Made by a program: the position numbers and the translations under genes | Notes under the pieces: generated by a model | What the model saw: only the letters and a program-made list of their open reading frames with translations | The model's database searches: none | What the model was told of the DNA's origin: nothing | Shown here: one piece after another, positions 1 to 64,000 of the stretch | How the letters are laid out: each line of letters begins with the position of its first letter | Numbering within the stretch: position 1 is the stretch's first letter | NCBI RefSeq assembly: GCF_009811555.1 | Contig: NZ_BLIN01000005.1 | Span: 4,721,501-4,785,500, forward strand | Reading direction: 5' to 3' | Source: Streptomyces caniferus | Lineage (GTDB): Bacteria > Actinomycetota > Actinomycetes > Streptomycetales > Streptomycetaceae | DNA length: 64,000 nucleotides

Positions 1-2
1 GG

Positions 3-212
3 CTGCAGGAGTGCGCGGCGGGCACGGCGCCCGATGAAGCGGCCGTCGCCCTGCCCGGGGGTCCCGACCGGAAGGGGACTCCTGACGGGAAAGAGGACCC
101 AGACGGGAAGGGGGCTCCCGACGGGAAAAGGGAAGCGCTCAGCGGAACGGAAGCGGTTGCCCCTGCTCCTCCTCCGGCCGCGGGCCGAAGATCCGTCGTT
201 CCGCCTCCGTGA
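3..212 (+). CDS. Possible C-terminal end of a gene entering from the left
   Basis: An open frame runs in from the left edge and stops with TGA at 210–212. It reads as an Ala/Pro-rich tail with repeated DGK units (about residues 20–40 of the visible part), encoded by an imperfect ~24-bp tandem repeat at roughly 58–130. Low-complexity tails of this kind end several other genes in the window, so it could be the end of a real rightward gene converging on and overlapping the next gene by about 70 bases. No domain is visible, and it could equally be non-coding repeat DNA. Confidence 0.25.
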
Positions 213-597
213 TCGCGACGTCGTGGATGCCGGCTTCCCGGCGGCGCATCAGTCCCTCCTCGTCGAACTCCCACAGCTCGTTGCCGTAGCTGCGCCACCA
301 CTGGCCGGCCGCGTCATGGGACTCGTACTGGAAGCGCACCGCGATGCGGTTGCCGCTGTAGGACCAGAGCTCCTTGCGCAGCGCATAGTCCAGCTCCCGG
401 GCCCACTTCCGGCGCAGGAAGGCGACGATCTCGTCGCGGCCGGTGAGGAAGGTGTCGCGGTTCCGCCAGACCGAGTCCTCGGTGTACGCGAGGGCGACCC
501 GCTCGGGGTCGCGGGTGTTCCAGGCGTCCTCGGCCGCTTGCACTTTCCGGAGCGCGCCCGGCTCGTCGAACGGCGGGAACGGGGGGCGTGGTGCCAT
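139..597 (-). CDS. NTF2-like nuclear transport factor 2 family protein (DUF1348 type)
   Basis: A 152-residue protein of the SnoaL/NTF2 cone fold. The sequence has the family pattern: an N-terminal helix with [20 protein letters not shown], then [22 protein letters not shown], and a Trp/Arg-rich core ending in [13 protein letters not shown]. Length and motifs fit the small stand-alone DUF1348 proteins, whose substrate is unknown. There is no signal peptide, so it is cytoplasmic. It diverges from a TetR gene across a 95-base region holding two matching palindromes, so it is probably that regulator's target. The family call is firm; the function is not known. Confidence 0.85.
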
Positions 598-620
598 GGC
601 GGCGGCCTCTCTCAGGATCG

Positions 621-638
621 GGAGAACGGGCGTTCTCC
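621..638. promoter_or_regulatory. Palindromic operator 1 (NTF2/TetR intergenic)
   Basis: Perfect inverted repeat GGAGAACG-GG-CGTTCTCC, 24 bases upstream of the NTF2-like start. It shares the core GAGAACG-NN-CGTTCTC with a second copy at 656–671. Two such sites between divergent genes, one of them TetR, suggest an autoregulated operator region. Confidence 0.7.
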
Positions 639-655
639 CTCGGTCGGCTAGTGTA

Positions 656-671
656 GAGAACGACCGTTCTC
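656..671. promoter_or_regulatory. Palindromic operator 2 (NTF2/TetR intergenic)
   Basis: Inverted repeat GAGAACG-AC-CGTTCTC, same arms and spacing as the site at 621–638, centres about 34 bases apart. It ends 21 bases before the TetR start codon, where binding would block initiation of the regulator's own transcript. Confidence 0.7.
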
Positions 672-692
672 CTGGAAAGCCCCGGAAGTGCC

Positions 693-1256
693 ATGGACCT
701 CGACGAAGCCCGCGTACGGATACTCGACGCCGCGGAGGAGCTGTTCTACGACCGCGGCGTCCAGTCCGTCGGCATGGACGAACTCCGCGCCACCGCAGGG
801 GTTTCGCTCAAACGCCTCTACCAGTGCTTTCCCGCCAAGCACGACCTCGTGGAGGCGTACCTGCGGCGCCGCGACACCCGCTGGCGCGCGGCGCTCGCGG
901 AGTACGTCGCCGTGCACGCCGACGATCCGGCGGACCGGCCGCTCGTGGTCTTCGACTGGCTGCACGACTGGTTCTCGGAGCCCGGCTTCCGCGGCTGCGC
1001 CTTCATCAACGCGTACGGGGAGCTGGGGGCGACCTCCGACCAGGTCGGCCGCGTCGCACGGGAGCACAAGGACGCACTGCTGGGGTATGTGACCGGCCTG
1101 CTGCGCGCGGTACCGGTGGCCGAACCCGGCGTGCTGGCACGTCAGTTGGTGCTGCTGGTCGACGGCGCGATCACCTCCGCCGCGCTCAGTGGCGAGCCCT
1201 CCGCCGCCCGCCGGGCCCGTACGGCGGCGGCCGCGCTCATGGGGACGGCGCGGTAG
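693..1256 (+). CDS. TetR/AcrR family transcriptional regulator
   Basis: A 187-residue one-component repressor. The N-terminal HTH is clear: [31 protein letters not shown] followed by [19 protein letters not shown], the typical recognition helix and YxxFxxK segment (residues about 5–55). The C-terminal ligand domain has the pattern of the TetR_C group seen in small actinobacterial repressors ([14 protein letters not shown]). The ATG at 693 is preceded by GGAAG. It diverges from the NTF2-like gene, with two GAGAACG palindromes between, so self-regulation and control of that gene is the natural reading. The ligand is unknown. Confidence 0.9.
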
Positions 1257-1286
1257 GCGGTGCCCCGGTGGGGGTGTCGCCGTATC

Positions 1287-1322
1287 GCCGCGGCCGCAGC
1301 TCACCCGAGCTGCGGCCGCGGC
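1287..1322. terminator. Bidirectional hairpin terminator
   Basis: Perfect 16-bp stem (arms 1287–1302 and 1307–1322, loop ACCC) between the convergent TetR and rocD genes. No T-run, as is usual for Streptomyces terminators. Confidence 0.8.
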
Positions 1323-1340
1323 GGCCTTGCGGCAGGGGGG

Positions 1341-2576
1341 TCAGCCCAGAGCCCGCGCCAGACTCTCCAGGGCGCCGTCCAGTTCCTCGGCGGTGATGGT
1401 CAGCGGCGGGGCCAGCCGGATCGTCGAACCATGGGTGTCCTTGACCAGGACGCCTTCCTTGAGCAGGCGTTCGCTGATCTCCCGGCCGGTGCCGAGGCCG
1501 GGGTCGATGTCGACGCCGGCCCACAGGCCGCGGGCGCGGAAGCCGGTCACGCCCTTGCCGGTCAGCGCGGCCAGGCCGCCGCGCAGCCGCTCGCCCAGCT
1601 CGGCGGCGCGGCGCTGGAACTCTCCGGTGGCGAGCAGTTCGACGACGGCCGAACCGACCGCGGCCGCCAGGGGATTGCCGCCGAAGGTCGAACCGTGCTG
1701 GCCGGGGCCCAGGACACCGAGCACGTCGCGGCGGGCGACCACCGCGGAGACCGGGACGATGCCGCCGCCCAGCGCCTTGCCGAGCAGCAGCATGTCCGGC
1801 ACGACGGACTCGTGGTCGACGGCCAGGGTGGTGCCGGTGCGGCCCAGTCCGGACTGGATCTCGTCGGCGATGAACAGGCACCCGGCCCGCCGGGTCAGCT
1901 CGCGTACGCCGGTGAGGTAGCCCTCGTCGGGGATGACGACGCCCGCCTCGCCCTGGATGGGCTCGATCAGCACGGCGGCCGTCGTCTCGTCCACGGCCGC
2001 TTCGAGCGCGGCGAGGTCGTTGTACGGGACGGTGCGGAAACCGGGGGCGAAGGGCCCGAAGCCGATGCGGGCCGTGTCGTCGTCGGAGAAGCCGACGATG
2101 GTCGTCGTCCGGCCGTGGAAGTTGCCGCCGGCCACCACGATCGTCGCCCGGTCCGCCGGGACGCCCTTGACGTCGTACGCCCACTTGCGCGCGACCTTGA
2201 TGCCGCTCTCCACCGCCTCGGCGCCGGTGTTCATCGGCAGGACCATGTCCAGGCCGGTCAGCTCGGCGAGGCCTTCCGCGAATCCGGCGAGCCGGTCGTT
2301 GTGGAAGGCGCGGGAGGTGAGGGTGAGCTGGTCGAGCTGGCGGTGCGCGGCCTCGATCAGGGCCGGGTGGCGATGGCCGAAGTTCAGCGCCGAGTAGCCG
2401 GCCAGCATGTCGAGGTAGCGGCGCCCCTCGACGTCCTCGACCCAGACGCCTTCGGCGCGCGCGACCACCACGGGCAGCGGGTGGTAGTTGTGCGCGAGCA
2501 CCGGGCCCTCGGCCTGGATCAGCTCCGCCGACGAACGGGGGGCGTGCACACGGGCGGTACGGGTGGGAGCGGTCAT
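1341..2576 (-). CDS. rocD: Ornithine aminotransferase (ornithine–oxo-acid transaminase)
   Basis: A 411-residue class III PLP aminotransferase that moves the delta-amino group of ornithine to 2-oxoglutarate, giving glutamate-5-semialdehyde and glutamate. Visible marks are YxxLNFGHRHP near the N terminus, NTGAEAVESGIKVARKW, the cofactor Asp in FIADEIQSGLGRTG and the Schiff-base Lys in LLLGKALGGG. The ATG at 2576 overlaps the TGA of the upstream ddaH-like gene (ATGA) and has CAGGAGA at good spacing, so this start is preferred to one 8 codons upstream. It is translationally coupled to ddaH, which implies consecutive pathway steps. Length is normal for the family. Confidence 0.95.
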   Translation of the reverse strand: MTAPTRTARVHAPRSSAELIQAEGPVLAHNYHPLPVVVARAEGVWVEDVEGRRYLDMLAGYSALNFGHRHPALIEAAHRQLDQLTLTSRAFHNDRLAGFAEGLAELTGLDMVLPMNTGAEAVESGIKVARKWAYDVKGVPADRATIVVAGGNFHGRTTTIVGFSDDDTARIGFGPFAPGFRTVPYNDLAALEAAVDETTAAVLIEPIQGEAGVVIPDEGYLTGVRELTRRAGCLFIADEIQSGLGRTGTTLAVDHESVVPDMLLLGKALGGGIVPVSAVVARRDVLGVLGPGQHGSTFGGNPLAAAVGSAVVELLATGEFQRRAAELGERLRGGLAALTGKGVTGFRARGLWAGVDIDPGLGTGREISERLLKEGVLVKDTHGSTIRLAPPLTITAEELDGALESLARALG

Positions 2577-3397
2577 GAGCGAATCTCCTGGGTGCAGCAC
2601 TTGATGCCGCCGCCGGCCTTGTGGAACTCCGAGAGGTCGACGGGGACGGGGACATAGTCGTGCGCGCTGAGCCGGCCGATCAGGCCGGTGGCCTGCGGGG
2701 CGACGAAGACATGGCGGCCGTCGGAGACGGAGTTGAGGCCGAAGGCCATCGCGTCGTCGCGGGTGGCGAGCACCGCCTCGGGGAACAGCCGCCGGAGCAC
2801 TTCACGGCTGCCGGTCGAGAACGCCCCGGGGTAGTAGGCGATGTTCGCCTCGCCCGTCTTCGGCGTCTCCTCCAGGACGAACAGCGCGGTGTCCAGGTGG
2901 TAGAAGTACGGGTCCACCAGCTGCAGGCCGATGGTCGGTACGCCGAAGAACTCCTGCACCTCGCGGTGTGCGGCCGGTGTGGTGCGAAAGCCGGTGCCCG
3001 CCAGGATGTAGCGGCCGGCCGGTACGAGATCGCCCTCGCCCTCGCACATCGACTCCGGCCGGTAGACGTCGTACCCGGCCGCCTTGAACCAGGTCTCGTA
3101 CTCCGTGGACTCCGGCCGCCGCTGCGGCGCATGGAAGTACGAGCCGAAGACGCGGCCGCCCACGACGAGCGCGGAGTTCGCCGCGAAGACCATGTCGGGC
3201 AGCGTGGCCACCGGGGGCACGGTCTCCACCGTGTGGCCGTGGGCGCGGTAGGCGTCCATCAGCGTCTCCCACTGGCGCCCCGCGAGGGCCGTGTCCACCG
3301 GTGCGTCCGTGCTCATCCACGGATTGATCGCATAACGCACGTCGAAGTGTCTGGGCTCGCAGACCAGATAGCGCCGGGGGCGCGCTGCACGACTCAT
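2573..3397 (-). CDS. ddaH: DDAH/arginine dihydrolase-like guanidine-modifying enzyme
   Basis: A 274-residue amidinotransferase-fold enzyme. It is usually annotated as dimethylarginine dimethylaminohydrolase, which makes citrulline from methylated arginine. The N-terminal CEPRHFDVRYAINPWM, the substrate loop LPDMVFAAN (Asn74), the catalytic His in YHLDTAL and the C-terminal catalytic Cys in GGGIKCCTQEIR are all visible. Classical DDAH enzymes have Glu-Asp where this protein has Ala-Asn; Asn at this point is the feature I associate with cyanobacterial arginine dihydrolases (ArgZ/AgrE), which yield ornithine. The coupled downstream rocD uses ornithine. The start MSRAARPRRY at 3397 is preferred over an in-frame GTG/ATG 27 codons upstream, because the extension is Arg/Pro-rich and unlike the family. 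Confidence 0.85.
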   Translation of the reverse strand: MSRAARPRRYLVCEPRHFDVRYAINPWMSTDAPVDTALAGRQWETLMDAYRAHGHTVETVPPVATLPDMVFAANSALVVGGRVFGSYFHAPQRRPESTEYETWFKAAGYDVYRPESMCEGEGDLVPAGRYILAGTGFRTTPAAHREVQEFFGVPTIGLQLVDPYFYHLDTALFVLEETPKTGEANIAYYPGAFSTGSREVLRRLFPEAVLATRDDAMAFGLNSVSDGRHVFVAPQATGLIGRLSAHDYVPVPVDLSEFHKAGGGIKCCTQEIRS

Positions 3398-3712
3398 CGG
3401 CACGGGAGGATCCCTTCGCTTCTTACGGGGCGTGCGGGGCGACCGGATGTCACTGACGGTCACCCGAGGTGCTTCCACGGTAAGGAGCGACGGATTCGGG
3501 CCACAAGCAACAAATGCTGCTCAGCAGCGCAGGAATGCTGCGGAGAAATGCCCTTTCACGCTGGATTGCTGCGCCGAAATTGTCGGCGGCGACGTGCTGG
3601 GCCGGTGTGCGGAGGAGGTGCGTTGCGCACGTTCGTTGCGTCGGTTCGTGCGCCGGTTCGCTGCGTCCGTTCTGTAGCGCCGGACCGGGCGGAGCGCCGT
3701 TCCGCGGCCCCT
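3398..3712. other. Intergenic region upstream of the ddaH–rocD operon
   Basis: No gene is visible between the Lrp-type gene and ddaH (315 bases). It is less GC-rich near 3500–3560 and contains a short palindrome GCTGC-TCA-GCAGC (3516–3528) with nearby partial repeats of ATGCTGC. This is a reasonable place for the ddaH promoter and for Lrp-type binding, but no consensus promoter stands out. Confidence 0.4.
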
Positions 3713-4207
3713 TCAGCGGGCGGTTCTGTCCGAGGGCTGGCTGGCGCCCGCCTCCGGGCTGTCCGGCAGGAGATGGGACAGCACCATGTAACTGATCGTC
3801 TTGCGGATGAACGGCTCGGCCCTGATCCGTTCGAGCACCTCCTCGAAGTGCTCGACATCGGTCGCGCGTACGTGCAGCAGCGCATCGGCGCCACCGGTCA
3901 CCGTCATCGCCGCGGCGATCTCCGGATGGTTGCGCACGACCTCCGCGAGCCGCCGGGGCGGCGCCGCGCCGTCGCAGTACACCTCGACATACGCCTCGGT
4001 CAGCCAGCCCAGGGCGGCCGGCCGGACGGTGGCGGTGAACCCCGTGATCACGTTGTTCTCCCGCATCCGGTCCACCCGCCGCTTCACGGCGGTGGACGAC
4101 AGCCCGACCGCGGCACCGATCTCGGCAAAACTCGCCCGGCCGTTGTCGATCAACGCCGCAACGATCTTGCGGTCGAGGTCGTCGAAGGGCGCGGCCTTGT
4201 GGGTCAC
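3713..4207 (-). CDS. Lrp/AsnC family transcriptional regulator
   Basis: A 164-residue feast/famine regulator. Residues about 8–60 form the AsnC HTH (DDLDRKIVAALIDNGRASF, then AEIGAAVGLSSTAVKRRVDRM). The RAM ligand-binding domain follows, with EVYCDG, AAMTVTGGADALLHVRATD and IRAEPFIRKTISYMVLSHLL. Length is typical. It lies directly upstream of, and on the same strand as, ddaH and rocD, as expected for an amino-acid-responsive regulator of arginine/ornithine catabolism. Such proteins usually bind arginine, leucine or a similar amino acid; the effector here is inferred only from neighbours. Confidence 0.93.
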   Translation of the reverse strand: MTHKAAPFDDLDRKIVAALIDNGRASFAEIGAAVGLSSTAVKRRVDRMRENNVITGFTATVRPAALGWLTEAYVEVYCDGAAPPRRLAEVVRNHPEIAAAMTVTGGADALLHVRATDVEHFEEVLERIRAEPFIRKTISYMVLSHLLPDSPEAGASQPSDRTAR

Positions 4208-4345
4208 TGGGCCTCCCGTTTCTTCCCGGTCATACCGTCCTCACCGGCCCGTGCCGGTCCGTCTCCGCCTCCGGGTCCGTCGCGGTCGCGGTTGCCCAAC
4301 GGTAGCGAGAGCGGGGTGAGGGGGAGGGGACCGGCCGGGGGGCGG

Positions 4346-5965
4346 CTAGGCCGGTTCCACGTGGTGCAGTCCGGCCCGGCGGACGACCTCCGGGCCCAGT
4401 CGTGCGGCGCGGGACACCAGGGCGGGGCCGTCCCAGTCCGGGGGCCAGCCGTGCCACAGACGGAGCCTGCCGCCCACGACGACCGCGGCGATCTGGTCGC
4501 GCTGCGCGAGGCGGACGAGTTCCCAGCGCAGGTCGTAGGAGGGGGTGAGTTCGGGGACGTCGAGGTGGACGACGAGGAAGTCGGCGGCCTTGCCGACCGT
4601 GATCTCGCCGGTCACCTTGCCCAGCCCGACCGCGTCGGCGCTGTGTGCGGTGGCGTGCTCCAGCCACATCCGGCCGGCGCCGCAGGACGAGTCGCCCGAC
4701 GCCATGCCGTACGCCAGCCGTTGGGCCGTCTCCCCCGCGTCGACCAGCCGGAAGCCGTCGCCGCGGGTGCCGTCGGTGCCCATGCCGAAGCGCACGCCCA
4801 TCGCGGCCAGCAGGGTGGCGTGGGCGACGCCGTTGCCCTTCCAGGCGCTGGCCACCGGGTTGTAGCTGATCGCCGCCCCGGAGTCGGCCAGCAGCCGCAT
4901 CTCCGAGGGCGTGAGGAGGGTGGCGTGGGCGCCCAGGGTCTGCGGGCCGAGGGCGCCGAGGTGGTGCAGATACTCCACCGGGCGGCGGCCGACGCTCTTC
5001 AACGAGCGCTCCACGGAGGCGAGATGTTCGTTGACGTGGATCTGCAGCACCGCACCGGCCTCGGCGCACAGGTCGGCGGTCCTCTTGATGACCGCGCCGG
5101 GCGCGTCCTCGGGGACGGCGATCGCCAGCGAGGGGTGGACCAGCGGATGGCCGTCCCACCGCCCCAGGTGCGCCGGCCCGCCCTCGCCGGAAGAGACGAT
5201 CTTGGACAGGACGCACCGGATGCCGGCTTCCTCCGTGGCCTGCGCGATCACCCGGACGTCCACGGGGGCACGGGTCCCGGCGTCGGCGACCGTGGTGAAG
5301 CCGCCGCGCAGGGCCTCCAGCGCGGCCAGCTTCGCCGACACGTAGGCGCTCTCCTCGTCCAGCGCGCGTTCCAGCGGCTCCCAGATGGCCTTGAAGATCT
5401 CCGAGGGCCGGCCGAACGACCGGGCCTTGCCGAAGCTCTGGGTCAGGTGGTGGTGCGCGTCCACGAACCCGGGCATCAGCAAGTGGCCGTCCAGGCGCAC
5501 CGGGTGGAGGTCGCGGTGCTCGGCGATGAGCTGCCGGGCCGGTCCGATCGCGCGGAACTTTCCGTCGCGGACGAGGACGGCCCGGTTCCGTACCGGCCCC
5601 TCCGGCAACAGCAGCAGCTCCGGGACCAGTAGTTGCGCCCTGCCGCGGAACTGTCCGGGCCGCGGCCCAGTGGTGCCGCGCGAGCCGTCGGCCGCGGCCG
5701 CTTCCCCGCCGCCCGGGCCCGAGGCGCCGAGGAAGCCGCCCGCGCCGGTCAGACCCATGCCGACCAGCAGCCTCCGCCGTCGTACTCCGCCGGCTCCCGG
5801 CTCCGAGTCCGGCGCTGAGCCCTGCCCCGAGTCCGGCGCTGAGTCCTGCCCCGAGTCCGGCGCTGAGTCCTGCCCCGAGCCCGTGCCCGAGCCCGTGCCC
5901 GAGTCCGGCCCCGGGTCCGGCCGCTCGCCCGGGGGCCTGCCGTGGTCCTGCCGTTCGTTCGCCAA
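4346..5965 (-). CDS. Amidohydrolase / cytosine-deaminase-type metal hydrolase, probably exported
   Basis: A 539-residue member of the amidohydrolase superfamily (SsnA/chlorohydrolase-like, which hydrolyse or deaminate heterocyclic and amide substrates). Metal-ligand motifs are LLMPGFVDAHHHLTQSF (HxH), QIHVNEH and the late Asp in MGTDGTRGDG; the C-terminal composite domain ends GEITVGKAADFLVV. The N terminus is unusual: about 60 residues of PDSGQDSA-type repeats from a 24-bp DNA repeat, then VRRRRLLVGMGLTGAGG, which resembles a twin-arginine signal followed by a short hydrophobic stretch. This suggests Tat export or membrane anchoring. It diverges from two ATP-grasp genes. The substrate cannot be told from sequence. 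Confidence 0.85.
   Translation of the reverse strand: MANERQDHGRPPGERPDPGPDSGTGSGTGSGQDSAPDSGQDSAPDSGQGSAPDSEPGAGGVRRRRLLVGMGLTGAGGFLGASGPGGGEAAAADGSRGTTGPRPGQFRGRAQLLVPELLLLPEGPVRNRAVLVRDGKFRAIGPARQLIAEHRDLHPVRLDGHLLMPGFVDAHHHLTQSFGKARSFGRPSEIFKAIWEPLERALDEESAYVSAKLAALEALRGGFTTVADAGTRAPVDVRVIAQATEEAGIRCVLSKIVSSGEGGPAHLGRWDGHPLVHPSLAIAVPEDAPGAVIKRTADLCAEAGAVLQIHVNEHLASVERSLKSVGRRPVEYLHHLGALGPQTLGAHATLLTPSEMRLLADSGAAISYNPVASAWKGNGVAHATLLAAMGVRFGMGTDGTRGDGFRLVDAGETAQRLAYGMASGDSSCGAGRMWLEHATAHSADAVGLGKVTGEITVGKAADFLVVHLDVPELTPSYDLRWELVRLAQRDQIAAVVVGGRLRLWHGWPPDWDGPALVSRAARLGPEVVRRAGLHHVEPA
5820..5910. repeat. 24-bp in-frame tandem repeat (amidohydrolase N terminus)
   Basis: Nearly identical copies built on GAGTCCGGCGCTGAGTCCTG, followed by shorter CCCGTGCCCGAG units, encode the Asp/Ser/Gly repeats ahead of the twin-arginine segment. 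Copy number is probably variable between strains. Confidence 0.75.
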
Positions 5966-6054
5966 CCCGCTCGCCTGCTTCCCGTACTTCGGTACGTGTG
6001 TGCTCTGCTCGCCGACTGTCCCCGGGGTGGCCTGACCTTAGGGCCGCCCCAGAT

Positions 6055-6072
6055 TCGGAACAAGGGTTCCGA
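6055..6072. promoter_or_regulatory. Inverted repeat between divergent amidohydrolase and ATP-grasp genes
   Basis: Perfect TCGGAAC-AAGG-GTTCCGA within the 342-base region 5966–6307 between the divergent genes. It is a plausible operator. Nothing else in that region looks like a gene. Confidence 0.5.
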
Positions 6073-6307
6073 CATGCGGGATTTACTGGAGTGGCCGTCA
6101 GGTGGCGGAAGTCTCCCCGGACTCCGGCAAACTCCTGGTCATGGCCTGCGGACCGGGCGTACGAGGTGGCGTAGCCTCGCCGAAATACGGGCCGGAGCCG
6201 GGTGCGTGGGCCCGCGGCCCCCGCCGTACCCCGCATGGGATCCTGGTGTGTCATGGATCTGCCGGGCGGACGGTGGACGGACGTGCGGCGATGACGAGGG
6301 TGCCCCG

Positions 6308-7312
6308 ATGAGACTCTGCTTCCTGGTGGAGGAGCAGTACCGCCACGACGGCATGCCGCTGGACGTGATCCGCCAACTCGACGCCTGGGGACACCAGGTG
6401 GACGTGCTGTGGCCCGGCCGCTCGCTGATATCCCTGTCCGACGCGATACAGGCGGGCAGCCACGACGCCTGGGTCCTCAAGACGGTCTCCGGCGGTCCGG
6501 GTCTGACCCTCCTGGAGGCCGCGGCGACCGCCGGACTGACGACCGTGAACGACGTCCGGGCGATCCGCGGGGTACGCGACAAGGCGCTGGCCGCGGTGAT
6601 CGCCCGCGGTACGGGGCTGCCCGTCCCCGTGACGTACGCGGCGGCCCGGCCCGAGGAGTTCGCGGAGATACCCGAGACGGAGTTCCCGCTCGTGGTCAAG
6701 CCCGCGGACGGCAGCTCCGGGCGCGCGGTCCGCCTGGTGGCGACGCCGGACCGGCTGCGGGATCCCGCGGAGCCGACCGGTACCGGGGACCCGGGAGCGC
6801 CGGGCGACGGGCTGCTCATCGCCCAGCCGTATGTGCCCAACTCGGGTACGGATCTGAAGGTGTACAGCGTCGCCGGCGAGCTCTACGCGACCGAGCGGTG
6901 CTCCCCGCTGCATCCCGCGCACGCCGTACGCGAACGTCAGGTGCCGCTCACCCCCGAAATCGCCCGGATCACCGCCGAGATCGGCACGGTGTTCGGTCTC
7001 GACCTGTACGGGGTCGACATTCTGCTCGGCCCCGAGGGCCCGGTGGTCGTCGACATCAATGACTTCCCGAGCTTCCGTCAGGTGCCGGACGCGGTCGCCC
7101 GGGTGTCCGCCGCCATTCTGGATCTCGCCCGTAACGGGACGACAGGTGCCGCCGGCCGGCCGGTGAACGGGCAGTTGACGGCCGGGCAGGCCGGGGCGAT
7201 GCCCTCGACGGCGACGGCCGCGGCACCCCCGTTCACCGCCCCTCCCGCTCCTCCGGTCCCTCCCGCCCCACGCGCCCCCCGGCCCGCGGCCTCGATCGGC
7301 GGGGGCCGATGA
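6308..7312 (+). CDS. ATP-grasp domain protein, RimK-like (first of a tandem pair)
   Basis: A 334-residue ATP-grasp enzyme; this fold joins a carboxylate to an amine through an acyl-phosphate. The N-terminal part LCFLVEEQYRHDGMPLDVIRQLDAWGHQVDVLWPG resembles the pre-ATP-grasp domain. Then come TVNDVRAIRGVRDKALA, the ATP-binding LVVKPADGSSGRAV and the metal site VDINDFPSFRQVPDA. The last ~60 residues are Ala/Pro-rich, low complexity. The ATG at 6308 fits the start of the domain; open sequence upstream to 5942 is not part of the fold. Its TGA overlaps the next gene (ATGA), so the two are coupled. No carrier protein or known peptide precursor is adjacent; the product is unknown. Confidence 0.85.
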   Translation: MRLCFLVEEQYRHDGMPLDVIRQLDAWGHQVDVLWPGRSLISLSDAIQAGSHDAWVLKTVSGGPGLTLLEAAATAGLTTVNDVRAIRGVRDKALAAVIARGTGLPVPVTYAAARPEEFAEIPETEFPLVVKPADGSSGRAVRLVATPDRLRDPAEPTGTGDPGAPGDGLLIAQPYVPNSGTDLKVYSVAGELYATERCSPLHPAHAVRERQVPLTPEIARITAEIGTVFGLDLYGVDILLGPEGPVVVDINDFPSFRQVPDAVARVSAAILDLARNGTTGAAGRPVNGQLTAGQAGAMPSTATAAAPPFTAPPAPPVPPAPRAPRPAASIGGGR

Positions 7313-8253
7313 GGATCGGGCTGGTCACCGCGGATCCCGGGCATCCGCTGCTGGCCGCGGTCACCGAGGTGCTCACCCCGGGGCATCGGGTCGAGTGGCT
7401 CGACCCGGGCGGCGAGGCGCCGGGCCCGGACCTCTCCTCGCTCGCCGACGTCTATCTCCTCAAGGCGCGCACGCCCAGGGCGCTGGCACTCGCCGCGCTC
7501 CTGGAGGAGCACGGCGCCCCGGTGCTCAACTCCGCGGCGGCGACCGCACGGTGTCAGGACCGCGTGGAGATGGCCGAGGTGGCCCGTGCGGCGGGGCTGC
7601 CGTTCGCCGCCACCACCGCGGTGGCCACGCCCGGCCGGCTGGCCGCGGCAGGGGAGCCGGCCGCTCCGCTGGTGATCAAGAGCCGGTTCAGCCGCCGCCA
7701 TGACCTGGTGACCCGCGCCGACAGCGCCGCACGGCTGTGGGAGCTGGCCGCCGAATGGCCCGATGAGCCGGTCGTGGTCCAGGAGTTCACCGCGAACAGC
7801 GGGTGGGACCACAAGCTGTGGATCGTCGACGGCCGGCTCTTCGCCGGGCTGCGCCGGTCGGAGCTGGCCCCGGACGGCCACGGTCCGACCCTGCCGCTGC
7901 CGGTCGGGGAGCTTCCCGCGAGCTGGACCGACGCCGCGCTCCGGGCCGGCGAGGTCTTCGGCCTGGACGTGTACGGCGTGGATGTCCTCGATGCCGGCGG
8001 CGGCGCACCGCTGATCGTGGACATCAATGCCTTCCCCGGGATCCGCGGACAGGCCGGTGCCCCGGAAGCGCTCGCGGAACTCGCCCTGCGGACGGCGGAG
8101 CGCGGCCGGACGACCACCCCGGGCGAAGGAAGGACGGCCGCCCCGGGCGGACGGAATTCGGCGAGCCCGGGCGAACGCAATTGGGCGAGGCCGGACGAAC
8201 GGAATTCGGCGAGCCCGGGCGAAAGAAAACTGCCAGAAGTCAGCCGTAATTAG
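7309..8253 (+). CDS. ATP-grasp domain protein (second of a tandem pair)
   Basis: A 314-residue paralogue-like partner of the preceding gene, starting at the ATGA overlap. Recognisable parts are LKARTPRALALAALLEEHG, VLNSAAATARCQDRVEMAEVARAAGLP, the ATP-binding LVIKSRFSRRHDLVTRAD, the strand VVVQEFTANSGWDHKLWIVDG and the metal site VDINAFPGIRGQAGAP. The C-terminal ~45 residues are a repeat tail (GRNSASPGERN units from a near-repeat at about 8150–8230). The pair probably acts together, as a heteromer or in consecutive ligations. What it ligates is not evident. Confidence 0.85.
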   Translation: MRIGLVTADPGHPLLAAVTEVLTPGHRVEWLDPGGEAPGPDLSSLADVYLLKARTPRALALAALLEEHGAPVLNSAAATARCQDRVEMAEVARAAGLPFAATTAVATPGRLAAAGEPAAPLVIKSRFSRRHDLVTRADSAARLWELAAEWPDEPVVVQEFTANSGWDHKLWIVDGRLFAGLRRSELAPDGHGPTLPLPVGELPASWTDAALRAGEVFGLDVYGVDVLDAGGGAPLIVDINAFPGIRGQAGAPEALAELALRTAERGRTTTPGEGRTAAPGGRNSASPGERNWARPDERNSASPGERKLPEVSRN

Positions 8254-8319
8254 GCCCTGTTCGGAGCACATCGAACCGAAGAGGTGCGGAGGCGGAAGCC
8301 CGTCCTCCACCAGGCCTAA

Positions 8320-10650
<2,331 letters not shown>

Positions 10651-10653
10651 GCG

Positions 10654-10692
10654 CCGGCCCGGCCCGCCGAGCCGCCCCGCGGGCCGGGCCGG
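10654..10692 (+). terminator. Terminator after geosmin synthase
   Basis: GC-rich stem directly after the stop: GGCCCGGCCCG (10656–10666) pairs with CGGGCCGGGCC (10680–10690), extendable by two base pairs. Loop 13 bases, no T-run. Confidence 0.7.
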
Positions 10693-10797
10693 GCCATGCC
10701 CCCGTGCCCCTCCCGTGCGCGGTATCGCGTCATGTGCCATCGGCCTATGGTTCGTGACCCCGTGCCTACGGGGCCATGAACGGTGAGGGGGCGGGCC

Positions 10798-12957
10798 ATG
10801 GCGGCAGGGAGTTCTCCGGGCGGTTCGGCGTCACGGCGGGCGCAGGAGGCCCGTCGGCAGGAGCGGCTGTTACGCGAACAGTGGCGGGCCGCCCGGCAGC
10901 GGGCCGAGCGCTGGGAGGCGGCGAGCGAGGGGGAGCGGCGGGTCGCGGCCCAGCTGCTGATGCTGGCCGGCCGGGGCTGGCGGCTGCTGGTGGACCGGCG
11001 CTGGCCGGGCACCCGCGCGGCCAATGTGGACATGCTGCTGATCGGTCCCGGCGGCGTCTTCGTCATCGACGTCAAGAACTGGCGGGCCGCGCCGGAGCCC
11101 TCGGGCGGCCGGCTGCGGGCCGGCGGGTTCTCCCGCGACGAGCACCGGCGCAAGCTGCTCGCGGTCACCAAGGCCGCCGAGAGCGCGGTGGCCTCCCTGG
11201 GGATGTCCCCGGTGGCGGTGCGTCCGGTGCTGGCCTTCGCGGGGCAGCGGGTCGACGCGGAACTGGGCCGGATACGGCTGCTGGGCGAGCACGAGATCGG
11301 CCCGGCGCTGCTGTCGCAGCGCACCCGGCTGTCCGCGGAGTCGGTCCGCGCCCTCACCGACCACCTGGCGCGGGTCTTCCCCGAGTACGAGGACCCGGTC
11401 GCCGTCCCGGGGCCGGTCCCCGCTCCGGGCCCGGGCGCTGCTCCTGGGCCGGGCGCCTCCGCGTCGTCGTCCCGGGGAGCCGCCGCCCGTCCGCCGGCTG
11501 CCGGGGCCGACGGGCTCTTCGACCTCGACGGACTGCGGGAGGCCGCCCTCGACGAAGCGCGCCGGGCCCCCATCGAGCAGTGGATGACCTTCCTCGACCC
11601 CGAACAGCTCGCGCTGGTCCGCCGCAACTGGGCCGGCCCCGCCAGGATCAGCGGCCCGGCCGGCACCGGCAAGACCGTCGTCGGCCTGCATCGTGCGGCC
11701 TACCTCGCCCAGCGCACCAACGGCCGCATCCTCTACGTCACCTTCGCCAACAACCTCCCCCGCGTGCAGGCCACCTTCCTGGGGACCATGGCCCCGGCGG
11801 TGGCCGACCGGATCGACTTCCGCAGCCTGCACTCCTGGGCCCGGGACTATCTGCGCAGCCGGGGCGTGCCCGTCCACCTGCACAAGGAGAAGGCGGAGAC
11901 GGCCTTCAGCCTCGCCTGGAAACACGTCGGCCGGAACAGCTGTCTGACCGAGATCGATCCGCTGCCCCCCTACTGGCAGGAGGAGATCAACTACGTCATC
12001 AAGGGCCGCGGCATCACCTCCTTCGAGGAGTACGCCCTGCTCGCCCGCCGTCGCCGCCGCGCCGGCCTGCGCCGCCCGCACCGGCAGGCCGTCTGGGCCC
12101 TGTACGAGGCGTACGAGGCCCAGCGCACCGAGCGCGCCGTCCACGACTTCAACGACGTGCTCTCCCTCGCGCTCGCCGAGGCGGCCGGCCGCATCGGCCA
12201 CAGCGACTACACCGCCGTCGTCGTGGACGAGGTGCAGGACCTGACGCTCGTCGGGGTGCGGCTGCTGCACGCCCTGGTCGGCGACAGCCCGAACGGGCTG
12301 CTGCTGGTGGGGGACGGGCAGCAGGCCGTCTACCCGGGCGGGTTCCGGCTCTCCGACGCGGGCATCGACATCCGCGGGGACCGCGGGCAGGTCCTGCGGG
12401 CCAACTACCGCAACAGCAAGGAGATCGTGGACACCGCGCTCGCCGTGGTCGCCGACGACGCCTTCGAGGACCTCGACGGGATGCGGACCCCCGGCCGGCG
12501 GGACGTCGACCTGACCTACCACGACGGCCAGGTACAGCGTGCGGTGCTGCCCACCCCCGCCGCACACGACGAGGCGCTGGTGGCCGCGCTGGGTGCGCTG
12601 TCGCCGCCGGAGCTGGCCGGCTCCGCCGTGCTCTGCCCCTCGAAGCGCGCCATCGAGCACTATCAGCGCCTGCTCACCCGCGCGGGCCTGCGCGTCTGCC
12701 TCCTGGAGCAGTACGACGGGCATCCGGTCGAGGCCGTGAAACTGGGCAGCTACCGCCGTGCCAAGGGCCTGGAGTTCCAGCGCGTCTATCTGCCGCGGCA
12801 CGACGAGTGCCTGCCGACGGGGAAGCCGGACGGCGGCCCGGCCGGCGAAACGGCCGACGAGCGCGGTGAGCTGGCCCGCAGTCAGCTCTTCGTCGCGATG
12901 ACCCGCGCCCGTGACGTCCTCTGGCTGGGCAGCGTCCGGCCGGAGGGCGGGGGCTGA
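10798..12957 (+). CDS. NERD nuclease-related domain fused to a UvrD-like helicase
   Basis: A 719-residue fusion. Residues about 40–150 form the NERD domain (AAQLLMLAGRGWRLLVDRRWPG, then ANVDMLLIGPGGVFVIDVKNWRA), a restriction-endonuclease-like fold. After a Pro/Gly/Ala-rich linker (~205–235) comes a superfamily 1 helicase: Walker A GPAGTGKT (286–293), motif II VVDEVQDLT near 476, LRANYRNSKEI and a C-terminal motif VAMTRARDVLWL. The ATG at 10798 has GAGGGGG at good spacing; a GTG at 10783 is an alternative. A role in DNA repair or defence against foreign DNA is inferred from the domains. It stands alone, without partner genes. Confidence 0.9.
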   Translation: MAAGSSPGGSASRRAQEARRQERLLREQWRAARQRAERWEAASEGERRVAAQLLMLAGRGWRLLVDRRWPGTRAANVDMLLIGPGGVFVIDVKNWRAAPEPSGGRLRAGGFSRDEHRRKLLAVTKAAESAVASLGMSPVAVRPVLAFAGQRVDAELGRIRLLGEHEIGPALLSQRTRLSAESVRALTDHLARVFPEYEDPVAVPGPVPAPGPGAAPGPGASASSSRGAAARPPAAGADGLFDLDGLREAALDEARRAPIEQWMTFLDPEQLALVRRNWAGPARISGPAGTGKTVVGLHRAAYLAQRTNGRILYVTFANNLPRVQATFLGTMAPAVADRIDFRSLHSWARDYLRSRGVPVHLHKEKAETAFSLAWKHVGRNSCLTEIDPLPPYWQEEINYVIKGRGITSFEEYALLARRRRRAGLRRPHRQAVWALYEAYEAQRTERAVHDFNDVLSLALAEAAGRIGHSDYTAVVVDEVQDLTLVGVRLLHALVGDSPNGLLLVGDGQQAVYPGGFRLSDAGIDIRGDRGQVLRANYRNSKEIVDTALAVVADDAFEDLDGMRTPGRRDVDLTYHDGQVQRAVLPTPAAHDEALVAALGALSPPELAGSAVLCPSKRAIEHYQRLLTRAGLRVCLLEQYDGHPVEAVKLGSYRRAKGLEFQRVYLPRHDECLPTGKPDGGPAGETADERGELARSQLFVAMTRARDVLWLGSVRPEGGG

Positions 12958-13068
12958 GCCCCCGGGCACCGCTCGGCCACCGGGCCGGCGCCGACACCTG
13001 GCCGTCGCCTGGTCACTGCTCGGGCGCTGCCCCCGGCCGGCGCCCGGTCCGTCCCTCGAACAGCGGCG

Positions 13069-13100
13069 CAGGACCCCGCATTGCCTCCCGCGGGGTCCTG
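13069..13100 (+). terminator. Terminator after the NERD-helicase
   Basis: Perfect 11-bp stem CAGGACCCCGC / GCGGGGTCCTG with a 10-base loop, about 110 bases after the stop. Confidence 0.7.
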
Positions 13101-13106
13101 CTGGCT

Positions 13107-13137
13107 GGTGAATATCCCGTCAGAGGTGAATATCCCG
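13107..13137. repeat. 18-bp spaced direct repeat upstream of a secreted-protein gene
   Basis: GGTGAATATCCCG occurs at 13107–13119 and 13125–13137, one and a half helical turns apart. It runs into an inverted repeat TCCCGA-N7-TCGGGA (13133–13151). The element lies 75–120 bases before the next start codon, where a promoter with activator or repressor sites is expected. Confidence 0.5.
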
Positions 13138-13224
13138 ATATGTCGTCGGGAACCCCACATGGCGAAATCCCGCACGGGGTCCCGAGGGCCGGACCGCCGC
13201 CCATGCTGACGAGGAGTTCCGACT

Positions 13225-14142
13225 GTGCGACGCATGATCGCTTTGTTTGGCGTTGTGGCCATCACCGGGGCGTCCGCCGCGTTCGGGCCGACCGACGCGG
13301 AGGCCGTCTCCGGCGTCATCACGTACCACATCCGGCAGGGCAACCGGATGTACCGGATCGAGGACCCCGGCGACGACCACTGCTACGGAGTGGGCGACGG
13401 GTACGGCGAGGTGGACAACGACACCCCCACCGACCTCGTCCTGTACAACGGCCGCGACTGCACCGGCTCCGTGGTGACGACCGTACGCGCCGGATCCTGG
13501 CTCAACGCACGGTTCGGGAGCCTGCGGCTGAGCGCGGCCGGCCCGCGCTACCCGGAGGACCGGGACGACCGCGACAACCCGGCGCTTGCGGAGAACCCGG
13601 AGGACGGGGACGGCCCCGCGCGTTCGGACGGCCGGGAGGATTCGGACGGCCCGGCGCGTTCGGACGGCCGGGACGACCCGGACGGCCCGGAGAACGCCGG
13701 TACCGAGAACCCCGACGGTACGGAGAACCCCGACGGTAGGGAGAACTCCGACGGCCCGGACGGCCTTGGGGACTCGGACAGCACTGATCAGCCCGCGGAC
13801 CCGGATCAGCCCGCGGACCCGGATCAGCCCGCGGACCCGGTGAACGCGGCGGGCCCGGTGAACACCGCACACCCGGTGAAGACCACGAAGACCACCAAGA
13901 CCACGAGCCCGATGAAGACCACGAAGACCACGAGCCCGGTGAAGATCACTCACCCGGTGAACGCGGCGCACCCGGTCAAGACCGTGCACCCGGCGAAGAA
14001 CGCGCGCCGTGTGGACAACAGGCGCCGTGTGAACCACGCCCACCCGGCACATCCGGCGTACCCGGTACGCCGGGTCGACCTCGTGGACCGGGTGCGCCCG
14101 GGAAGCCCCGGAAGTCCCATGCGCCTGGGAGCCGCGGGCTGA
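13225..14142 (+). CDS. Secreted protein with a small beta domain and a long repeat tail
   Basis: A 305-residue protein starting at GTG 13225 after GAGG. A signal peptide is clear: RRM then a hydrophobic stretch IALFGVVAITGASAAFG, likely cut near AEA-V. The mature head (~30–105), with VITYHIRQGNRMYRIEDPG, two Cys residues (HCYGVGDGYGEVDN and GRDCTG) and VVTTVRAGSWLNARFGSLRLS, resembles small actinobacterial peptidase-inhibitor-I36-like secreted domains. The remaining ~190 residues are low complexity: Asp/Gly/Arg units, DPDQPA repeats, Thr/Lys (KTTKTT) runs, then HPV/AHP and Arg-rich units. Charge moves from acidic to basic along the tail. The tail may span or bind the cell wall. No family is assigned with certainty. 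Confidence 0.75.
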   Translation: MRRMIALFGVVAITGASAAFGPTDAEAVSGVITYHIRQGNRMYRIEDPGDDHCYGVGDGYGEVDNDTPTDLVLYNGRDCTGSVVTTVRAGSWLNARFGSLRLSAAGPRYPEDRDDRDNPALAENPEDGDGPARSDGREDSDGPARSDGRDDPDGPENAGTENPDGTENPDGRENSDGPDGLGDSDSTDQPADPDQPADPDQPADPVNAAGPVNTAHPVKTTKTTKTTSPMKTTKTTSPVKITHPVNAAHPVKTVHPAKNARRVDNRRRVNHAHPAHPAYPVRRVDLVDRVRPGSPGSPMRLGAAG

Positions 14143-14154
14143 GCTGCGGCCCCC

Positions 14155-15108
14155 TCAGGTGCCCCACCGGGCCGCCGCGAACTCGCGGAAGCTGCGCGGC
14201 GGCCGGCCGGTGACGCGCTCGACGGTGTCCGTGACCCGGTCCTCGGCACCGTCGGCGATGGCGCGGTCCAGGCCGGCCAGCAGGGTGGCGAAGCCCGCGG
14301 GCATATCGGCCGCCAGGCGGTCGTGCAGCTGGTCGTAGGTGAGGGAGCGATGGCGTACCGGCCTGCCGCCGAGGGCCGTGAGAGTGGCGGCGATGTCGTC
14401 GTAGCTCAGGGACTGCGGACCGGTGAGCACCAGGTCGGCGCCGCGGAGGGGCGGTTCGTCGGTGAGGGCGTGGGCGGCGACGGCGGCGATGTCGTCCGCG
14501 TCGATGAAGCCGACGCGGCCCGCGCCGGTCGCGGTCAGGAGGACGCCGCTGGTCCGGATGCTCTCCGCGTGCGGATGGCGGTCGGTGAAGTTCTGCATGA
14601 ACCAGGAGGGGCGCAGCACCGCCCAGGCGTCGAAGAGGTCCGGGAGTGCCGCATGCACCTGGCCCACCCCCGGACCGCCGGCGGGGATGGCGGAGGAGCT
14701 GAGGAGGGCGACGCGGCGGACACCGGCCGAACGGGCCCGTTCGAGAAACGGGAGCATGACGGCGGCCGGGTCCGGGGCCGCGGTGGGCGGGACGAGGTAG
14801 AGCCGGGCCGCTCCTCGCAGGGCGGCGTCGTGGGTGGCGGGGTCGTACCAGTCGAAGGCGACGCCCTGGGCCCCGGGCAGCTCGGGAGCACGGCGGCCGG
14901 CGGCCCTGACGGGGTGTCCGAGCGCGGCGAGCCGGGGCACGAGGCGGCTGCCGGTGTTGCCGGTGGCGCCGGTGACCAGGATGGTGTCGGGGTCGGTCAT
15001 GGTCTCGCCGCCTGTCGTGGCGTTGCGGTCGGCCGGGGTCTCGCCGCTGGTCATGGTCTCGTCGCCGGTCGGGGCGTTGCCGCTGGTCGCGGTCTCGTGG
15101 TCGGTCAT
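14155..15108 (-). CDS. NAD(P)-binding NmrA-type oxidoreductase
   Basis: A 317-residue atypical short-chain dehydrogenase. The Rossmann motif is TGATGNTGSRLVPRLAALGHPVRAAGR; further along are LYLVPPTAAPDPAA, RVALLSSSA, VLRPSWFMQNF and the C-terminal FREFAA typical of NmrA/QOR2-like quinone or redox-sensing proteins. The ~36 residues before the fold are a Thr/Gly/Glu repeat (GETMT units from tandem DNA). The ATG at 15108 is preferred because GGAG lies just before it; an ATG at 15000 would skip the repeat. It begins 11 bases after the SnoaL-like gene and is co-transcribed with it, probably under the TetR repressor across the intergenic operators. Confidence 0.88.
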   Translation of the reverse strand: MTDHETATSGNAPTGDETMTSGETPADRNATTGGETMTDPDTILVTGATGNTGSRLVPRLAALGHPVRAAGRRAPELPGAQGVAFDWYDPATHDAALRGAARLYLVPPTAAPDPAAVMLPFLERARSAGVRRVALLSSSAIPAGGPGVGQVHAALPDLFDAWAVLRPSWFMQNFTDRHPHAESIRTSGVLLTATGAGRVGFIDADDIAAVAAHALTDEPPLRGADLVLTGPQSLSYDDIAATLTALGGRPVRHRSLTYDQLHDRLAADMPAGFATLLAGLDRAIADGAEDRVTDTVERVTGRPPRSFREFAAARWGT

Positions 15109-15118
15109 GGTCACTCCG

Positions 15119-15616
15119 TCAGGACGCGGGGGAGAGCGGGGCCTTCGCCTCGTTCATCGAGGCCGGGACGGCCAGCGGGTTCCAGTAGTCGCGGTAGTGG
15201 GTGATCCGGCCCTGTACGACCGTCACCACCGCGATGTACGCCATCTCGTACGGCGCGCCGGTCGCCACGATCCGGCCGACGGCGCGCATCTCGACGACGA
15301 GGGTGTCCGGTGCCTCGGTCCGGTGGATCTCCAGGTAGGGGAACGCGTGGAGGTCGACGTGATCGGGGTAGTCCCGCATGTACGCGGCGATGGCAGCCCT
15401 GCCCTCCAGCCGCTTCGGGTAGCCGTCGGGGGCGAACGGGAACTCGAAGACCGCGTGGTCGTCGAACAGGGCCACCCAGCCGTCGATGTCCTTGTCCAGG
15501 AGTAGTTGCAGCCCGTGGCGGTAGAGGTCTGTCGGTGCTGTCGGTGCTGTCGGTGCTGTCGGTGCTGTCGGGGCCGGGGCCGGGGCTGGTGTCGTGGGGT
15601 GGTCGCGTTCGCTCAT
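15119..15616 (-). CDS. SnoaL-like / NTF2-fold protein (PhzA/B type)
   Basis: A 165-residue cone-fold protein. After a Pro/Ala/Thr repeat head (about residues 8–30, from a 9-bp tandem repeat), the fold reads LYRHGLQLLLDKDIDGWVALFDDHAVFEFPFAPDGYPKRLEGRAAI, MRDYPDHVD and ITHYRDYWNPLA. Similar proteins act as small isomerases, cyclases or dehydratases in secondary metabolism. The ATG has GGAGG about 7 bases upstream. It is first in a two-gene operon with the NmrA-type oxidoreductase and diverges from a TetR gene across two palindromes. Confidence 0.87.
   Translation of the reverse strand: MSERDHPTTPAPAPAPTAPTAPTAPTAPTDLYRHGLQLLLDKDIDGWVALFDDHAVFEFPFAPDGYPKRLEGRAAIAAYMRDYPDHVDLHAFPYLEIHRTEAPDTLVVEMRAVGRIVATGAPYEMAYIAVVTVVQGRITHYRDYWNPLAVPASMNEAKAPLSPAS
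15528..15582. repeat. 9-bp tandem repeat in the SnoaL-like gene
   Basis: Five or so near-perfect copies of GGTGCTGTC encode the APT repeat near the N terminus. It is in frame, so length changes would not disrupt the gene. Confidence 0.8.
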
Positions 15617-15659
15617 GGGATGCCTCCATGGGGTGCCCGCCTCTAGACTGGGGCACGAT

Positions 15660-15676
15660 GCGGACCGATGGTCCGC
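15660..15676. promoter_or_regulatory. TetR-type operator A
   Basis: Perfect GCGGACC-GAT-GGTCCGC in the divergent region between the SnoaL-like and TetR genes. It matches operator B (15696–15712) in arms and spacing. Confidence 0.75.
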
Positions 15677-15695
15677 TTACGTATGCCGAGGCTAT

Positions 15696-15712
15696 ACGGA
15701 CCGGCGGTCCGT
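15696..15712. promoter_or_regulatory. TetR-type operator B
   Basis: Perfect ACGGACC-GGC-GGTCCGT, centre 36 bases from operator A and 22 bases before the TetR start. The shared core is CGGACC-N3-GGTCCG. Confidence 0.75.
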
Positions 15713-15733
15713 TTCGTAAAGAGGGGCTCTGCC

Positions 15734-16450
15734 ATGGCCGAACGCAAGGCGCGCGCGGATGCGCTCCGTAACCGCGAGGCCGTTCTGACGGCCGCCGACG
15801 CGCTCTTCGCCCGCAGTGCGAGCCCCCGCAGCGTGTCGATGGACGAGATCGCGGCGGCGGCCGGTGTCGGCAAGGGGACGCTCTTCCGCCGCTTCGGTGA
15901 CCGCACGGGCCTGATCCGGGCCGTCTTCGACGCACGGATCGAGCCCCTGCGGCAGGCCGTGACGGAGGGCCCGGCGCCGCTCGGGCCGTCGGCCGCACCG
16001 CGCGAACGGGTACCGGCGTTGCTCGACGCCCTGCTGTGCTTCAAGCTCGACCACCGCCATCTCGCCCTTGCCCTGGAGGAGGCCAGCAGCGGCAGCCCGT
16101 ACCAGGGGGCGTCCTATGCGTGGTGGCACGCGATCTTGCGGGACACGCTGGGCCGGTTGGCGGGTACGGCGGCGGCTGCCACGCCGGGCGTTACGTCGGG
16201 TGTCACGGCGGACGCCACGGCCGGTCCGCCCGGGGGTGGCCGGTCCGGAGATGCTCCGTCCGGGGACGGCCGGTCCGGGGACGGCCGGTCCGGGGCCGAC
16301 GACTTCACCGCGCACGTCCTGCTAGCCGCCACCCGCGCCGATCTGGTCGAGCACCTCGCCGACCAGGAAGGGGCGACCCCCGACCGGCTGAGGGCCCAAC
16401 TGGCCGCTTTCGTGGCCAGGGTGCTGGGGGAGGAGGGGCGGGCGGCCTGA
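15734..16450 (+). CDS. TetR family regulator
   Basis: A 238-residue repressor. The HTH (residues ~10–55) reads REAVLTAADALFARSASPRS then MDEIAAAAGVGKGTLFRRFGDRTGLIRAVF. The ligand domain follows, interrupted at about 160–190 by a Gly/Ser/Asp repeat (GDGRSGDGRSG) encoded by tandem GGACGGCCGGTCCGGG-like units; notably these contain the GGCCGGTCCG sequence that resembles the operator core. The ATG at 15734 fits the family N terminus. It most likely represses itself and the divergent SnoaL–NmrA pair. The inducer is unknown. Confidence 0.9.
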   Translation: MAERKARADALRNREAVLTAADALFARSASPRSVSMDEIAAAAGVGKGTLFRRFGDRTGLIRAVFDARIEPLRQAVTEGPAPLGPSAAPRERVPALLDALLCFKLDHRHLALALEEASSGSPYQGASYAWWHAILRDTLGRLAGTAAAATPGVTSGVTADATAGPPGGGRSGDAPSGDGRSGDGRSGADDFTAHVLLAATRADLVEHLADQEGATPDRLRAQLAAFVARVLGEEGRAA

Positions 16451-16459
16451 AGCCGCCGC

Positions 16460-16502
16460 CCCGCCCGTCGCTCATCCCCCCCGCCCGTCGCTCATCCCCC
16501 CG
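16460..16502. repeat. Direct duplication at the 3' end of the flavin monooxygenase gene
   Basis: CGCCCGTCGCTCATCCCCCC occurs twice back to back between convergent genes. The second copy contains the monooxygenase stop codon (TCA on the + strand), the first an identical silent copy. Confidence 0.7.
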
Positions 16503-18234
16503 CGGGGAGGCCGGTCCAGCCCGTCAGTGCGCGGAAGCGCTCGATGCGACGGGCCCGCACGTCCGTGGTGCGGGTGGCCCAGGCGATATGGCCGTCGGGG
16601 CGGACGAGGATCTCGCGCACCCCGTCGAGGTCGGCGCGGGAGTCGTGCGCGGTCACGGTGTGGGGGGTCACCCGCTTCCCCCATCCGGCCTGCACGCTCC
16701 GCCGCATCTCCTCGTCCCCCGCGAGGTCGAGCAGGACGAACCGGCCGTGCGGGAGGAGTTCGTAGACGCGTATCGTCGCCGAACCGGCCACCGTCAGCGC
16801 GAGATCGGGCATCCGCCGCCCCACCAGCGGGTCGGCGTCCGTGACGGCGGGCGGATAGCCGGTGTCCAGCGCGGAAACCAGGCCTGCCAGGCGGCGGTTG
16901 ACCTCCTCGATGCCCAGGAGGTCCGTCAGCAGAGCCCGCAGTGCGGCGGCCGGCCGCTGGTACGAAGGGAGCAGGGTCAGCTCCGCCAGCAGCGTCTGGA
17001 CCTCGGTGTTCTCCGTGACCGCCTGCCCGACCGGATGCCGTTCGGCGTGGTAACTGTCGAGCAGGCCGGTGGGCGCCCAGCCGTTGATCTCGGCGGCGAG
17101 CTTCCAGCCCAGGTTCATCGCGTCCTGGAGGCCGGTGTTGAGGCCCTGGCCGGCCGCCGGGAAGTGGATGTGGGCGGCGTCGCCCGCCAGCAGGACGCGC
17201 CCGGCACGGTAACGGGCCGCGAGCCGGGTGGCATTGCCGAACCGCGACAGCCAACGGGGCTGCGCCACAGCGCAGTCGGTGCCGCAGATCCGTCGCAGCG
17301 AGGCCCGGAACTCGTCGAGCGTCATCGGCTCTGCGGACGGCGTCCGGATCCGCTCCGGATCCAGGAGGACGATCCGGGTGAGGCCGCCCGTCCGCCCGTC
17401 CGTGCCCTCCGTCTCCTTCATCCCCTCTGGCCCCTCTGGCCCCTCCGCAGGGTCGTCCTCCCCGTGGTCGTCCTCCGCCCCGGGATCCAGCGGTACCGCC
17501 AGTACGCCATGGGCCCGCGCCCGGTCGAGGGCCACCGGGTCGACGGTCGCGAAGTCCCCCAGCGCGCCGCTCAGCGTCTCGTCGGTGCCGGGAAAGCCGA
17601 TCCCGGCGGCTTGCCGCACCACGCTCCGCCCGCCGTCGCACCCGACCACATACCGTGCGCGGACGGTCTCCACGGCGCCGTCGGGGCCGCGGACCTCCAC
17701 CTCGACGCCGCCCTTGGCCGTTTCCCCGCCCCGCCGCCCGGCGTGCTCGCCGTTGCCGTCGGCGTTCTGTCGCAGCCCGACCACCTCGTAGCCGCGCCGG
17801 ACCGGTACGCCGAGCTCCTTCGCGCGCTCCGCCAGCAGCCGTTCGGTACGGGCCTGGGCGAGGAACAGGGTGTAGCCGTGCCGGGTGTCCAGGCCGCTGA
17901 AGTCCAGCCGGGTGTCCAGCCCCGCGAAGTGCCACTCCGGCACGGGGCGCCCAAGAGCCAGGAACCGTTCCACCAGGCCCCGTTGGTCCATCAGCTCGAC
18001 ACTGCGCGGATGCAGCGTCAGCGCTCGCGAGTCCCGCTGTGCCGCGGTGCGCCGTTCGAGGATCTGCACCCGTACGCCGCCCAGCGCCAGTTCGGCACCG
18101 ATCAGGAGCCCGGTCGGCCCCGCGCCCACGACGATCACATCGGTGTCGAGCTCGGCGTCGGTGCCGGGCTCGGCGGCGGCCTTCGTATCGGCTTCCGCAT
18201 CGGCCTCGGCGGCGATGTCCCTGGCGGCATTCAT
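16492..18234 (-). CDS. FAD-dependent aromatic monooxygenase (group A, PgaE/RdmE-like)
   Basis: A 580-residue class A flavoprotein hydroxylase. FAD motifs are GAGPTGLLIGAELA (residues ~37–50), the DG motif region GCDGGRSVVRQ and the second FAD site GDAAHIHFPAAGQGLNTGLQDAMNLGWKLA. The C terminus (VLLDLAG, VRPDGHIAWATR) is the thioredoxin-like extension of the polyketide-hydroxylase group. The first ~30 residues are an Ala/Glu/Asp repeat. The ATG at 18234 has GGAGG upstream. No polyketide synthase is adjacent, so a detoxifying role, such as antibiotic hydroxylation, is possible. It diverges from a TetR gene across a perfect 32-bp palindrome and is probably its target. Confidence 0.92.
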   Translation of the reverse strand: MNAARDIAAEADAEADTKAAAEPGTDAELDTDVIVVGAGPTGLLIGAELALGGVRVQILERRTAAQRDSRALTLHPRSVELMDQRGLVERFLALGRPVPEWHFAGLDTRLDFSGLDTRHGYTLFLAQARTERLLAERAKELGVPVRRGYEVVGLRQNADGNGEHAGRRGGETAKGGVEVEVRGPDGAVETVRARYVVGCDGGRSVVRQAAGIGFPGTDETLSGALGDFATVDPVALDRARAHGVLAVPLDPGAEDDHGEDDPAEGPEGPEGMKETEGTDGRTGGLTRIVLLDPERIRTPSAEPMTLDEFRASLRRICGTDCAVAQPRWLSRFGNATRLAARYRAGRVLLAGDAAHIHFPAAGQGLNTGLQDAMNLGWKLAAEINGWAPTGLLDSYHAERHPVGQAVTENTEVQTLLAELTLLPSYQRPAAALRALLTDLLGIEEVNRRLAGLVSALDTGYPPAVTDADPLVGRRMPDLALTVAGSATIRVYELLPHGRFVLLDLAGDEEMRRSVQAGWGKRVTPHTVTAHDSRADLDGVREILVRPDGHIAWATRTTDVRARRIERFRALTGWTGLPAGG

Positions 18235-18364
18235 GAGTGGCCTCCGGTCGAGGTTCTGCTCGCGATGCGGCGATCGCGATTCGGTGAGGGAATTCCGTGG
18301 CGGATTCCGCGAGGGGATTCCGTGAGGGCGGGCCCGCGATCGCGCAGGGGGACGCCCATGATTT

Positions 18365-18396
18365 AGTGAACGCTGTTCACGTGAACAGCGTTCACT
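18365..18396. promoter_or_regulatory. Perfect 32-bp palindromic operator
   Basis: AGTGAACGCTGTTCAC followed directly by its exact reverse complement, GTGAACAGCGTTCACT. Each half is itself built of GTGAAC/GTTCAC boxes, so two TetR dimers could bind. It abuts the −10 of the TetR gene and lies 131 bases from the monooxygenase start. Confidence 0.85.
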
Positions 18397-18401
18397 ATAA
18401 T
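18396..18401 (+). promoter_or_regulatory. Consensus −10 box (TATAAT) of the TetR gene
   Basis: TATAAT begins on the last base of the palindrome. A transcript start 7–8 bases on would coincide with the ATG at 18409, so the mRNA is predicted to be leaderless. No good ribosome-binding site is present. Confidence 0.65.
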
Positions 18402-18408
18402 GAGCGCC

Positions 18409-19128
18409 ATGAGTTCCGCGTCAACCCCCGGCCCTCCCGGTGCCCGTCCCGCCGCCACCACGACACGGGGCCGGCCCCCGAAGCTCGACCAGGCGCGCAC
18501 CGTCGACGTCGCCCTGGCGCTGCTGGACGAGGTCGGGCTCGATGCGCTCACCATGCGGCGGCTGGCCGAGGCCATGGACGTACGGGCCGGTGCCCTGTAC
18601 CGCTACTTCGCGACCAAGCACGAGCTGCTGACCGCCATGGCCGAAGCGCTGCTCGCCGACTGCCTCGACCGGCCGCTCCCGTCGCCGGACTGGAGCGAGC
18701 GGCTGGCCGAACTGGCCCGCCGGATGCGCTCGGCGCTCCTCAGCCGCCGGGACGGCGCCCGCGTCTACGCCGGTACGCACTCCACCGGCCGGCACACCCT
18801 CGGCTTTGCCGACACCCTCATCGGTGTGCTGCGGGAAGCGGGCTTCGCCCCCGACGACGCGGCCCGCGCCGCCCTCACGGTCGTCAACTTCACCCTCGGC
18901 CACACCCTGGAGGAGCAGGCCGCCCGCCAGGTCACGGACGACGGGCCGGCCGACCCCGAACGGCTGCGCGAGGCGGTGACGCCGGCGCAGTACCCCCACC
19001 TCGCCCCCGCGCTGCCGGTGCTCACCAGCACGGACTTCGCCGCGCACTTCACCTTCGGGCTGCGGCTTCTCATCGAGGGACTGCGGGCCACCGGGCGAGG
19101 TCCGGCGTCCCCGGGGGCCGACGGCTGA
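18409..19128 (+). CDS. TetR family repressor, tetracycline-repressor type (TetR_C_1)
   Basis: A 239-residue regulator. After a ~20-residue Pro/Ala head, RGRPPKLDQARTVDVALALLDEVGLDALTMRRLAEAMDVRAGALYRYFATKHELLTAMAEALLAD is the HTH typical of TetR proper. The C-terminal domain (HTLGFADTLIGVLREAGF, VVNFTLGHTLEEQAARQ, LTSTDFAAHFTFGLRLLIEGL) matches the drug-binding fold of TetR-type repressors of efflux and resistance genes. An ATG at 18400 overlaps the −10 box, so 18409 is favoured. It diverges from the flavin monooxygenase. TetR-proper repressors paired with flavin hydroxylases recall TetX-type systems, but this is only an analogy. Confidence 0.92.
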   Translation: MSSASTPGPPGARPAATTTRGRPPKLDQARTVDVALALLDEVGLDALTMRRLAEAMDVRAGALYRYFATKHELLTAMAEALLADCLDRPLPSPDWSERLAELARRMRSALLSRRDGARVYAGTHSTGRHTLGFADTLIGVLREAGFAPDDAARAALTVVNFTLGHTLEEQAARQVTDDGPADPERLREAVTPAQYPHLAPALPVLTSTDFAAHFTFGLRLLIEGLRATGRGPASPGADG

Positions 19129-19638
19129 CGGCAGGTGCCGGGCGGCCTGATGCCCGATACCAGGCGGGCCGATACCGGGCGGCCGATGCCCGGCGCCCCG
19201 GCTGGCTCCCGCGTGCGTGCGTGGCGGAGTCCGCTGCACCACAGGGACGGGGCCCTGCTCGCTCCTCCCTTCTCCTCTCCCCTTCCGTCTCCAGCGTTCT
19301 CAGTGCCCCGGTGATCCGATCCGGATCCATCCGATCCACTGAGAGGGCATGCGCATGTTCGGGGCAGCGACGGGGCTCCGCGACGGATACCGCGGGACGG
19401 GAGGCTCGGCGCCCGATGCGCTCAGTTTGGAGGGGGCCGGCCGGGAGAACCGGCGAGGTGTGGTGACGCTGCACCCGGTGGACCTCGTGGTGCCGCGGGG
19501 GGTGGTTTCTGGCGGTGATGGGGCCGGGGCGCCCGGGCCGGGGAGCAGGTCCGGCAGGGGCTCGCGGCCGTCGGGCCGCGGGGCGCGGAGCACAGGCCAA
19601 CGCGCCGCCGGGCCCGGCACCGTCCGGGAAGCAGACGG
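19129..19638. other. Gene-free region between two TetR genes
   Basis: 510 bases without a credible gene. Just after the upstream stop, GCCGGGCGGCC-type units repeat between 19135 and 19200 and could fold as a terminator (GCCGGGC with GCCCGGC). Near 19312–19340, GATCC-containing units repeat (GATCCGATCCGGATCC). Open frames on both strands show no family resemblance. Confidence 0.45.
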
Positions 19639-20211
19639 TCAGCGCGGCGGCATCAGCCCGGAGAGCGTCGCCTCCACGAGGCCGCGCGCATACGACGCGT
19701 CCATCGGGCCCGGCCGGAAGACCAGCCGGTAGATCATGGGGGCGACGACGTGGTCCATCACGAGGTCGGCGTCCGGCACCGGCTCGCCGCGGTCGGCGGC
19801 GCGGGCGAGGATGACGTCCACCTGCTCGGCGGCGTAGGCGGAGCACTGACCCGCATTGCTGCCGTCCGGATCACCGGCGAGCGCATCGCGGAGGTAGGCC
19901 CGCCCCGGGGGCGAGGCCATCTCCTCCAGGAAATGCTCGGCCCATGCCTCCAGGTCCGTGCGCAGCGCTCCGTGGTCGGCGGGCGGGGTCTCCGGGCGGA
20001 GGCGTTCGACGGCCACGTCGGACAGCAGTTCCTGGAGGTCGCCCCACCGGCGGTAGATCGTCGACGGCGTGACACCGGCGCGAGCGGCGACCAGGGGAAC
20101 CGTCAGTGCCGCGCGGCCCTCTTCTGCTTCGAGGGCACGCACGGCTGCGTGCACCGACTCCTGGACGCGGGCGCTGCGTCCCCCGGGGCGGGTCATCGGC
20201 CTGGGGCTCAT
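19639..20211 (-). CDS. TetR family regulator
   Basis: A 190-residue regulator. The HTH reads VQESVHAAVRALEAEEGRAALTVPLVAARAGVTPSTIYRRWGDLQELLSDVAVERL (residues ~15–70), with the YRRWxxxxxL recognition segment. The C-terminal part (DLEAWAEHFLEEMASPPGRAYLRDALAGDP, MIYRLVFRPGPMDASYARGLVEATL) matches the TetR_C group common in actinobacterial repressors of dehydrogenases and hydrolases. It diverges from a metallo-hydrolase gene 128 bases away. The shared intergenic region holds TTTGCGTTA/TAACGCAAA arms that are likely operator half-sites. Confidence 0.9.
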   Translation of the reverse strand: MSPRPMTRPGGRSARVQESVHAAVRALEAEEGRAALTVPLVAARAGVTPSTIYRRWGDLQELLSDVAVERLRPETPPADHGALRTDLEAWAEHFLEEMASPPGRAYLRDALAGDPDGSNAGQCSAYAAEQVDVILARAADRGEPVPDADLVMDHVVAPMIYRLVFRPGPMDASYARGLVEATLSGLMPPR

Positions 20212-20262
20212 GGCTCCACCTTACGGGCTCGGCGCCTCCCGGGTCCACATAAAAGCAATCCA

Positions 20263-20307
20263 TTTGCGTTAGCTCCGCAGGCGCGTTAGCGTGGCACTTA
20301 ACGCAAA
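20263..20307. promoter_or_regulatory. Inverted and direct repeats in the TetR/metallo-hydrolase intergenic region
   Basis: Arms TTTGCGTTA (20263–20271) and TAACGCAAA (20299–20307) are perfect inverted repeats 27 bases apart. GCGTTAGC also recurs directly at 20266 and 20283. The pocket has lower GC than its surroundings. It is probably the binding region of the divergent TetR protein. Confidence 0.6.
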
Positions 20308-20339
20308 GATGTTGCCTTTGGTTCGCGAGAGGACAGCTC

Positions 20340-21242
20340 ATGCACGCCGCCAGCGACGCGGTCCCCACCTGGACGGTGGGCGAGATCACCGTCCGCCGTA
20401 TCGACGAGACCGCGCTCCCCGCGCCCACCGGCCGGTGGCTGCTGCCCGACGCCACTCCGGACGTGGTGGCCGGGGCGCCGTGGCTGCAGCGTGATTTCAC
20501 CGACCGCGACGGCACTCTCCGCCTGGCCACCCACAGCTTCGCGATAGAGGTGCAGGGTCTGCGCCTCCTCGTCGACACCGGAATCGGCAACGGCAAACCC
20601 CGCACCAACCCCGCGTGGAACGACCTGAACAGCGACTACCTCCAGCGCCTGACCGCGGCAGGCTTTGCACCGGAGACGGTGGACCTGGTCCTCCTCACCC
20701 ATCTGCACACCGACCACGTCGGCTGGAACACCCGCGCGGAAAAGGGCAGTTGGGTTCCCACCTTCCCTCGCGCCCGCTATCTGACGGCCCGTACGGAGTG
20801 GGACCACTGGGCAGGCCAGGAGCTGGACGAGGCCCGCCGCCAGATGTTCCGGGACTCCGTCCACCCCGTCCGCGATGCCGGGCAGCTCGACCTGATCGAG
20901 GTACCCGATGAAGGCACCGAAATCGTCCCCGGCGTCCGCCTCCTGCCCACCCCCGGACACACGCCCGGCCAGGTCGCCGTGGAGCTGCACAGCGCCGGGC
21001 GGACGGCGCTGATCACCGGCGACTGCATCCACCACCCGGTCCAGCTGCCGCGCCCCGACATCTGCAGTTGCGCGGACGTCGACCCCACACAGGCCGCCAG
21101 GACCCGCAGCGCCCTCCTCGCCTCGCTCGCCGACACCGACACCCTGCTCCTGGGCAGCCACTTTCCACCGCCCACGGCGGGCCGGGTGATATCCGACGGC
21201 GACGCCTACCGTCTCTCGGCCGTCGCCCCGGACCGTCCCTGA
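20340..21242 (+). CDS. MBL-fold metallo-hydrolase
   Basis: A 300-residue metallo-beta-lactamase-fold enzyme. The Zn motif HLHTDHVGWN lies at residues 121–130; later ligands are in TPGHTPGQVAVEL (His) and ITGDCIHHP (Asp), with the last His in LLLGSHFPPP. N-terminal VGEITVRRIDETALPAP and HSFAIEVQGLRLLVDTGIGNGK match the lactonase/AidC-like group of cytosolic MBL enzymes that hydrolyse lactones or esters. The ATG follows GAGAGGA. It diverges from a TetR gene, its probable regulator. Substrate unknown. Confidence 0.92.
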   Translation: MHAASDAVPTWTVGEITVRRIDETALPAPTGRWLLPDATPDVVAGAPWLQRDFTDRDGTLRLATHSFAIEVQGLRLLVDTGIGNGKPRTNPAWNDLNSDYLQRLTAAGFAPETVDLVLLTHLHTDHVGWNTRAEKGSWVPTFPRARYLTARTEWDHWAGQELDEARRQMFRDSVHPVRDAGQLDLIEVPDEGTEIVPGVRLLPTPGHTPGQVAVELHSAGRTALITGDCIHHPVQLPRPDICSCADVDPTQAARTRSALLASLADTDTLLLGSHFPPPTAGRVISDGDAYRLSAVAPDRP

Positions 21243-21877
21243 CGCCACAGGGTGCGAGGCCCAGCCGGCACCGGCCCATGCGCTGGCCGGCGCCCCCGTG
21301 GCGGCCCCGTGGCGGTGTTCGTTCGGCGATTCCAACTGACCCGCCGGCCCCCCGGCACCGGCCCTCGCCGCCCCTGAACGGGCGCCCGGCACGCCTTCCG
21401 GGTCTCTGTCGGTCTCCTCGCCGCCACCGGCGTCGCCGCGGCTTTCCGCGCGACCGCACCTCGTTTTCCTGTACCGCGCGGAGGCGGGAGACCGCGGAGG
21501 GCGACGATCCCACCCGCGGGGCATCGAGTCGACGGCCGACTTCCCGTCAGTTGACGCGCAGTCGGAGCGCTTCCCCCTCCTGATGTCCCGAAAGGCGGGA
21601 AGGGGCACCCGCCGAGGTGTGGTTGCCGACGGGCCGGGGTGCGCCTGTCGGGGCAGCTCCCGGTCGCTCCGCCTCCAGAGGCCCGTATTCGGCCCTCTAT
21701 GACCCCTATTCGGAGAGTTACCACTCGCAACTATTTGAGAGGATTTATGAGAATATCCGTGTATGTCTGAATTTTCACGTAATTCCACTTGTTGGAGGCA
21801 GGTGAGCGTCGTAGCTTGGGAGTTGTCGAAGCCGGTAACGGTTCGACAACAAGGAAAAAACCAACGAGGAGGCGAGA
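21243..21877. other. Leader region of the small arginine-rich gene
   Basis: 635 bases without a credible long gene. The first ~450 bases are ordinary high-GC DNA. From about 21690 the GC content falls sharply (TTTGAGAGGATTTATGAGAA region), as in a promoter, and an inverted repeat at 21822–21850 precedes a strong ribosome-binding site. It probably holds the promoter of the 49-residue peptide gene. Confidence 0.5.
21822..21850 (+). promoter_or_regulatory. Stem-loop in the 5' leader of the small peptide gene
   Basis: GTTGTCGAA (21822–21830) pairs perfectly with TTCGACAAC (21842–21850) over an 11-base loop. An A-rich stretch follows, then GAGGAGG and the ATG at 21878. It could be an operator, an attenuator or an mRNA-stabilising hairpin. 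Confidence 0.6.
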
Positions 21878-22027
21878 ATGAGCTTCCGCAAGGTCTTCCC
21901 CAGAAGGCGCAATCGCCACAACGACGATTGGGACGACGACTACGGTTACGGCAGCGGCGGCCGCGGACGTCGGCGTCGCAGGAGGTTCGGTCGCGGCCGC
22001 AACTTCAGGCGTGGCTTCCGCTACTGA
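21878..22027 (+). CDS. Small arginine-rich basic peptide (49 residues)
   Basis: ATG at 21878 follows a near-ideal ribosome-binding site (ACGAGGAGGCGAGA), which is why I call a gene this short. The product has 17 Arg in 49 residues: a basic head (MSFRKVFPRRRNRH), an acidic-aromatic middle (NDDWDDDYGYGSGG), a run of six Arg (31–36), then FGRGRNFRRGFRY. No Cys and no signal peptide. It resembles RGG-type nucleic-acid-binding tails or a cationic antimicrobial peptide. It is 120 bases upstream of an ABC exporter on the same strand, so it could be exported or be a precursor; this is inference. I do not recognise a family. Confidence 0.7.
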   Translation: MSFRKVFPRRRNRHNDDWDDDYGYGSGGRGRRRRRRFGRGRNFRRGFRY

Positions 22028-22147
22028 CACACACCTCTGAGTTCGAGGCTGGCTCGCGTACGGCGCGGGTCCGCCTCGTCGTTTTAGGGGGCGGTGCCAC
22101 ACGGTCCCGCTCAACAACCCGACCAGCGACGAGATGACGTAGCGATC

Positions 22148-24163
22148 ATGCACCTGCGCAGCTCACGCCGGCGCGGAGAGCGCCCCAAGGCGTCGCCTCA
22201 AGAAGGCACGAAATCATCGCCCGTTGGAGAGGGGACACCCCTGGCGGACGATGCCGACGACAACTCCCCCGATTCACCGGCCGGTGCGCGGTCACAGCCG
22301 ACGCCGGCCCCGGACCCCGCCATGGACCGCGTGTTCCGCGGGCTCGTCGCGGACACGTCGATCCGTACCAGACGGGTGGGCTTCAAGGAGTCCGTGCGGC
22401 GCTTCTGGCCGCTGACCCGGGGCGACCGGCGCTGGATCCTTCTGATCTGCCTCACCGCCATCGTCGCCGCGGGCGCGGAGACCGTGGCCATCCTGCTGTT
22501 CGCCGAACTCACCGACAACGCCCTGCAGAAGGGCTCGGTCAGCGCCTTCTGGAGGCCCGCCGGGCTGTGGCTCGGCGTGGCCGTCGCCGGTGCGATCGTC
22601 GGATACCTGGGCAACTCGCTCGCCGCCTGGACGGCGGAACGGTTCGTGATGCGGCTACGCGCCCGGGTCTTCGACCATCTCCAGACGCTGCCGCCGCACT
22701 TCTTCCAGCGCAATCGCCGCGGAGACCTGGTCGAGCGGCTGACCGGCGACGTCGACGCCATCGAACAGCTCGTGGTCTCCGGCCTCGTCCAGGCGGCCAC
22801 GGCCGGATTCGGCGTCATCTTCTACGCCGGAGCCGCCCTCTGGCTGCGCTGGGACCTGGCGCTCGCCACCTTCGCCCTGGCCCCGCTGTTCTGGCTCGCC
22901 ACCACCCGCTTCACCGGCCGGGTCAAGGAGGTCTCCCGCCGGGAACGTGCGGCGGACGGCGCCATCACTTCGGTGGTCGAGGAAGGGCTGGTCAATGTCG
23001 TCCTCACCCAGGCGTACAACCGGCAGGGGGACGAACGGGAGCGGCTCCGTCGCGAGGCTCACAAGTGGCTGCGGGCGTCGGTCACCAGCGCCCGGCTCAA
23101 CGAGCTGTACGGGCAGGTGGTCGAGGTCCTCGAAACCTTCTGTGTCCTGGCGATCATCGGCCTGGGCGCATGGGAGATCGCCTCGGGCCGGATGACGCTG
23201 GGGCAGCTCCTGGCCTTCGCCGCGTTCGTCGGCTACCTCTACCCGCCGATCCGCGACCTCGGCCAGCTCGGTCTGACGGTCACCGAGGCGACCGCCGGCG
23301 CCGAACGTCTCCTGGAGATCCTCGACGCCCCGCCCGCCGTCACCGACCCGGACCCCGCGACCGTCGTCCCGGCGCCGAACCGCGCCATCGGCGCGGTGGA
23401 GGTGTGCGAGGTCGGCTTCCGCTATCCGGGCGGCGAACAAGAGGTCCTCCAGGACTTCTCGTTCACCGCGGTGCCCGGCGAACTGGTGGTCATCACCGGC
23501 CCCAGCGGCGCGGGCAAGTCGACCCTGGCCGCCCTGCTGCTGCGGTTCTACGACCCCGACACCGGCAGCGTCCGGCTGGACGGCATCCCCGTGAACCGGA
23601 TGCCGCTCGCCCAGCTCCGCCGGAACATCACCCTGCTGCCCCAGGACACCCTCGTCCTGCACGACACCGTGGAGGAGAACATCGCCTGCGGACGCGACGA
23701 CGCGACCCACTCCGATGTCATCGACGCCGCGCGGGCCGCCGACGCCGACGTGTTCATCGCCGCCCTCCCCGATGGCTACGACACGGTCATCGCCCCGGGC
23801 ACCTCCCGGCTCTCCGGCGGCCAGCTGCAGCGCATCGCGATCGCCCGTGCCATGCTGCGCAACGCCCCCGTCCTCATCCTCGACGAGCCCACCACCGGCC
23901 TGGACACCCTGGCCACCCAACGCATCCTCGGGCCGCTGCGCCGCCTCGCCGAAGGACGCACCACTCTCGTGATCACCCACGACCTGGACCTCGCCACGGA
24001 CGCCGACCGCATCCTGGTCCTGGACGAGGGACGCCTGGTGGAGTCGGGCGAACACGACCAACTCCTCGCCCAGAACGGCCTGTACGCCACCCTCTTCCAC
24101 GCCCACCCGCCGCCCCGCAACGGCTCGGTGCACCCCCTCGCCCGCCCGACTGGCAGCCACTGA
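22148..24163 (+). CDS. ABC transporter, fused permease/ATPase (exporter half-transporter)
   Basis: A 671-residue type IV exporter subunit that works as a dimer. After a ~75-residue hydrophilic head, the six-helix membrane domain spans residues ~90–375 (RWILLICLTAIVAAGAE…, VAVAGAIVGYLGNSLAAW, FGVIFYAGAALWL). The coupling segment is LPPHFFQRNRRGDLVERLTGD. The ATPase domain has Walker A GPSGAGKST (~451), LSGGQ (~556), Walker B VLILDEPTTGLD and the H-loop ITHD. The ATG at 22148 is chosen; a GTG at 22094 is in frame but overlaps the leader after the small peptide. No peptidase domain is present. Substrate unknown; the basic peptide gene just upstream is the obvious candidate. Confidence 0.92.
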   Translation: MHLRSSRRRGERPKASPQEGTKSSPVGEGTPLADDADDNSPDSPAGARSQPTPAPDPAMDRVFRGLVADTSIRTRRVGFKESVRRFWPLTRGDRRWILLICLTAIVAAGAETVAILLFAELTDNALQKGSVSAFWRPAGLWLGVAVAGAIVGYLGNSLAAWTAERFVMRLRARVFDHLQTLPPHFFQRNRRGDLVERLTGDVDAIEQLVVSGLVQAATAGFGVIFYAGAALWLRWDLALATFALAPLFWLATTRFTGRVKEVSRRERAADGAITSVVEEGLVNVVLTQAYNRQGDERERLRREAHKWLRASVTSARLNELYGQVVEVLETFCVLAIIGLGAWEIASGRMTLGQLLAFAAFVGYLYPPIRDLGQLGLTVTEATAGAERLLEILDAPPAVTDPDPATVVPAPNRAIGAVEVCEVGFRYPGGEQEVLQDFSFTAVPGELVVITGPSGAGKSTLAALLLRFYDPDTGSVRLDGIPVNRMPLAQLRRNITLLPQDTLVLHDTVEENIACGRDDATHSDVIDAARAADADVFIAALPDGYDTVIAPGTSRLSGGQLQRIAIARAMLRNAPVLILDEPTTGLDTLATQRILGPLRRLAEGRTTLVITHDLDLATDADRILVLDEGRLVESGEHDQLLAQNGLYATLFHAHPPPRNGSVHPLARPTGSH

Positions 24164-24212
24164 CGGCAACCGGCGACGGGCGGTAGCGGCCGCCCGCCGC
24201 CCCGGCCCTGCT

Positions 24213-24283
24213 CCCCGCACGGGGAACAGGGTCGTACGACCACCATCGCCGCCCGCAATGGGGGCGGAGCCGTACGACCACCA
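24213..24283. promoter_or_regulatory. Short hairpin, 12-bp palindrome and 37-bp-spaced repeat before the permease gene
   Basis: CCCCG-CA-CGGGG (24213–24224) may end the ABC transcript. It is followed by the perfect palindrome GGTCGTACGACC (24230–24241), part of a direct repeat CGTACGACCACCA at 24234 and 24271. This suggests an operator for the amino-acid permease gene. The rest of 24164–24442 shows nothing. Confidence 0.45.
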
Positions 24284-24442
24284 CCGGCACCCGCCGCACC
24301 GCCCCACCAGCACCCTGAAACGAGGAGAAGCCCGCCCCCTCCTCCCCCATCCTCACTCTCGGTAGCCACGACGACACGCAAGGCGCATACCCGCCTGGTC
24401 CGCCTCCCGGGACCAAGATGGCCCTGTGATTCAGGAGCGCGC

Positions 24443-26098
24443 GTGACGAGGCCAGCCGCAGCGGGGAGCGACAGCGCCGCCGGAGCCCACCACCTCCACC
24501 GGGCGGTCGGATTCTGGGGGCTGATGTTCATCTCCCTGGGATCGATCATCGGCTCCGGCTGGCTGCTGGGCGCCCTGACCACCGCCGTCATCGCCGGCCC
24601 GGCGTCCCTCGTCTCCTGGGTACTCGCCTCCACGATGCTCGCCGTGCTCGCGCTGGCCCACGCGGAGCTGGGTGCCACGTACCCGATCGCGGGCGGCACC
24701 GCCCGGTTCCCCTTCTTCGCCTTCGGCCCGCTGGTCGGCTTCACCGCCGGCTGGATGTCCTGGCTGCGGTCGGTCCTGATCTCGCCGATCGAGGTCGAGG
24801 CCACGCTCTCGTACATGGACCGCATCGGCTGGGTCCACGACCAGGTGCACGTCCTGCACCCGAACGGCACCCTCACCGGGGCCGGACTGGTGATCGCCAG
24901 CGTCTTCATGCTGATCTTCACGATCATCAACGTCCTCGGCGTGCGCCTGCTGTCCGGGATCAACTCGGTGACCGCGGTGGTGAAGACGGCCGTCCCCCTG
25001 CTGACCGTGGCGGTCCTCATGGCCCTGTCCTTCCACGGCTCCAACTTCACCGCGGGCGGCGGCTTCGCCCCGCACGGAGCGCACGGGGTCTTCGCGGCCC
25101 TGCCCGCCGGTGTGGTGTTCGCGCTACTGGGCTTCGAGCAGGCCATCCAGCTGGCCGGTGAGGCGCGCAACCCGCAGCGCGACATCTCCCGGGCGGTGAT
25201 CGTGGCGATGGCGGTCGGTACCGCGCTCTACCTCCTGCTGCAGATCGCCTTCCTCGCCGCCCTGAACCCCGACGTCGTCAGCCACAGCTGGGACAACCCC
25301 GTGGGGAAGGGCAACTTCGGCCCCTACGCCACGCTGGCCACCGTCGTCGGAGCCGGCTGGCTGGCGACCATCCTCTACGTCGACGCCGTCATCTCCCCGG
25401 CGGGCACCGGCCTGGTCTACATGGCCGGTGCCGCGCGCCTCTCCTACGCCATGGGACGCGAGCGGGTCCTGCCCAAGTCCCTCACCCAGGTGGGCCGCAG
25501 CCGGGTGCCGGTCGTCTCGATCATCCTCGCCTTCGTCGTCGGCGAGATCGCTTTCCTGCCGTTCCCCAGCTGGCAGGCGCTGGTGAGCGTGGTCACCTCG
25601 GCGGCGGCGATCATGTACGCCTTCGCTCCGGTGGCGCTGTACGCCCTCCGCCTCCAGGACGGCGGCCGCAACCGCCCCTACCGGCTGCCCGCCGGCCCCG
25701 TACTGGCGCCCGCCGGTTTCGTCTTCGCCAACCTGATCTTCTACTGGTCCGGATACGAGGCGGACTGGAAGCTCGGCATCGCCGCCCTGCTCGGCTTCGT
25801 CGTCCTCGCGCTCACCCGCCGCGGCATCCCGGCGGCCGAACGCAGCGGCCTGCGCGCCAAGTCGGCGCTCTGGGTATGGCCCTGGCTCGGCGGCATGATC
25901 CTCATCGGCCGCTTCGGCCGCTACGGCGGCACCCGCGCCCTCCCCGCCTGGTGGGACCTGATCATCGTGATCGTCTTCAGCCTCGCCATCTTCTACACCG
26001 CCGTACGCCTGGCCATGCCCCCCGAGGCCGTGGACGCCGCCGTCCAGCACGAGGAGGAGGGCGAGTCGGTCCCGCCGGCGCCCGGCGCGGCGCGGTGA
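24443..26098 (+). CDS. APC family amino acid permease
   Basis: A 551-residue secondary transporter of the amino acid–polyamine–organocation superfamily. The substrate loop GSIIGSGWLLGAL is in the first helix, followed by about 12 further hydrophobic helices (e.g. LVSWVLASTMLAVLALAHAELG, ALPAGVVFALLGFEQAIQLAGEARNP, LYLLLQIAFLAAL). The conserved FEQAIQLAGEARNPQRDISRA after helix 6 is characteristic. The GTG at 24443 has CAGGAGCGC at good spacing. The cytoplasmic tail is short and acidic. It lies 279 bases after the ABC exporter, so probably has its own promoter. Substrate unknown; likely an amino acid. Confidence 0.93.
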   Translation: MTRPAAAGSDSAAGAHHLHRAVGFWGLMFISLGSIIGSGWLLGALTTAVIAGPASLVSWVLASTMLAVLALAHAELGATYPIAGGTARFPFFAFGPLVGFTAGWMSWLRSVLISPIEVEATLSYMDRIGWVHDQVHVLHPNGTLTGAGLVIASVFMLIFTIINVLGVRLLSGINSVTAVVKTAVPLLTVAVLMALSFHGSNFTAGGGFAPHGAHGVFAALPAGVVFALLGFEQAIQLAGEARNPQRDISRAVIVAMAVGTALYLLLQIAFLAALNPDVVSHSWDNPVGKGNFGPYATLATVVGAGWLATILYVDAVISPAGTGLVYMAGAARLSYAMGRERVLPKSLTQVGRSRVPVVSIILAFVVGEIAFLPFPSWQALVSVVTSAAAIMYAFAPVALYALRLQDGGRNRPYRLPAGPVLAPAGFVFANLIFYWSGYEADWKLGIAALLGFVVLALTRRGIPAAERSGLRAKSALWVWPWLGGMILIGRFGRYGGTRALPAWWDLIIVIVFSLAIFYTAVRLAMPPEAVDAAVQHEEEGESVPPAPGAAR

Positions 26099-27211
26099 CG
26101 GTCACGTCGACGGGCGCGACAGGAATTCATCGGGTGTGCCGGTATGGTCCGGGGCCGGGGCACGTCAGCGTCTCCGCGCCGATGAAGTGCGTGGCTGCCC
26201 AAGCCCTGCCACGACCCTCCCATTGCCCAGGGAGTGTCGGCGCGCACCATGGGGGCGGCTCAGCCGGTAGCGGAGAAATCCAGGCAGCGAAAGGCGTCAT
26301 GACCAGCCCCTCCTCGTCGGCGTCGAGGTTTTCCCGCTGGCCAGCGCTGTCTGCGGCCTCGCCACCGACGTCGCACTGCTGACGCCCCCTCTCCGTGGTC
26401 ACCCAGACCTATCCGGAGGGCTGGGGCCCTGGCGCTGGGGAGCCCGCTCGTAGCCCTCGGCGTGGCCGCCAGGACCGTACTACTGGGCGGGATACTGCCC
26501 CGACTCCCCGACGTCAGATACCAACGAGGGGATGTACGAGGGCAGAGCGAGGCGCAGCGGCGCCGTCGGGCCTGCCCTCCTGAGCGCCGTGGCTGCCCTC
26601 AGAGCGGACTCGTCCGCGCGGTCACACCGGCATCGGGAGGCTCGACGAGCGCCGAAGCTCCGGCTCACGGCCATGCGCTGGCCTTCACTGTCGCGGCCTG
26701 CTGCGCGCCGGCCGCTGCGCCGTGGCGACCTGCCTGCCACGGCCCCGTCCTGGATAGCCCGGGCCCTCGATCGCTGCATACGTCGATCGGGCTGGTGCAG
26801 CGACTCGAGCATGACCGGAACGCGAGAGGCCGACGTGGCCGAGGTGCCGGGCCCCGCGATCCGCCAGGAGCCGGCCCACACGCTCTAGTCGTCGGAACCA
26901 CTGCCCCCGCCCACGCCCCGGTTCCGGCGCGAGTGCCCCGCCTGACGCACCAGTGCGCGCCGGCAAAACGACTAGCACTGCCCGAAGAACGAAGGCACCG
27001 GCCTCAAAGCAGTCGGGCCCTCGTTTGCCTGATAGACGGCCGAACGCGACGAAGGTCCGGACCGACGAGCGGTCAGGCCTTTCAGCGAGCGGAGGGTACC
27101 CACGCTTTCCGTCGCGCTTATTGCAATCTCACTACCATGCTCGAAATGTTCCACATTCGAGCCGCCTATGTCGTCTGGGCTGCTCGTTGCGGAGCGTCTC
27201 GTGAGATGCAC
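26099..27211. other. Gene-poor segment, possible decayed sequence
   Basis: 1.1 kb without a convincing gene. Between about 26301 and 26500, short hydrophobic stretches appear in two different frames (one ends …LATDVALL, another reads VAARTVLLGGILPRLPDVRY), as a broken membrane-protein gene might. GC and codon pattern are irregular from 26500 on. A hairpin GCTCGAA / TTCGAGC (27139–27162) lies just beyond the stop of the ParB-like gene and may terminate it. This is the left side of a putative island ending at tRNA-Ser. Confidence 0.45.
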
Positions 27212-28171
27212 CTACCCGATCGCTCCTCTGTCGGCATTACCGAGCCACTTGTCACTGATGTTGATGGCAGGCTGAATAACCTCAGGATATCGATCCGGAG
27301 GGTACTCCTGTTGGATCTCTTTCCCTGTTCGTCGATCTTTGATGATCTTCACGCCGGCCGCCTTCATTTTCTTGAGAGTGCCAATGGCTTCACCCGAAAC
27401 CAGGGCGTTGAACGCTTTAATGGCCTGAGCTGATTGCTGAACACTGTCCCTGCTCACGAGCCCACGATTCACATTGATCATGGTGTTCGTGTACAAGGCT
27501 CGAGGGTCTTTTCCGACGAATTCTCGACTGGCCTCGCCGATGCCATCAAAGAATAGATCGGCGATGCTGTCCGGCCATACTTCGGTAATGATTTTGTGCG
27601 CGACAATCAATCCCGTCGCGCTGGCGTGGCATTGCTTTCCCGTGCTCACCAGGCGGACGATATGCTCTTCGTCGACCGGCCATCGTGGGACCAGCTCCTG
27701 CAGCTGTTCGGCAGTCAGCCGCCCGCTGGTCCACCTCATCCAGTGGAATCCCTTTGCGCGGTTTGCAAGGATCTTCAGCGCGGCCGCATAGACGTTGGAG
27801 TTACTCTGCTTCATCTCCGTGATCTGCGCGACGAAGTCGCCGGCCGAACGGACGCGACCGCCGTCGATCGCAGCGAAGGTGTCCGGGCTGAGGTTGTACG
27901 TGACCTGCGCGGTCACTGTAACGCCGGTCTCGATAATGGCAGCTGCTCGGTGCTGTCCGTCGATGAGGCAGCCATGCCAGTCCAGCGCGAAGCCTTGGTG
28001 CGTGGTGCGAAACTGCCTATTGCGCAGAATGCTCTTGAACTTGTCGACGTTGGAACGCTTCAAGGGGACACGGTTGCATGTCCTCTTTTCCATCCAGGTT
28101 GAGCACTTATCGGGCGTCACCTCGATGATCTCCGAGTATGTGCGCGGATCGTCGCTTTCTTCCTCGGTCAC
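27212..28171 (-). CDS. ParB-like nuclease-domain protein of phage/mobile-element type
   Basis: About 319 residues from the GTG at 28171 (preceded by AGGAAAGG); an in-frame TTG at 28312 would add 47 residues and cannot be excluded. The N-terminal part shows the ParB/sulfiredoxin-type pattern seen in actinophage proteins: EVTPDKCSTWMEKRTCNRVPLKRSNVDKFKSILRNRQF, then ALDWHGCLIDGQHRAAAIIETG and the IDGGRVRSAGDF segment. The helical remainder is undefined. Base composition is clearly lower in GC than neighbours and third-position bias is weak, as in recently acquired DNA. No partner genes (ParA, integrase) are adjacent. Role unknown. Confidence 0.75.
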   Translation of the reverse strand: MTEEESDDPRTYSEIIEVTPDKCSTWMEKRTCNRVPLKRSNVDKFKSILRNRQFRTTHQGFALDWHGCLIDGQHRAAAIIETGVTVTAQVTYNLSPDTFAAIDGGRVRSAGDFVAQITEMKQSNSNVYAAALKILANRAKGFHWMRWTSGRLTAEQLQELVPRWPVDEEHIVRLVSTGKQCHASATGLIVAHKIITEVWPDSIADLFFDGIGEASREFVGKDPRALYTNTMINVNRGLVSRDSVQQSAQAIKAFNALVSGEAIGTLKKMKAAGVKIIKDRRTGKEIQQEYPPDRYPEVIQPAINISDKWLGNADRGAIG

Positions 28172-30111
28172 GTCCTGCCCTTTCCTGGCTTTGTGTCGGA
28201 TTCTTGCAAGTTCGAATGTGGCGCGAATGTGCGCCTCACTTTCTCTCTGGATGCTAGGGGAGGGCGCCTTCGGCCGACACTTGATTGCTGCACTGCGCCC
28301 ATGAGTGGCCAATCAATCAATAATCAAGACCGCTATTGTCATTTTCTGATTATTTTTTTCCCTCGGATGGTCGGGATCTGAGGGTAGGTCGCGCCGTCTC
28401 GCTCTACCCATCCACCCCGCTCCTCTGCGTGCGAACCTGGCACCGCATTGCCTGGAACGCTGCGCACAGTGTTCGCGCTGTCTCATAGGGCGTTTCGCGG
28501 ATGGGCCCCCGCGGGCCGTGCCTGACGACGTCTAGGGCTGCAGAATCACCCTCTGCCTGACAGGTGCTGGGATCTCACACGAGCCCAGGTCGCGGGGTTT
28601 TGCGGCAGTACATCCAGGCGCCCCAGAGACATGCCACGACCTGCACATCAGCGCTTTCCTGGCCAGACTTCCTTCATGGGGCGGCCGTGGGCATGGATGA
28701 GACGACGACACCTCCAGCCGCAATCCGTCAGGCGAGTAGACCCGCGGCCCATTCGCCAAGACGTTCAGCGAACTGGAGCGTCGGCGTGATTCTGGAACGT
28801 CCGTGAGGTCGGTCAAACGTGAACAGTCAGATCCCGTCCGCCTACTGGGTGGAGAACTTCGCCCCCCCCGGGCACGGTTTCAGAACCTCATCGATGGCTA
28901 GCGCGTCGCGCTCTCCCCCTCCATATCCGGCGTCGGCGCTCGCCGATTGGCGAAGGTGAAACGGGAGTGCTGGGAAGGTTCCACAAGAAGGTGCAGGTCG
29001 GCGGGGGTTCGGTCGGATCCGGCCAGCAGGCGCTCCGGACCGTATGTTCGGCGCTGACCGAAGCTGTACGAAGACGTCACTTCGCCGTCGATCCCGCCAC
29101 CATCGCCAAGGCGGCCGCCTCGAAGGGGAGTTTGGCCGAGCCCTAGTCGAATGAGCAGGTGTAGTGGATCTTGAAAAGGGGTGGAGCGGCACCGCACAGC
29201 GCCCGCAGAGCCATCGCCCTTGCCCTCGGCCTCCGCCGCCGAGGGATCCTCGGCCTCCTGTGGATGGACGTGGGTTGGGTGGTCGGAGTGATCCGGGCCG
29301 CCCATGGCCCGACGATGTCCGAGGTGCAGGCACTGCTGTTGTGGCGACGGCTGAGGGCGAAGCCCGACTGTGGCACGGAAGATCGAGATCGTCGGACAAG
29401 ATCTCCTGCGGAGCTGGCGTAGCGCGTGTGCCCACCTCACGGATCTACGGAGCCAGGGGGCGCCCTATGGCGTGGTCTGACGACGATCACATGGTTCCGG
29501 AGTGATGGGTGCGCTGATGATTGCTACATGACAGGCCTGGCCAGCAGGTGGGGTCCTGCTCGGGGCAGTGGCACTCTCGGGCTGCTCGGCGAGGTGACCA
29601 GCTGAGGCCGCAAACGGCGAAGGTCGCGGCCGGAAACCGGTCAGGCCCCAGCTGGAGCACAAGTCCACCACGTCGCGTGCGGGCCGGCGCACCATCGGTC
29701 TGCCTGGTCCTCTGATCAAGATTCTCGGCAGCACCGGGAGCCCAGGGCCGGCAGCGGCACGCGGCTGGTACGGAGTGGGAGGGCAAGGGGTATGTCCTTC
29801 GCCTCACCGATTAGAGGTCCGCTCGGCCCGAACGCCAACTTCCACGTCTGGGCGCCACTTCTTCGGGACGCGAACGTGCAGGACGGGCAACTTCGTGATG
29901 CGCATCACACACAGTAGGGAGCGTTCTGCTGCTCCTAGGTGCCCCGGACGTTGCGGTCGAGCGGTCATGGGGCCCGGGGGCGCGGCCCGGATGCGCGCTC
30001 GGTGCATGCACGTGACGGGGGCGATGCTCCGCCAGGTCGCGCAGCGGATCGCAGACGCGCTCTGGGTGCTGCCCGGAGCCAACTGGGGCGAGAAGTGAGA
30101 CGGGAGAACCG
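28172..30111. other. Gene-free region of island-like DNA up to tRNA-Ser
   Basis: Nearly 2 kb. An AT-rich pocket at 28300–28375 contains AATAATCA (28319–28326) and TGATTATT (28347–28354) with a T-run, probably the promoter region of the ParB-like gene. From 28390 to 30110, open frames exist in several phases but none has a family resemblance, steady codon bias or a good start. A short stretch ending at 29144 reads HFAVDPATIAKAA in a + frame and may be a gene remnant. I could not see an integrase or a copy of the tRNA 3' end by eye. Confidence 0.45.
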
Positions 30112-30145
30112 CGAAGGGCCCCACCGCAAGCGGTGGGGCCCTTCG
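30112..30145 (-). terminator. Terminator of the tRNA-Ser transcript
   Basis: Perfect 16-bp stem: GAAGGGCCCCACCGC and its complement around a two-base AA loop, 22 bases beyond the tRNA 3' end. Very stable, so transcription of the tRNA should stop here. Confidence 0.85.
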
Positions 30146-30167
30146 ACGTTGTGCCCGGTGAGAGCAC

Positions 30168-30255
30168 TGGCGGAGGATACGAGATTCGAACTCGTGAGGG
30201 GTTGCCCCCAACACGCTTTCCAAGCGTGCGCCCTAGGCCACTAGGCGAATCCTCC
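30168..30255 (-). tRNA. tRNA-Ser (anticodon GGA)
   Basis: Read on the minus strand: acceptor GGAGGAT pairs with ATCCTCC; D-arm GCCTAGTGGCCTAGGGC; anticodon stem ACGCT-TGGAAAGCGT with anticodon GGA; a long class II variable arm (GTTGGGGGCAACCCC); T-loop GTTCGAATC. Discriminator G at 30171, followed by an encoded CCA (30168–30170). The gene-poor island abuts its 3' side, a common integration site. Confidence 0.97.
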
Positions 30256-30383
30256 GCCGCAAACAATACAAGACGTTGGGGAGTGCTCGCGAACATGATC
30301 CGGGGGCAGGGGTCGGCGAGGGAGTGGAGTGGGTCGGGGGCGGGAGTCCGGGTCGTTTCTCGGGCGGGGGATCCGCTACTGTG

Positions 30384-30478
30384 GTGCGCAGCCCCTCACG
30401 TGGCGCTATCTGACTGAACTCCCCCAGGGCCGGAAGGCAGCAAGGGTAGGTCGGCTCTGGCGGGTGCGTGGGGGGCGC
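30384..30478 (+). ncRNA. ffs: Signal recognition particle RNA (4.5S type)
   Basis: The conserved domain IV core CCAGGGCCGGAAGGCAGCAA is exact (GGAAGGCAGCA), with the closing strand GGTCGGCTCTGG. Outer helix strands GCGCAGCCCCTCACG and CGTGGGGGGCGC bracket it, which sets the approximate ends. It lies 53 bases before dnaX, a usual place in actinobacteria. The RNA binds Ffh and targets membrane and secreted proteins to SecYEG. Confidence 0.93.
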
Positions 30479-30530
30479 TTGCGTTTGCGGGGCCGGTCGG
30501 TTGTCAGTGCGGCCCGATATCGTCGTATGC

Positions 30531-33113
30531 GTGTCGTCCCTTGCGCTGTACCGCCGCTACCGCCCCGAGACCTTCGCCGAGGTCATCGGGCAAGAGCACG
30601 TGACCGATCCGCTGCAGCAGGCATTGCGGAACAACCGGGTCAACCACGCCTATTTGTTCAGCGGGCCGCGAGGTTGTGGCAAGACGACCAGTGCGCGGAT
30701 CCTGGCGCGCTGCCTCAACTGTGAGGAAGGTCCCACTCCCACACCCTGCGGGACGTGCCAGTCGTGTCAGGACCTGGCCAGGAACGGCCGGGGCTCGATC
30801 GATGTGATCGAGATCGACGCCGCCTCGCACGGTGGCGTGGACGACGCTCGTGAGCTGCGGGAGAAGGCCTTCTTCGGGCCGGCCAGCAGCCGCTACAAGA
30901 TCTACATCATCGACGAGGCGCACATGGTGACCTCGGCGGGCTTCAACGCCCTGCTGAAGGTCGTCGAGGAGCCGCCGGAGCATCTGAAGTTCATCTTCGC
31001 GACGACCGAGCCCGAGAAGGTCATCGGGACGATCCGGTCGCGTACGCACCACTACCCGTTCCGGCTGGTGCCCCCGGGGACGCTGCGGGAGTACCTGGCC
31101 GAGGTGTGCGGGCGGGAGGAGATCCCGGTCGAGGACGGGGTGCTGCCGCTGGTGGTGCGGGCCGGGGCCGGGTCGGTGCGTGACTCGATGTCCGTGATGG
31201 ACCAGCTGCTCTCCGGCGCCGCCGCGGACGGTGTGACGTATGCCATGGCCACGGCCCTGCTCGGGTACACCGACGGGTCGCTGCTGGACTCGATCGTGGA
31301 GGCCTTCGCCGCGGGGGACGGGGCGGCGGCCTTCGAGGTCGTGGACCGCGTCATCGAGGGCGGCAACGACCCGCGGCGCTTCGTTGCGGACCTGCTGGAG
31401 CGGCTGCGGGATCTGGTGATCCTGGCGGCCGTGCCGGAGGCGGGGGAGAAGGGGCTGATCGACGCCCCGGCGGACGTCGTGGAGCGGATGACGGCCCAGG
31501 CGTCCGTCTTCGGGGCGGCGGAGCTCAGCCGGGCCGCGGATCTGGTCAATACGGGCCTGACGGAGATGCGCGGGGCGACCTCGCCGCGGCTGCAGCTGGA
31601 GCTGATCTGCGCGCGGGTGCTGCTGCCCGCGGCGTACGACGACGAACGGTCGGTGCAGGCGCGGCTGGATCGCCTGGAGCGTGGCGCGGGTGCGGCGCTG
31701 CTGGGCGGAGCCGGCGGCGTGGGCGGCGGCGCGGGGCCCGGCGCCCCTCCCGGGGCCGGGGCGCCCGTGGTGGCGTCCGGTGGCGGGCCCGCGGCCGAGT
31801 ACGTACCGGGGCCGGAGGCGCATCCGGCGATGCCGGCTGCCGGGCCGTCCGGACCGGCAGCCGCGCGTGCCGCGGTGCGGGGCGCGATGGGCGGCGGTGC
31901 GAGTGGCGGTGCCGGGGCTCCTGGTGGCCCGGCTCCCGCTGTCCCGGCGGCACCCGCCCCGGCGGCTCCCGCTCCCGCTGCGCCGAACGCCGGTGCGGCC
32001 GCGCCCGGCGGGGAGCAGCAGCGGGGCGACGGTGACGGTGCGGCGGCGTCCCAGGGCGGCCCGGTCCAGGGCGGCCCGGCGCAGGCTCCGCAGGGCGGTG
32101 CGCCGGGCGGTGGCCAGGGTGCGGCCGCGCGGCCGGGGGCCTGGCCCGGGAGCACGGGCAGGGGCAACGGCGGCGGTGCTGCGGGCGGGAACGGCCCCGG
32201 CGCCGGCAGTGGAGGTGCTGCGGGCGGAAGCGGCCCGGGCGCCGGACGGCAGCCCGGTGGGTGGCCCACGGCCGTGGCTCCGGGGCAGGGCGGCCAGGCG
32301 CCGCAGGGCGGGGAGCCCGCTCCCTCGCCGCAGCCCGCGCCCGGTCCGGCGGCCGGTCCGGCCGCGCCCGTAGCCCAGCAGCCGCAGGCCGCGGCGGCCC
32401 CGGGGGCGGCTCAGGGTGCCGCTCAGGTGCGGCAGATGTGGCCGGACATCCTGGATGCGGTGAAGGCCCGCAGGCGCTTCACCTGGATCCTGCTGAGCCA
32501 GAACGCCCAGGTCTCCGGCTTCGACGGCACGACGCTGCAGATCGGCTTCCCCAACGCCGGTGCCCGCGACAGCTTCGCCAACGGCGGCAGCGAGGACGTC
32601 CTCAAGGACGTGCTGGCCGAGCGGTTCCAGGTGCAGTGGCGGGTCGAGGCGATCGTCGACCCGTCGGGCGGCGCCAATCCGCCGGCCGGCGGTGCGCCCC
32701 GCAGTGGCGGTGGCGGCTTCGGCGGCGGAGGGGGCGGTGGCTTCGGCGGTGCGCCCGCCGCGCCGCAGCAGGGCGGACAGCAGTCCTCACCCCAGCAGAG
32801 CGGCCCGTCGGCGCCCTCGTCGCCCGGGGGCCAGTACGGACAGGGCGGTGGCGGAGCCGGCAGCGGCAGCGCCGGCGGCAGCCAGGGCGCGCGGATGGCG
32901 CGGGAGGCCGTCTCCCCGTCGGCGTCCGCGGGCGGCGGGCAGTCGGGGCCCGCGGCGGAGGCCTCGTACACCCCGCCCGAGCCCCCGATGTCGATCGAGT
33001 ACGACATGCCGGCCGAGGACGACCCCGACCTCGTCGACTCCGCGCTCAGCGGCCACGACCTGATCGTCCGCGAACTCGGCGCGACGGTGGTCGAAGAGTT
33101 CAACAACGAGTAG
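30531..33113 (+). CDS. dnaX: DNA polymerase III subunits gamma and tau
   Basis: An 860-residue clamp-loader ATPase. The GTG at 30531 gives the standard start MSSLALYRRYRPETFAEVIGQ; an open extension upstream runs into the SRP RNA. Walker A GPRGCGKTTSARILA lies at ~45–59; the zinc cluster is in CLNC…CGTCQSC (~61–80); the DExx box IIDEAH near 126, then FATTEPEKVIGTIRSR. Residues ~390–630 are a Gly/Ala/Pro-rich disordered linker, then a tau-type domain (MWPDILDAVKARRRFTWILLSQNA, ~635–690), another Gly/Gln/Ser linker and an acidic tail. No slippery A-run is evident, so only the full-length form is predicted. Confidence 0.97.
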   Translation: MSSLALYRRYRPETFAEVIGQEHVTDPLQQALRNNRVNHAYLFSGPRGCGKTTSARILARCLNCEEGPTPTPCGTCQSCQDLARNGRGSIDVIEIDAASHGGVDDARELREKAFFGPASSRYKIYIIDEAHMVTSAGFNALLKVVEEPPEHLKFIFATTEPEKVIGTIRSRTHHYPFRLVPPGTLREYLAEVCGREEIPVEDGVLPLVVRAGAGSVRDSMSVMDQLLSGAAADGVTYAMATALLGYTDGSLLDSIVEAFAAGDGAAAFEVVDRVIEGGNDPRRFVADLLERLRDLVILAAVPEAGEKGLIDAPADVVERMTAQASVFGAAELSRAADLVNTGLTEMRGATSPRLQLELICARVLLPAAYDDERSVQARLDRLERGAGAALLGGAGGVGGGAGPGAPPGAGAPVVASGGGPAAEYVPGPEAHPAMPAAGPSGPAAARAAVRGAMGGGASGGAGAPGGPAPAVPAAPAPAAPAPAAPNAGAAAPGGEQQRGDGDGAAASQGGPVQGGPAQAPQGGAPGGGQGAAARPGAWPGSTGRGNGGGAAGGNGPGAGSGGAAGGSGPGAGRQPGGWPTAVAPGQGGQAPQGGEPAPSPQPAPGPAAGPAAPVAQQPQAAAAPGAAQGAAQVRQMWPDILDAVKARRRFTWILLSQNAQVSGFDGTTLQIGFPNAGARDSFANGGSEDVLKDVLAERFQVQWRVEAIVDPSGGANPPAGGAPRSGGGGFGGGGGGGFGGAPAAPQQGGQQSSPQQSGPSAPSSPGGQYGQGGGGAGSGSAGGSQGARMAREAVSPSASAGGGQSGPAAEASYTPPEPPMSIEYDMPAEDDPDLVDSALSGHDLIVRELGATVVEEFNNE

Positions 33114-33319
33114 TCGACGAGTCGACAATGAGTAGCTGACGCATCAACAGCGCGTGGGCGGCGCGCGCCGGCAGGGCCGGGGCAGGGGCGCAGAGTGGGT
33201 AAGCGGGCGTACACCAGGCGTACACCCGTGCTCCTCCCTCCGGCGTAGGGCGCCGGGCCCGTGAAACACGTAGGCTCGGGCTACCGCACCAATCGTTGTC
33301 GTATGGCAGGAGTCACGTC

Positions 33320-33670
33320 GTGATCCCCGGTGGTCAGCCCAATATGCAGCAGCTGCTTCAGCAGGCCCAGAAGATGCAGCAGGACCTCGCGGCCGCCCAG
33401 CAGGAGCTGGCGGAGACACCCGTCGAGGGTTCCGCGGGCGGCGGTCTGGTCAAGGCGACGGTGACCGGCTCCGGTGAGCTCCAGAGCCTGGTCATCGACC
33501 CCAAGGCGGTCGACACCGACTCGGCGGAGGAGACCGCCGAGACGATCGCCGACCTCGTGCTGGCGGCGGTCCGGGACGCCAACGCCAGTGCCCAGCAGCT
33601 GCAGCAGCAGAAGCTCGGTCCGCTCGCCCAGGGTCTGGGCGGTGGCGGAATCCCAGGTCTCCCCTTCTGA
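33320..33670 (+). CDS. ybaB: YbaB/EbfC nucleoid-associated protein
   Basis: A 116-residue small DNA-binding protein that forms tweezer-like dimers. Visible are the helical [29 protein letters not shown], the beta segment [25 protein letters not shown] and the C-terminal helix [21 protein letters not shown], followed by a Gly-rich end. The GTG at 33320 has AGGAG 8 bases upstream. It lies between dnaX and recR, as in most bacteria, which points to a link with recombination and repair. Confidence 0.96.
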
Positions 33671-33721
33671 GGAGTAGCCAACTAGCGTACGCATCACGGC
33701 AGAAGAGAAAGAAGACGTTCC

Positions 33722-34321
33722 GTGTATGAAGGCGTGGTCCAGGACCTGATCGATGAGTTGGGCAGGCTGCCCGGCGTCGGTCCCAAGAGCGCGCAGCGGA
33801 TCGCCTTCCACATTCTTCAGGCCGAGCCGACCGATGTCCGCCGGCTCGCGAACGCGCTGATGGAGGTCAAGGCGAAGGTCCGGTTCTGCGGCACCTGCGG
33901 CAATGTGGCGCAGGAGGAGCAGTGCCGGGTCTGCCTGGACCCGAGGCGTGATCCGGCGGTCATCTGCGTCGTGGAGGAGCCCAAGGACGTCGTGGCGATC
34001 GAGCGGACGCGAGAGTTCCGCGGTCGCTATCACGTCCTCGGCGGGGCGATCAGTCCGATCGAGGGCGTGGGACCCGACGACCTGCGGATCAGGGAACTGC
34101 TGGCCAGGCTCGCGGACGGCACCGTCACCGAGCTGATCCTGGCCACCGACCCGAATCTCGAGGGCGAGGCCACGGCCACATATCTGGCGCGCATGATCAA
34201 ACCCATGGGCCTGAGAGTGACGCGGCTGGCGAGCGGTCTGCCGGTCGGCGGCGATCTTGAGTACGCGGACGAGGTCACGCTCGGGCGGGCCTTCGAAGGG
34301 AGGAGACTTCTCGATGTCTGA
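33722..34321 (+). CDS. recR: Recombination mediator RecR
   Basis: A 199-residue protein that loads RecA together with RecF/RecO at gaps. It has the helix-hairpin-helix [24 protein letters not shown] (residues ~8–31), the zinc finger [16 protein letters not shown] (~58–73), a Toprim domain ([17 protein letters not shown] … [20 protein letters not shown]) and the C-terminal [30 protein letters not shown] start at 33722. The stop overlaps the next gene by 8 bases, so translation is coupled. Confidence 0.98.
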
Positions 34322-34976
34322 TGCCACGCTGCACAACGCGACCCAGGACCCGGACGACTTCGCCGTATCGATCTCCGATTCGGTCGAGAGTTTCATCGTC
34401 GCGGTGACGGAGGTCGCCAAGGGCGACGAGCCGGACAGCGCGGTTCCCTTCCTGCTGCTGGAGATCTCCCAGCTGCTGCTCACCGGCGGCCGCCTGGGCG
34501 CCCACGAGGACTTCGTCCCCGACGAGCGGTACGAGCCGGACACCGGCCCGGAGCCGGACGTCGACGAGCTGCGCGAGCGCTTCGCGACCCTGCTCGACCC
34601 GGTGGACGTCTACTCCGAGGTCTTCGACCCGTACGTGCCGCGCAGCGAGCCGGTCGCCAGTCGGATCTCCGACGATCTGGCCGACATCATCACCGACCTG
34701 CGGCACGGTCTGGCGCACTACCGGGCGGGCCGGGTCAGTGAGGCCCTGTGGTGGTGGCAGTTCTCCTACCTGTCCAACTGGGGCCCGACCGCCTCGGCCG
34801 CCCTGCGCGCGCTGCAGTCGCTGGTCGCCCACGTACGCCTCGACCAGCCGCTGGTCGAGCTGGACGGCCTGGACACCGACAGCGACGTCACCGGCGACGA
34901 GGAGCGGCTCGCCGAGGAGGCCGGAAAGGTCATGGCGGCGGAGATCGCCGGGCCGCTGGGGCTCCGGAGGGTGTGA
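34314..34976 (+). CDS. DUF5063 domain-containing protein
   Basis: A 220-residue cytoplasmic protein of the actinobacterial DUF5063 family. The helical pattern is [104 protein letters not shown]. The ATG at 34314 follows GGGAGGAGA within the end of recR, and the 8-base overlap implies co-translation. Function unknown; conserved placement after recR suggests a housekeeping role. Confidence 0.93.
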
Positions 34977-35447
34977 GCCACGGCGCGGGCGCCCGGGGAG
35001 CTCCGGGCCGGCCGCGCCGCCGAGGCCCCTGCGCGGCGCCCTGGGCCCCTGCGTCGGGCCCTGGCATCGCTCGCGCTCGTCGACGTGCCGACACTGCCGC
35101 AGTGCGCCCGTGCGCGTGCCTGTGGCCGTGCCTGCGCCGCCGTAGTGCGCTCGTCGCGCGCCGTCACCTTCGCCGCGCGCGATGCGCCCGCGCCGTCCGC
35201 CCCGTGGGCCTCTCGCCGTGCCCGGACCTTGTGACCTGGGTTACGTTTTCGTGTGTACCGGCCAGAAGCGGGCATGTGCTCGCCGGGCAGGCGCAACGGT
35301 GCGCCTTGTGGAGCCGCCGCGGGACGTGAAATTCACGGGACAGGTGATCACGGTGAGAACCCGTGTTCAACCAGTGAGTCTCATGTCTCACGATGTGGTA
35401 CCAGCAGGGCGGACTCCGCTTGCTCGTTAGACTGAGCCGACCGCAGT
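34977..35447. other. Intergenic region upstream of the aspartokinase operon
   Basis: About 470 bases with no gene. GC-rich until 35220, then less so. A plausible −10 (TAGACT at about 35428) precedes the structured leader at 35448–35482. The rest holds nothing I can identify. Confidence 0.45.
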
Positions 35448-35482
35448 ACCCCCATTTCCGGGGGTCCGGGAGGAAACTCCCG
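35448..35482 (+). promoter_or_regulatory. Two adjacent hairpins in the ask 5' leader
   Basis: ACCCCC-ATTTCC-GGGGGT (35448–35465) is followed at once by CGGGAG-GAAA-CTCCCG (35467–35482), the latter closed by a GNRA tetraloop. They sit 25–60 bases before the aspartokinase start, within the likely 5' untranslated leader. Confidence 0.6.
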
Positions 35483-35506
35483 ATGAGACAGTTGCGAGGA
35501 GCGCAC

Positions 35507-36778
35507 GTGGGCCTTGTCGTGCAGAAGTACGGCGGCTCATCCGTTGCGGATGCCGAGGGCATCAAGCGCGTTGCCAAGCGAGTCGTCGAAGCCAAGAAGA
35601 ACGGCAACCAGGTTGTCGTGGTGGTTTCGGCGATGGGCGACACGACGGACGAGCTGATCGATCTCGCGCAGGAAGTGTCCCCGATTCCGTCGGGGCGCGA
35701 GTTCGACATGCTGCTGACCGCCGGAGAGCGGATCTCCATGGCCCTGCTGGCGATGGCGATCAAAAACCTCGGTCACGAGGCGCAGTCCTTCACCGGTAGC
35801 CAGGCCGGTGTCATCACCGATTCCGTGCACAACAAGGCACGGATCATCGATGTCACGCCGGGCCGCATCAAGACCTCCGTCGACGAGGGCAATATCGCCA
35901 TCGTCGCCGGGTTCCAGGGCGTGTCCCAGGACAAGAAGGACATCACGACGCTGGGGCGCGGTGGGTCGGACACGACCGCCGTCGCGCTGGCGGCCGCCCT
36001 GGACGCCGATGTCTGTGAGATCTACACCGATGTGGACGGTGTCTTCACCGCCGACCCCCGGGTCGTGAAGAAGGCCCGGAAGATCGACTGGATCTCCTTC
36101 GAGGACATGCTGGAGCTGGCCAGCTCCGGATCCAAGGTGCTGCTGCACCGTTGCGTCGAGTACGCACGCCGTTACAACATCCCGATCCACGTCCGCTCGT
36201 CCTTCTCGGGACTGAAGGGCACCTGGGTCAGCAACGAACCGCAAGGGGACCAGCCGATGGAGCAGGCAATCATCTCGGGCGTCGCACATGACACCTCCGA
36301 GGCGAAGGTCACGGTCGTCGGGGTCCCGGACAAGCCGGGCGAGGCCGCGCGCATCTTCCGTGCGATCGCGGACTCCGAGGTCAACATCGACATGGTCGTG
36401 CAGAACGTGTCCGCCGCGTCGACCGGTCTGACCGACATCTCCTTCACGCTGCCCAAGGCCGAGGGCCGCAAGGCCGTCGCCGCCCTGGAGCGGACCCGTG
36501 CGGCGGTCGGCTTCGACTCGCTGCGCTACGACGACCAGATCGCCAAGATCTCGCTGGTCGGCGCGGGGATGAAGACCAACCCGGGCGTCACGGCGACGTT
36601 CTTCGAGGCGCTGTCGAACGCGGGCGTGAACATCGAGCTCATCTCGACCTCCGAGATCCGCATCTCGGTCGTCACCCGTGCCGATGACGTCAACGAGGCC
36701 GTACGCGCCGTCCACACCGCTTTCGGTCTCGACACCGACAGCGACGAGGCCGTGGTCTATGGCGGCACCGGCCGATGA
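35507..36778 (+). CDS. ask: Aspartate kinase
   Basis: A 423-residue enzyme phosphorylating aspartate, the first step to lysine, threonine, methionine and diaminopimelate. The kinase domain has [19 protein letters not shown] at the N terminus, [34 protein letters not shown] and [16 protein letters not shown]. Two ACT domains follow (~265–340 and ~345–415: [45 protein letters not shown]), which carry feedback control by lysine and threonine. GTG at 35507 after GAGGAGCGC. A second start may lie inside (see 36257). It overlaps asd by ATGA. Confidence 0.97.
36244..36259 (+). promoter_or_regulatory. Possible internal translation start for an aspartokinase beta subunit
   Basis: AAGGGGAC lies 5–12 bases before an in-frame ATG (36257, residue 251), giving a 173-residue product with only the ACT domains. 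Corynebacterium aspartokinase makes a beta subunit of about this size in the same way. Confidence 0.5.
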
Positions 36779-37890
36779 TTCCGGCCGAGGCGGGCCGTCC
36801 GTCCCTCGCTGACACGGCGTGGGCGGACGCCCGTACGGCCGCCAAGCCGCATCTCGCCGTCGTCGGTGCCACCGGCGCCGTCGGCTCGGTCCTGCTCGGC
36901 ATCCTGTCCGAGCGGGCCGACATCTGGGGCGAGATCCGGCTGATCGCCTCTCCCCGCTCGGCCGGCCGCAAGCTGACCGTGCGGGGCGAGCAGGTCGAGG
37001 TCGTCGCGCTGAGCGAGGAGGCCTTCGAGGGCATCGACGTCGCGATGTTCGACGTCCCCGACGAGGTCTCCGCGCAGTGGGCACCGATCGCGGTGTCCAA
37101 GGGCGCGGTGGTCGTGGACAACTCCGGCACGTTCCGGATGGACCCGGACGTGCCGCTCGTCGTGCCCGAGGTCAATGCGCACACGGCCCGGGTGCGGCCG
37201 CGCGGCATCATCGCCAACCCGAACTGCACGACGCTCTCGATGATCGTCGCGCTGGGTGCGCTGCATGCCGAGTACGGGTTGAGCGAGCTGATCGTCTCCT
37301 CGTACCAAGCCGTCTCCGGGACGGGGCGGGCCGGCGTCGACACCTTGCGGGCGCAGCTGTCCGCGGTGTCCGGTACGGAGCTGGGGACCGCGCCCGGCGA
37401 TGTGCGGCGGGCCGTCGGCGACACGCTGGGACCCTTCCCGGCACCGATCGCCCTCAATGTCGTGCCCTGGGCGGGCTCGCTCCAGGAGGACGGCTGGTCC
37501 TCCGAGGAACTCAAGATCCGTAACGAGTCCCGCAAGATCCTGGGGATGCCGGACCTGCCGGTCACCGCGACCTGCGTACGGGTGCCGGTGATCACCACGC
37601 ACTCCCTGACCGTGCACGCCCGGTTCGAGAACGAGGTCTCGGTCGGCGGCGCGCACGAGATCCTGGCCGCGGCCCCCGGGGTCGTCCTCAGCGACGACCC
37701 GGCCGAGGGCGAGTACCCGACGCCCGCCGATGTCGTCGGTACGGATCCGACCTGGGTCGGTCGCGTACGGCGCTCGCTGGACGATCCGCGGGCGCTGGAG
37801 CTGTTCGTGTGCGGGGACAACCTGCGCAAGGGGGCGGCCTTGAACACGGCGCAGGTCGGGGAGCTGGTGGCGGCGGAGCTTCGGAGGTAG
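36775..37890 (+). CDS. asd: Aspartate-semialdehyde dehydrogenase
   Basis: A 371-residue NADPH-dependent enzyme reducing aspartyl phosphate to the semialdehyde. It has the Rossmann motif [18 protein letters not shown] (~23–40), the phosphate-binding [28 protein letters not shown], the catalytic Cys in NPNCTT (~150) and the active-site His region RVPVITTHS. The start is the ATGA overlap with ask; the ~20 residues before the Rossmann fold are an extension usual in Streptomyces. Ask and asd form a coupled two-gene operon. The hairpin repeat array begins about 120 bases downstream. Confidence 0.97.
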
Positions 37891-38010
37891 ACCCGGCTGT
37901 TCGGCGGCTGGAGCGGCCTGGGGGCTGGAGGCCAGGGGGCGGTGGGGTGGCCCGGGGCCGGCTTCCCGGGCCGGGTGATCTCGTGGGGCTCGGTGGGCTG
38001 GTGGGGCGTT

Positions 38011-38290
38011 GCTGTGCAGGCTTCCCGCGGACTCTTGATGAGGGCGATGCTGTGCGGGCTCCGCACGGGCTTCTGATGAGGTGCCCCCGCGCGGGCTCCG
38101 TACGGATTTCTGAGGTTGCGACCCCGGGCGCGCTCCGCGCGGTCTTCTGGAGGGACTCGGCGCGAACTCCGCGGAGACTTCTGATCGAGTGCCGATGTGG
38201 GCTCCCCCGTAGAACCGGTGGGAGAGCGATGACGGCTCCCCGGTGGATCCGGGTGTGGGTGCCGATGCGGCTCCCCAGTACTTTCGGCCG
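38011..38290. repeat. Array of about eight degenerate ~35-bp hairpin units
   Basis: Core CTCC occurs at 38059, 38096, 38133, 38167, 38202, 38236 and 38271, spaced 37, 37, 34, 35, 34 and 35 bases, with a poorer unit at 38011. The best units fold: GTGCGG-GCT-CCGCAC (38052–38066) and GCGCG-CTC-CGCGC (38128–38140). Early units end with CTTCTGATGAGG-like sequence. Frames through it give shifting Gly/Arg/Pro-rich peptides without family resemblance. The remainder of 37891–38683 is otherwise gene-free, with a possible sigma-gene promoter after 38570. Confidence 0.7.
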
Positions 38291-38683
38291 GAATGTCGAG
38301 TCGGCCTGTGGCCCTGGTGCGGGGGCGACTTGGCGGGATCGGCCTCATGGGGCGACCGCCTGGGCGATACTTCGTGGGGGCGTGTGAAGATTCTGTGAGC
38401 GAATTGCTGGTCCGAACCTCTTGATCTGGGCTGACGACCTGTTCGACCATTCGCTCCCCGCCGCACTGCAACCGGCAGTTGGGCGGGGGCGTCTTTGTGG
38501 CCGCCCTCAGGGGTGGCTCGGCGTGTCCGCGGGCCGCAGGGTGAGGCCCCGGGTAGCGGGGAATTCGCGTCGGGGTAATTAGGGCATTCAGGAAGAGCTG
38601 GTACGCATGAGGGCATTTGATGCATCGTCAAAAGCGGTGCCTTGCGCGTACAACCCTTATAGGGGGAAGCGTGTCCAACAGGC

Positions 38684-39346
38684 GTGGCAGAGGTACTCGG
38701 ATTCACCATCGCCCCAGCGGGGGCAGCGGGCGCAACAGTGCGCCCGCCGCGGCCCCTTGCGTCCGGGGGCATGCCAGTGATCGCTCCCTGGCCCACCACG
38801 CGTCCCGCGCAGATTCCTCCGCAGCGTGGGGACACTGACGACGCGATGGCAGCGGGCACCACAGTCGACCACCTCACCGAGACCTACCGGGCGCACTACC
38901 GCTCCCTGCTCGGTCTCGCCGCGCTGCTCCTCGACGACACCGCCTCGTGCGAGGACGTCGTCCAGGAGGCCTTCATCCGCGTGCACTCCGCGCGCGGACG
39001 GGTGCGCGAACCCGAGAAGACCCTCGCCTATCTCCGGCAGACGGTCGTCAACCTCTCGCGCTCCGCGCTGCGTCGCCGCATCCTCGGGCTCAAGCTGCTC
39101 TCCAAGCCGATGCCCGACATGGCGAGCGCCGAGGAGGGCGCCTACGACCTGCTCGAACGGGACCAGCTGATCCAGGCGATGCGCGGTCTGCAGCGCCGGC
39201 AGCGCGAGGTGCTGGTACTGCGCTACTTCGCCGATATGACCGAGGCGCAGGTCGCTGAGACGCTGGGCATATCGCTCGGCTCCGTCAAGGCCTACGGGTC
39301 GCGGGGCATCGCGGCGCTCCGCGTCGCGATGGAGGCTCCGGCATGA
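38684..39346 (+). CDS. SigE-family ECF RNA polymerase sigma factor
   Basis: A 220-residue extracytoplasmic-function-type sigma factor. A ~55-residue Pro/Ala head is followed by region 2 (YRAHYRSLLGLAALLLDDTASCEDVVQEAFIRVHSA, residues ~67–105) and region 4 (RRQREVLVLRYFADMTEAQVAETLGISLGSVKAYGSRGIAALR, ~170–213). The GTG at 38684 is used; an ATG at 38846 (MAAGTTVDHLTETYRAHY) is possible and would remove the head. Its TGA overlaps the next gene (ATGA), a membrane protein that may act as its anti-sigma partner. Its position after asd is typical of Streptomyces. Confidence 0.92.
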   Translation: MAEVLGFTIAPAGAAGATVRPPRPLASGGMPVIAPWPTTRPAQIPPQRGDTDDAMAAGTTVDHLTETYRAHYRSLLGLAALLLDDTASCEDVVQEAFIRVHSARGRVREPEKTLAYLRQTVVNLSRSALRRRILGLKLLSKPMPDMASAEEGAYDLLERDQLIQAMRGLQRRQREVLVLRYFADMTEAQVAETLGISLGSVKAYGSRGIAALRVAMEAPA

Positions 39347-41193
39347 GTGGCACAGCGTTTGGCCGGTACGACCCGTTCGACTCGTGTGGCCCGTCAGGAA
39401 CGACCCGCCCGGGCCGCCCGGGCCCTCCGCTGACGTCGAGCGGTCCGCATGACCCGATCACCCTGAACACCCCGAACACCCCGATCACCCCGAGCAGGCC
39501 GGCCCCCCCGGGCCAGGCCGCCCATCCGAACCATGCGATCGACCCGATGAACCAGAGCGGCGCCCGTGGCCACGGGCTCGGCCCGCTCGCCCCGGAGCGC
39601 GGGGCCACCCCGTACAGCCGTCCCCGTAGCCCGGAGGGCCCGGCCGGAGTCCGCGGGGCTCCCGGCGAGGCGGCGCGTGGGCTGTATGCGGCGCGTGAGG
39701 CACAGGAACACCCGGGGGGCGAGCCGGGCGAGGGCCGCCGACGCGGAGACTCGTTCGGGCCGGGCGCGAAAACCGGCCAAAATTCCGGCAACGGCGATGA
39801 CATCGGTGTCGCGGAGTCGGCAGCCGCTGCTGACACGGAGCGGGTGCCTGGCCGTACGGGGCAGGCGCCTGGCGGGGCGGACGGCGCGGCGACTGGTGCG
39901 GACGATGCAGCGGCTGGTGTGGACGGCGCAGCCCCCGGTGCAGGCGACGTGGCCGTCAGCGCGGACTACTACGCGGTGGCCGACACGGACGACGCGGTGG
40001 CCGACGCCGAGGGAGCACCCACGGGCCGGGCGGGGGTACCGCTCGGTGCCCGAGGCGGGGCGGATGCCGGTGACGGGTCCGACAGCCACGCGTACGGCAA
40101 CGAGGCACCCTCCGGCCCGCCCTTCGGCGGCGGCGCGGGCGACGGCCACGGCCGCAGCCACCCCACCGGCGGCTTCGGCGACGAGGACGACCTGAGGCGG
40201 CTGCTGCAGTCCCGCGTGGGCGGCCTCGAACCCGCGCCGGACGCGCTGGACCAGCTGCGCCGCGCGGTACCCGCCCGCCGTCAGCGCCGTCGGCATGTCG
40301 TCCTGGGCGCCGCCGCCGCGCTGCTGCTCGGCGGTACGTCCATCCCCGCCATGGTCCACGTGGTGAGCATGGCCGACAGCTCCGAGGAACGCGCCGCGAA
40401 CGCGGCCAGCAACCAGCGCGCCCAGGGCGGTACCGGCGGCCTGCACGGCGAGGGCACCGAGCAGGCCGGCCCGCGTCCCACCCAGAAGGGCGGCGAGACG
40501 CCGGGCAAGGGCCTGCCGGAGGGCAAGGGCAAGGCCAAGGGGAAGGACGGTGCGGGCCCCGGCGCGGGCGCCGGCACGCCCGCCCCCGACGAGACCATGG
40601 ACGTCACCTCGCCGGCCTGCGGGCGCGACCAGCTCGGCCAGGGCAGCAGCACGGTCGCCCCGGCGGACTCCACGGGCCGCATCTACGGCACGTTCCGGGT
40701 GGTCAACACGTCCGGCGCCGCCTGCTCCGTCGAGGGCGGCGGCACCGTCGGCCTGGTCGCGCAGGGCTCCACGAACCCCGACCGCATCCATGTCGTCGAC
40801 CACACCTCGGGCGACGAGGCCACCGGCCTGCCCGACCCGGCCACCACCCCCGACCAGCTGGTGCTCAAGCCGGGGGAGGCGTACGAGGTCAAGTTCGCCT
40901 GGATCCCGCAGTCCGGCGGCGGCGCCACCGGATGCGTCAACCCCGGCCCCTCGCCGACTCCCGAGGCCTCCAAGGACCCGGGGCAGTCCCCGGACGCCGG
41001 GAACACGGCGACGGGCGACAGCGGCGGTGGCGGCCAGGCGGGCGGCGACGAGGGTGCCGGGGGCGGCAGCGCGTCCGGTGGAATCGTTCTCAGCCATACG
41101 CCGGAAGCCGGCGAGCCCGCCGCGGCCGACGCGAAGATCTCGGATGCCTGCGCCGGAACGGTGTACCGCACGGAGGCACTGGCGACCTCCTAA
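39343..41193 (+). CDS. Single-pass membrane protein coupled to the sigma factor (putative anti-sigma)
   Basis: A 616-residue protein. Residues 1–275 are low-complexity cytoplasmic sequence (Pro/Thr/Gly, then Ala/Asp/Val units GADGAATGADDAA from tandem DNA). A short motif DDLRRLLQSRVGGLEPAPDALDQLRRAVPARRQRRR precedes one membrane helix VVLGAAAALLLGGTSIPAMV (~318–337). The exterior part has a Gly/Lys linker and a Cys-containing beta-type domain (MDVTSPACGRDQLGQG … GTFRVVNTSGAACSVEGGGTVGL … GATGCVNPG, ~420–540). The arrangement is that of ECF-associated membrane regulators: a cytoplasmic piece touching sigma and an outer sensor. There is no zinc-binding HxxxCxxC. The role is inferred from coupling. 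Confidence 0.75.
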   Translation: MSGTAFGRYDPFDSCGPSGTTRPGRPGPPLTSSGPHDPITLNTPNTPITPSRPAPPGQAAHPNHAIDPMNQSGARGHGLGPLAPERGATPYSRPRSPEGPAGVRGAPGEAARGLYAAREAQEHPGGEPGEGRRRGDSFGPGAKTGQNSGNGDDIGVAESAAAADTERVPGRTGQAPGGADGAATGADDAAAGVDGAAPGAGDVAVSADYYAVADTDDAVADAEGAPTGRAGVPLGARGGADAGDGSDSHAYGNEAPSGPPFGGGAGDGHGRSHPTGGFGDEDDLRRLLQSRVGGLEPAPDALDQLRRAVPARRQRRRHVVLGAAAALLLGGTSIPAMVHVVSMADSSEERAANAASNQRAQGGTGGLHGEGTEQAGPRPTQKGGETPGKGLPEGKGKAKGKDGAGPGAGAGTPAPDETMDVTSPACGRDQLGQGSSTVAPADSTGRIYGTFRVVNTSGAACSVEGGGTVGLVAQGSTNPDRIHVVDHTSGDEATGLPDPATTPDQLVLKPGEAYEVKFAWIPQSGGGATGCVNPGPSPTPEASKDPGQSPDAGNTATGDSGGGGQAGGDEGAGGGSASGGIVLSHTPEAGEPAAADAKISDACAGTVYRTEALATS

Positions 41194-41460
41194 GCGGTGC
41201 CGTCCTGGCGGCCTCCTGCGCGGTGCCGCCTTGACGGCCTGGGCCGCGTCTTCGTCCTCCCGCCTGCCCCTTCGAGGCCTGGCCTTCGGGCGATGGCCTG
41301 TCCTTCGGGGGCGACGGGAGGGTGGTCGTGAGGGCGGCGCGAGGGCGGTCGCGAGGGCGGCGGCAGGGCCCGGCAGCCGACCTGCCCAGGTCCTCGCGGT
41401 GGGGCATGGCCGGGGAGGGGGCGGTGCGGCCCCGTCGCACGGGCCCCGTACCGTGGTGGT

Positions 41461-42474
41461 GTGTACCGGTTCCTGCTGACCCCGCGGTGGTGGGGAATCA
41501 ATGTGTTCGCCGTACTGGCGATTCCGTTCTGCATCTTCATGGGCAGCTGGCAGCTGAGCCGCTTCGAGGACCGCGTCAACACCCACCAGCAGCAGGAAGA
41601 CCGCTCCGCCCGGGCCAAGACCGCGGCGGCCCGACCGCTGGCCGATCTGCTCCCCGTCGACACGGTCACCTCCGGCCGGCAGGCCAGCGCCCGCGGGCAC
41701 TACGACACCGGGCACCAACTGCTCGTACCGGCCCGCACGTTGAAGGACAAGCACGGTGAGCGGCAGGGCTTCTACGTCCTCAGCCTGCTGCGCACGGACG
41801 GTGGCAAGGCCCTGCCGGTCGTACGGGGCTGGCTGCCCGGCGACGCCGGCACGAAGGCCGACACGGCACGGGTGCCCGCGCCCCCCAAGGGGGAGGTGAC
41901 GGTCACCGGAGCGCTGCAGGCCTCCGAGAACCAGGGCACCGACGGCGTCCAGGCCGGCGGCGGGCTGCCGCAGGGGCAGCTCGGCATGATCAGCGCGGCA
42001 TCGCTGGTCAACATCGTGCCGTACGAGGTCTACGACGCCTGGATCACGCTCACCGACGCCCCGGCGCCACTGCACGCCGTCCCGCCGGCCGCCGCCGAAG
42101 GCAGCGGCCTGGACCTCAAGGCCTTCCAGAACCTCGGTTACACCGGCGAGTGGTTCGTCTTCGCCGGCTTCGTCGTCTTCATGTGGTTCCGCCTCTTCCG
42201 CCGCGACGCCGAGGCCGCCAAGGACGCGGCGCTGGGGATCGCGCCGGAGGGGGACGAGGGCGGGCCCAGGGTGGCGACTGGAGCGGTGGCCGAAGCTGCG
42301 GCCGAGGCTACGGAGGGGGATTCGACCGGGGCTGGGGCTTCGACGGGGGCCGCAGCTGGCGCTTCGATCGGGGCTTCGACGGGGGCCGCAGCTGGCGCTT
42401 CGATCGGGGCTTCGGCTCAGGACGAGGGACAGGGCGCGGGCGAAGGCGAGGCGGCACGGGCCGGACAGGCCTGA
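41461..42474 (+). CDS. SURF1 family cytochrome oxidase assembly protein
   Basis: A 337-residue membrane protein that helps assemble cytochrome c oxidase. It starts at GTG (YRFLLTPRWWGINVFAVLAIPFCIFMGSWQLSRFEDR), with one helix at ~10–30 and a second at ~225–245 (WFVFAGFVVFMWFRLFRRD). Between lies the exterior domain with GHYDTGHQLLVPARTLKDKHGERQGFYVLSLLRT and ALPVVRGWLPGD. The last ~80 residues are Ala/Gly/Glu low complexity, including two copies of GASTGAAAGASI from a 45-bp DNA repeat. Length without the tail matches the family. Confidence 0.95.
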   Translation: MYRFLLTPRWWGINVFAVLAIPFCIFMGSWQLSRFEDRVNTHQQQEDRSARAKTAAARPLADLLPVDTVTSGRQASARGHYDTGHQLLVPARTLKDKHGERQGFYVLSLLRTDGGKALPVVRGWLPGDAGTKADTARVPAPPKGEVTVTGALQASENQGTDGVQAGGGLPQGQLGMISAASLVNIVPYEVYDAWITLTDAPAPLHAVPPAAAEGSGLDLKAFQNLGYTGEWFVFAGFVVFMWFRLFRRDAEAAKDAALGIAPEGDEGGPRVATGAVAEAAAEATEGDSTGAGASTGAAAGASIGASTGAAAGASIGASAQDEGQGAGEGEAARAGQA

Positions 42475-42493
42475 GCCCGGCCGAGGGGCATCC

Positions 42494-42542
42494 GCTACTG
42501 CAACCCTGTTGCACCTGGTCAGAGGCCGTATCACGGCAGTAG
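42494..42542. promoter_or_regulatory. Nested inverted repeats upstream of the CDF exporter
   Basis: TGCAAC-CCT-GTTGCA (42499–42513) lies inside a wider pair, GCTACTGC (42494–42501) and GCAGTAGC (42535–42542). They end 34 bases before the exporter start. A metal-responsive repressor site is plausible. Confidence 0.5.
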
Positions 42543-42575
42543 CCGCAATGGAATCGGCGTGCCACGGTAGGCCAT

Positions 42576-43967
42576 ATGGCAGGCAACCGCACCCCTTCGC
42601 ACGGCCATGATCATGACCACGGGGACCACGGTGACCATCGGGACCATCAGGGTCACTGGGTCCACCAGGACCACGGTGACCGCTGGGAGCGTAGTGACCG
42701 CGGGGATCAGCGCGACCGCTCTGACCGAGGTGACCACCCTGATCGAGGTGACCGCCCTGACCGGCGCGACCTCCCACGCCACCTTGACCACCGTGACCAC
42801 CGCGAGAGCCGTGGTCAGGACCGTGGCGCCGTAGACATTGCCCCTGCCGGTCACGGCCCGGGGGAGACGGAGCGCCCGCGTCACGTCCACGCGCACGCCC
42901 CTCACTACGACCACGACCCTCACCCGATTCACGTCCACAACCACGACCACGACCACACGCATGACCCTCGCGGTTCCGGCCGCGGGGCGCGGATCCGGCA
43001 CCGGCTCGCCCATCTCGTCACCCCGCACAGCCACGCCGCCATGGACAAGGTCGACACCGCGATGGAGACCTCCCGCGAGGGCCTGCGCACGCTGTGGCTC
43101 TCGCTCGGCATCCTGGGCCTGACCAGCGTGATCCAGCTGGCGGTCGTCGCGCTGTCGGGGTCGGTGGCGCTGCTCGGCGACACCATCCACAACGCCGCCG
43201 ACGCGCTGACCGCCGTTCCGCTGGGCATCGCCTTCGTCCTCGGGCGGCGGGCCGCGAACCGTCGATACACCTACGGCTACGGCCGGGCCGAGGATCTCGC
43301 GGGTGTCGCCATCGTGCTGACGATCGCCGCCTCCTCGGCGCTGGCCGCCTACGAGGCCGTGGACCGTCTGCTGAACCCCCGCGACATCACCCACCTGTGG
43401 GCCGTGGCAGCGGCCGCCGTGGCCGGGTTCATCGGCAACGAATGGGTGGCCCGCTACCGCATCCGCACCGGCCGCAAGATCGGCTCGGCCGCGCTCGTGG
43501 CCGACGGCCTGCACGCCCGTACCGACGGCTTCACCTCCCTCGCCGTCCTCCTCGGCGCGGGCGGCGCGGCGCTCGGCTGGCGGGCGGCCGACCCGCTCAT
43601 CGGGCTGCTGATCACCGCCGCGATCCTCATGGTGCTGCGCGATGCCGCCAGGGAGGTCTACCGGCGGCTGATGGACTGCGTCGATCCCGCCCTCATCGAT
43701 GCCGCCGAGACGGCGCTGCGCGCGGTGGACGGCGTCCGCGGCGTCGGGCAGGTCCGTATGCGCTGGATCGGCCATACCTTGCGTGCCGAGGCCGATATCG
43801 TCGTCGACTCCCGTCTGACCGTGGTGCAGGCCCACGCACTCGCCGTCGCCGCGGAACACGCCCTGATCCACGCCGTCCCCCGGCTCACCGCCGCGACCGT
43901 GCACACCGACCACACCAGCGACGGCACGGATCCCCATGAGGCCTTGGCACATCACGCCACTGCTTGA
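42576..43967 (+). CDS. Cation diffusion facilitator (Zn-type) with a long His/Asp-rich head
   Basis: A 463-residue metal/proton antiporter. The fold has six helices from ~165 (LRTLWLSLGILGLTSVIQLAVVALSGSVALLGDTIHN). Two four-residue-spaced metal pairs are HNAAD (in GDTIHNAADAL, ~205) and HARTD (in DGLHARTDGFTS, ~312); the His-Asp/His-Asp set is the usual zinc site. The C-terminal cytoplasmic domain ends VHTDHTSDG. The first ~135 residues are exceptional: HDHDHGDHGDHRDH, then DRGDQRDRSDRGD and HVHNHDHDHTHDP, from tandem GACCA/GACCG DNA. This is a likely metal-buffering tail. ATG at 42576. Confidence 0.93.
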   Translation: MAGNRTPSHGHDHDHGDHGDHRDHQGHWVHQDHGDRWERSDRGDQRDRSDRGDHPDRGDRPDRRDLPRHLDHRDHRESRGQDRGAVDIAPAGHGPGETERPRHVHAHAPHYDHDPHPIHVHNHDHDHTHDPRGSGRGARIRHRLAHLVTPHSHAAMDKVDTAMETSREGLRTLWLSLGILGLTSVIQLAVVALSGSVALLGDTIHNAADALTAVPLGIAFVLGRRAANRRYTYGYGRAEDLAGVAIVLTIAASSALAAYEAVDRLLNPRDITHLWAVAAAAVAGFIGNEWVARYRIRTGRKIGSAALVADGLHARTDGFTSLAVLLGAGGAALGWRAADPLIGLLITAAILMVLRDAAREVYRRLMDCVDPALIDAAETALRAVDGVRGVGQVRMRWIGHTLRAEADIVVDSRLTVVQAHALAVAAEHALIHAVPRLTAATVHTDHTSDGTDPHEALAHHATA

Positions 43968-44074
43968 CGGGCCCCCGCCCCCGCCCCCGCCCCGCCCTCC
44001 CCTCCCACCACTCACCAGAGGACCCCGCCCCTGCCCCGGCCGGCTCCCCCGAGGCCCCAGCCATCTCCCTGCCG

Positions 44075-44104
44075 GGGGTCCCCCCCCCCGGGTCGGGGGA
44101 CCCC
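44075..44104. terminator. Terminator between convergent CDF and peptidase genes
   Basis: Perfect 10-bp stem GGGGTCCCCC / GGGGGACCCC around a C-rich loop, in the 204-base convergent gap. Confidence 0.7.
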
Positions 44105-44171
44105 AGCAGGGGCGCCCCGGCCCGGGCCCCCGCCAGACGCCCCCGCGCTCCCCCTCCTCTCCGCTCTCCCG

Positions 44172-46193
44172 CTAGCTCTTCTCGATCACATGGCGCTGGG
44201 CGAAGTCGAGCTCCAGGCGGACCTGCTTGATGCGTTCCTCCACGACCAGGGAGCCGTGTCCGGCGTCGTAGCGGTAGACCTCGTGCGGATGGCTGCGGCC
44301 CTCCAGGCGCTGGACGTAGTTCTCCACCTGCTGGATCGGGCAGCGGGGGTCGTTGACGCCCGCGGAGATGTAGACCGGCGCCCGCACCGCATCCACATAC
44401 GTCAGCGGTGAAGATGCCTCGAAGCGCTCCGGAACCTCCTCGGGGGTGCCGCCCAGCAGGGTCCGGTCCATCGCCTTGAGGGCTTCCATCTCGTCGTTGT
44501 ACGCCGTGACGTAGTCCGCGACCGGGACCGCCGCCAGGCCCACCGCCCAGGCCTCCGGCTGCGTGCCGAGCCCCAGCAGCGTGAGGTAGCCGCCCCAGGA
44601 GCCGCCCGCCAGCACCAGCCGCGCCGGATCCGCCAGGCCGGACGAGACCGCCCACTCGCGCACCGCGGCGATGTCCTCCAGCTCGATCAGCCCGACGCGA
44701 TGCTTGAGCGCGTCCGTCCAGGCGCGGCCGTAGCCGGTCGAGCCGCGGTAGTTGACGCGTACGACAGCGAAACCGTGGTCCACCCAGGCCGCGGGGGACG
44801 AGGCGAATGCGTCGCTGTCGTGCCAGGTCGGGCCGCCGTGGATGTCGAAGACCGTCGGGAAGGGGCCCTCGCCCGCCGGCTGCTGCACCAGCGCGTGGAT
44901 GCGGCCACCGGGGCCCTCCACCCATACGTCCCGCACGGGCACCGAGCCGGGCGCCTTCATACCGGGCGGGTCCAGTACGACCTTGCCGCTCGTCGACCGC
45001 ACCTCCGGGGGCTGGGCCGCCGACGACCACAGGAACTCCACCGTGCCGTCCGGCCGTGCCGTCGCACCCGAGACCGTGCCGGCGGGGGTCTCGACCCGCG
45101 TCAGCCGAGTGTGGCCGGTCGCGGCCGTCGCGTCCGGGGTACCGGCCGGAGCCCCGGCGCCGCCCGGCTCACCCAGTTCGTAGCGCCACAGCTCGCTGCG
45201 GGCCTGGTACTCGTGCTCCACCAGCAGCGCCGACCCGTCGGGATACCAGTCGGCACCCACGTCTCCGGGGAGGTCTATCTCCAGAGCCGTTTCCGTCCCG
45301 GTCAGCGGATCCCAGATCATCGGCTCCCAGCGGCCCCGCCGCTGGTGCCCCACCAGCAGCCGGGCGTCCCCGTCCACCGGTGCGAAACCCATCACCGACA
45401 GGCCCAGCTCCTCGGTCCCGCCGTTGGTGTCGTCCAGCTCCGCGACCGTGGAGCCGTCGGGCCGCACGACGCGGATCGCGGAGTGCATGGCATCGCCGTG
45501 CTCGGTGTGCTCCAGGGCGATCAGCGAGCCGTCGTGCGAAAGATCGCCGACGCCCGCCGACTCACGGTGCCGGTAGATCTCCACCGGCGCCTCCCCCGGC
45601 CGTACGACATGGACCGTCGAGCCCTCCTCGTCCGTGGAGCAGCCGACGACCGCCGTACCGTCCCGGCCGATCGCCAGGCCCCCCGGATACGAGGCGGCGA
45701 GCCCCGGCGTGGCCGGCTCGTCCGGACCGCCGGCGAACGGCTGTCGCATCCAGACGCCGAACTCGTCCCCGTCGGTGTCCGAGAACCACCAGATCCAGTG
45801 GCCGTCCGGCGACAGCGTCCCGTCCGTCGTGCCGTTCGGCCGGTCCGTGGCCTGGCGCTGACTGCCGGTCGCCCGGTCCCAGGCGTACAGCTCGAAGGTG
45901 CCCGTGGCGTTCGAGACGAACAAGGAACGGTCCGGGGCGTCCTCGGCCCAGTCCGGCAGCCCGATCCGCGGCGCACGGAAGCGCTTCTCCCAGTCGGGCA
46001 TCGTGGCTTCCGCGCCGCTGGAGTCCGCCGAACCCGTCGAGCCCGCCGAGCCGCGTGAATCCTCCGCCGCTCCGCCTGTCACCACTATCGGATCGGCCGA
46101 GGCCGTACCCGTCCCGGAGGAGTGGCGGGGATCGTTCGTCGGAGGGTTCGGAGCGGTGGAGTGGCCTGGTCCTGCGGTCGTCTCGTCAGTCAT
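44172..46193 (-). CDS. S9 family serine peptidase (prolyl oligopeptidase / acylaminoacyl peptidase)
   Basis: A 673-residue two-domain peptidase. After a ~65-residue Gly/Ser/Thr head, MPDWEKRFRAPRIGLPDWAEDAPDRSLFVSNATGTFELYAWDRATG opens the beta-propeller domain (~65–400). The alpha/beta-hydrolase domain follows, with PTVFDIHGGPTWHD, the nucleophile in LAGGSWGGYLTLLG (~530), Asp in SAGVNDPRCPIQQ and His in DAGHGSLV near the end. All triad residues are present. The ATG at 46193 is chosen; a start at MPDWEKRF would drop the head. No signal peptide. It cleaves short peptides in the cytoplasm. It diverges from a methyltransferase gene 69 bases away. Confidence 0.94.
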   Translation of the reverse strand: MTDETTAGPGHSTAPNPPTNDPRHSSGTGTASADPIVVTGGAAEDSRGSAGSTGSADSSGAEATMPDWEKRFRAPRIGLPDWAEDAPDRSLFVSNATGTFELYAWDRATGSQRQATDRPNGTTDGTLSPDGHWIWWFSDTDGDEFGVWMRQPFAGGPDEPATPGLAASYPGGLAIGRDGTAVVGCSTDEEGSTVHVVRPGEAPVEIYRHRESAGVGDLSHDGSLIALEHTEHGDAMHSAIRVVRPDGSTVAELDDTNGGTEELGLSVMGFAPVDGDARLLVGHQRRGRWEPMIWDPLTGTETALEIDLPGDVGADWYPDGSALLVEHEYQARSELWRYELGEPGGAGAPAGTPDATAATGHTRLTRVETPAGTVSGATARPDGTVEFLWSSAAQPPEVRSTSGKVVLDPPGMKAPGSVPVRDVWVEGPGGRIHALVQQPAGEGPFPTVFDIHGGPTWHDSDAFASSPAAWVDHGFAVVRVNYRGSTGYGRAWTDALKHRVGLIELEDIAAVREWAVSSGLADPARLVLAGGSWGGYLTLLGLGTQPEAWAVGLAAVPVADYVTAYNDEMEALKAMDRTLLGGTPEEVPERFEASSPLTYVDAVRAPVYISAGVNDPRCPIQQVENYVQRLEGRSHPHEVYRYDAGHGSLVVEERIKQVRLELDFAQRHVIEKS

Positions 46194-46262
46194 GGGCCCA
46201 TTCTGCGCCCGGCGCCGGAAATCCGTTGGCGAGGGCCACCAGGCTGTGGATAACTTCGCCAT

Positions 46263-47096
46263 ATGCGACAACGCACCGGCCCCGACGACTGGTGGGAGGC
46301 CAACCGCGCGATGTGGGACGAGCGTGTTGCCATCCACACCGCGAGCGATTATTACGACCAGGACGGATTCCGCAGGGCGCGCGACGTGCTGCGCGACTTC
46401 GAGGTCGCGGAGGTCGGAGAGGTCGCCGGCCGGTCCCTCCTCCACCTCCAGTGCCACTTCGGCCAGGACACCCTTTCCTGGGCCCATCGCGGTGCCGCCC
46501 GCGTCGTCGGCCTGGACTTCTCCGAACCCGCCATCGACGCCGCCCGCGAGCTGGCCGCCGAGCTCGGTTACGCCCCGGACCGCGCGGCATTCGTCGCCGC
46601 CGACGTCTATGACGCCGCCGAAGCCGTCCCCGACACCGCGTACGACATCGTCTACACCGGCATCGGCGCCCTGAACTGGCTCCCGGACCTGCAGCGCTGG
46701 GCCGACACCGCCGCCTCCCTCGTCGCTCCCGGCGGCTTCCTCTACCTCGCCGAATTCCACCCGCTGTGCGACGCCCTGGACGACGAGACCGGATCGCGCA
46801 TCGTCCACGATTACTTCAGCCGCGACGCATGGGTGGACGAAAGCCCCGGAACGTACACGGATTTCGACGCACCGACGGTCAACAACCGCAGCGTCGAATG
46901 GCAGCACCCCATCGGCGATGTCGTCTCCGCCCTGGCCGCCACCGGCCTGCGCATCGACTTCCTGCACGAGCACGACATGACGATGTTCCAGCGCTTCACC
47001 GCCTTGCGCCGCGCCGCCGACGGCTACCACCGGTTCCCCGGCGACCGCCCCCGCATCCCCCTCATGTATTCGCTGAAGGCGAGCCGCAACGGCTGA
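46263..47096 (+). CDS. Class I SAM-dependent methyltransferase
   Basis: A 277-residue methyltransferase. Motif I is LLHLQCHFGQDTLSWAHRGA (residues ~58–77), followed by VVGLDFSEPAIDAARELA, motif II region YDIVYTGIGALNWLPDLQRWA and VAPGGFLYLAEFHP. The C-terminal half with DYFSRDAWVDESPGTYTDFDA and LHEHDMTMFQRF is typical of a widespread actinobacterial UbiE-like group of unknown substrate. The ATG at 46263 diverges from the S9 peptidase, with a short, lower-GC promoter region between (GTGGATAACTTCGCC). Confidence 0.93.
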   Translation: MRQRTGPDDWWEANRAMWDERVAIHTASDYYDQDGFRRARDVLRDFEVAEVGEVAGRSLLHLQCHFGQDTLSWAHRGAARVVGLDFSEPAIDAARELAAELGYAPDRAAFVAADVYDAAEAVPDTAYDIVYTGIGALNWLPDLQRWADTAASLVAPGGFLYLAEFHPLCDALDDETGSRIVHDYFSRDAWVDESPGTYTDFDAPTVNNRSVEWQHPIGDVVSALAATGLRIDFLHEHDMTMFQRFTALRRAADGYHRFPGDRPRIPLMYSLKASRNG

Positions 47097-47313
47097 GGTA
47101 GGGGAGGGAGCCAGTGGGGAGGAGGGGAGCGGAGCGCCGTCCCCTGCCCGGGCCCCGCTCTCCGACCCCCGGGGCGGTTGATCTGTCGCACCGGTCACCT
47201 GGCGGGCGGCGGCGGACGGCGGCGAGTAGCGAGCGCAGGGAAGCCCCTGTGTCCCCGGTGGCCCCCGGTTGGCCTGCGGCAGGTCGCCCGGGCGTCCTGC
47301 CGCAGGGCTGCGC

Positions 47314-48606
47314 TCACCCCAACCGCACCGGCAGCGAGTTCAGGCGCCAGTTGCCGGGCAGCGGTGTCCGCTCCAGGCGTTCCGGGGCGATGCCCAGCGA
47401 TATGTCCGGGTAGTGCGTGAGCAGTTTGCCGAAGGCGACTTCGCCTTCCTGCTTGGCGAGGGTGGCACCCAGGCAGTAGTGCGCTCCATGGCCGAAACCC
47501 ACATGGTTCTCGGCGTGGCCCGCGGGGTGCCGGGTGAGATCGAGGCGGTCGGGGTCGGTGTAGTGACGGGGATCGAAGTTGGCTGACACCAGGATGAGTT
47601 GGACGGCATCGCCCTGGCGGATCGGTGTGCCGGCGAGGTCGACGTCGGCGGTGGCGTAGCGCAGCTGGGTCATCTGCACCGGCCCGCACCAGCGCATCAG
47701 CTCGTGGACGGCACGGGGGAGGAGGGCCGGGTCGTCCTTGACCAGACGCAGCTGGTCGGGGTGGGTGAGCAGCGCCGCCGTGCCGTTGCTGATGAGGTGG
47801 GCGGTGGTCTCGTGACCGGCGAGGACGAGCGTGAGGATCATGGTGACCATCTCGACGTCGCTGAGCCGCCCGCCGTCGTCGTCATGGGTGCGGATCAGTT
47901 CGCTGAGCAGGTCGTCGGTGAGCGCCTCGCGCCGTTCCCGGACCATCTGGTGGATGTGCTCGATCATCGCCGGGAACGAGGCGCCGAGCCGGTCCGGATC
48001 CATCGAGATGAGGTCGGCGCCCCACGTTCGCCACTGCGGGCGGTCCGCCTCGGGTATGCCGACCAGTTCGCAGATGACGGTGATCGGCAGGGGGTAGGCG
48101 AAGTGCTGGATGAGGTCGACGACGCCGTCCTCGGCGTGCTCGGGCAGCCGGGCCAGCAGCGCGTCGGCGATCTGCTCGACCCGCGGCCGCAGGTCGGTGA
48201 TCTTGCGGGCCGTGAACGCCCGCGACACCAGACGGCGCAGCCGGGTGTGGTCGGGGGCGTCGTAGTTGAGGATCGATCCGAGCAGGTAGACGCGGAGGTG
48301 CTCGGGGAGGCCCAGCATCTCCATCAGCCGGGTCAGCGGGTTGTCCTCGGGCGCGTGGTTCAGGGACGGCGAGGCCGGATTGTTCACGAACCGCTGGTCG
48401 CGCAGGACCTGGCGGACCTCCTCGAACCGCGTCACCAGCCAGACGGGCGAGTCGTCCATGAACCGGCCCCGTACGACCGGGCCCTGCTCACGCAGCGCGC
48501 CGTAGCCGGTGAACGGGTCGGTGATCAGGGCGGGGTCCATCACATTCGGCTCGCCCGGGTGTTTCCCGACGTGCGCGGCGAACGGAGAGTTCATTAATTC
48601 CGACAT
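47314..48606 (-). CDS. Cytochrome P450 (CYP107-like)
   Basis: A 430-residue soluble bacterial P450. It has the I-helix oxygen-binding motif LAGHETTAHLI (~245), the K-helix ExxR in HELMRWCGPVQ-type form (ELMR), and the haem loop FGHGAHYCLGATLAKQE with the thiolate Cys378. The ATG at 48606 is preceded by GGAGGAG at ideal spacing. No ferredoxin gene is adjacent. It lies 240 bases downstream of a TetR gene on the same strand and is probably in its operon, under the 39-bp palindrome. Substrate unknown; the CYP107 group covers many secondary-metabolite hydroxylases. Confidence 0.95.
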   Translation of the reverse strand: MSELMNSPFAAHVGKHPGEPNVMDPALITDPFTGYGALREQGPVVRGRFMDDSPVWLVTRFEEVRQVLRDQRFVNNPASPSLNHAPEDNPLTRLMEMLGLPEHLRVYLLGSILNYDAPDHTRLRRLVSRAFTARKITDLRPRVEQIADALLARLPEHAEDGVVDLIQHFAYPLPITVICELVGIPEADRPQWRTWGADLISMDPDRLGASFPAMIEHIHQMVRERREALTDDLLSELIRTHDDDGGRLSDVEMVTMILTLVLAGHETTAHLISNGTAALLTHPDQLRLVKDDPALLPRAVHELMRWCGPVQMTQLRYATADVDLAGTPIRQGDAVQLILVSANFDPRHYTDPDRLDLTRHPAGHAENHVGFGHGAHYCLGATLAKQEGEVAFGKLLTHYPDISLGIAPERLERTPLPGNWRLNSLPVRLG

Positions 48607-48739
48607 CTTTCGTTCTCCTCCGGGTTGGGAGTCTGTCTGGAGTCGGTCCGGGATCGGTCCGGCGGCGGCCCGAGGGGCGAGGTCGGCCCGGGAGTGGGGC
48701 CGAGGCCGGTCCGGGAGTCGGGGGGCGGATCCATCCGGT

Positions 48740-48845
48740 CGGGCAGTTCAAGCAGTTCATGCAGTTCATGCAGGTCAGGCAGTTCCGTCCGGCCAGGCGC
48801 TTCAGCCGGACGACTCGGATCACTCGGATCACTCGGATCGGTCGG
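48740..48845. repeat. Two 9-bp minisatellites between the TetR and P450 genes
   Basis: GCAGTTCAT-type units repeat about five times (48742–48790), and CACTCGGAT repeats three to four times (48810–48840). The first is open in all minus frames, one of which reads CMNCMNCLNC, but no start or family supports a gene. The remainder of 48607–48846 shows nothing else. Confidence 0.7.
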
Positions 48846-48846
48846 T

Positions 48847-49554
48847 TCAGTCGCGCACTTGTCGGCGCATCTCGCCCATGGTGAGTTCGCCGAACCGTTC
48901 GTAGAGCGCGATGACCTCCGGCGCGGCCTCGGCTGCGGCGGCTGCCGCGGCCTGTTGTCCGGGGGAGGTCTCCAGTGCGCTGTGGACCGTCCGGGCGAGT
49001 ATGTCGGCGCGTACCTCCGGGGCGACGGGGCCACGGCCGGCGAGCAGGGCCTCGCCCGTGAAGAAGCCGGTGGCCATGGCCATCAGGGCGTACTGCTGGT
49101 GATGCACATCGAGGTCGTCGCGCACGAGACCGTGCTCGCGCAGCACTTCGAGATGGTGGCGCAGCATCCGGTCGCCCTCGGTGATCAGCTCGGTGAGCTC
49201 CCGCTTCGCGGTGTCGTTGAGCCGGCCGAGGACGTCGGCGTCATCGGTGTACATGGCGCGCAGCACCGGCTGGTCCAGGAAGTCGCAGAAGAGTCCGCGC
49301 AGCATCCGGCTCGGCAGGATCTCCAGCGGGTCGGCGCGCATCCTGTCCAACTGCTGCTGGTGGCTGCGGTATTGCACTTGCAGCACGACCGCCAGGAACA
49401 GCGCGTCCTTGGTCTTCCAGTGCAGGTAGACCGTGCCTTTGCCGACCTTCGCGCGCCGGGCGATCTCGTCGATCGTCACACGGCCGTAGCCCCAGGCGAG
49501 GAGCAGCTCCCCGGCCACCTCAAGGATGCGTTCGCGACGCTCCACCCGATCCAC
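48847..49554 (-). CDS. TetR family regulator of the P450 operon
   Basis: A 235-residue repressor starting at GTG 49554 (GGGGGA upstream). The HTH reads VERRERILEVAGELLLAWGYGRVTIDEIARRAKVGKGTVYLHWKTKDALFLAVVL (residues ~4–58). The C-terminal domain is long and helical, with LRGLFCDFLDQPVLRAMYTDDADVLGRL and an Ala-rich run (QQAAAAAAAEAAP) near 205. Just upstream lies a palindrome with 17-bp arms. It is followed on the same strand by the P450 gene, so self-regulated control of the P450 is likely. Confidence 0.92.
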   Translation of the reverse strand: MDRVERRERILEVAGELLLAWGYGRVTIDEIARRAKVGKGTVYLHWKTKDALFLAVVLQVQYRSHQQQLDRMRADPLEILPSRMLRGLFCDFLDQPVLRAMYTDDADVLGRLNDTAKRELTELITEGDRMLRHHLEVLREHGLVRDDLDVHHQQYALMAMATGFFTGEALLAGRGPVAPEVRADILARTVHSALETSPGQQAAAAAAAEAAPEVIALYERFGELTMGEMRRQVRD

Positions 49555-49566
49555 GGCCCGTCCCCC

Positions 49567-49605
49567 TGACTCCGTGACCAGATTTCTTATCTGGTCACGG
49601 AGTCA
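49567..49605. promoter_or_regulatory. 39-bp palindromic operator of the TetR–P450 operon
   Basis: TGACTCCGTGACCAGAT and its exact reverse complement flank a 5-base TTCTT spacer; the arms end 12 bases upstream of the TetR start. The size suits two bound dimers. The remaining 49606–49963 is gene-free and presumably carries the promoter of the rightward deacetylase/glycosyltransferase gene. Confidence 0.85.
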
Positions 49606-49963
49606 AAAATAGGTCCGGCGGAACCAGGGGATAAGGGTTTTTCCGGCCAGGAGTCAGGAGGGGACGATCCGTTCCCCGCGCGCACGGCTGAGGTGGCGTC
49701 AGGTGTTAGAACACTCTCAAAACGGGGTGGTCCCACGCCGTCGGGCGGAGCGCGCGATGCCGGGCCGGATGCCTCTGAGTGCCCCGGTGACCTGGTCATA
49801 TGTACGCGGGGTGCAGGGGTGGGGGTGCCGCGCCGGGGCCTTGTCACGGTGACGAGGGATGTCGGAAGTTTCTCACTGCCCGGGGTGACTGGTGAGTACA
49901 CTCGCCGACCATGTGTGAGGCCAGCCGGAACCCAAAACGGCAAAATATACCCGTTTCTCAGCC

Positions 49964-52249
49964 ATGTGCCGATGCTTCGGCCCGGCACGGAAAGGTCCTG
50001 CGGCACCCGGCCGCCGCTGTCGGATGCGCTCCCCGGCGGACCCCCACCGCTCGCACTACCCCCACAACCCGCACCATCCCCACATCCCCCACCACCGCCC
50101 CCGCCTCGAGACATCCCACACCGGCCGCGGCCGAGACCACCTCGGTCACGACGTGAGGCGCCGGACCAACCGGGGCAGGCACGCCCAGTCCCGTGACCCG
50201 CGCGGCCATTGGCTGCTGCTGAGCCTTTTGCTGCCCCTGGCGTTCGGAGCCCTGCTCTTCGAGGGCTGGACCACCCACGAGGTCGACGCCGCCAAGACCC
50301 GGAGCGACTGCACCGAACCCGTGCCGAGGGCGGTGGCGCAGGGCGGCCCCGTGGTGGACCTCGGCCGCGGCACCGTGAAGTCCGCCGCGATGCCCGCCCG
50401 TACCGTGGCGCTCACCTACGACGGCGGCCCCGACCCGGTGTGGACGCCGCGCCTGCTCGATCTGCTGCGCAAGCACCATGCGCACGCGACCTTCTTCCTG
50501 TACGGCGCCAAGGCCGCCCAACACCCGGACCTCGTACGCCGGATCAGGGACGAGGGCCATGAGATCGGCTCCAACACCTACACCGGCGCGGTCATGGGCG
50601 CGGCGTCGCCCCTCCGGGCCCGGATGGAACTCTCGCTCACACAGAAGGCGCTGGCCGGCACGGCGGGCATCCACACCAGGCTGCTGCGGCTGCCGCAGAC
50701 CACCGCGGTGGACACCATGTGCGGCCCGGAGTGGAAGGCGGCCCAGCAGGCCGGCGCGGAGGGCTACACGCTGGTCGCCGCCGACCGGTGGTTCCGCAAG
50801 CCGTCGCAGGGCCTGGTCCGGCAGTTCAGCCAGACGGACACCGCGTACAAGGACACCGAGCGGCTGCTCGACAACCCGAACGTCGGAAAGTTCACGACGG
50901 TGACGGCAGGGGCCGGGCTCGCCGCGGCCGATCAGCCGGTCTCCGGCGTCGAACGAGGGCTGGGCACGGCCCTGGTCTGGGTCAAGACCGCCGGATACGC
51001 CTTCGTGCACGGTATGACCTGGGTGCTGGGCATCGCCGGCGCCCTGGGGGTGCTGCGGCTGGCGTCCCTCGTCGTCTTCGCCCGGGCGCACGTCCGGCGG
51101 CTGACGCGCTTCCGCCCCGGCTCCCCCTGGCTCCGGGAGGTCGTCGACCCGGTGACGGTGCTCGTCCCCGCCTACAACGAAGAGGCGGGCATCGAGTCCA
51201 CCGTCCTTTCGCTGCTCGCCTCCACCCACCCGCAGATGCAGATCATCGTCATCGACGACGGGTCGACGGACGACACGGCGGACATCGCCGCCCGGATCGG
51301 CGATCCCCGCGTGGAGGTGATCCGGCAGCCCAACGCGGGCAAGGCGGCCGCGCTCAATACCGGTCTGGCCCATGCTCGGTACGAGATCGTGGTCATGGTG
51401 GACGCCGACACGGTCTTCGAGCCGGATGCCGTCTACCGGCTGATCCAGCCGCTCGCCCACCCGGCCGTGGGTGCGGTCAGCGGCAACACCAAGGTCGGCA
51501 ACCGCCGTCGTCTGCTGGGCAGATGGCAGCACCTGGAGTACGTCTTCGGGTTCAACCTCGACCGGCGGATGTTCGAGGTGCTGGAGTGCATGCCGACGGT
51601 CCCCGGCGCGATCGGGGCGTTCCGCCGGGACGCGCTGATGGGCGTCGGCGGCGTCAGCGAGGAGACCCTCGCCGAGGACACCGACCTGACGATGGCCCTG
51701 TGGCAGGCGGGCTGGCGGGTGGTCTACGAGGAGTCCGCGATCGCCTGGACCGAGGTGCCCACCTCGCTGAGCCAGCTGTGGCGGCAGCGCTACCGCTGGT
51801 GCTACGGCACGCTCCAGGCCATGTGGAAGCACCGCCGCGCCGTCATCGAAGTGGGCCCGTCCGGGCGGTTCGGACGGCGCGGGCTGAGCTACCTCGCGCT
51901 CTTCCAGGTCGCCCTGCCGTTGCTCGCGCCGATCGTCGACGTCTTCGCCCTGTACGGGGCGCTGTTCCGCGGCCCGGTGCTCTCGGCCGGAGTGTGGCTC
52001 GGCTTCCTCGGGCTCCAACTGGCCTGCGCCGGATACGCCCTGCGGCTCGACGGCGAGCCGGTGAAGTCGCTGTGGGCGATGCCGTTCCAGCTCTTCGTCT
52101 ACCGGCAGCTGATGTATCTGGTGGTCATCCAGTCCGTGGTGGCCTTCCTGCTCGGCACCCGCCTGAAGTGGCAGCGCATGCACCGCTCCGGCACCGCGGC
52201 CCAGCAGATCGGCCAGCCGGTCGCCTACCAGAGCCTGTCGTCGCAATGA
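49964..52249 (+). CDS. Polysaccharide deacetylase-like / family 2 glycosyltransferase fusion (deacetylase motifs lost)
   Basis: About 761 residues; the true start may be later, e.g. the ATG at 50024, since the first ~75 residues are His/Pro/Arg low complexity. A membrane helix (LLLSLLLPLAFGALLF, ~84–100) precedes the NodB-like domain (~140–310). Its metal motif reads TYDGGPDP rather than TFDDGPDP, the His motif NTYTGAVM lacks both His, and the later RPP site is RLP; it is thus probably non-catalytic. A processive GT2 follows: VPAYNEEAG (~402), IDDGSTDDTAD, VDADT, AEDTDLTMALWQAGW, QRYRW (~608), then three or more membrane helices. Such fusions (MatB type) make cell-surface poly-N-acetylglucosamine-like glycans. 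Confidence 0.88.
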   Translation: MCRCFGPARKGPAAPGRRCRMRSPADPHRSHYPHNPHHPHIPHHRPRLETSHTGRGRDHLGHDVRRRTNRGRHAQSRDPRGHWLLLSLLLPLAFGALLFEGWTTHEVDAAKTRSDCTEPVPRAVAQGGPVVDLGRGTVKSAAMPARTVALTYDGGPDPVWTPRLLDLLRKHHAHATFFLYGAKAAQHPDLVRRIRDEGHEIGSNTYTGAVMGAASPLRARMELSLTQKALAGTAGIHTRLLRLPQTTAVDTMCGPEWKAAQQAGAEGYTLVAADRWFRKPSQGLVRQFSQTDTAYKDTERLLDNPNVGKFTTVTAGAGLAAADQPVSGVERGLGTALVWVKTAGYAFVHGMTWVLGIAGALGVLRLASLVVFARAHVRRLTRFRPGSPWLREVVDPVTVLVPAYNEEAGIESTVLSLLASTHPQMQIIVIDDGSTDDTADIAARIGDPRVEVIRQPNAGKAAALNTGLAHARYEIVVMVDADTVFEPDAVYRLIQPLAHPAVGAVSGNTKVGNRRRLLGRWQHLEYVFGFNLDRRMFEVLECMPTVPGAIGAFRRDALMGVGGVSEETLAEDTDLTMALWQAGWRVVYEESAIAWTEVPTSLSQLWRQRYRWCYGTLQAMWKHRRAVIEVGPSGRFGRRGLSYLALFQVALPLLAPIVDVFALYGALFRGPVLSAGVWLGFLGLQLACAGYALRLDGEPVKSLWAMPFQLFVYRQLMYLVVIQSVVAFLLGTRLKWQRMHRSGTAAQQIGQPVAYQSLSSQ

Positions 52250-52434
52250 CCTCCACAACGGTCCCCTCGGGACGCCCGTACGGCCGCGTGCCGTGCGGGC
52301 GCCCCGGGCACCGGCGGGCGCGCTCTCCGCCCCCTGCCGGTCCTGCGCACCCGCGGCGGACGGGCCCTCGCGTCCAGCGACCGGCCCCTCCTTCCCCCAC
52401 CCGTTTGCTTGTGCAGATCCGAGCACAATTCAGT

Positions 52435-52473
52435 GAAGAGGGCATGACAGTGAAGACTTCCGCGCATGACTGA
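52435..52473 (+). promoter_or_regulatory. Mini-ORF overlapping the LCP start (possible leader)
   Basis: GAAGAGG (52435–52441) is placed for a GTG at 52450 that opens a 7-codon frame (MKTSAHD) ending TGA at 52471–52473, overlapping the LCP ATG at 52466 by 8 bases. The LCP start lacks its own good ribosome-binding site, so re-initiation is plausible. Confidence 0.35.
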
Positions 52474-53917
52474 TTGGCTGGAAGGACCGTCCGGCAACTC
52501 GTGGGGCGGCGAACCCGACAACCGGTGGGGCGGCGAAAGGGAGACGGCGTACCCGTACCCCGGCCCCGGGCAGGTGTGGCACCAGGAGGAGCACCCGCCC
52601 CAGATGCATCCGCCTCAGGCGCACCCGCCTCAGGCGCATGCGAGCCAGATGTACCCGCCTCAGGTGCACCCACACCCACCACAGGCACACCCGCCACAAA
52701 CGCACCCACCCCAGGCACACCCACCCCAGATGCACCCGGCGCGGACCATGAACAGCCCGCCGCCCGGGGCCCGTTCCCACGCTCCGGCGCCCCCGGCCCG
52801 GTTCGAGGGAGGCGGCGGCAACGGAGGGCGCGCGCTCCGCCCCGGCCGTCCTGGCGCCGACCCGGACGGTACGGGACCCGGTGCCGGGCGCCCCGGCCGC
52901 GGCAGGCGCGCCGCCCGCCGTTCGCCCCGCCGCCGCCGGATCATGCGGACGGCGATCCTCTTGACCAGCGTGCTGGCCGTCGGCTCGCTCGGCACCTACG
53001 TCTGGGCCGACACCCGGCTCAACCGCGAGGTCGACCTGGGCGAGATCGCGGACCGGATGCCGCAGGGCCGGGGGACCAACTACCTGATCGTGGGCTCCGA
53101 CAGCCGGGTGGGCCTCTCCGAACGGGCCAAGAAGGAGCTGCACACCGGCGGCTCGGCCGACGCGGGACGCCGCACCGACTCGATGATCCTGCTGCACACC
53201 GGCGCCCACGGCACCACGATGGTGAGCCTGCCGCGCGACTCCTGGGTGACCATCCCGCCGTTCATCCGCCCCGAAACCGGCAAGCACTACCGCGCCTCGA
53301 AGAACAAGCTCAACGCGGCGTTCTCGTTCGGCGGCCCCGACCTGCTCGTCCGGACCATCGAGCACAACACGGGCGTGCACGTCGACCACTACACGGAGAT
53401 CGGGTTCGCCGGCTTCGTGGGCATCGTGAACGCGATCGGCGGCGTACCGATGTGCCTGGACCGGGACGTCAAGGACGAGAAGTCGGGCGCGAACCTGAAG
53501 AAGGGCTGCCATACGCTCGACGGCCGTACGGCGCTGGCCTTCGTCCGCCAGCGTCATCAGGAGGCCAAGGGCGACCTGGGCCGGAGCCAGAACCAGCAGA
53601 AGTTCCTGGCCGCTCTCGCCCGCAAGGCCGCCACCCCGGGCATCCTGCTCGACCCGTCCAAGGTCTACCCGACCATGAGCGCGGGGCTCGGTACGCTCAT
53701 CGTGGACAAGGACACCGGCCTGCCCAACCTCACCTCCCTGTTCAAGGCGATGAAGGGCGTCACGACGGGCGACGGCAAGCGGCTCAACGTCCCCGTGTCG
53801 AGCCTCAGCTTCCGCACTCCCAAGGGCAGCGCCGTGAAGTGGAACGCCCCGAAGGCGAAGCAGCTCTTCACCGAGCTGAACAACGACCGTCCGGTGACCG
53901 TGAACGACAAGGACTGA
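52466..53917 (+). CDS. LytR–CpsA–Psr (LCP) family cell-wall glycopolymer ligase
   Basis: A 483-residue type II membrane protein that attaches teichoic-acid-like or other glycopolymers to peptidoglycan. The cytoplasmic head (~30–95) is a His/Pro/Gln repeat (HPPQAHPPQ units from tandem DNA), then an Arg-rich stretch and one helix (TAILLTSVLAVGSLGTYVW, ~161–179). The LCP domain has NYLIVGSDSR (~210), RRTDSMILLHT, VSLPRDSWVTIP, KLNAAFSFGGPDLLVRTIE, HVDHYTEIGFAGFVGIVNAIGG and LAFVRQRHQEAKGDLGRSQNQQ, with the conserved Arg and Asp residues present. It follows the glycosyltransferase, so both may serve one surface polymer. Confidence 0.95.
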   Translation: MTDWLEGPSGNSWGGEPDNRWGGERETAYPYPGPGQVWHQEEHPPQMHPPQAHPPQAHASQMYPPQVHPHPPQAHPPQTHPPQAHPPQMHPARTMNSPPPGARSHAPAPPARFEGGGGNGGRALRPGRPGADPDGTGPGAGRPGRGRRAARRSPRRRRIMRTAILLTSVLAVGSLGTYVWADTRLNREVDLGEIADRMPQGRGTNYLIVGSDSRVGLSERAKKELHTGGSADAGRRTDSMILLHTGAHGTTMVSLPRDSWVTIPPFIRPETGKHYRASKNKLNAAFSFGGPDLLVRTIEHNTGVHVDHYTEIGFAGFVGIVNAIGGVPMCLDRDVKDEKSGANLKKGCHTLDGRTALAFVRQRHQEAKGDLGRSQNQQKFLAALARKAATPGILLDPSKVYPTMSAGLGTLIVDKDTGLPNLTSLFKAMKGVTTGDGKRLNVPVSSLSFRTPKGSAVKWNAPKAKQLFTELNNDRPVTVNDKD

Positions 53918-53936
53918 CCTGCCGCACACCACGCCG

Positions 53937-53973
53937 CCGGCCCGGCCGCTTCCTTCCGGGGCAGCCGGGCCGG
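53937..53973. terminator. Terminator between convergent LCP and DoxX genes
   Basis: CCGGCCCGGC (53937–53946) pairs with GCCGGGCCGG (53964–53973); 17-base loop. Confidence 0.7.
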
Positions 53974-54024
53974 TGGCGCGCGCTCCCGCCGCGGTCCGCG
54001 GCGCCGCCGGCCCGAAGCCGCCGA

Positions 54025-54474
54025 CTACAGGAACAGCCCCCAGACGGCGTCGAGCGACCAGCTCTGCCAGCTCATGGCGCCCAGCGCCGCCACGGAGATC
54101 AGCGCCATCATCAGGTTCTGCCCCTGCTCCGCCCAGTCGTGGATCATCAGCACGAGATAGATCAGGTTGAGTACGGCCCCGGCGACCAGGGCTATCGGCG
54201 TCAGCGCACCCACGATCAGCCCGAGGCCGAGGGCCAGCTCCGCATAGGCGACGAGGTACGCCATCAGCCGGGGGCGGGGCTTCACGCAGCGGTCGAAGCC
54301 CTGCCGGACAGCGGACCAGCGGTGCTTCGCCGCGATGCCGGCCGCCCAGGTGATGCCGCCGCCGGCGAACCAGGTCTTCTTGTCCTTGTGGCGCCAGCTC
54401 TCCAGCCACCACAGCCCGAGGCCTATACGGAGGACGGCGAACCACTCGGCACCGCTGAGCCACATCGTCTGCAT
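54025..54474 (-). CDS. DoxX family membrane protein
   Basis: A 149-residue four-helix protein. Helices lie around residues 8–26 (EWFAVLRIGLGLWWLESW), 35–50 (WFAGGGITWAAGIAAK), 70–105 (LMAYLVAYAELALGLGLIVGALTPIALVAGAVLNLIYLVLM) and the C terminus. The motif LRIGLGLWWLESWRHKDKKTWF is typical. DoxX proteins are small redox-linked membrane proteins of uncertain function. It diverges from an amidohydrolase gene; a palindrome CTGACGGTATGTCAG lies 26 bases upstream of its start. Confidence 0.92.
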   Translation of the reverse strand: MQTMWLSGAEWFAVLRIGLGLWWLESWRHKDKKTWFAGGGITWAAGIAAKHRWSAVRQGFDRCVKPRPRLMAYLVAYAELALGLGLIVGALTPIALVAGAVLNLIYLVLMIHDWAEQGQNLMMALISVAALGAMSWQSWSLDAVWGLFL

Positions 54475-54499
54475 GCTGTCCCTCGACTCATCACCGGAA

Positions 54500-54514
54500 C
54501 TGACGGTATGTCAG
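54500..54514. promoter_or_regulatory. Operator copy 1 (DoxX/amidohydrolase region)
   Basis: CTGACGGTATGTCAG, extendable to arms GAACTGAC/GTCAGTTC (54497–54517). It has the same half-sites and spacing as copy 2, exactly 100 bases away. Confidence 0.7.
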
Positions 54515-54599
54515 TTCAGCGAACGCCGGGTCGTCGCGCAAGGGGGTGGACTTCCCTGCTCCGCCTTGTCGTCCCAAGGGCCAGCCCATAACCTCGCAA

Positions 54600-54614
54600 C
54601 TGATGGACCGTCAG
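54600..54614. promoter_or_regulatory. Operator copy 2 (DoxX/amidohydrolase region)
   Basis: CTGATGGACCGTCAG, matching copy 1 at 10 of 15 positions including all outer bases. It lies 45 bases upstream of the amidohydrolase start at 54660. Confidence 0.6.
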
Positions 54615-54659
54615 ATCTGGATCCGGCGTGACCCGCCGGCGGGCAGTTGGGGGTACAGC

Positions 54660-55877
54660 GTGAGCAGCAACCAGAGCGGCACGGCGGAGCTTCCCAAGGT
54701 CATCAGCGTGGACGATCACGTGATCGAGCCCGCGCACCTCTTCGAGACCTGGCTGCCGAAGAAGCACCGCGACAAAGGGCCGAAGCCCTTCACCGCCGGG
54801 ATCGGGGAGCTGGCGTACGTCGGCGGGAAGTACCGGTTCACCACCGACCCGGACGGCCAGCTCACGGACTGGTGGGAGTACGAGGGGCTGCTCTTCCCGT
54901 ACAAGCGCATCATCGCCGCCGTGGGCTTCTCCCGCGACGAGATGACACTGGACGGGATCACCCGGGAGCAGATGCGGCGCGGGTGCTGGGACCCCAAGGC
55001 CCGGCTGGCGGACATGGACCTCAACCATGTGGAGGCCTCGCTCTGCTTCCCGACGTTCCCGCGCTTCTGCGGCCAGACCTTCGCGGAGGCCGAGGACAAG
55101 GAGGTCGGGCTCGCCTGCGTGCGGGCGTACAACGACTGGATGGTGGAGGAGTGGTGCGGGGACAGCGGTGGCCGGCTGATCCCGCTGTGCCTCATCCCGC
55201 TGTGGGACATCGACCTGGCGGTCGCCGAGATCCGGCGCAACGCCGCGCGCGGGGTGCGGGCGGTGACCTTCAGCGAGATCCCCACGTACCTGGGGCTGCC
55301 CTCCATCCACTCCGGGTACTGGGACCCGTTCTTCGCCGCGTGCGAGGAGACGGGCACGGTCGTGAACATGCACATCGGCTCGTCGTCGCAGATGCCGGCC
55401 GCCTCCCCGGACGCGCCGCCGGCCGTGCAGGCCTCCCTGAGCTTCAACAACGCCATGGCCTCGATGATGGACTTCCTCTTCAGCGGCGTCCTCGTGAAGT
55501 TCCCGCGGCTGAAACTCGCCTACAGCGAGGGCCAGATGGGGTGGATCCCGTACGCCCTGGAGCGCGCCGACGACGTCTGGGAGGAGCACCGGGCGTGGGG
55601 CGGGGTGAAGGACCTGATCCCCGAGCCGCCGTCGTTCTACTACTACCGGCAGATCTTCTGCTGCTTCTTCCGCGACAAGCACGGCGTCGCGTCGATCGAG
55701 ACCGTCGGGGTCGACAACGCGACGTTCGAGACCGACTACCCGCACGTCGACTCGACCTGGCCGCACACCAAACAGGTGGCGGCCGAGCACGTGGCCGGGC
55801 TGCCGGCGGACGTGACGTACAAGCTCCTGCGGGGGAACGCCATCCGGATGCTGGACCTGTCGTTCGACCGGGAGTGA
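54660..55877 (+). CDS. Amidohydrolase-family TIM-barrel protein (ACMSD/decarboxylase-like)
   Basis: A 405-residue metal-dependent hydrolase or decarboxylase of the amidohydrolase-2 group. Metal motif VISVDDHVIEPAHLF (DxH) at residues ~14–28; NMHIGSSSQ (~235) supplies a His; SEGQMGWIPYALERADDVWEEH is the characteristic late segment; the final Asp is in ETDYPHVDSTWPHT (~360). The GTG at 54660, after GGGGG, gives the usual N terminus; longer frames (54546, 54603) run back across the operator. Relatives act on aromatic-ring or lactone intermediates; the actual substrate is unknown. It is likely co-regulated with doxX through the paired operators. Confidence 0.88.
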   Translation: MSSNQSGTAELPKVISVDDHVIEPAHLFETWLPKKHRDKGPKPFTAGIGELAYVGGKYRFTTDPDGQLTDWWEYEGLLFPYKRIIAAVGFSRDEMTLDGITREQMRRGCWDPKARLADMDLNHVEASLCFPTFPRFCGQTFAEAEDKEVGLACVRAYNDWMVEEWCGDSGGRLIPLCLIPLWDIDLAVAEIRRNAARGVRAVTFSEIPTYLGLPSIHSGYWDPFFAACEETGTVVNMHIGSSSQMPAASPDAPPAVQASLSFNNAMASMMDFLFSGVLVKFPRLKLAYSEGQMGWIPYALERADDVWEEHRAWGGVKDLIPEPPSFYYYRQIFCCFFRDKHGVASIETVGVDNATFETDYPHVDSTWPHTKQVAAEHVAGLPADVTYKLLRGNAIRMLDLSFDRE

Positions 55878-55965
55878 TCCATCGCGCGGCGGGCCGCGGC
55901 GCACGCAGCGCGTCGCCGAGCGGGCCCGGGCGCGGAGATCATGCGCGTCGTGAGCCGCGCGGCAC

Positions 55966-56754
55966 TCACCACCTCTCCAGGTACGTGGTGAACAGTATTT
56001 CCGTGCGATCGCCGGGCAGGACGACGTCGGAGACGTCCACGACCCGCTCGTCGATGTCGACCGAGGTCTTCCGGAGCACGAGCACCGAGGCCCCGGGCGG
56101 CAGGTCCAGCTCCTGCGCCTCCTCGGGTGTCGGCGGGCGGGCGGTGACCCGCTCCTCGACGCGGCCCAGCTCGATGCCGACGGTGGAGAACTGCGCCTGC
56201 GACCCGCCCGGCCAGGGCTCCTCGGTCTCGTCCAGCAGCTCGGGGTTTCCCGCGATCACCTCGCGGACGAGGTACGAGGTCACCAGGCTGAAGGGTGTGC
56301 CCTCGGCCGCGGACCGCGTGCGGTAGCTGCGTTCGAGGAGGGGAGTGCCTTCCGGCAGGGCGAAGGCCCGCGCCAGGTCCTCGTCCGCCTCGATCTCGCG
56401 GTACGACGCGTGAAAGACCAGGTCGCCGTTCCGCAGGCCGGTCTCCTGCTCGGTGGCGCCGTTCCTGGCCCGTTCCTCCAGGGGCGCGTGTACCCGGCCC
56501 TTCTCCCACTGGTGGCGGAAATTGGTGCGCACGGCAGTGGTGCGCGGGCGCCGTACGACATGGCCGCGCCCGTGCTGCTTCTCGATGAGGCCTTCGTCGC
56601 GCAGGGCCCGGAGGGCGTCCCGGACGAGGGGCACGCTGCGCCGGAACTCCTCGGCGAGCTCCGCCTCCGAGGGCAGGCGGTCTCCCGGCCTCAGCCGGCC
56701 TTCGCGGATGGCCTGCCGGAGCCGGTCCGCGATCCACTCGTACGCCACTGCCAT
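55966..56754 (-). CDS. GntR family (HutC type) transcriptional regulator
   Basis: A 262-residue regulator. Winged HTH: YEWIADRLRQAIREGRLRPGDRLPSEAELAEEFRRSVPLVRDALRALRDEGLIEKQHGRGHVVRRP (residues ~5–70). The UTRA ligand domain spans ~95–245 (LVFHASYREIEADEDLARAFALPEGTPLLERSYRT … QAQFSTVGIELGRVEERVTARPPTPEEAQELDLPPGASVLVLRKTSVD). It converges on the amidohydrolase gene from the right. Its targets are unknown; the paired CTGAYGG palindromes nearby look more TetR-like than GntR-like. Confidence 0.93.
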   Translation of the reverse strand: MAVAYEWIADRLRQAIREGRLRPGDRLPSEAELAEEFRRSVPLVRDALRALRDEGLIEKQHGRGHVVRRPRTTAVRTNFRHQWEKGRVHAPLEERARNGATEQETGLRNGDLVFHASYREIEADEDLARAFALPEGTPLLERSYRTRSAAEGTPFSLVTSYLVREVIAGNPELLDETEEPWPGGSQAQFSTVGIELGRVEERVTARPPTPEEAQELDLPPGASVLVLRKTSVDIDERVVDVSDVVLPGDRTEILFTTYLERW

Positions 56755-56896
56755 GCGTGCTCACCGTTCCGTGCTCGGTGCGGTGGCCCGCCGGCCGGCC
56801 GGACGGCACCAGCTTAAGAGCCCTCCGGAGGCGGTGACGAGTGGAAGGCGTCCGTCCGGTGTGCGGCTGCCCGCGCCCGGTGCCGGACATGGAAAT

Positions 56897-56936
56897 GCCC
56901 GATCGCTGGCGACGGGGGATGCACCAGCGATCGGGC
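56897..56936 (-). terminator. Terminator of the STAND–WD40 gene
   Basis: Perfect 13-bp arms GCCCGATCGCTGG and CCAGCGATCGGGC with a 14-base loop, about 190 bases beyond the stop at 57124. The rest of 56755–57123 contains no gene. Confidence 0.65.
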
Positions 56937-57123
56937 TGACACCAAGATTAACAAGGCTGCTTGTCCGACGGGAGCCAACTGCCCAGCCACAATGACGGTT
57001 TGTGAGCGGGATCACGCGCAGTGGTGCGCCAACGGGTGGAATCCGGGAGCAAAGGGCGCCGCGGAGCCGGCCGGGGGGCCCGCCCGACGCCCGGACGGCA
57101 TGCGGTGGGCGGAGCCTTGGCCA

Positions 57124-60100
57124 TTATTCGCCGCACGAGGGCGCGTACGGGAGACGGGGCAGATACTCGTGCCATTTCTCCGGCGTCAGCACTCCCCGGG
57201 TGGTCGAGCAGATGCGGCGGATCGCCTCGTCGGCGTCCAGGTTCCACAGCCGGACCGTGTCGGCGCCGCTCGACACCGTGAGCATGTGGCTTCCGGGGCG
57301 GAACGAGAGGAAATTGCCCGTCGTGGATTTGGGGCTCATCGACTGGCCGATGGGGGTGGCCCGGGCAGGGTGGGCGACGTTCCAGAGCCGGATCATGTCG
57401 TCGTTGCCGCCGCTCGCCAGGGTGCGGCCGTCCTGGCTGAACGTCAGCGACACGATCGCTTCGGTGTGGCCTGTGAGGGTGGAGAGCCGGGTGGTTTTGA
57501 GGGGGTCGGTGACGTTCCAGAGCCGGACCGTGTTGTCATCGCTGCCGCTGGCCAGAGTATGGCCGTCCGGACTGTAGGTGAGCATGTTGACGGGGCCCAG
57601 GTGTCCCTTGAGAGGTGCGCCGAGCCGGGCGGTGTGACGTGGGTCGGACACCTTCCAGAGCCGGATGGTGCTGTCGGAACTGCCGCTGGCGAGCGTGCCG
57701 CCGTCCGGGCTGAAGGCGAGGGAGTTGACGTAGCCCGCGTGACCGGTGAGGGGTGCGCCGAGCCGACGAGGGCGGGACGGGTCGCCCACGTCCCACAGCT
57801 GAAAAGTGCGGTCCTGGTAGGCGGTTGCCAGGGTGCGGCCGTCCGGGCCGAATGCCATGGCGTCCGAGTACCGCGTCCGCAGCGTGAGGGGCCGCCCGTA
57901 GGGGACGGGCCGTGCCGGGTCGGTGACGTTCCACAGACGCAGGGTGCGGATTCCCGTCCGCACCGCGAGCGTGCGGCCGTCGGGGGAGAACACCATCGAC
58001 CGCGCGTCGCCCTCCCCGGGCCGCAGGGGCTTGCCGAGCAAGGCCGGACGCTGCTGAGCCGTCACGTTCCACAGCCGGATCCGCTGGTCGCGCGCGGCCG
58101 TGGCGAGCACCCGCCCGTCCGGGCGGAACGCCCCGCTGCGGCCGGTCATGTCCGACGCCGGTATCGACCACAGGCGGGCCTTGTTGTCGCCGCTCCCGGT
58201 GGCGAGGGTCCGCCCGTCGGGGCTGAAGCCCACGGTGTACATCTCGCCACTGCTGCCGGCGAGCGGCTCGCCGACCTGCGAGGGGTACGCCGGATTGCTG
58301 ACGTTCCACATGCTCGCCGTGTTGTCCGCGCTGGCGGCGGCGAGCATGCGTCCGTCGGGCCTGAAGGCCACGGACCATACGGGACCGGTGTGGCCGGTGA
58401 GCGCCGCACCGAGCGGGGCGGCGTGACGCGGGGCGGCCACGTTCCAGAGCCGGATGCTGTTGTCGTCGCTGCCGCTGGCGAGCGTGCGGCCGTCGGGGCT
58501 GAAGGACACGGAGTGCACCGTTCCCTTGTGCCCCTTCAGCACCCTGACCGGCGCCGTATGACGGGGGTCGGCCGTGTCCCACAGCCGGATCGTGTCGTCG
58601 TCGCCACCGGACGCCAGCGTCCGCCCGTCGGGGCTGAACGCCACGGCGCGCACGGCGGCGGTGTGGCCGCTCAGGACACCGAGACTCCTCGGCCGGCGGG
58701 TGTCGCCCACGTCCCACAGACGGACGGTGTGATCTTCGTTGCCGGCGGCCAGCGTGTGTCCGTCCGGACCGAAGGCGAGCAGGAAGACCGTGCCGTCGTG
58801 GCCGGTCAGGGGCGCGCCGATCGGGCGCGGCCGGCGGGGGTCGCGCACGTCCCAGAGCCGGACCGTGCCGTCGTCCGAAGCGCTGGCGAGGGTGCGTCCG
58901 TCCGGGCTGAAGACGGCGGTGCTCACCCAGCTGGTGTGCCCGGTGAGGGGCTTGCCCAGGGGCTTGGGGCGCGTCGGGTCCGCCACGTCCCACAGCCGGA
59001 CGGTGCGGTCGTAGCTCGCGGTCGCCAGGATCCGCCCGCTCGGATGGAACGCGGTGAGGTAGACGGCGCCGGTGTGGCCGCGAAGCGGCGTGGCCAGCGG
59101 TGCGTTCGCCGTCGAGATCAACCGGTTGTTCGTGCCCTTGTCGTCCGGCCGCAAGTGGTGGGCCACCAGGTCGAGCTGTGCGGACAACGACGGATCCGTG
59201 CTCTGGACGCGATCGGCCTCGGCGAGCACCTGCTCGAACACCGCGTCGTCCCGCTGCTGCCACGCGACCAACGCCGAACCGACGGCCAGTACCGCAAGGA
59301 CGGCCAGAGCCGACACCGCACCGCGGCTGATCAGGGCCGTCCGCTTGCGCAGCTTGACCGAAGCGGCCAGGAACTCCACCGCGCTCCGGGTCAGAAAGCC
59401 GTCACCGGCGGACTTCGCCCAGGTGCGGGCCTGTTCCAGCCGTGAACCCCGGTAGAGCAGCGAGGGGTCGCGGCGGGAGCCCTCCCAGGCCCTGCCGTCC
59501 TCCTCCAGCCGCTGGCGCAGCAGGTTGCCGGCCCGGTCCTCGTCGATCCAGTCGCGCAGCCGCGGCCAGGCGTGGAGCAGCGCTTCATGCGTGATCTCCA
59601 CGGCCTCCGCATCGAGCGTCACCAACCGGGCGTGCACCAGCGCTTCGAGCGATTCCTCCGTCTTGTGGGGATCCGTCGACTCCTCCGCCAGCTGGCGCCG
59701 CGTCCCCCGCCTGCGGGTGGCCTGGGTGTCCTCGCTCAGCCGGACCAGCCGGAGGAGCAGCAGACGCGCGGCCGTGCGCGCGGTCGGATCGAGGCCGGAC
59801 CAGGCCCGCTCGGCGGTCGCCGCCACCGCGCCCTGGATGCCGCCGGCCGCACGGTAGCCGGCCAGCGTCAGCCGCCCCGCCTTCCGTCGCTGCCAGGTGG
59901 CGAGCAGCGCGTGGGACAGGAGCGGCAGCACGCCCGCGTGGTGCGTCCCGCCGGTGCCGTCGGCGCCCACCTCCCGGACGATCAGCTCCGCCAGTCCCGG
60001 TTCGAGCTCCAGGCCCACGGCCTTGGCCGGTCCGGTCACCGCCTCGCGCAGCTCCGCGGTGGTCAGCGGGCCGAGCACCATGTGCCGGTGCTGCAGCGCG

Positions 60101-61116
60101 TCGGCCAGTTCGGGATACCCGAGACACTGCTCGTAGAAATCGGCGCGGATGCCGACGACGACGAGGACGGGGGCCGCGTCACCGGAGTCGGCGGCGGGTG
60201 TGCACGCGGCATGCAGGAGCTGGACGAACGTACGCCTGGCCGCCTCGTCCGAGCAGAGCGTGAACGCCTCCTCGAACTGGTCCACGATCACGACCGGACG
60301 GGCGGTGGCCGGCGTCCCCCGCTGCGCCCACGCCGTGACGGCCTCCCGCACCGCGCGCGCGAAGGGCGCGGCACCGGACTCCTGCGCCGCCCGCTCCCGG
60401 GCGTGGGGGACGACACCGGCGAGCTCGGGTATCCGGCGGGTCAGCTCCGCGAGAGGATCACCGCCCGGTACGAGCTGGACCACCTCCCGCGGCCGGCCGT
60501 CCCCGTCGCCCGGCGCGCCGTTCTGCAACGCGGGCACCAGACCGGCGTTCAGCAGGGAGGACTTTCCCGCCCCCGAGGCCCCCACGAGCATGACCAGGCC
60601 CCCCGTGTCCTCCGCCGCGCGGAGCTGGGCGACGAGGGCATCGGTGCACCGTTCCCGTCCGAAGAACCACCGGGCGTCCTCTTCCCGGTACGAGGCCAGC
60701 CCCCGGTACGGGCACACCGCGGGGACGGCCGCGGCGTCGGGCGGAGGGCCCGCCTCCTCCTGCGCACAGGCCGCGGCGGGGCCGGCGACCGCGCGCTCCC
60801 ACAGGAGCTGCCACCGCGCCAGGTCGTACAGGCCGGCGGACACCGGCGCGGGCCGCAGGCGCCGTGCCTGGGGGATCAGGATGTGCAGCACCGCGGCGAG
60901 CGCGGTGAACTGCGCCGGCACGTTCTTGGCCCGGCGCCAGTCGCTGATCCGCTGCACGGACACCCGCACGGGCCGCCCGCGTTCGTCGACCCGCTGCAGC
61001 CGGACGACCGCCTCCGCCACCTTCTTGAGGGGCGGATTGCCGGCCTCCTTGTACAGCAGTGCGAGACGTTCCGCGAAGGCTGTCCGTGCCCCTGCGTCGG
61101 AGCTCAAGGCCTCCAC
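57124..61116 (-). CDS. HTH–STAND NTPase–transmembrane–WD40 signalling protein (nSTAND1)
   Basis: A 1330-residue protein, GTG start at 61116 after AAGGAAGG (a GTG six codons upstream is possible). Residues ~5–80 form an HTH-like DNA-binding region (RVSVQRISDWRRAKNVPAQFTALAAVL). The nSTAND1 NTPase begins CPYRGLASYREEDARWFFGRE (~130), Walker A LVGASGAGKSSLLNAGLVPAL (~175), Walker B VVIVDQFEEAF (~275), and continues to the winged/helical region ~550. One helix (GAVSALAVLAVLAVGSALVAW, ~595–616) follows, then 14 WD40 repeats (~670–1300), each ending DxTxRLWDV or similar: two seven-bladed propellers. STAND proteins are ligand-triggered switches, some in phage defence. No partner genes are adjacent. 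Confidence 0.92.
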   Translation of the reverse strand: MEALSSDAGARTAFAERLALLYKEAGNPPLKKVAEAVVRLQRVDERGRPVRVSVQRISDWRRAKNVPAQFTALAAVLHILIPQARRLRPAPVSAGLYDLARWQLLWERAVAGPAAACAQEEAGPPPDAAAVPAVCPYRGLASYREEDARWFFGRERCTDALVAQLRAAEDTGGLVMLVGASGAGKSSLLNAGLVPALQNGAPGDGDGRPREVVQLVPGGDPLAELTRRIPELAGVVPHARERAAQESGAAPFARAVREAVTAWAQRGTPATARPVVIVDQFEEAFTLCSDEAARRTFVQLLHAACTPAADSGDAAPVLVVVGIRADFYEQCLGYPELADALQHRHMVLGPLTTAELREAVTGPAKAVGLELEPGLAELIVREVGADGTGGTHHAGVLPLLSHALLATWQRRKAGRLTLAGYRAAGGIQGAVAATAERAWSGLDPTARTAARLLLLRLVRLSEDTQATRRRGTRRQLAEESTDPHKTEESLEALVHARLVTLDAEAVEITHEALLHAWPRLRDWIDEDRAGNLLRQRLEEDGRAWEGSRRDPSLLYRGSRLEQARTWAKSAGDGFLTRSAVEFLAASVKLRKRTALISRGAVSALAVLAVLAVGSALVAWQQRDDAVFEQVLAEADRVQSTDPSLSAQLDLVAHHLRPDDKGTNNRLISTANAPLATPLRGHTGAVYLTAFHPSGRILATASYDRTVRLWDVADPTRPKPLGKPLTGHTSWVSTAVFSPDGRTLASASDDGTVRLWDVRDPRRPRPIGAPLTGHDGTVFLLAFGPDGHTLAAGNEDHTVRLWDVGDTRRPRSLGVLSGHTAAVRAVAFSPDGRTLASGGDDDTIRLWDTADPRHTAPVRVLKGHKGTVHSVSFSPDGRTLASGSDDNSIRLWNVAAPRHAAPLGAALTGHTGPVWSVAFRPDGRMLAAASADNTASMWNVSNPAYPSQVGEPLAGSSGEMYTVGFSPDGRTLATGSGDNKARLWSIPASDMTGRSGAFRPDGRVLATAARDQRIRLWNVTAQQRPALLGKPLRPGEGDARSMVFSPDGRTLAVRTGIRTLRLWNVTDPARPVPYGRPLTLRTRYSDAMAFGPDGRTLATAYQDRTFQLWDVGDPSRPRRLGAPLTGHAGYVNSLAFSPDGGTLASGSSDSTIRLWKVSDPRHTARLGAPLKGHLGPVNMLTYSPDGHTLASGSDDNTVRLWNVTDPLKTTRLSTLTGHTEAIVSLTFSQDGRTLASGGNDDMIRLWNVAHPARATPIGQSMSPKSTTGNFLSFRPGSHMLTVSSGADTVRLWNLDADEAIRRICSTTRGVLTPEKWHEYLPRLPYAPSCGE

Positions 61117-62132
61117 CCCTTCCTTCCCCCGCACTTGGACATCCGGACCGGAAAACTCACCTTAGCGGGCTGACCTGCGGCGAAGGCCTCGGCCCGAGAC
61201 CGGAACCTCCTCAGTCGGAACCTCACCTGGCAGGATCGTTTCCCAGCGGCGCACCAAGGGGCCCTACCCCGACGGACCACCTGCACAGTCCTCGGAGAGA
61301 GACCTCCTGATGCCTGCTGTCGGCCACCAGCTGCCGGACTCACGAGCCGTGTGACGGTCTCGGCTCCTGGGCCCGAGGGGATCTGTGGAGCCGGTCCCGT
61401 CGGACCGCGCCCACGTTGACCACGGGTCCGCCCCGAGTCCACGGTCCGCGCCACCCGGCGCGAACCGCCCCCGCCCGCGCCGTTCGGCACCGGTCCCCAC
61501 GAGGGGAGGGACCGGTGACGAATGGCGCGGCGTGCGACGGGGGTGCGGCCTGGCAGGACCGTCCGACGGGGGAGAGCGACCCGCCGGCGCCCTCGTCCTG
61601 AGCGGCGTCGCCGCCACCCCGGCCACCCCGGCCGCGCATCCGGCGGGCCTCCGCAGGCAGCCACGACTGGCCCGGCGCACGGATCTGCCTCACGACCACG
61701 GGGAGTCCGGTTCTCCGAACCCCGGCAGGGTGACCACCGCTTGGACGAACCCACCCAAGAACCGGAAGACGGCCACCGGCTACCGCGCGGCGCCGGGCAA
61801 GCACGGACCTGAGCAACCGCTTCTGAACACCCCGCCACGCCCGGCACCGTGACATCGGCCCGGTCTCTCCCCCGCGAAGGAGCCGTCCGGCGTCGGTTGC
61901 CCTGCTGCACGTGAGGGGTGGGCAGGGGGCGAGAGGACCCGGTCCGCCCGGACGTTGGGGCTCGACGCGTCGGAATGATTCTGACGCGGGAACGGGCGGA
62001 AGCGCTGAACACTCGCCTTGCGCTGTGTTCCACATCACTATCGCCCATCGCCGCGCTCGTGATCTGCTGCAGCGCCTACGGCGGACTGAATTCCCGGCGC
62101 TGGCCACGCAGTTGGTCGCCCACAACGCAGGA
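61117..62132. other. Gene-free region before tRNA-Pro
   Basis: About 1 kb without a convincing gene. Open frames on both strands are Arg/Pro/Gly-rich, as expected of random GC-rich DNA, and none shows a family motif or a good start. It includes the upstream side of the STAND–WD40 gene. I see no repeat or RNA structure other than the terminator at its right end. Confidence 0.5.
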
Positions 62133-62162
62133 GAGGCGCCTACTCGCATGAGTAGGCGCCTC
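62133..62162 (-). terminator. Terminator of the tRNA-Pro transcript
   Basis: Perfect 13-bp stem GAGGCGCCTACTC / GAGTAGGCGCCTC with a four-base loop, 19 bases beyond the tRNA 3' end. Confidence 0.88.
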
Positions 62163-62180
62163 TTACCTGTGTTCCTTCAG

Positions 62181-62254
62181 TCGGGGTGGCGGGATTTGAA
62201 CCCACGACCTCTTCGTCCCGAACGAAGCGCGCTGCCAAGCTGCGCTACACCCCG
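62181..62254 (-). tRNA. tRNA-Pro (anticodon CGG)
   Basis: Minus strand: acceptor CGGGGTG pairs with CACCCCG; D-arm GCGCAGCTTGGCAGCGC; anticodon stem CTTCG-TTCGGGA-CGAAG with anticodon CGG; T-loop GGTTCAAATCC; discriminator A at 62181. CCA is not encoded (the next bases read CTG). Confidence 0.97.
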
Positions 62255-62266
62255 AAGCAACGAGCT

Positions 62267-62992
62267 CTACTTTAGCGGACCGATCCCCGTAGGTGAAATC
62301 CGGTTGTTGTGGAGCCGGGGAGCGGGCCTGACCTGGTCGGTCCCGATGGTGATCAAGGGGAGGGCGCAGAGGGCCAGGGCGAGGGTGAGTGCGGTGGTGA
62401 CGGTGGGGGAGGGGGCGCCGGTGGCGGCGGGGAAAGCGAGAGCGAAGGCGAGGTAGAGCAGGGGGTAGGCCGGCCACTGCCAGGCGTAGGACAGGCGGAA
62501 GCCGCGTGGGGTGGTCAGCAGCAGCCAGTCGGCGAGGGCGGCGAGCGGCATGAGTGTGTAGAGGAGCTGGTGGGAGACGGCTTGGGCGGCACCGGAGGCG
62601 GTGGTCGGCAGTGTGAAGGCGGTGGAGTCGGCCGCCGGGAGGACGTAGTGGAGGAGGGCGGGGAGGGAGAGGAAGGGGACGAGCGCGCCGGCGATGCGGG
62701 GGCTCACGGGGTGGTGGCCGGTCCAGGCGCGGTGCGCGGAGCAGGCGAAGACCAGTGCCGCGGCGATATTGGCCTGCACGGTGAAGCGGGTGAGGAGCTG
62801 GGCCGGGCCCGTGGTGCCGGTGGCCGCCAGGACCAGTCCGGTCAGCGCGGCGGCGGTGATGAGGAGGCGGAAGGCGGCGGCCAGAGGGTGTCGGCTCATG
62901 GGGGCGACGGCTGCTGCCGGGGTGCGGGCGGCGGCGCCGGCCGGATCGGTGGCGTGGCGCGTGGACTGCGAGGTCCGGGTGGGATCGGACAT
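62267..62992 (-). CDS. Pr6Pr family membrane protein
   Basis: A 241-residue integral membrane protein. After a ~35-residue hydrophilic head there are six hydrophobic segments: FRLLITAAALTGLVLAATG, LLTRFTVQANIAAALVFACSAHRAW, ALVPFLSLPALLHYVLP, HQLLYTLMPLAALADWLLLTTPRGF, WQWPAYPLLYLAFALAFPAATG and the C-terminal LTLALALCALPLITIG. The FTVQANIAAALVF and HxxLYTLMPLAALADWLL motifs mark the FAR-17a/AIG1-related Pr6Pr family. Function unknown; relatives include fatty-acid-ester hydrolases. Start ATG at 62992. It is just upstream of tRNA-Pro on the same strand. Confidence 0.9.
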   Translation of the reverse strand: MSDPTRTSQSTRHATDPAGAAARTPAAAVAPMSRHPLAAAFRLLITAAALTGLVLAATGTTGPAQLLTRFTVQANIAAALVFACSAHRAWTGHHPVSPRIAGALVPFLSLPALLHYVLPAADSTAFTLPTTASGAAQAVSHQLLYTLMPLAALADWLLLTTPRGFRLSYAWQWPAYPLLYLAFALAFPAATGAPSPTVTTALTLALALCALPLITIGTDQVRPAPRLHNNRISPTGIGPLK

Positions 62993-63238
62993 CCCTCCAC
63001 GTTACGGGGATGATCAGCGGGCGCGGGAGGCCCCATCCGGCAAAACTCCTCCGGGGCATTCCGCTCCGGCCATCCCTTAGGGACACCCCTTGGCTGGCCT
63101 TCCCGGAATCCCCGGCACTGCTCCTGGAACCCCTGCCGCACCGCTCCCGGAACCCCTGGGTGATCCCTTCGGAACTCGATGGCCACGTCCTCTGGCAGGA
63201 GCCCGGTCCGGAGGCGGGGCGCGGGTTCGGAGCGGGGG

Positions 63239-63445
63239 TCCGGAGTGGGTTCCGGAGTGGGTTCCGGAGTGGGTTCCGGAGTGGGTTCCGGATCTCGGGG
63301 GTCCGGTGTGGATTCCGGATCCAGAGCTGGGGGCCGGAGGGGTCCCGCGCCCTGCCCCGCAGCCCGAGACCACTCCATTCACGCAGCCCCACCGCACGGA
63401 ATGGCCACCCCACCGGATCCCACGGAATGGCCACCCCACCGGGAA
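63239..63445. repeat. Tandem and direct repeats in the gap before the metallophosphoesterase
   Basis: GGAGTGGGTTCC repeats four times in a row (about 63242–63289). CGGAATGGCCACCCCACCGG occurs twice (about 63399 and 63423). Elsewhere in the gap (62993–63499, no gene) CCCGGAACCCC-like units recur at 63100–63160. Confidence 0.75.
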
Positions 63446-63499
63446 CCTCGCCGAGTCCCACCGGGTCCCGCCAGGGGTCTGGCCCCGCCTCCGGTCGCC

Positions 63500-64000
63500 T
63501 CAGTCCCGTGCCGTCAGGGTCAGCAGCGTCGCCTCCGGGGGGCAGGCGAAGCGGACCGGGGTGTAGCGGTTGGTGCCGCAGCCGGCGGAGACGTGGAGGT
63601 AGGAGGTGTGGCCGGCGGCGGTGTGGGTGGAGAGGCCCTTCACGCGGTCGGTGTCGATGTCGCAGTTGGTGACCAGGGCGCCGTAGAAGGGGATGCAGAG
63701 CTGGCCGCCGTGGGTGTGGCCGGCCAGGATCAGCGGATAGCCGTCGGCGGTGAAGGCGTCCAGGGAGCGCAGGTAGGGGGCGTGGACGACGGCCAGCGAG
63801 AGGTCGGCGCCGGATTCCGGGCCGCCGGCGACCTCGGCGTAGCGGTCGCGCTTGATGTGCGGGTCGTCCAGGCCGGTCAGGGCGATCTCGATGCCCTCCA
63901 GCTTGAGGCGGCCGCGGGTATTGGACAGGCCGACCCAGCCCGCCGCGTCGAAGGCGTCGCGCAGCTCTTCCCACGGGTTGTGGACGACGCCCACGGCGGG
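63500..64000 (-). CDS. Metallophosphoesterase, C-terminal part (runs off the right edge)
   Basis: About 166 residues of a calcineurin-like phosphoesterase of the YkuE type; the start lies outside the window. Visible are GVVHNPWEELRDAFDAAGWVGLSNTRGRLKLEGIEIALTGLDDPH, the metal motif LAVVHAPYLRSLDAF and the C-terminal metal/active-site motif LILAGHTHGGQLCIPFYGALVTN, then LHVSAGCGTNRYTPVRFACPPEATLLTL. These cover the second half of the fold, including the last two metal-ligand motifs. Stop at 63500. Relatives hydrolyse phosphomonoesters or lipid pyrophosphates at the membrane. Confidence 0.92.
   Translation of the reverse strand, partial: PAVGVVHNPWEELRDAFDAAGWVGLSNTRGRLKLEGIEIALTGLDDPHIKRDRYAEVAGGPESGADLSLAVVHAPYLRSLDAFTADGYPLILAGHTHGGQLCIPFYGALVTNCDIDTDRVKGLSTHTAAGHTSYLHVSAGCGTNRYTPVRFACPPEATLLTLTARD

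Follow-up and report, generated by a model that had tools for sequence, protein, structure and literature searches.

A short low-complexity peptide gene ahead of an ABC exporter gene in Streptomyces caniferus: a candidate two-gene export module of actinomycetes

In the 64,000-nucleotide stretch of the Streptomyces caniferus contig NZ_BLIN01000005.1 analysed here (the window), a 49-residue open reading frame lies ahead of an ABC exporter gene. The locus raises the question of whether this short frame is a gene and, if so, what ties its product to the exporter.

The peptide gene and its surroundings

The encoded peptide, MSFRKVFPRRRNRHNDDWDDDYGYGSGGRGRRRRRRFGRGRNFRRGFRY, contains 17 Arg residues and has a net charge of +13; the features of the region are collected in Table 1. 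Five bases separate the end of AGGAGG from the ATG of the peptide gene, which bears out the near-perfect ribosome-binding site of the original prediction, and the predicted layout of a downstream ABC exporter on the same strand and a permease (an APC-family amino-acid permease according to Pfam) was also confirmed. The window peptide matched no family in Pfam or NCBIfam, and four related peptides matched none in NCBIfam. As a single query against the protein database, the window peptide returned no candidate homologue, and back-translated peptide searches of genome and viral contigs gave none that was confirmed.

Table 1. Features of the peptide-exporter region, in window coordinates
Feature	Position	Strand	Basis or remark
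GAATTTTCAC upstream element	21769..21778	+	ends 10 nt before the -35-like hexamer
Promoter-like TTGTTG (21789-21794), 17 nt, TAGCTT (21812-21817)	21789..21817	+	conserved in alignment A3
5' stem-loop near the predicted mRNA start	21822..21850	+	folding and presence in relatives
Ribosome-binding site AGGAGG	21867-21872	+	sequence; region conserved in alignment A3
49-aa low-complexity Arg-rich peptide gene	21878-22027	+	16 loci; start conserved (MSFRKVFPRRR here), tail variable
Hairpin between peptide and exporter genes, terminator- or 3'-stabiliser-like	22044..22078	+	folding compared with shuffles
ABC exporter, 671 aa	22148..24163	+	ABC_membrane and ABC_tran (Pfam); the peptide's partner

The promoter region, the 5' hairpin and a peptide starting with MSF are all kept at 16 loci, window included, where the frame, start and ribosome-binding site of the peptide gene are conserved; the exporter gene follows in 14 of the 15 relatives, and in the fifteenth the DNA ends too early. 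All nine Streptomyces loci of the pattern search carry the peptide, and none was found in the two examined of its seven other loci. The downstream-pattern search gave 24 loci, of which 17 had no such peptide and were dropped. Six matches came from the peptide search of genomes, namely the window itself, two true relatives (G294 and G090) and three that were left out (G055, G103 and G175; E 0.0016-0.0057, inside frames of 193-3045 aa, surroundings unread).

The ratio pN/pS over codons 4-11 was 0.33 for 13 Arg-type loci and 0.53 with two Gly-type loci added (15 loci), while that of the tail was 0.59. The start was more constrained than the tail in three peptide groups; choosing these groups by their start motif itself reduces pN over that part (Arg type 0.21, against 0.33 or 0.53 without the pick), and the difference is milder without it. 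A chance frame, that is, a GC-rich stretch open by accident, would fit the abundance of open frames in such DNA (82 ORFs of at least 40 aa overlap 10 kb here) and the lack of a database homologue. However, it is already contradicted by the conservation of frame, start and ribosome-binding site in 16 loci and by fewer amino-acid-changing than silent changes per site, and the exporter linkage and controls given below also speak against it, so that its probability is close to negligible. The original prediction had named missing reading-frame conservation in related genomes as counter-evidence, and the frame proved conserved; judged by this conservation, the ORF at 21878-22027 is a real, coding gene.

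Upstream of the gene, G+C dips to 0.42 at 21700-21799, compared with about 0.7 around it. The GAATTTTCAC element turned up without being asked for in G294 and G090 (protein search) and in G064, G137 and G191 (downstream pattern), G194 carries GAAATTTCAC in its place, and in nine named Streptomyces loci the element was required by the search pattern. The promoter-like hexamers and their spacing of 17-18 nt are kept across alignment A3, partly by construction because TTGTTG and TAGC were in the search pattern. A strict consensus scan of the region gave 0 sigma-70 promoters and 0 U-tract terminators, so that between-species conservation and folding are the grounds for the promoter and hairpin claims; Rfam gave no match in the region at gathering score. 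The low-GC promoter-like region of the original prediction was confirmed in its base composition and conserved hexamers. The leader stem-loop of the original prediction was recovered: each of the 16 leaders, window included, is predicted to fold a local hairpin, at -10.6 to -29.4 kcal/mol (without shuffle comparison), its position differing somewhat between leaders and its sequence changing, with a U-A to A-U pair change in S. lydicus, G137 and G194.

The exporter matches the Pfam domains ABC_membrane and ABC_tran (E 3.3e-46 and 1.8e-32), and Walker A, LSGGQ and Walker B are all visible in its translation; Pfam found neither a C39 peptidase domain nor a peptidase domain of any kind. Its ATG start at 22148 is common to relatives, and a longer candidate begins with GTG at 22094. 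The best curated and structural matches are of the MsbA / Sav1866 / P-glycoprotein type, and the exporter is probably a homodimer. Among the 25 NCBIfam models listed out of 202, none reaches its cut-off, the best being MsbA (412.9 bits against 602). By sequence, the closest solved structures belong mainly to multidrug and lipid exporters, with one a-factor lipopeptide exporter among those listed, and peptides are therefore not singled out as the substrate. The signature FWPxT[RK]G is present in the window exporter and most Streptomycetaceae members, and fails in most far relatives (2/14 by a strict and 4/14 by a loose definition). Six related loci extend 2 kb or more past their ABC match; the permease is present in two of them and, by this comparison, is outside the conserved unit.

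Linkage of peptide and exporter in the wider family

Low-complexity peptide genes (36-83 aa) were found upstream on the same strand at 54 of 55 Streptomycetaceae exporter loci with at least 58% ABC identity and at 27 of 28 loci with 44-50% identity, counts made by eye over several scans whose rules changed. The exception of the second tier, L147, does have a peptide gene, divergent from the exporter and with its own hairpin, while the search of locus L111 found no peptide. Under a fixed blind rule, matches were obtained upstream at 66/82 loci, on the reverse strand at 1/82 and downstream at 0/56, and the sole reverse-strand match is L147, a real family member. The loci came from one search in which 59 of 59 matches were taken and another in which 30 of 56 were taken; L112 and L157 were left out for too little upstream DNA. 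Tandem copies and near-identical species are non-independent observations in these counts.

In the window genome, 20 other ABC exporters served as a control, and no such peptide was recognised in their upstream DNA; for 13 of the 20 the match starts far into the protein (query residue >116), so that some of the DNA scanned was coding. A peptide-profile search of 150 genomes gave 50 matches in 28 genomes, all 50 beside the exporter; since ABC-linked peptides had gone into profile A4 and 49 candidates were scored per genome, the information of this result is the absence of unlinked matches. Outside Streptomycetaceae, similar pairs occur in other actinomycete families, with the peptide gene upstream at only 8 of 11 loci. 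Over 23 wider loci, the exporter alone is common to all 23; other gene clusters not explained as an ABC antisense shadow reach at most 10 of 23 loci with mixed place and strand, and no modifying enzyme, peptidase or immunity gene is common to them. From the near-constant adjacency, the peptide is therefore probably the cargo or partner of the adjoining exporter.

The tails are of Arg/Gly, Lys/Ala/Pro, Pro/Lys or His/Asp/Gly type, and net charge ranges from -8 to +15; the arginine richness stressed by the original prediction thus holds for the window peptide but is not a family trait. By composition, the 95 peptides are hydrophilic and of low complexity, with a median I/L/V/M/F/W/C content of 15%; Cys occurs in 21 and Gly-Gly/Ala/Ser pairs within residues 10-30 in 17 of them, and the peptide start is short and polar by inspection. 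With classes set by composition cut-offs and 9 of 85 loci left out of the tree, tail class required 23 changes on the exporter tree (shuffled mean 50.6; 0/200 shuffles as low), suggesting that tail type goes largely with exporter phylogeny. The Gly/Arg and 'other' classes cluster moderately (35/500 and 22/500 shuffles as low), and the Lys/Arg/His class shows no clustering (500/500). A charge match between peptide and exporter transmembrane domain (raw r = -0.54) vanished on phylogenetic correction (r = -0.01) and was rejected as evidence.

A peptide ORF and a hairpin stand ahead of the exporter on the same strand at nearly all loci, L147 having its peptide on the opposite strand. The window hairpin folds at -26.2 kcal/mol, compared with a shuffled mean of -18.4, and at 48 of 51 family loci the intergenic hairpin folds below all 10 of its own shuffles. 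Peptide genes occur in one to five tandem copies; a strong hairpin follows the last copy but none of the earlier ones.

Possible roles of the peptide and their meaning

These observations lead us to favour, with some reserve, a two-gene module in which a short, probably unfolded low-complexity peptide with no evident classical leader would be carried out of the cell by a dedicated ABC exporter. The hairpin would then leave peptide mRNA abundant and exporter mRNA scarce, an arrangement common among bacteriocin operons. The exporter may recognise the peptide by its conserved start, approximately M-[SA]-[FIL]-x(2-3)-[LIV]-x-P, and the peptide would be exported whole and uncleaved. Once outside, it may work by way of its charge or of side chains that bind metal; an antimicrobial or envelope-binding role would be the likeliest, and this step is the weakest. 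Of the readings offered by the original prediction, the best supported is that of a cationic peptide exported by the adjoining transporter, given the linkage across genera, tandem copies, near-parallel phylogeny and one divergent locus, although a cationic character is not general and export itself is what we infer; the evidence speaks neither for nor against RNA binding.

Linkage by itself is no proof of transport, and the peptide might stay inside the cell, binding RNA, DNA, ribosomes or the exporter, which would move a drug or lipid. The tails do resemble nucleic-acid-binding low-complexity segments, such as RGG-like and histone-H1-tail-like ones, and no charge match with the exporter survives phylogenetic correction. 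However, the tails switch between strongly cationic and His/Asp/Gly neutral or acidic types while the pairing stays, which sits poorly with a fixed nucleic-acid target, and tandem copies together with several different modules within one genome (G033, G084) suggest a product rather than a subunit, so we regard an intracellular partner as unlikely. Less probable still is a RiPP precursor modified by an enzyme from another part of the genome, the modified-peptide reading of the original prediction. A conserved start with a variable end resembles leader and core, and Cys is available in 21 of the 95 peptides, but such varied cores would presumably need one very promiscuous enzyme, the 23 loci share neither enzyme nor peptidase gene, and family models recognised none of the five peptides tested in NCBIfam nor the window peptide in Pfam.

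The peptide ORF could also serve as a cis-acting leader, its slow translation controlling hairpin read-through into the exporter gene as for antibiotic-induced transporters; repetitive poly-Arg, poly-Pro and poly-Lys stretches are hard to translate, and the tails are sequences of this sort. Attenuators such as that of BmrC/BmrD (PMC4191407) share this layout, in which a small ORF and then a terminator-like hairpin precede an ABC gene. Against this, pairing of upstream RNA with the 5' arm of the hairpin gave no antiterminator sign (mean z of +0.20 relative to shuffles over 51 loci, 2 of which fell in the lowest 5%), a sensor has no need of tandem copies, and Pro8 of the Arg type is encoded by all four proline codons. 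The divergent L147 peptide gene, having its own hairpin, is therefore off the exporter's mRNA. Candidate peptides after the exporter in two far relatives also point away from a leader, though only suggestively, the background being about one such ORF per 20 kb. A cis-leader role is thus disfavoured, and we give it little credence.

Returning to export, a bolder version is put forward tentatively: the pair may represent an unrecognised actinomycete secretion module, in which the exporter family would read the short start only and export disordered peptides with freely swapped tails for competition, metal binding or envelope coating, the start being a portable export tag. In the literature searched, whose coverage left out most subscription journals, no paper appears to describe the peptide-exporter pair. 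If export is true, an overlooked gene pair of antibiotic-producing bacteria would be the source of a new secreted peptide class, and genomes could be mined for such peptides by way of the exporter and, in Streptomycetaceae, its signature. The pair would also offer a clean system for studying substrate choice by an ABC exporter when the polypeptide is unfolded, and for asking why tail chemistry shifts fast while the partnership persists. Even if the peptides are intracellular, the tight link between low-complexity microproteins and one exporter family calls for explanation.

Comparison with known systems

Aureocin A53, lacticin Q and similar leaderless bacteriocins, which have dedicated ABC exporters, are folded, with hydrophobic helices. 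They resemble the present system in having a short and mostly cationic peptide with no obvious leader, an adjoining transporter gene and sometimes tandem structural genes, whereas the present peptides are hydrophilic and of low complexity by composition, some being neutral or acidic, do not look by composition like folded amphipathic or hydrophobic helices, and have no immunity gene common to the 23 loci. Lantibiotic and other bacteriocin operons have a hairpin after the structural gene and then the export gene. The same order is seen here, but with no shared modification enzyme and no C39 peptidase domain. The Pro/Lys-type tails (MSFKKLAPLPPKPKSKQLPPPPKPKPKK..., MPLKKILPPPPKPKRPRRP...) are similar in make-up to proline-rich antimicrobial peptides of animals, such as apidaecin and Bac7, a likeness of composition for which no homology is claimed; the window peptide, in contrast, is rich in Arg, Gly and Asp rather than Pro. 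Leader-peptide attenuators (BmrC/BmrD; ABCF leaders) likewise have an ABC gene preceded by a small ORF and a hairpin, and the present loci differ from them in the missing antiterminator sign, the tandem copies, the one divergent case and the constrained peptide start. Finally, the window exporter shares the domain make-up of the MsbA, Sav1866 and P-glycoprotein exporters, but belongs to a separate actinomycete clade tied to peptides.

The window peptide gene and its conservation

The 49-residue ORF of the window encodes 17 Arg residues and a net charge of +13. In agreement with the original prediction, it is accompanied by a ribosome-binding site (AGGAGG, with five bases between its end and the ATG), A+T-rich DNA on the 5' side and an ABC exporter gene on the 3' side. 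A strict promoter and terminator scan at the peptide locus gave no match, so the putative promoter and terminator features rest on cross-species comparison. The block GAATTTTCAC, located 5' of a -35-like hexamer, is near-invariant within the window's clade, and we know of no regulator for it. The host genome assembly is 9.15 Mb in size.

Features located in the window
Feature	Position	Strand	Source
GAATTTTCAC block	21769-21778
5' stem-loop	21822-21850
Peptide ORF	21878-22027	+
Hairpin in the peptide-exporter interval	22044-22078
ABC exporter gene	22148-24163	+
tRNA-Ser(gga)	30168-30255	-	RNA gene scan
Small SRP RNA	30387-30485	+	RNA gene scan
tRNA-Pro(cgg)	62180-62254	-	RNA gene scan

Direct protein search of 295 congeneric genomes returned two true relatives (G294 and G090). 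The promoter/leader pattern GTCGTAGCNTNGGAGTTGTCG, run with up to two mismatches, was present in 24/295 of these genomes, and seven of the 24 loci, the window counted, carried a similar peptide starting with MSF. Another pattern, placed one step farther 5', retrieved 16 stretches from a collection of 84,980 species, and all nine Streptomyces stretches (S. natalensis, S. albospinus, S. lydicus, S. kronopolitis, S. chattanoogensis, S. sioyaensis, S. inhibens, S. sp. CT34, and S. sp. NBRC 110611) contained the peptide. The total is 16 loci including the window, the peptides of genome G191 and S. albospinus being identical. Conservation of the reading frame, proposed earlier as a check, was confirmed. 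Of 15 relatives examined for the exporter, 14 have the ABC gene behind the peptide, and the fifteenth (L048) has only ~380 bases available past the peptide.

Peptides of the 13 Arg-type loci have starts resembling MSFRKVFPRRR, and sp. CT34, S. albospinus and G191 carry a Gly-rich form starting MSFRVL; across the relatives, tails grade from Arg-rich through RG repeats to Gly-rich. Over codons 4-11, pN/pS was 0.33 for the 13 Arg-type loci and 0.53 with two Gly-type loci added. Start versus tail values were 0.21 vs 0.59 (Arg type, 15 peptides), 0.48 vs 0.71 (Lys/Ala/Pro, 35), and 0.31 vs 0.52 (Pro/Lys, 10), the start values being lowered by the choice of groups by start motif. All four proline codons are used for Pro8 in the Arg type, so it is the residue that is kept, not the DNA. 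Judged from these comparisons, the window ORF is coding.

Linkage of peptide and exporter genes

Exporter matches (E <= 1e-150) were found in 40/150 congeneric genomes, and a short low-complexity peptide gene lies 5' of the exporter in all 30 first-fetched loci, the window counted. Paralogues of 44-48% identity, intended as a negative control, possess a peptide gene as well, mostly of the His/Asp/Gly type (e.g., MAIFSSLLPAKRRDRD...). All 59 exporter matches at E <= 1e-150 from the 150 genomes were fetched, together with 30 of 56 from a 200-genome family search. Among Streptomycetaceae loci with enough 5' DNA, by-eye calls from scans with several rules placed a same-strand peptide 5' of the exporter in 54/55 loci whose ABC identity is at least 58%, L111 being the exception, and in 27/28 at 44-50%, where only L147 differs. 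A fixed blind rule recognised a peptide upstream in 66/82 stretches, in 1/82 when their opposite strand was read instead (L147), and downstream in 0/56. No such peptide was recognised 5' of 20 further ABC exporters encoded by the genome that holds the window, where 13 matches begin well inside the protein and part of the DNA is coding. The loose start pattern M-[SAGNTP]-hydrophobic-x(1-3)-hydrophobic-x(1-2)-P fits 82 of 95 peptides, a list gathered in part with a similar pattern.

The linkage also holds from the peptide side. A4, a profile of 27 exporter-linked peptides, gave 50 matches in 28/150 genomes, 47 of which lie on the same strand within 900 nt upstream of an exporter matched at E <= 1e-150. 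The remaining three are tandem copies in genome G141 directly 5' of an exporter (63% identity) absent from that match list, leaving no orphans. Among 8000 proteins scored from a set of 5.8 billion, A4 matched 398 at E <= 0.01, and the named ones among the 120 matches listed are all 'hypothetical protein' or 'uncharacterized'; the 38 proteins matched by a His-type profile are likewise hypothetical or uncharacterised wherever named.

The exporter is present in 45/200 Streptomycetaceae genomes, covering 9/17 genera (E <= 1e-140), and in 15/246 genomes of the class (E <= 1e-115). A low-complexity peptide precedes it in 9/12 newly fetched loci, among them 8 of the 11 that lie outside the family (e.g., MPLKKILPPPPKPKRPRRPHPRPLPRKPSHG, MASTQFTQVGHQLGWGCRRRRRRRWCGGCRRRRWWGWGW), and the pair appears to occur in Nonomuraea gerenzanensis and on a Streptomyces nigrescens plasmid. 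Locus L193 (G555) holds two Trp/Asp/Tyr-rich peptide ORFs ~285 and ~705 nt 5' of the exporter match, the nearer of which is acidic (MRFFHHLHRWHGWRGGWDSWDDYDYCSWRWRDCDDEWDDDCDDWCD), so positive charge is not universal. In other actinomycete families, a Trp/Arg/His-rich candidate lies downstream, ~130 nt past the exporter match (L191), and a Pro/Arg-rich one is convergent after the exporter (L189); their membership of the peptide type is only suggestive, given that comparable ORFs turn up roughly once every 20 kb as background. No peptide was found 5' of the exporter in L187, where the DNA ends at the ABC match.

Exporter features and peptide copies

The exporter is the only gene common to all 23 wider loci; the other most frequent gene clusters resemble its antisense shadow, and the remainder reach at most 10/23 loci with mixed place and strand. 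Tail class largely mirrors the exporter tree, with 23 changes over all groups vs 50.6 shuffled (0/200 as low), a figure helped by near-copies; the mixed Lys/Arg/His class showed no clustering. Exporter TMD charge did not correlate with peptide charge once phylogeny was removed. The motif FWPxT[RK]G, on the N-terminal side of the first membrane helix, occurs in 66/84 Streptomycetaceae loci (loose form, 76/84), in 0/20 other ABC loci, and in only 2/14 far loci (loose, 4/14).

Tandem peptide copies were found at several loci, one of which, in genome G068, has four plus a fifth from a later scan. In L138, L139, and L143, a third, Pro/Lys-type copy lies ~1040 nt 5' of the exporter match, ahead of two others (MAFKAPAPLPKPKKKLLPPPP... 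in L138), thus pairing two tail types with one exporter. The hairpin after the last copy has a median of -36.0 kcal/mol vs -20.6 for shuffled sequence (51 upper-tier loci, i.e., exporter identity 58% or more) and lies below all 10 shuffles in 48/51; the best hairpins in 14 intervals between tandem copies range from -4.4 to -16.3. The Lys/Ala/Pro-type loci L107, L139, and L073 share a different block, approximately AATGTTTTCC[GA]TGTCGAA, ~50-100 nt before the first peptide, which may hold the promoter of that clade.

Possible function and known systems

Genome comparison establishes the peptide and its exporter as a module, and the best-fitting reading is that the exporter carries the peptide out of the cell, because the linkage is near-exclusive, diversification is matched, copies are tandem, a hairpin is present, and one locus is divergent. 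The hairpin would tilt expression towards the peptide and away from the exporter. The locus layout at first points to a leader peptide instead. However, this reading is weakened by the tandem copies and by the absence of an apparent antiterminator, since upstream RNA pairs with the hairpin 5' arm no better than shuffled sequence (mean z +0.20; lowest 5% in 2/51 loci). The clearest case against a cis-leader is L147, whose Pro/Lys-type gene (809-934, minus strand) is divergent from the exporter, with its own ribosome-binding site and -32 kcal/mol hairpin; this apparent exception therefore still holds a peptide-exporter pair, and its peptide cannot serve as leader on the exporter mRNA. Besides export, a role inside the cell is still conceivable, and antimicrobial, metal-binding or envelope-binding roles would be guesses from composition.

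NCBIfam has no model for five peptides tested and Pfam none for the window peptide, and the literature searched, whose coverage leaves out most subscription journals, contained no description of the peptide-exporter pair. To our knowledge, leaderless-looking, low-complexity peptides of interchangeable composition with an ABC exporter are without precedent; in general, systems in which a small peptide has its own ABC exporter are known.
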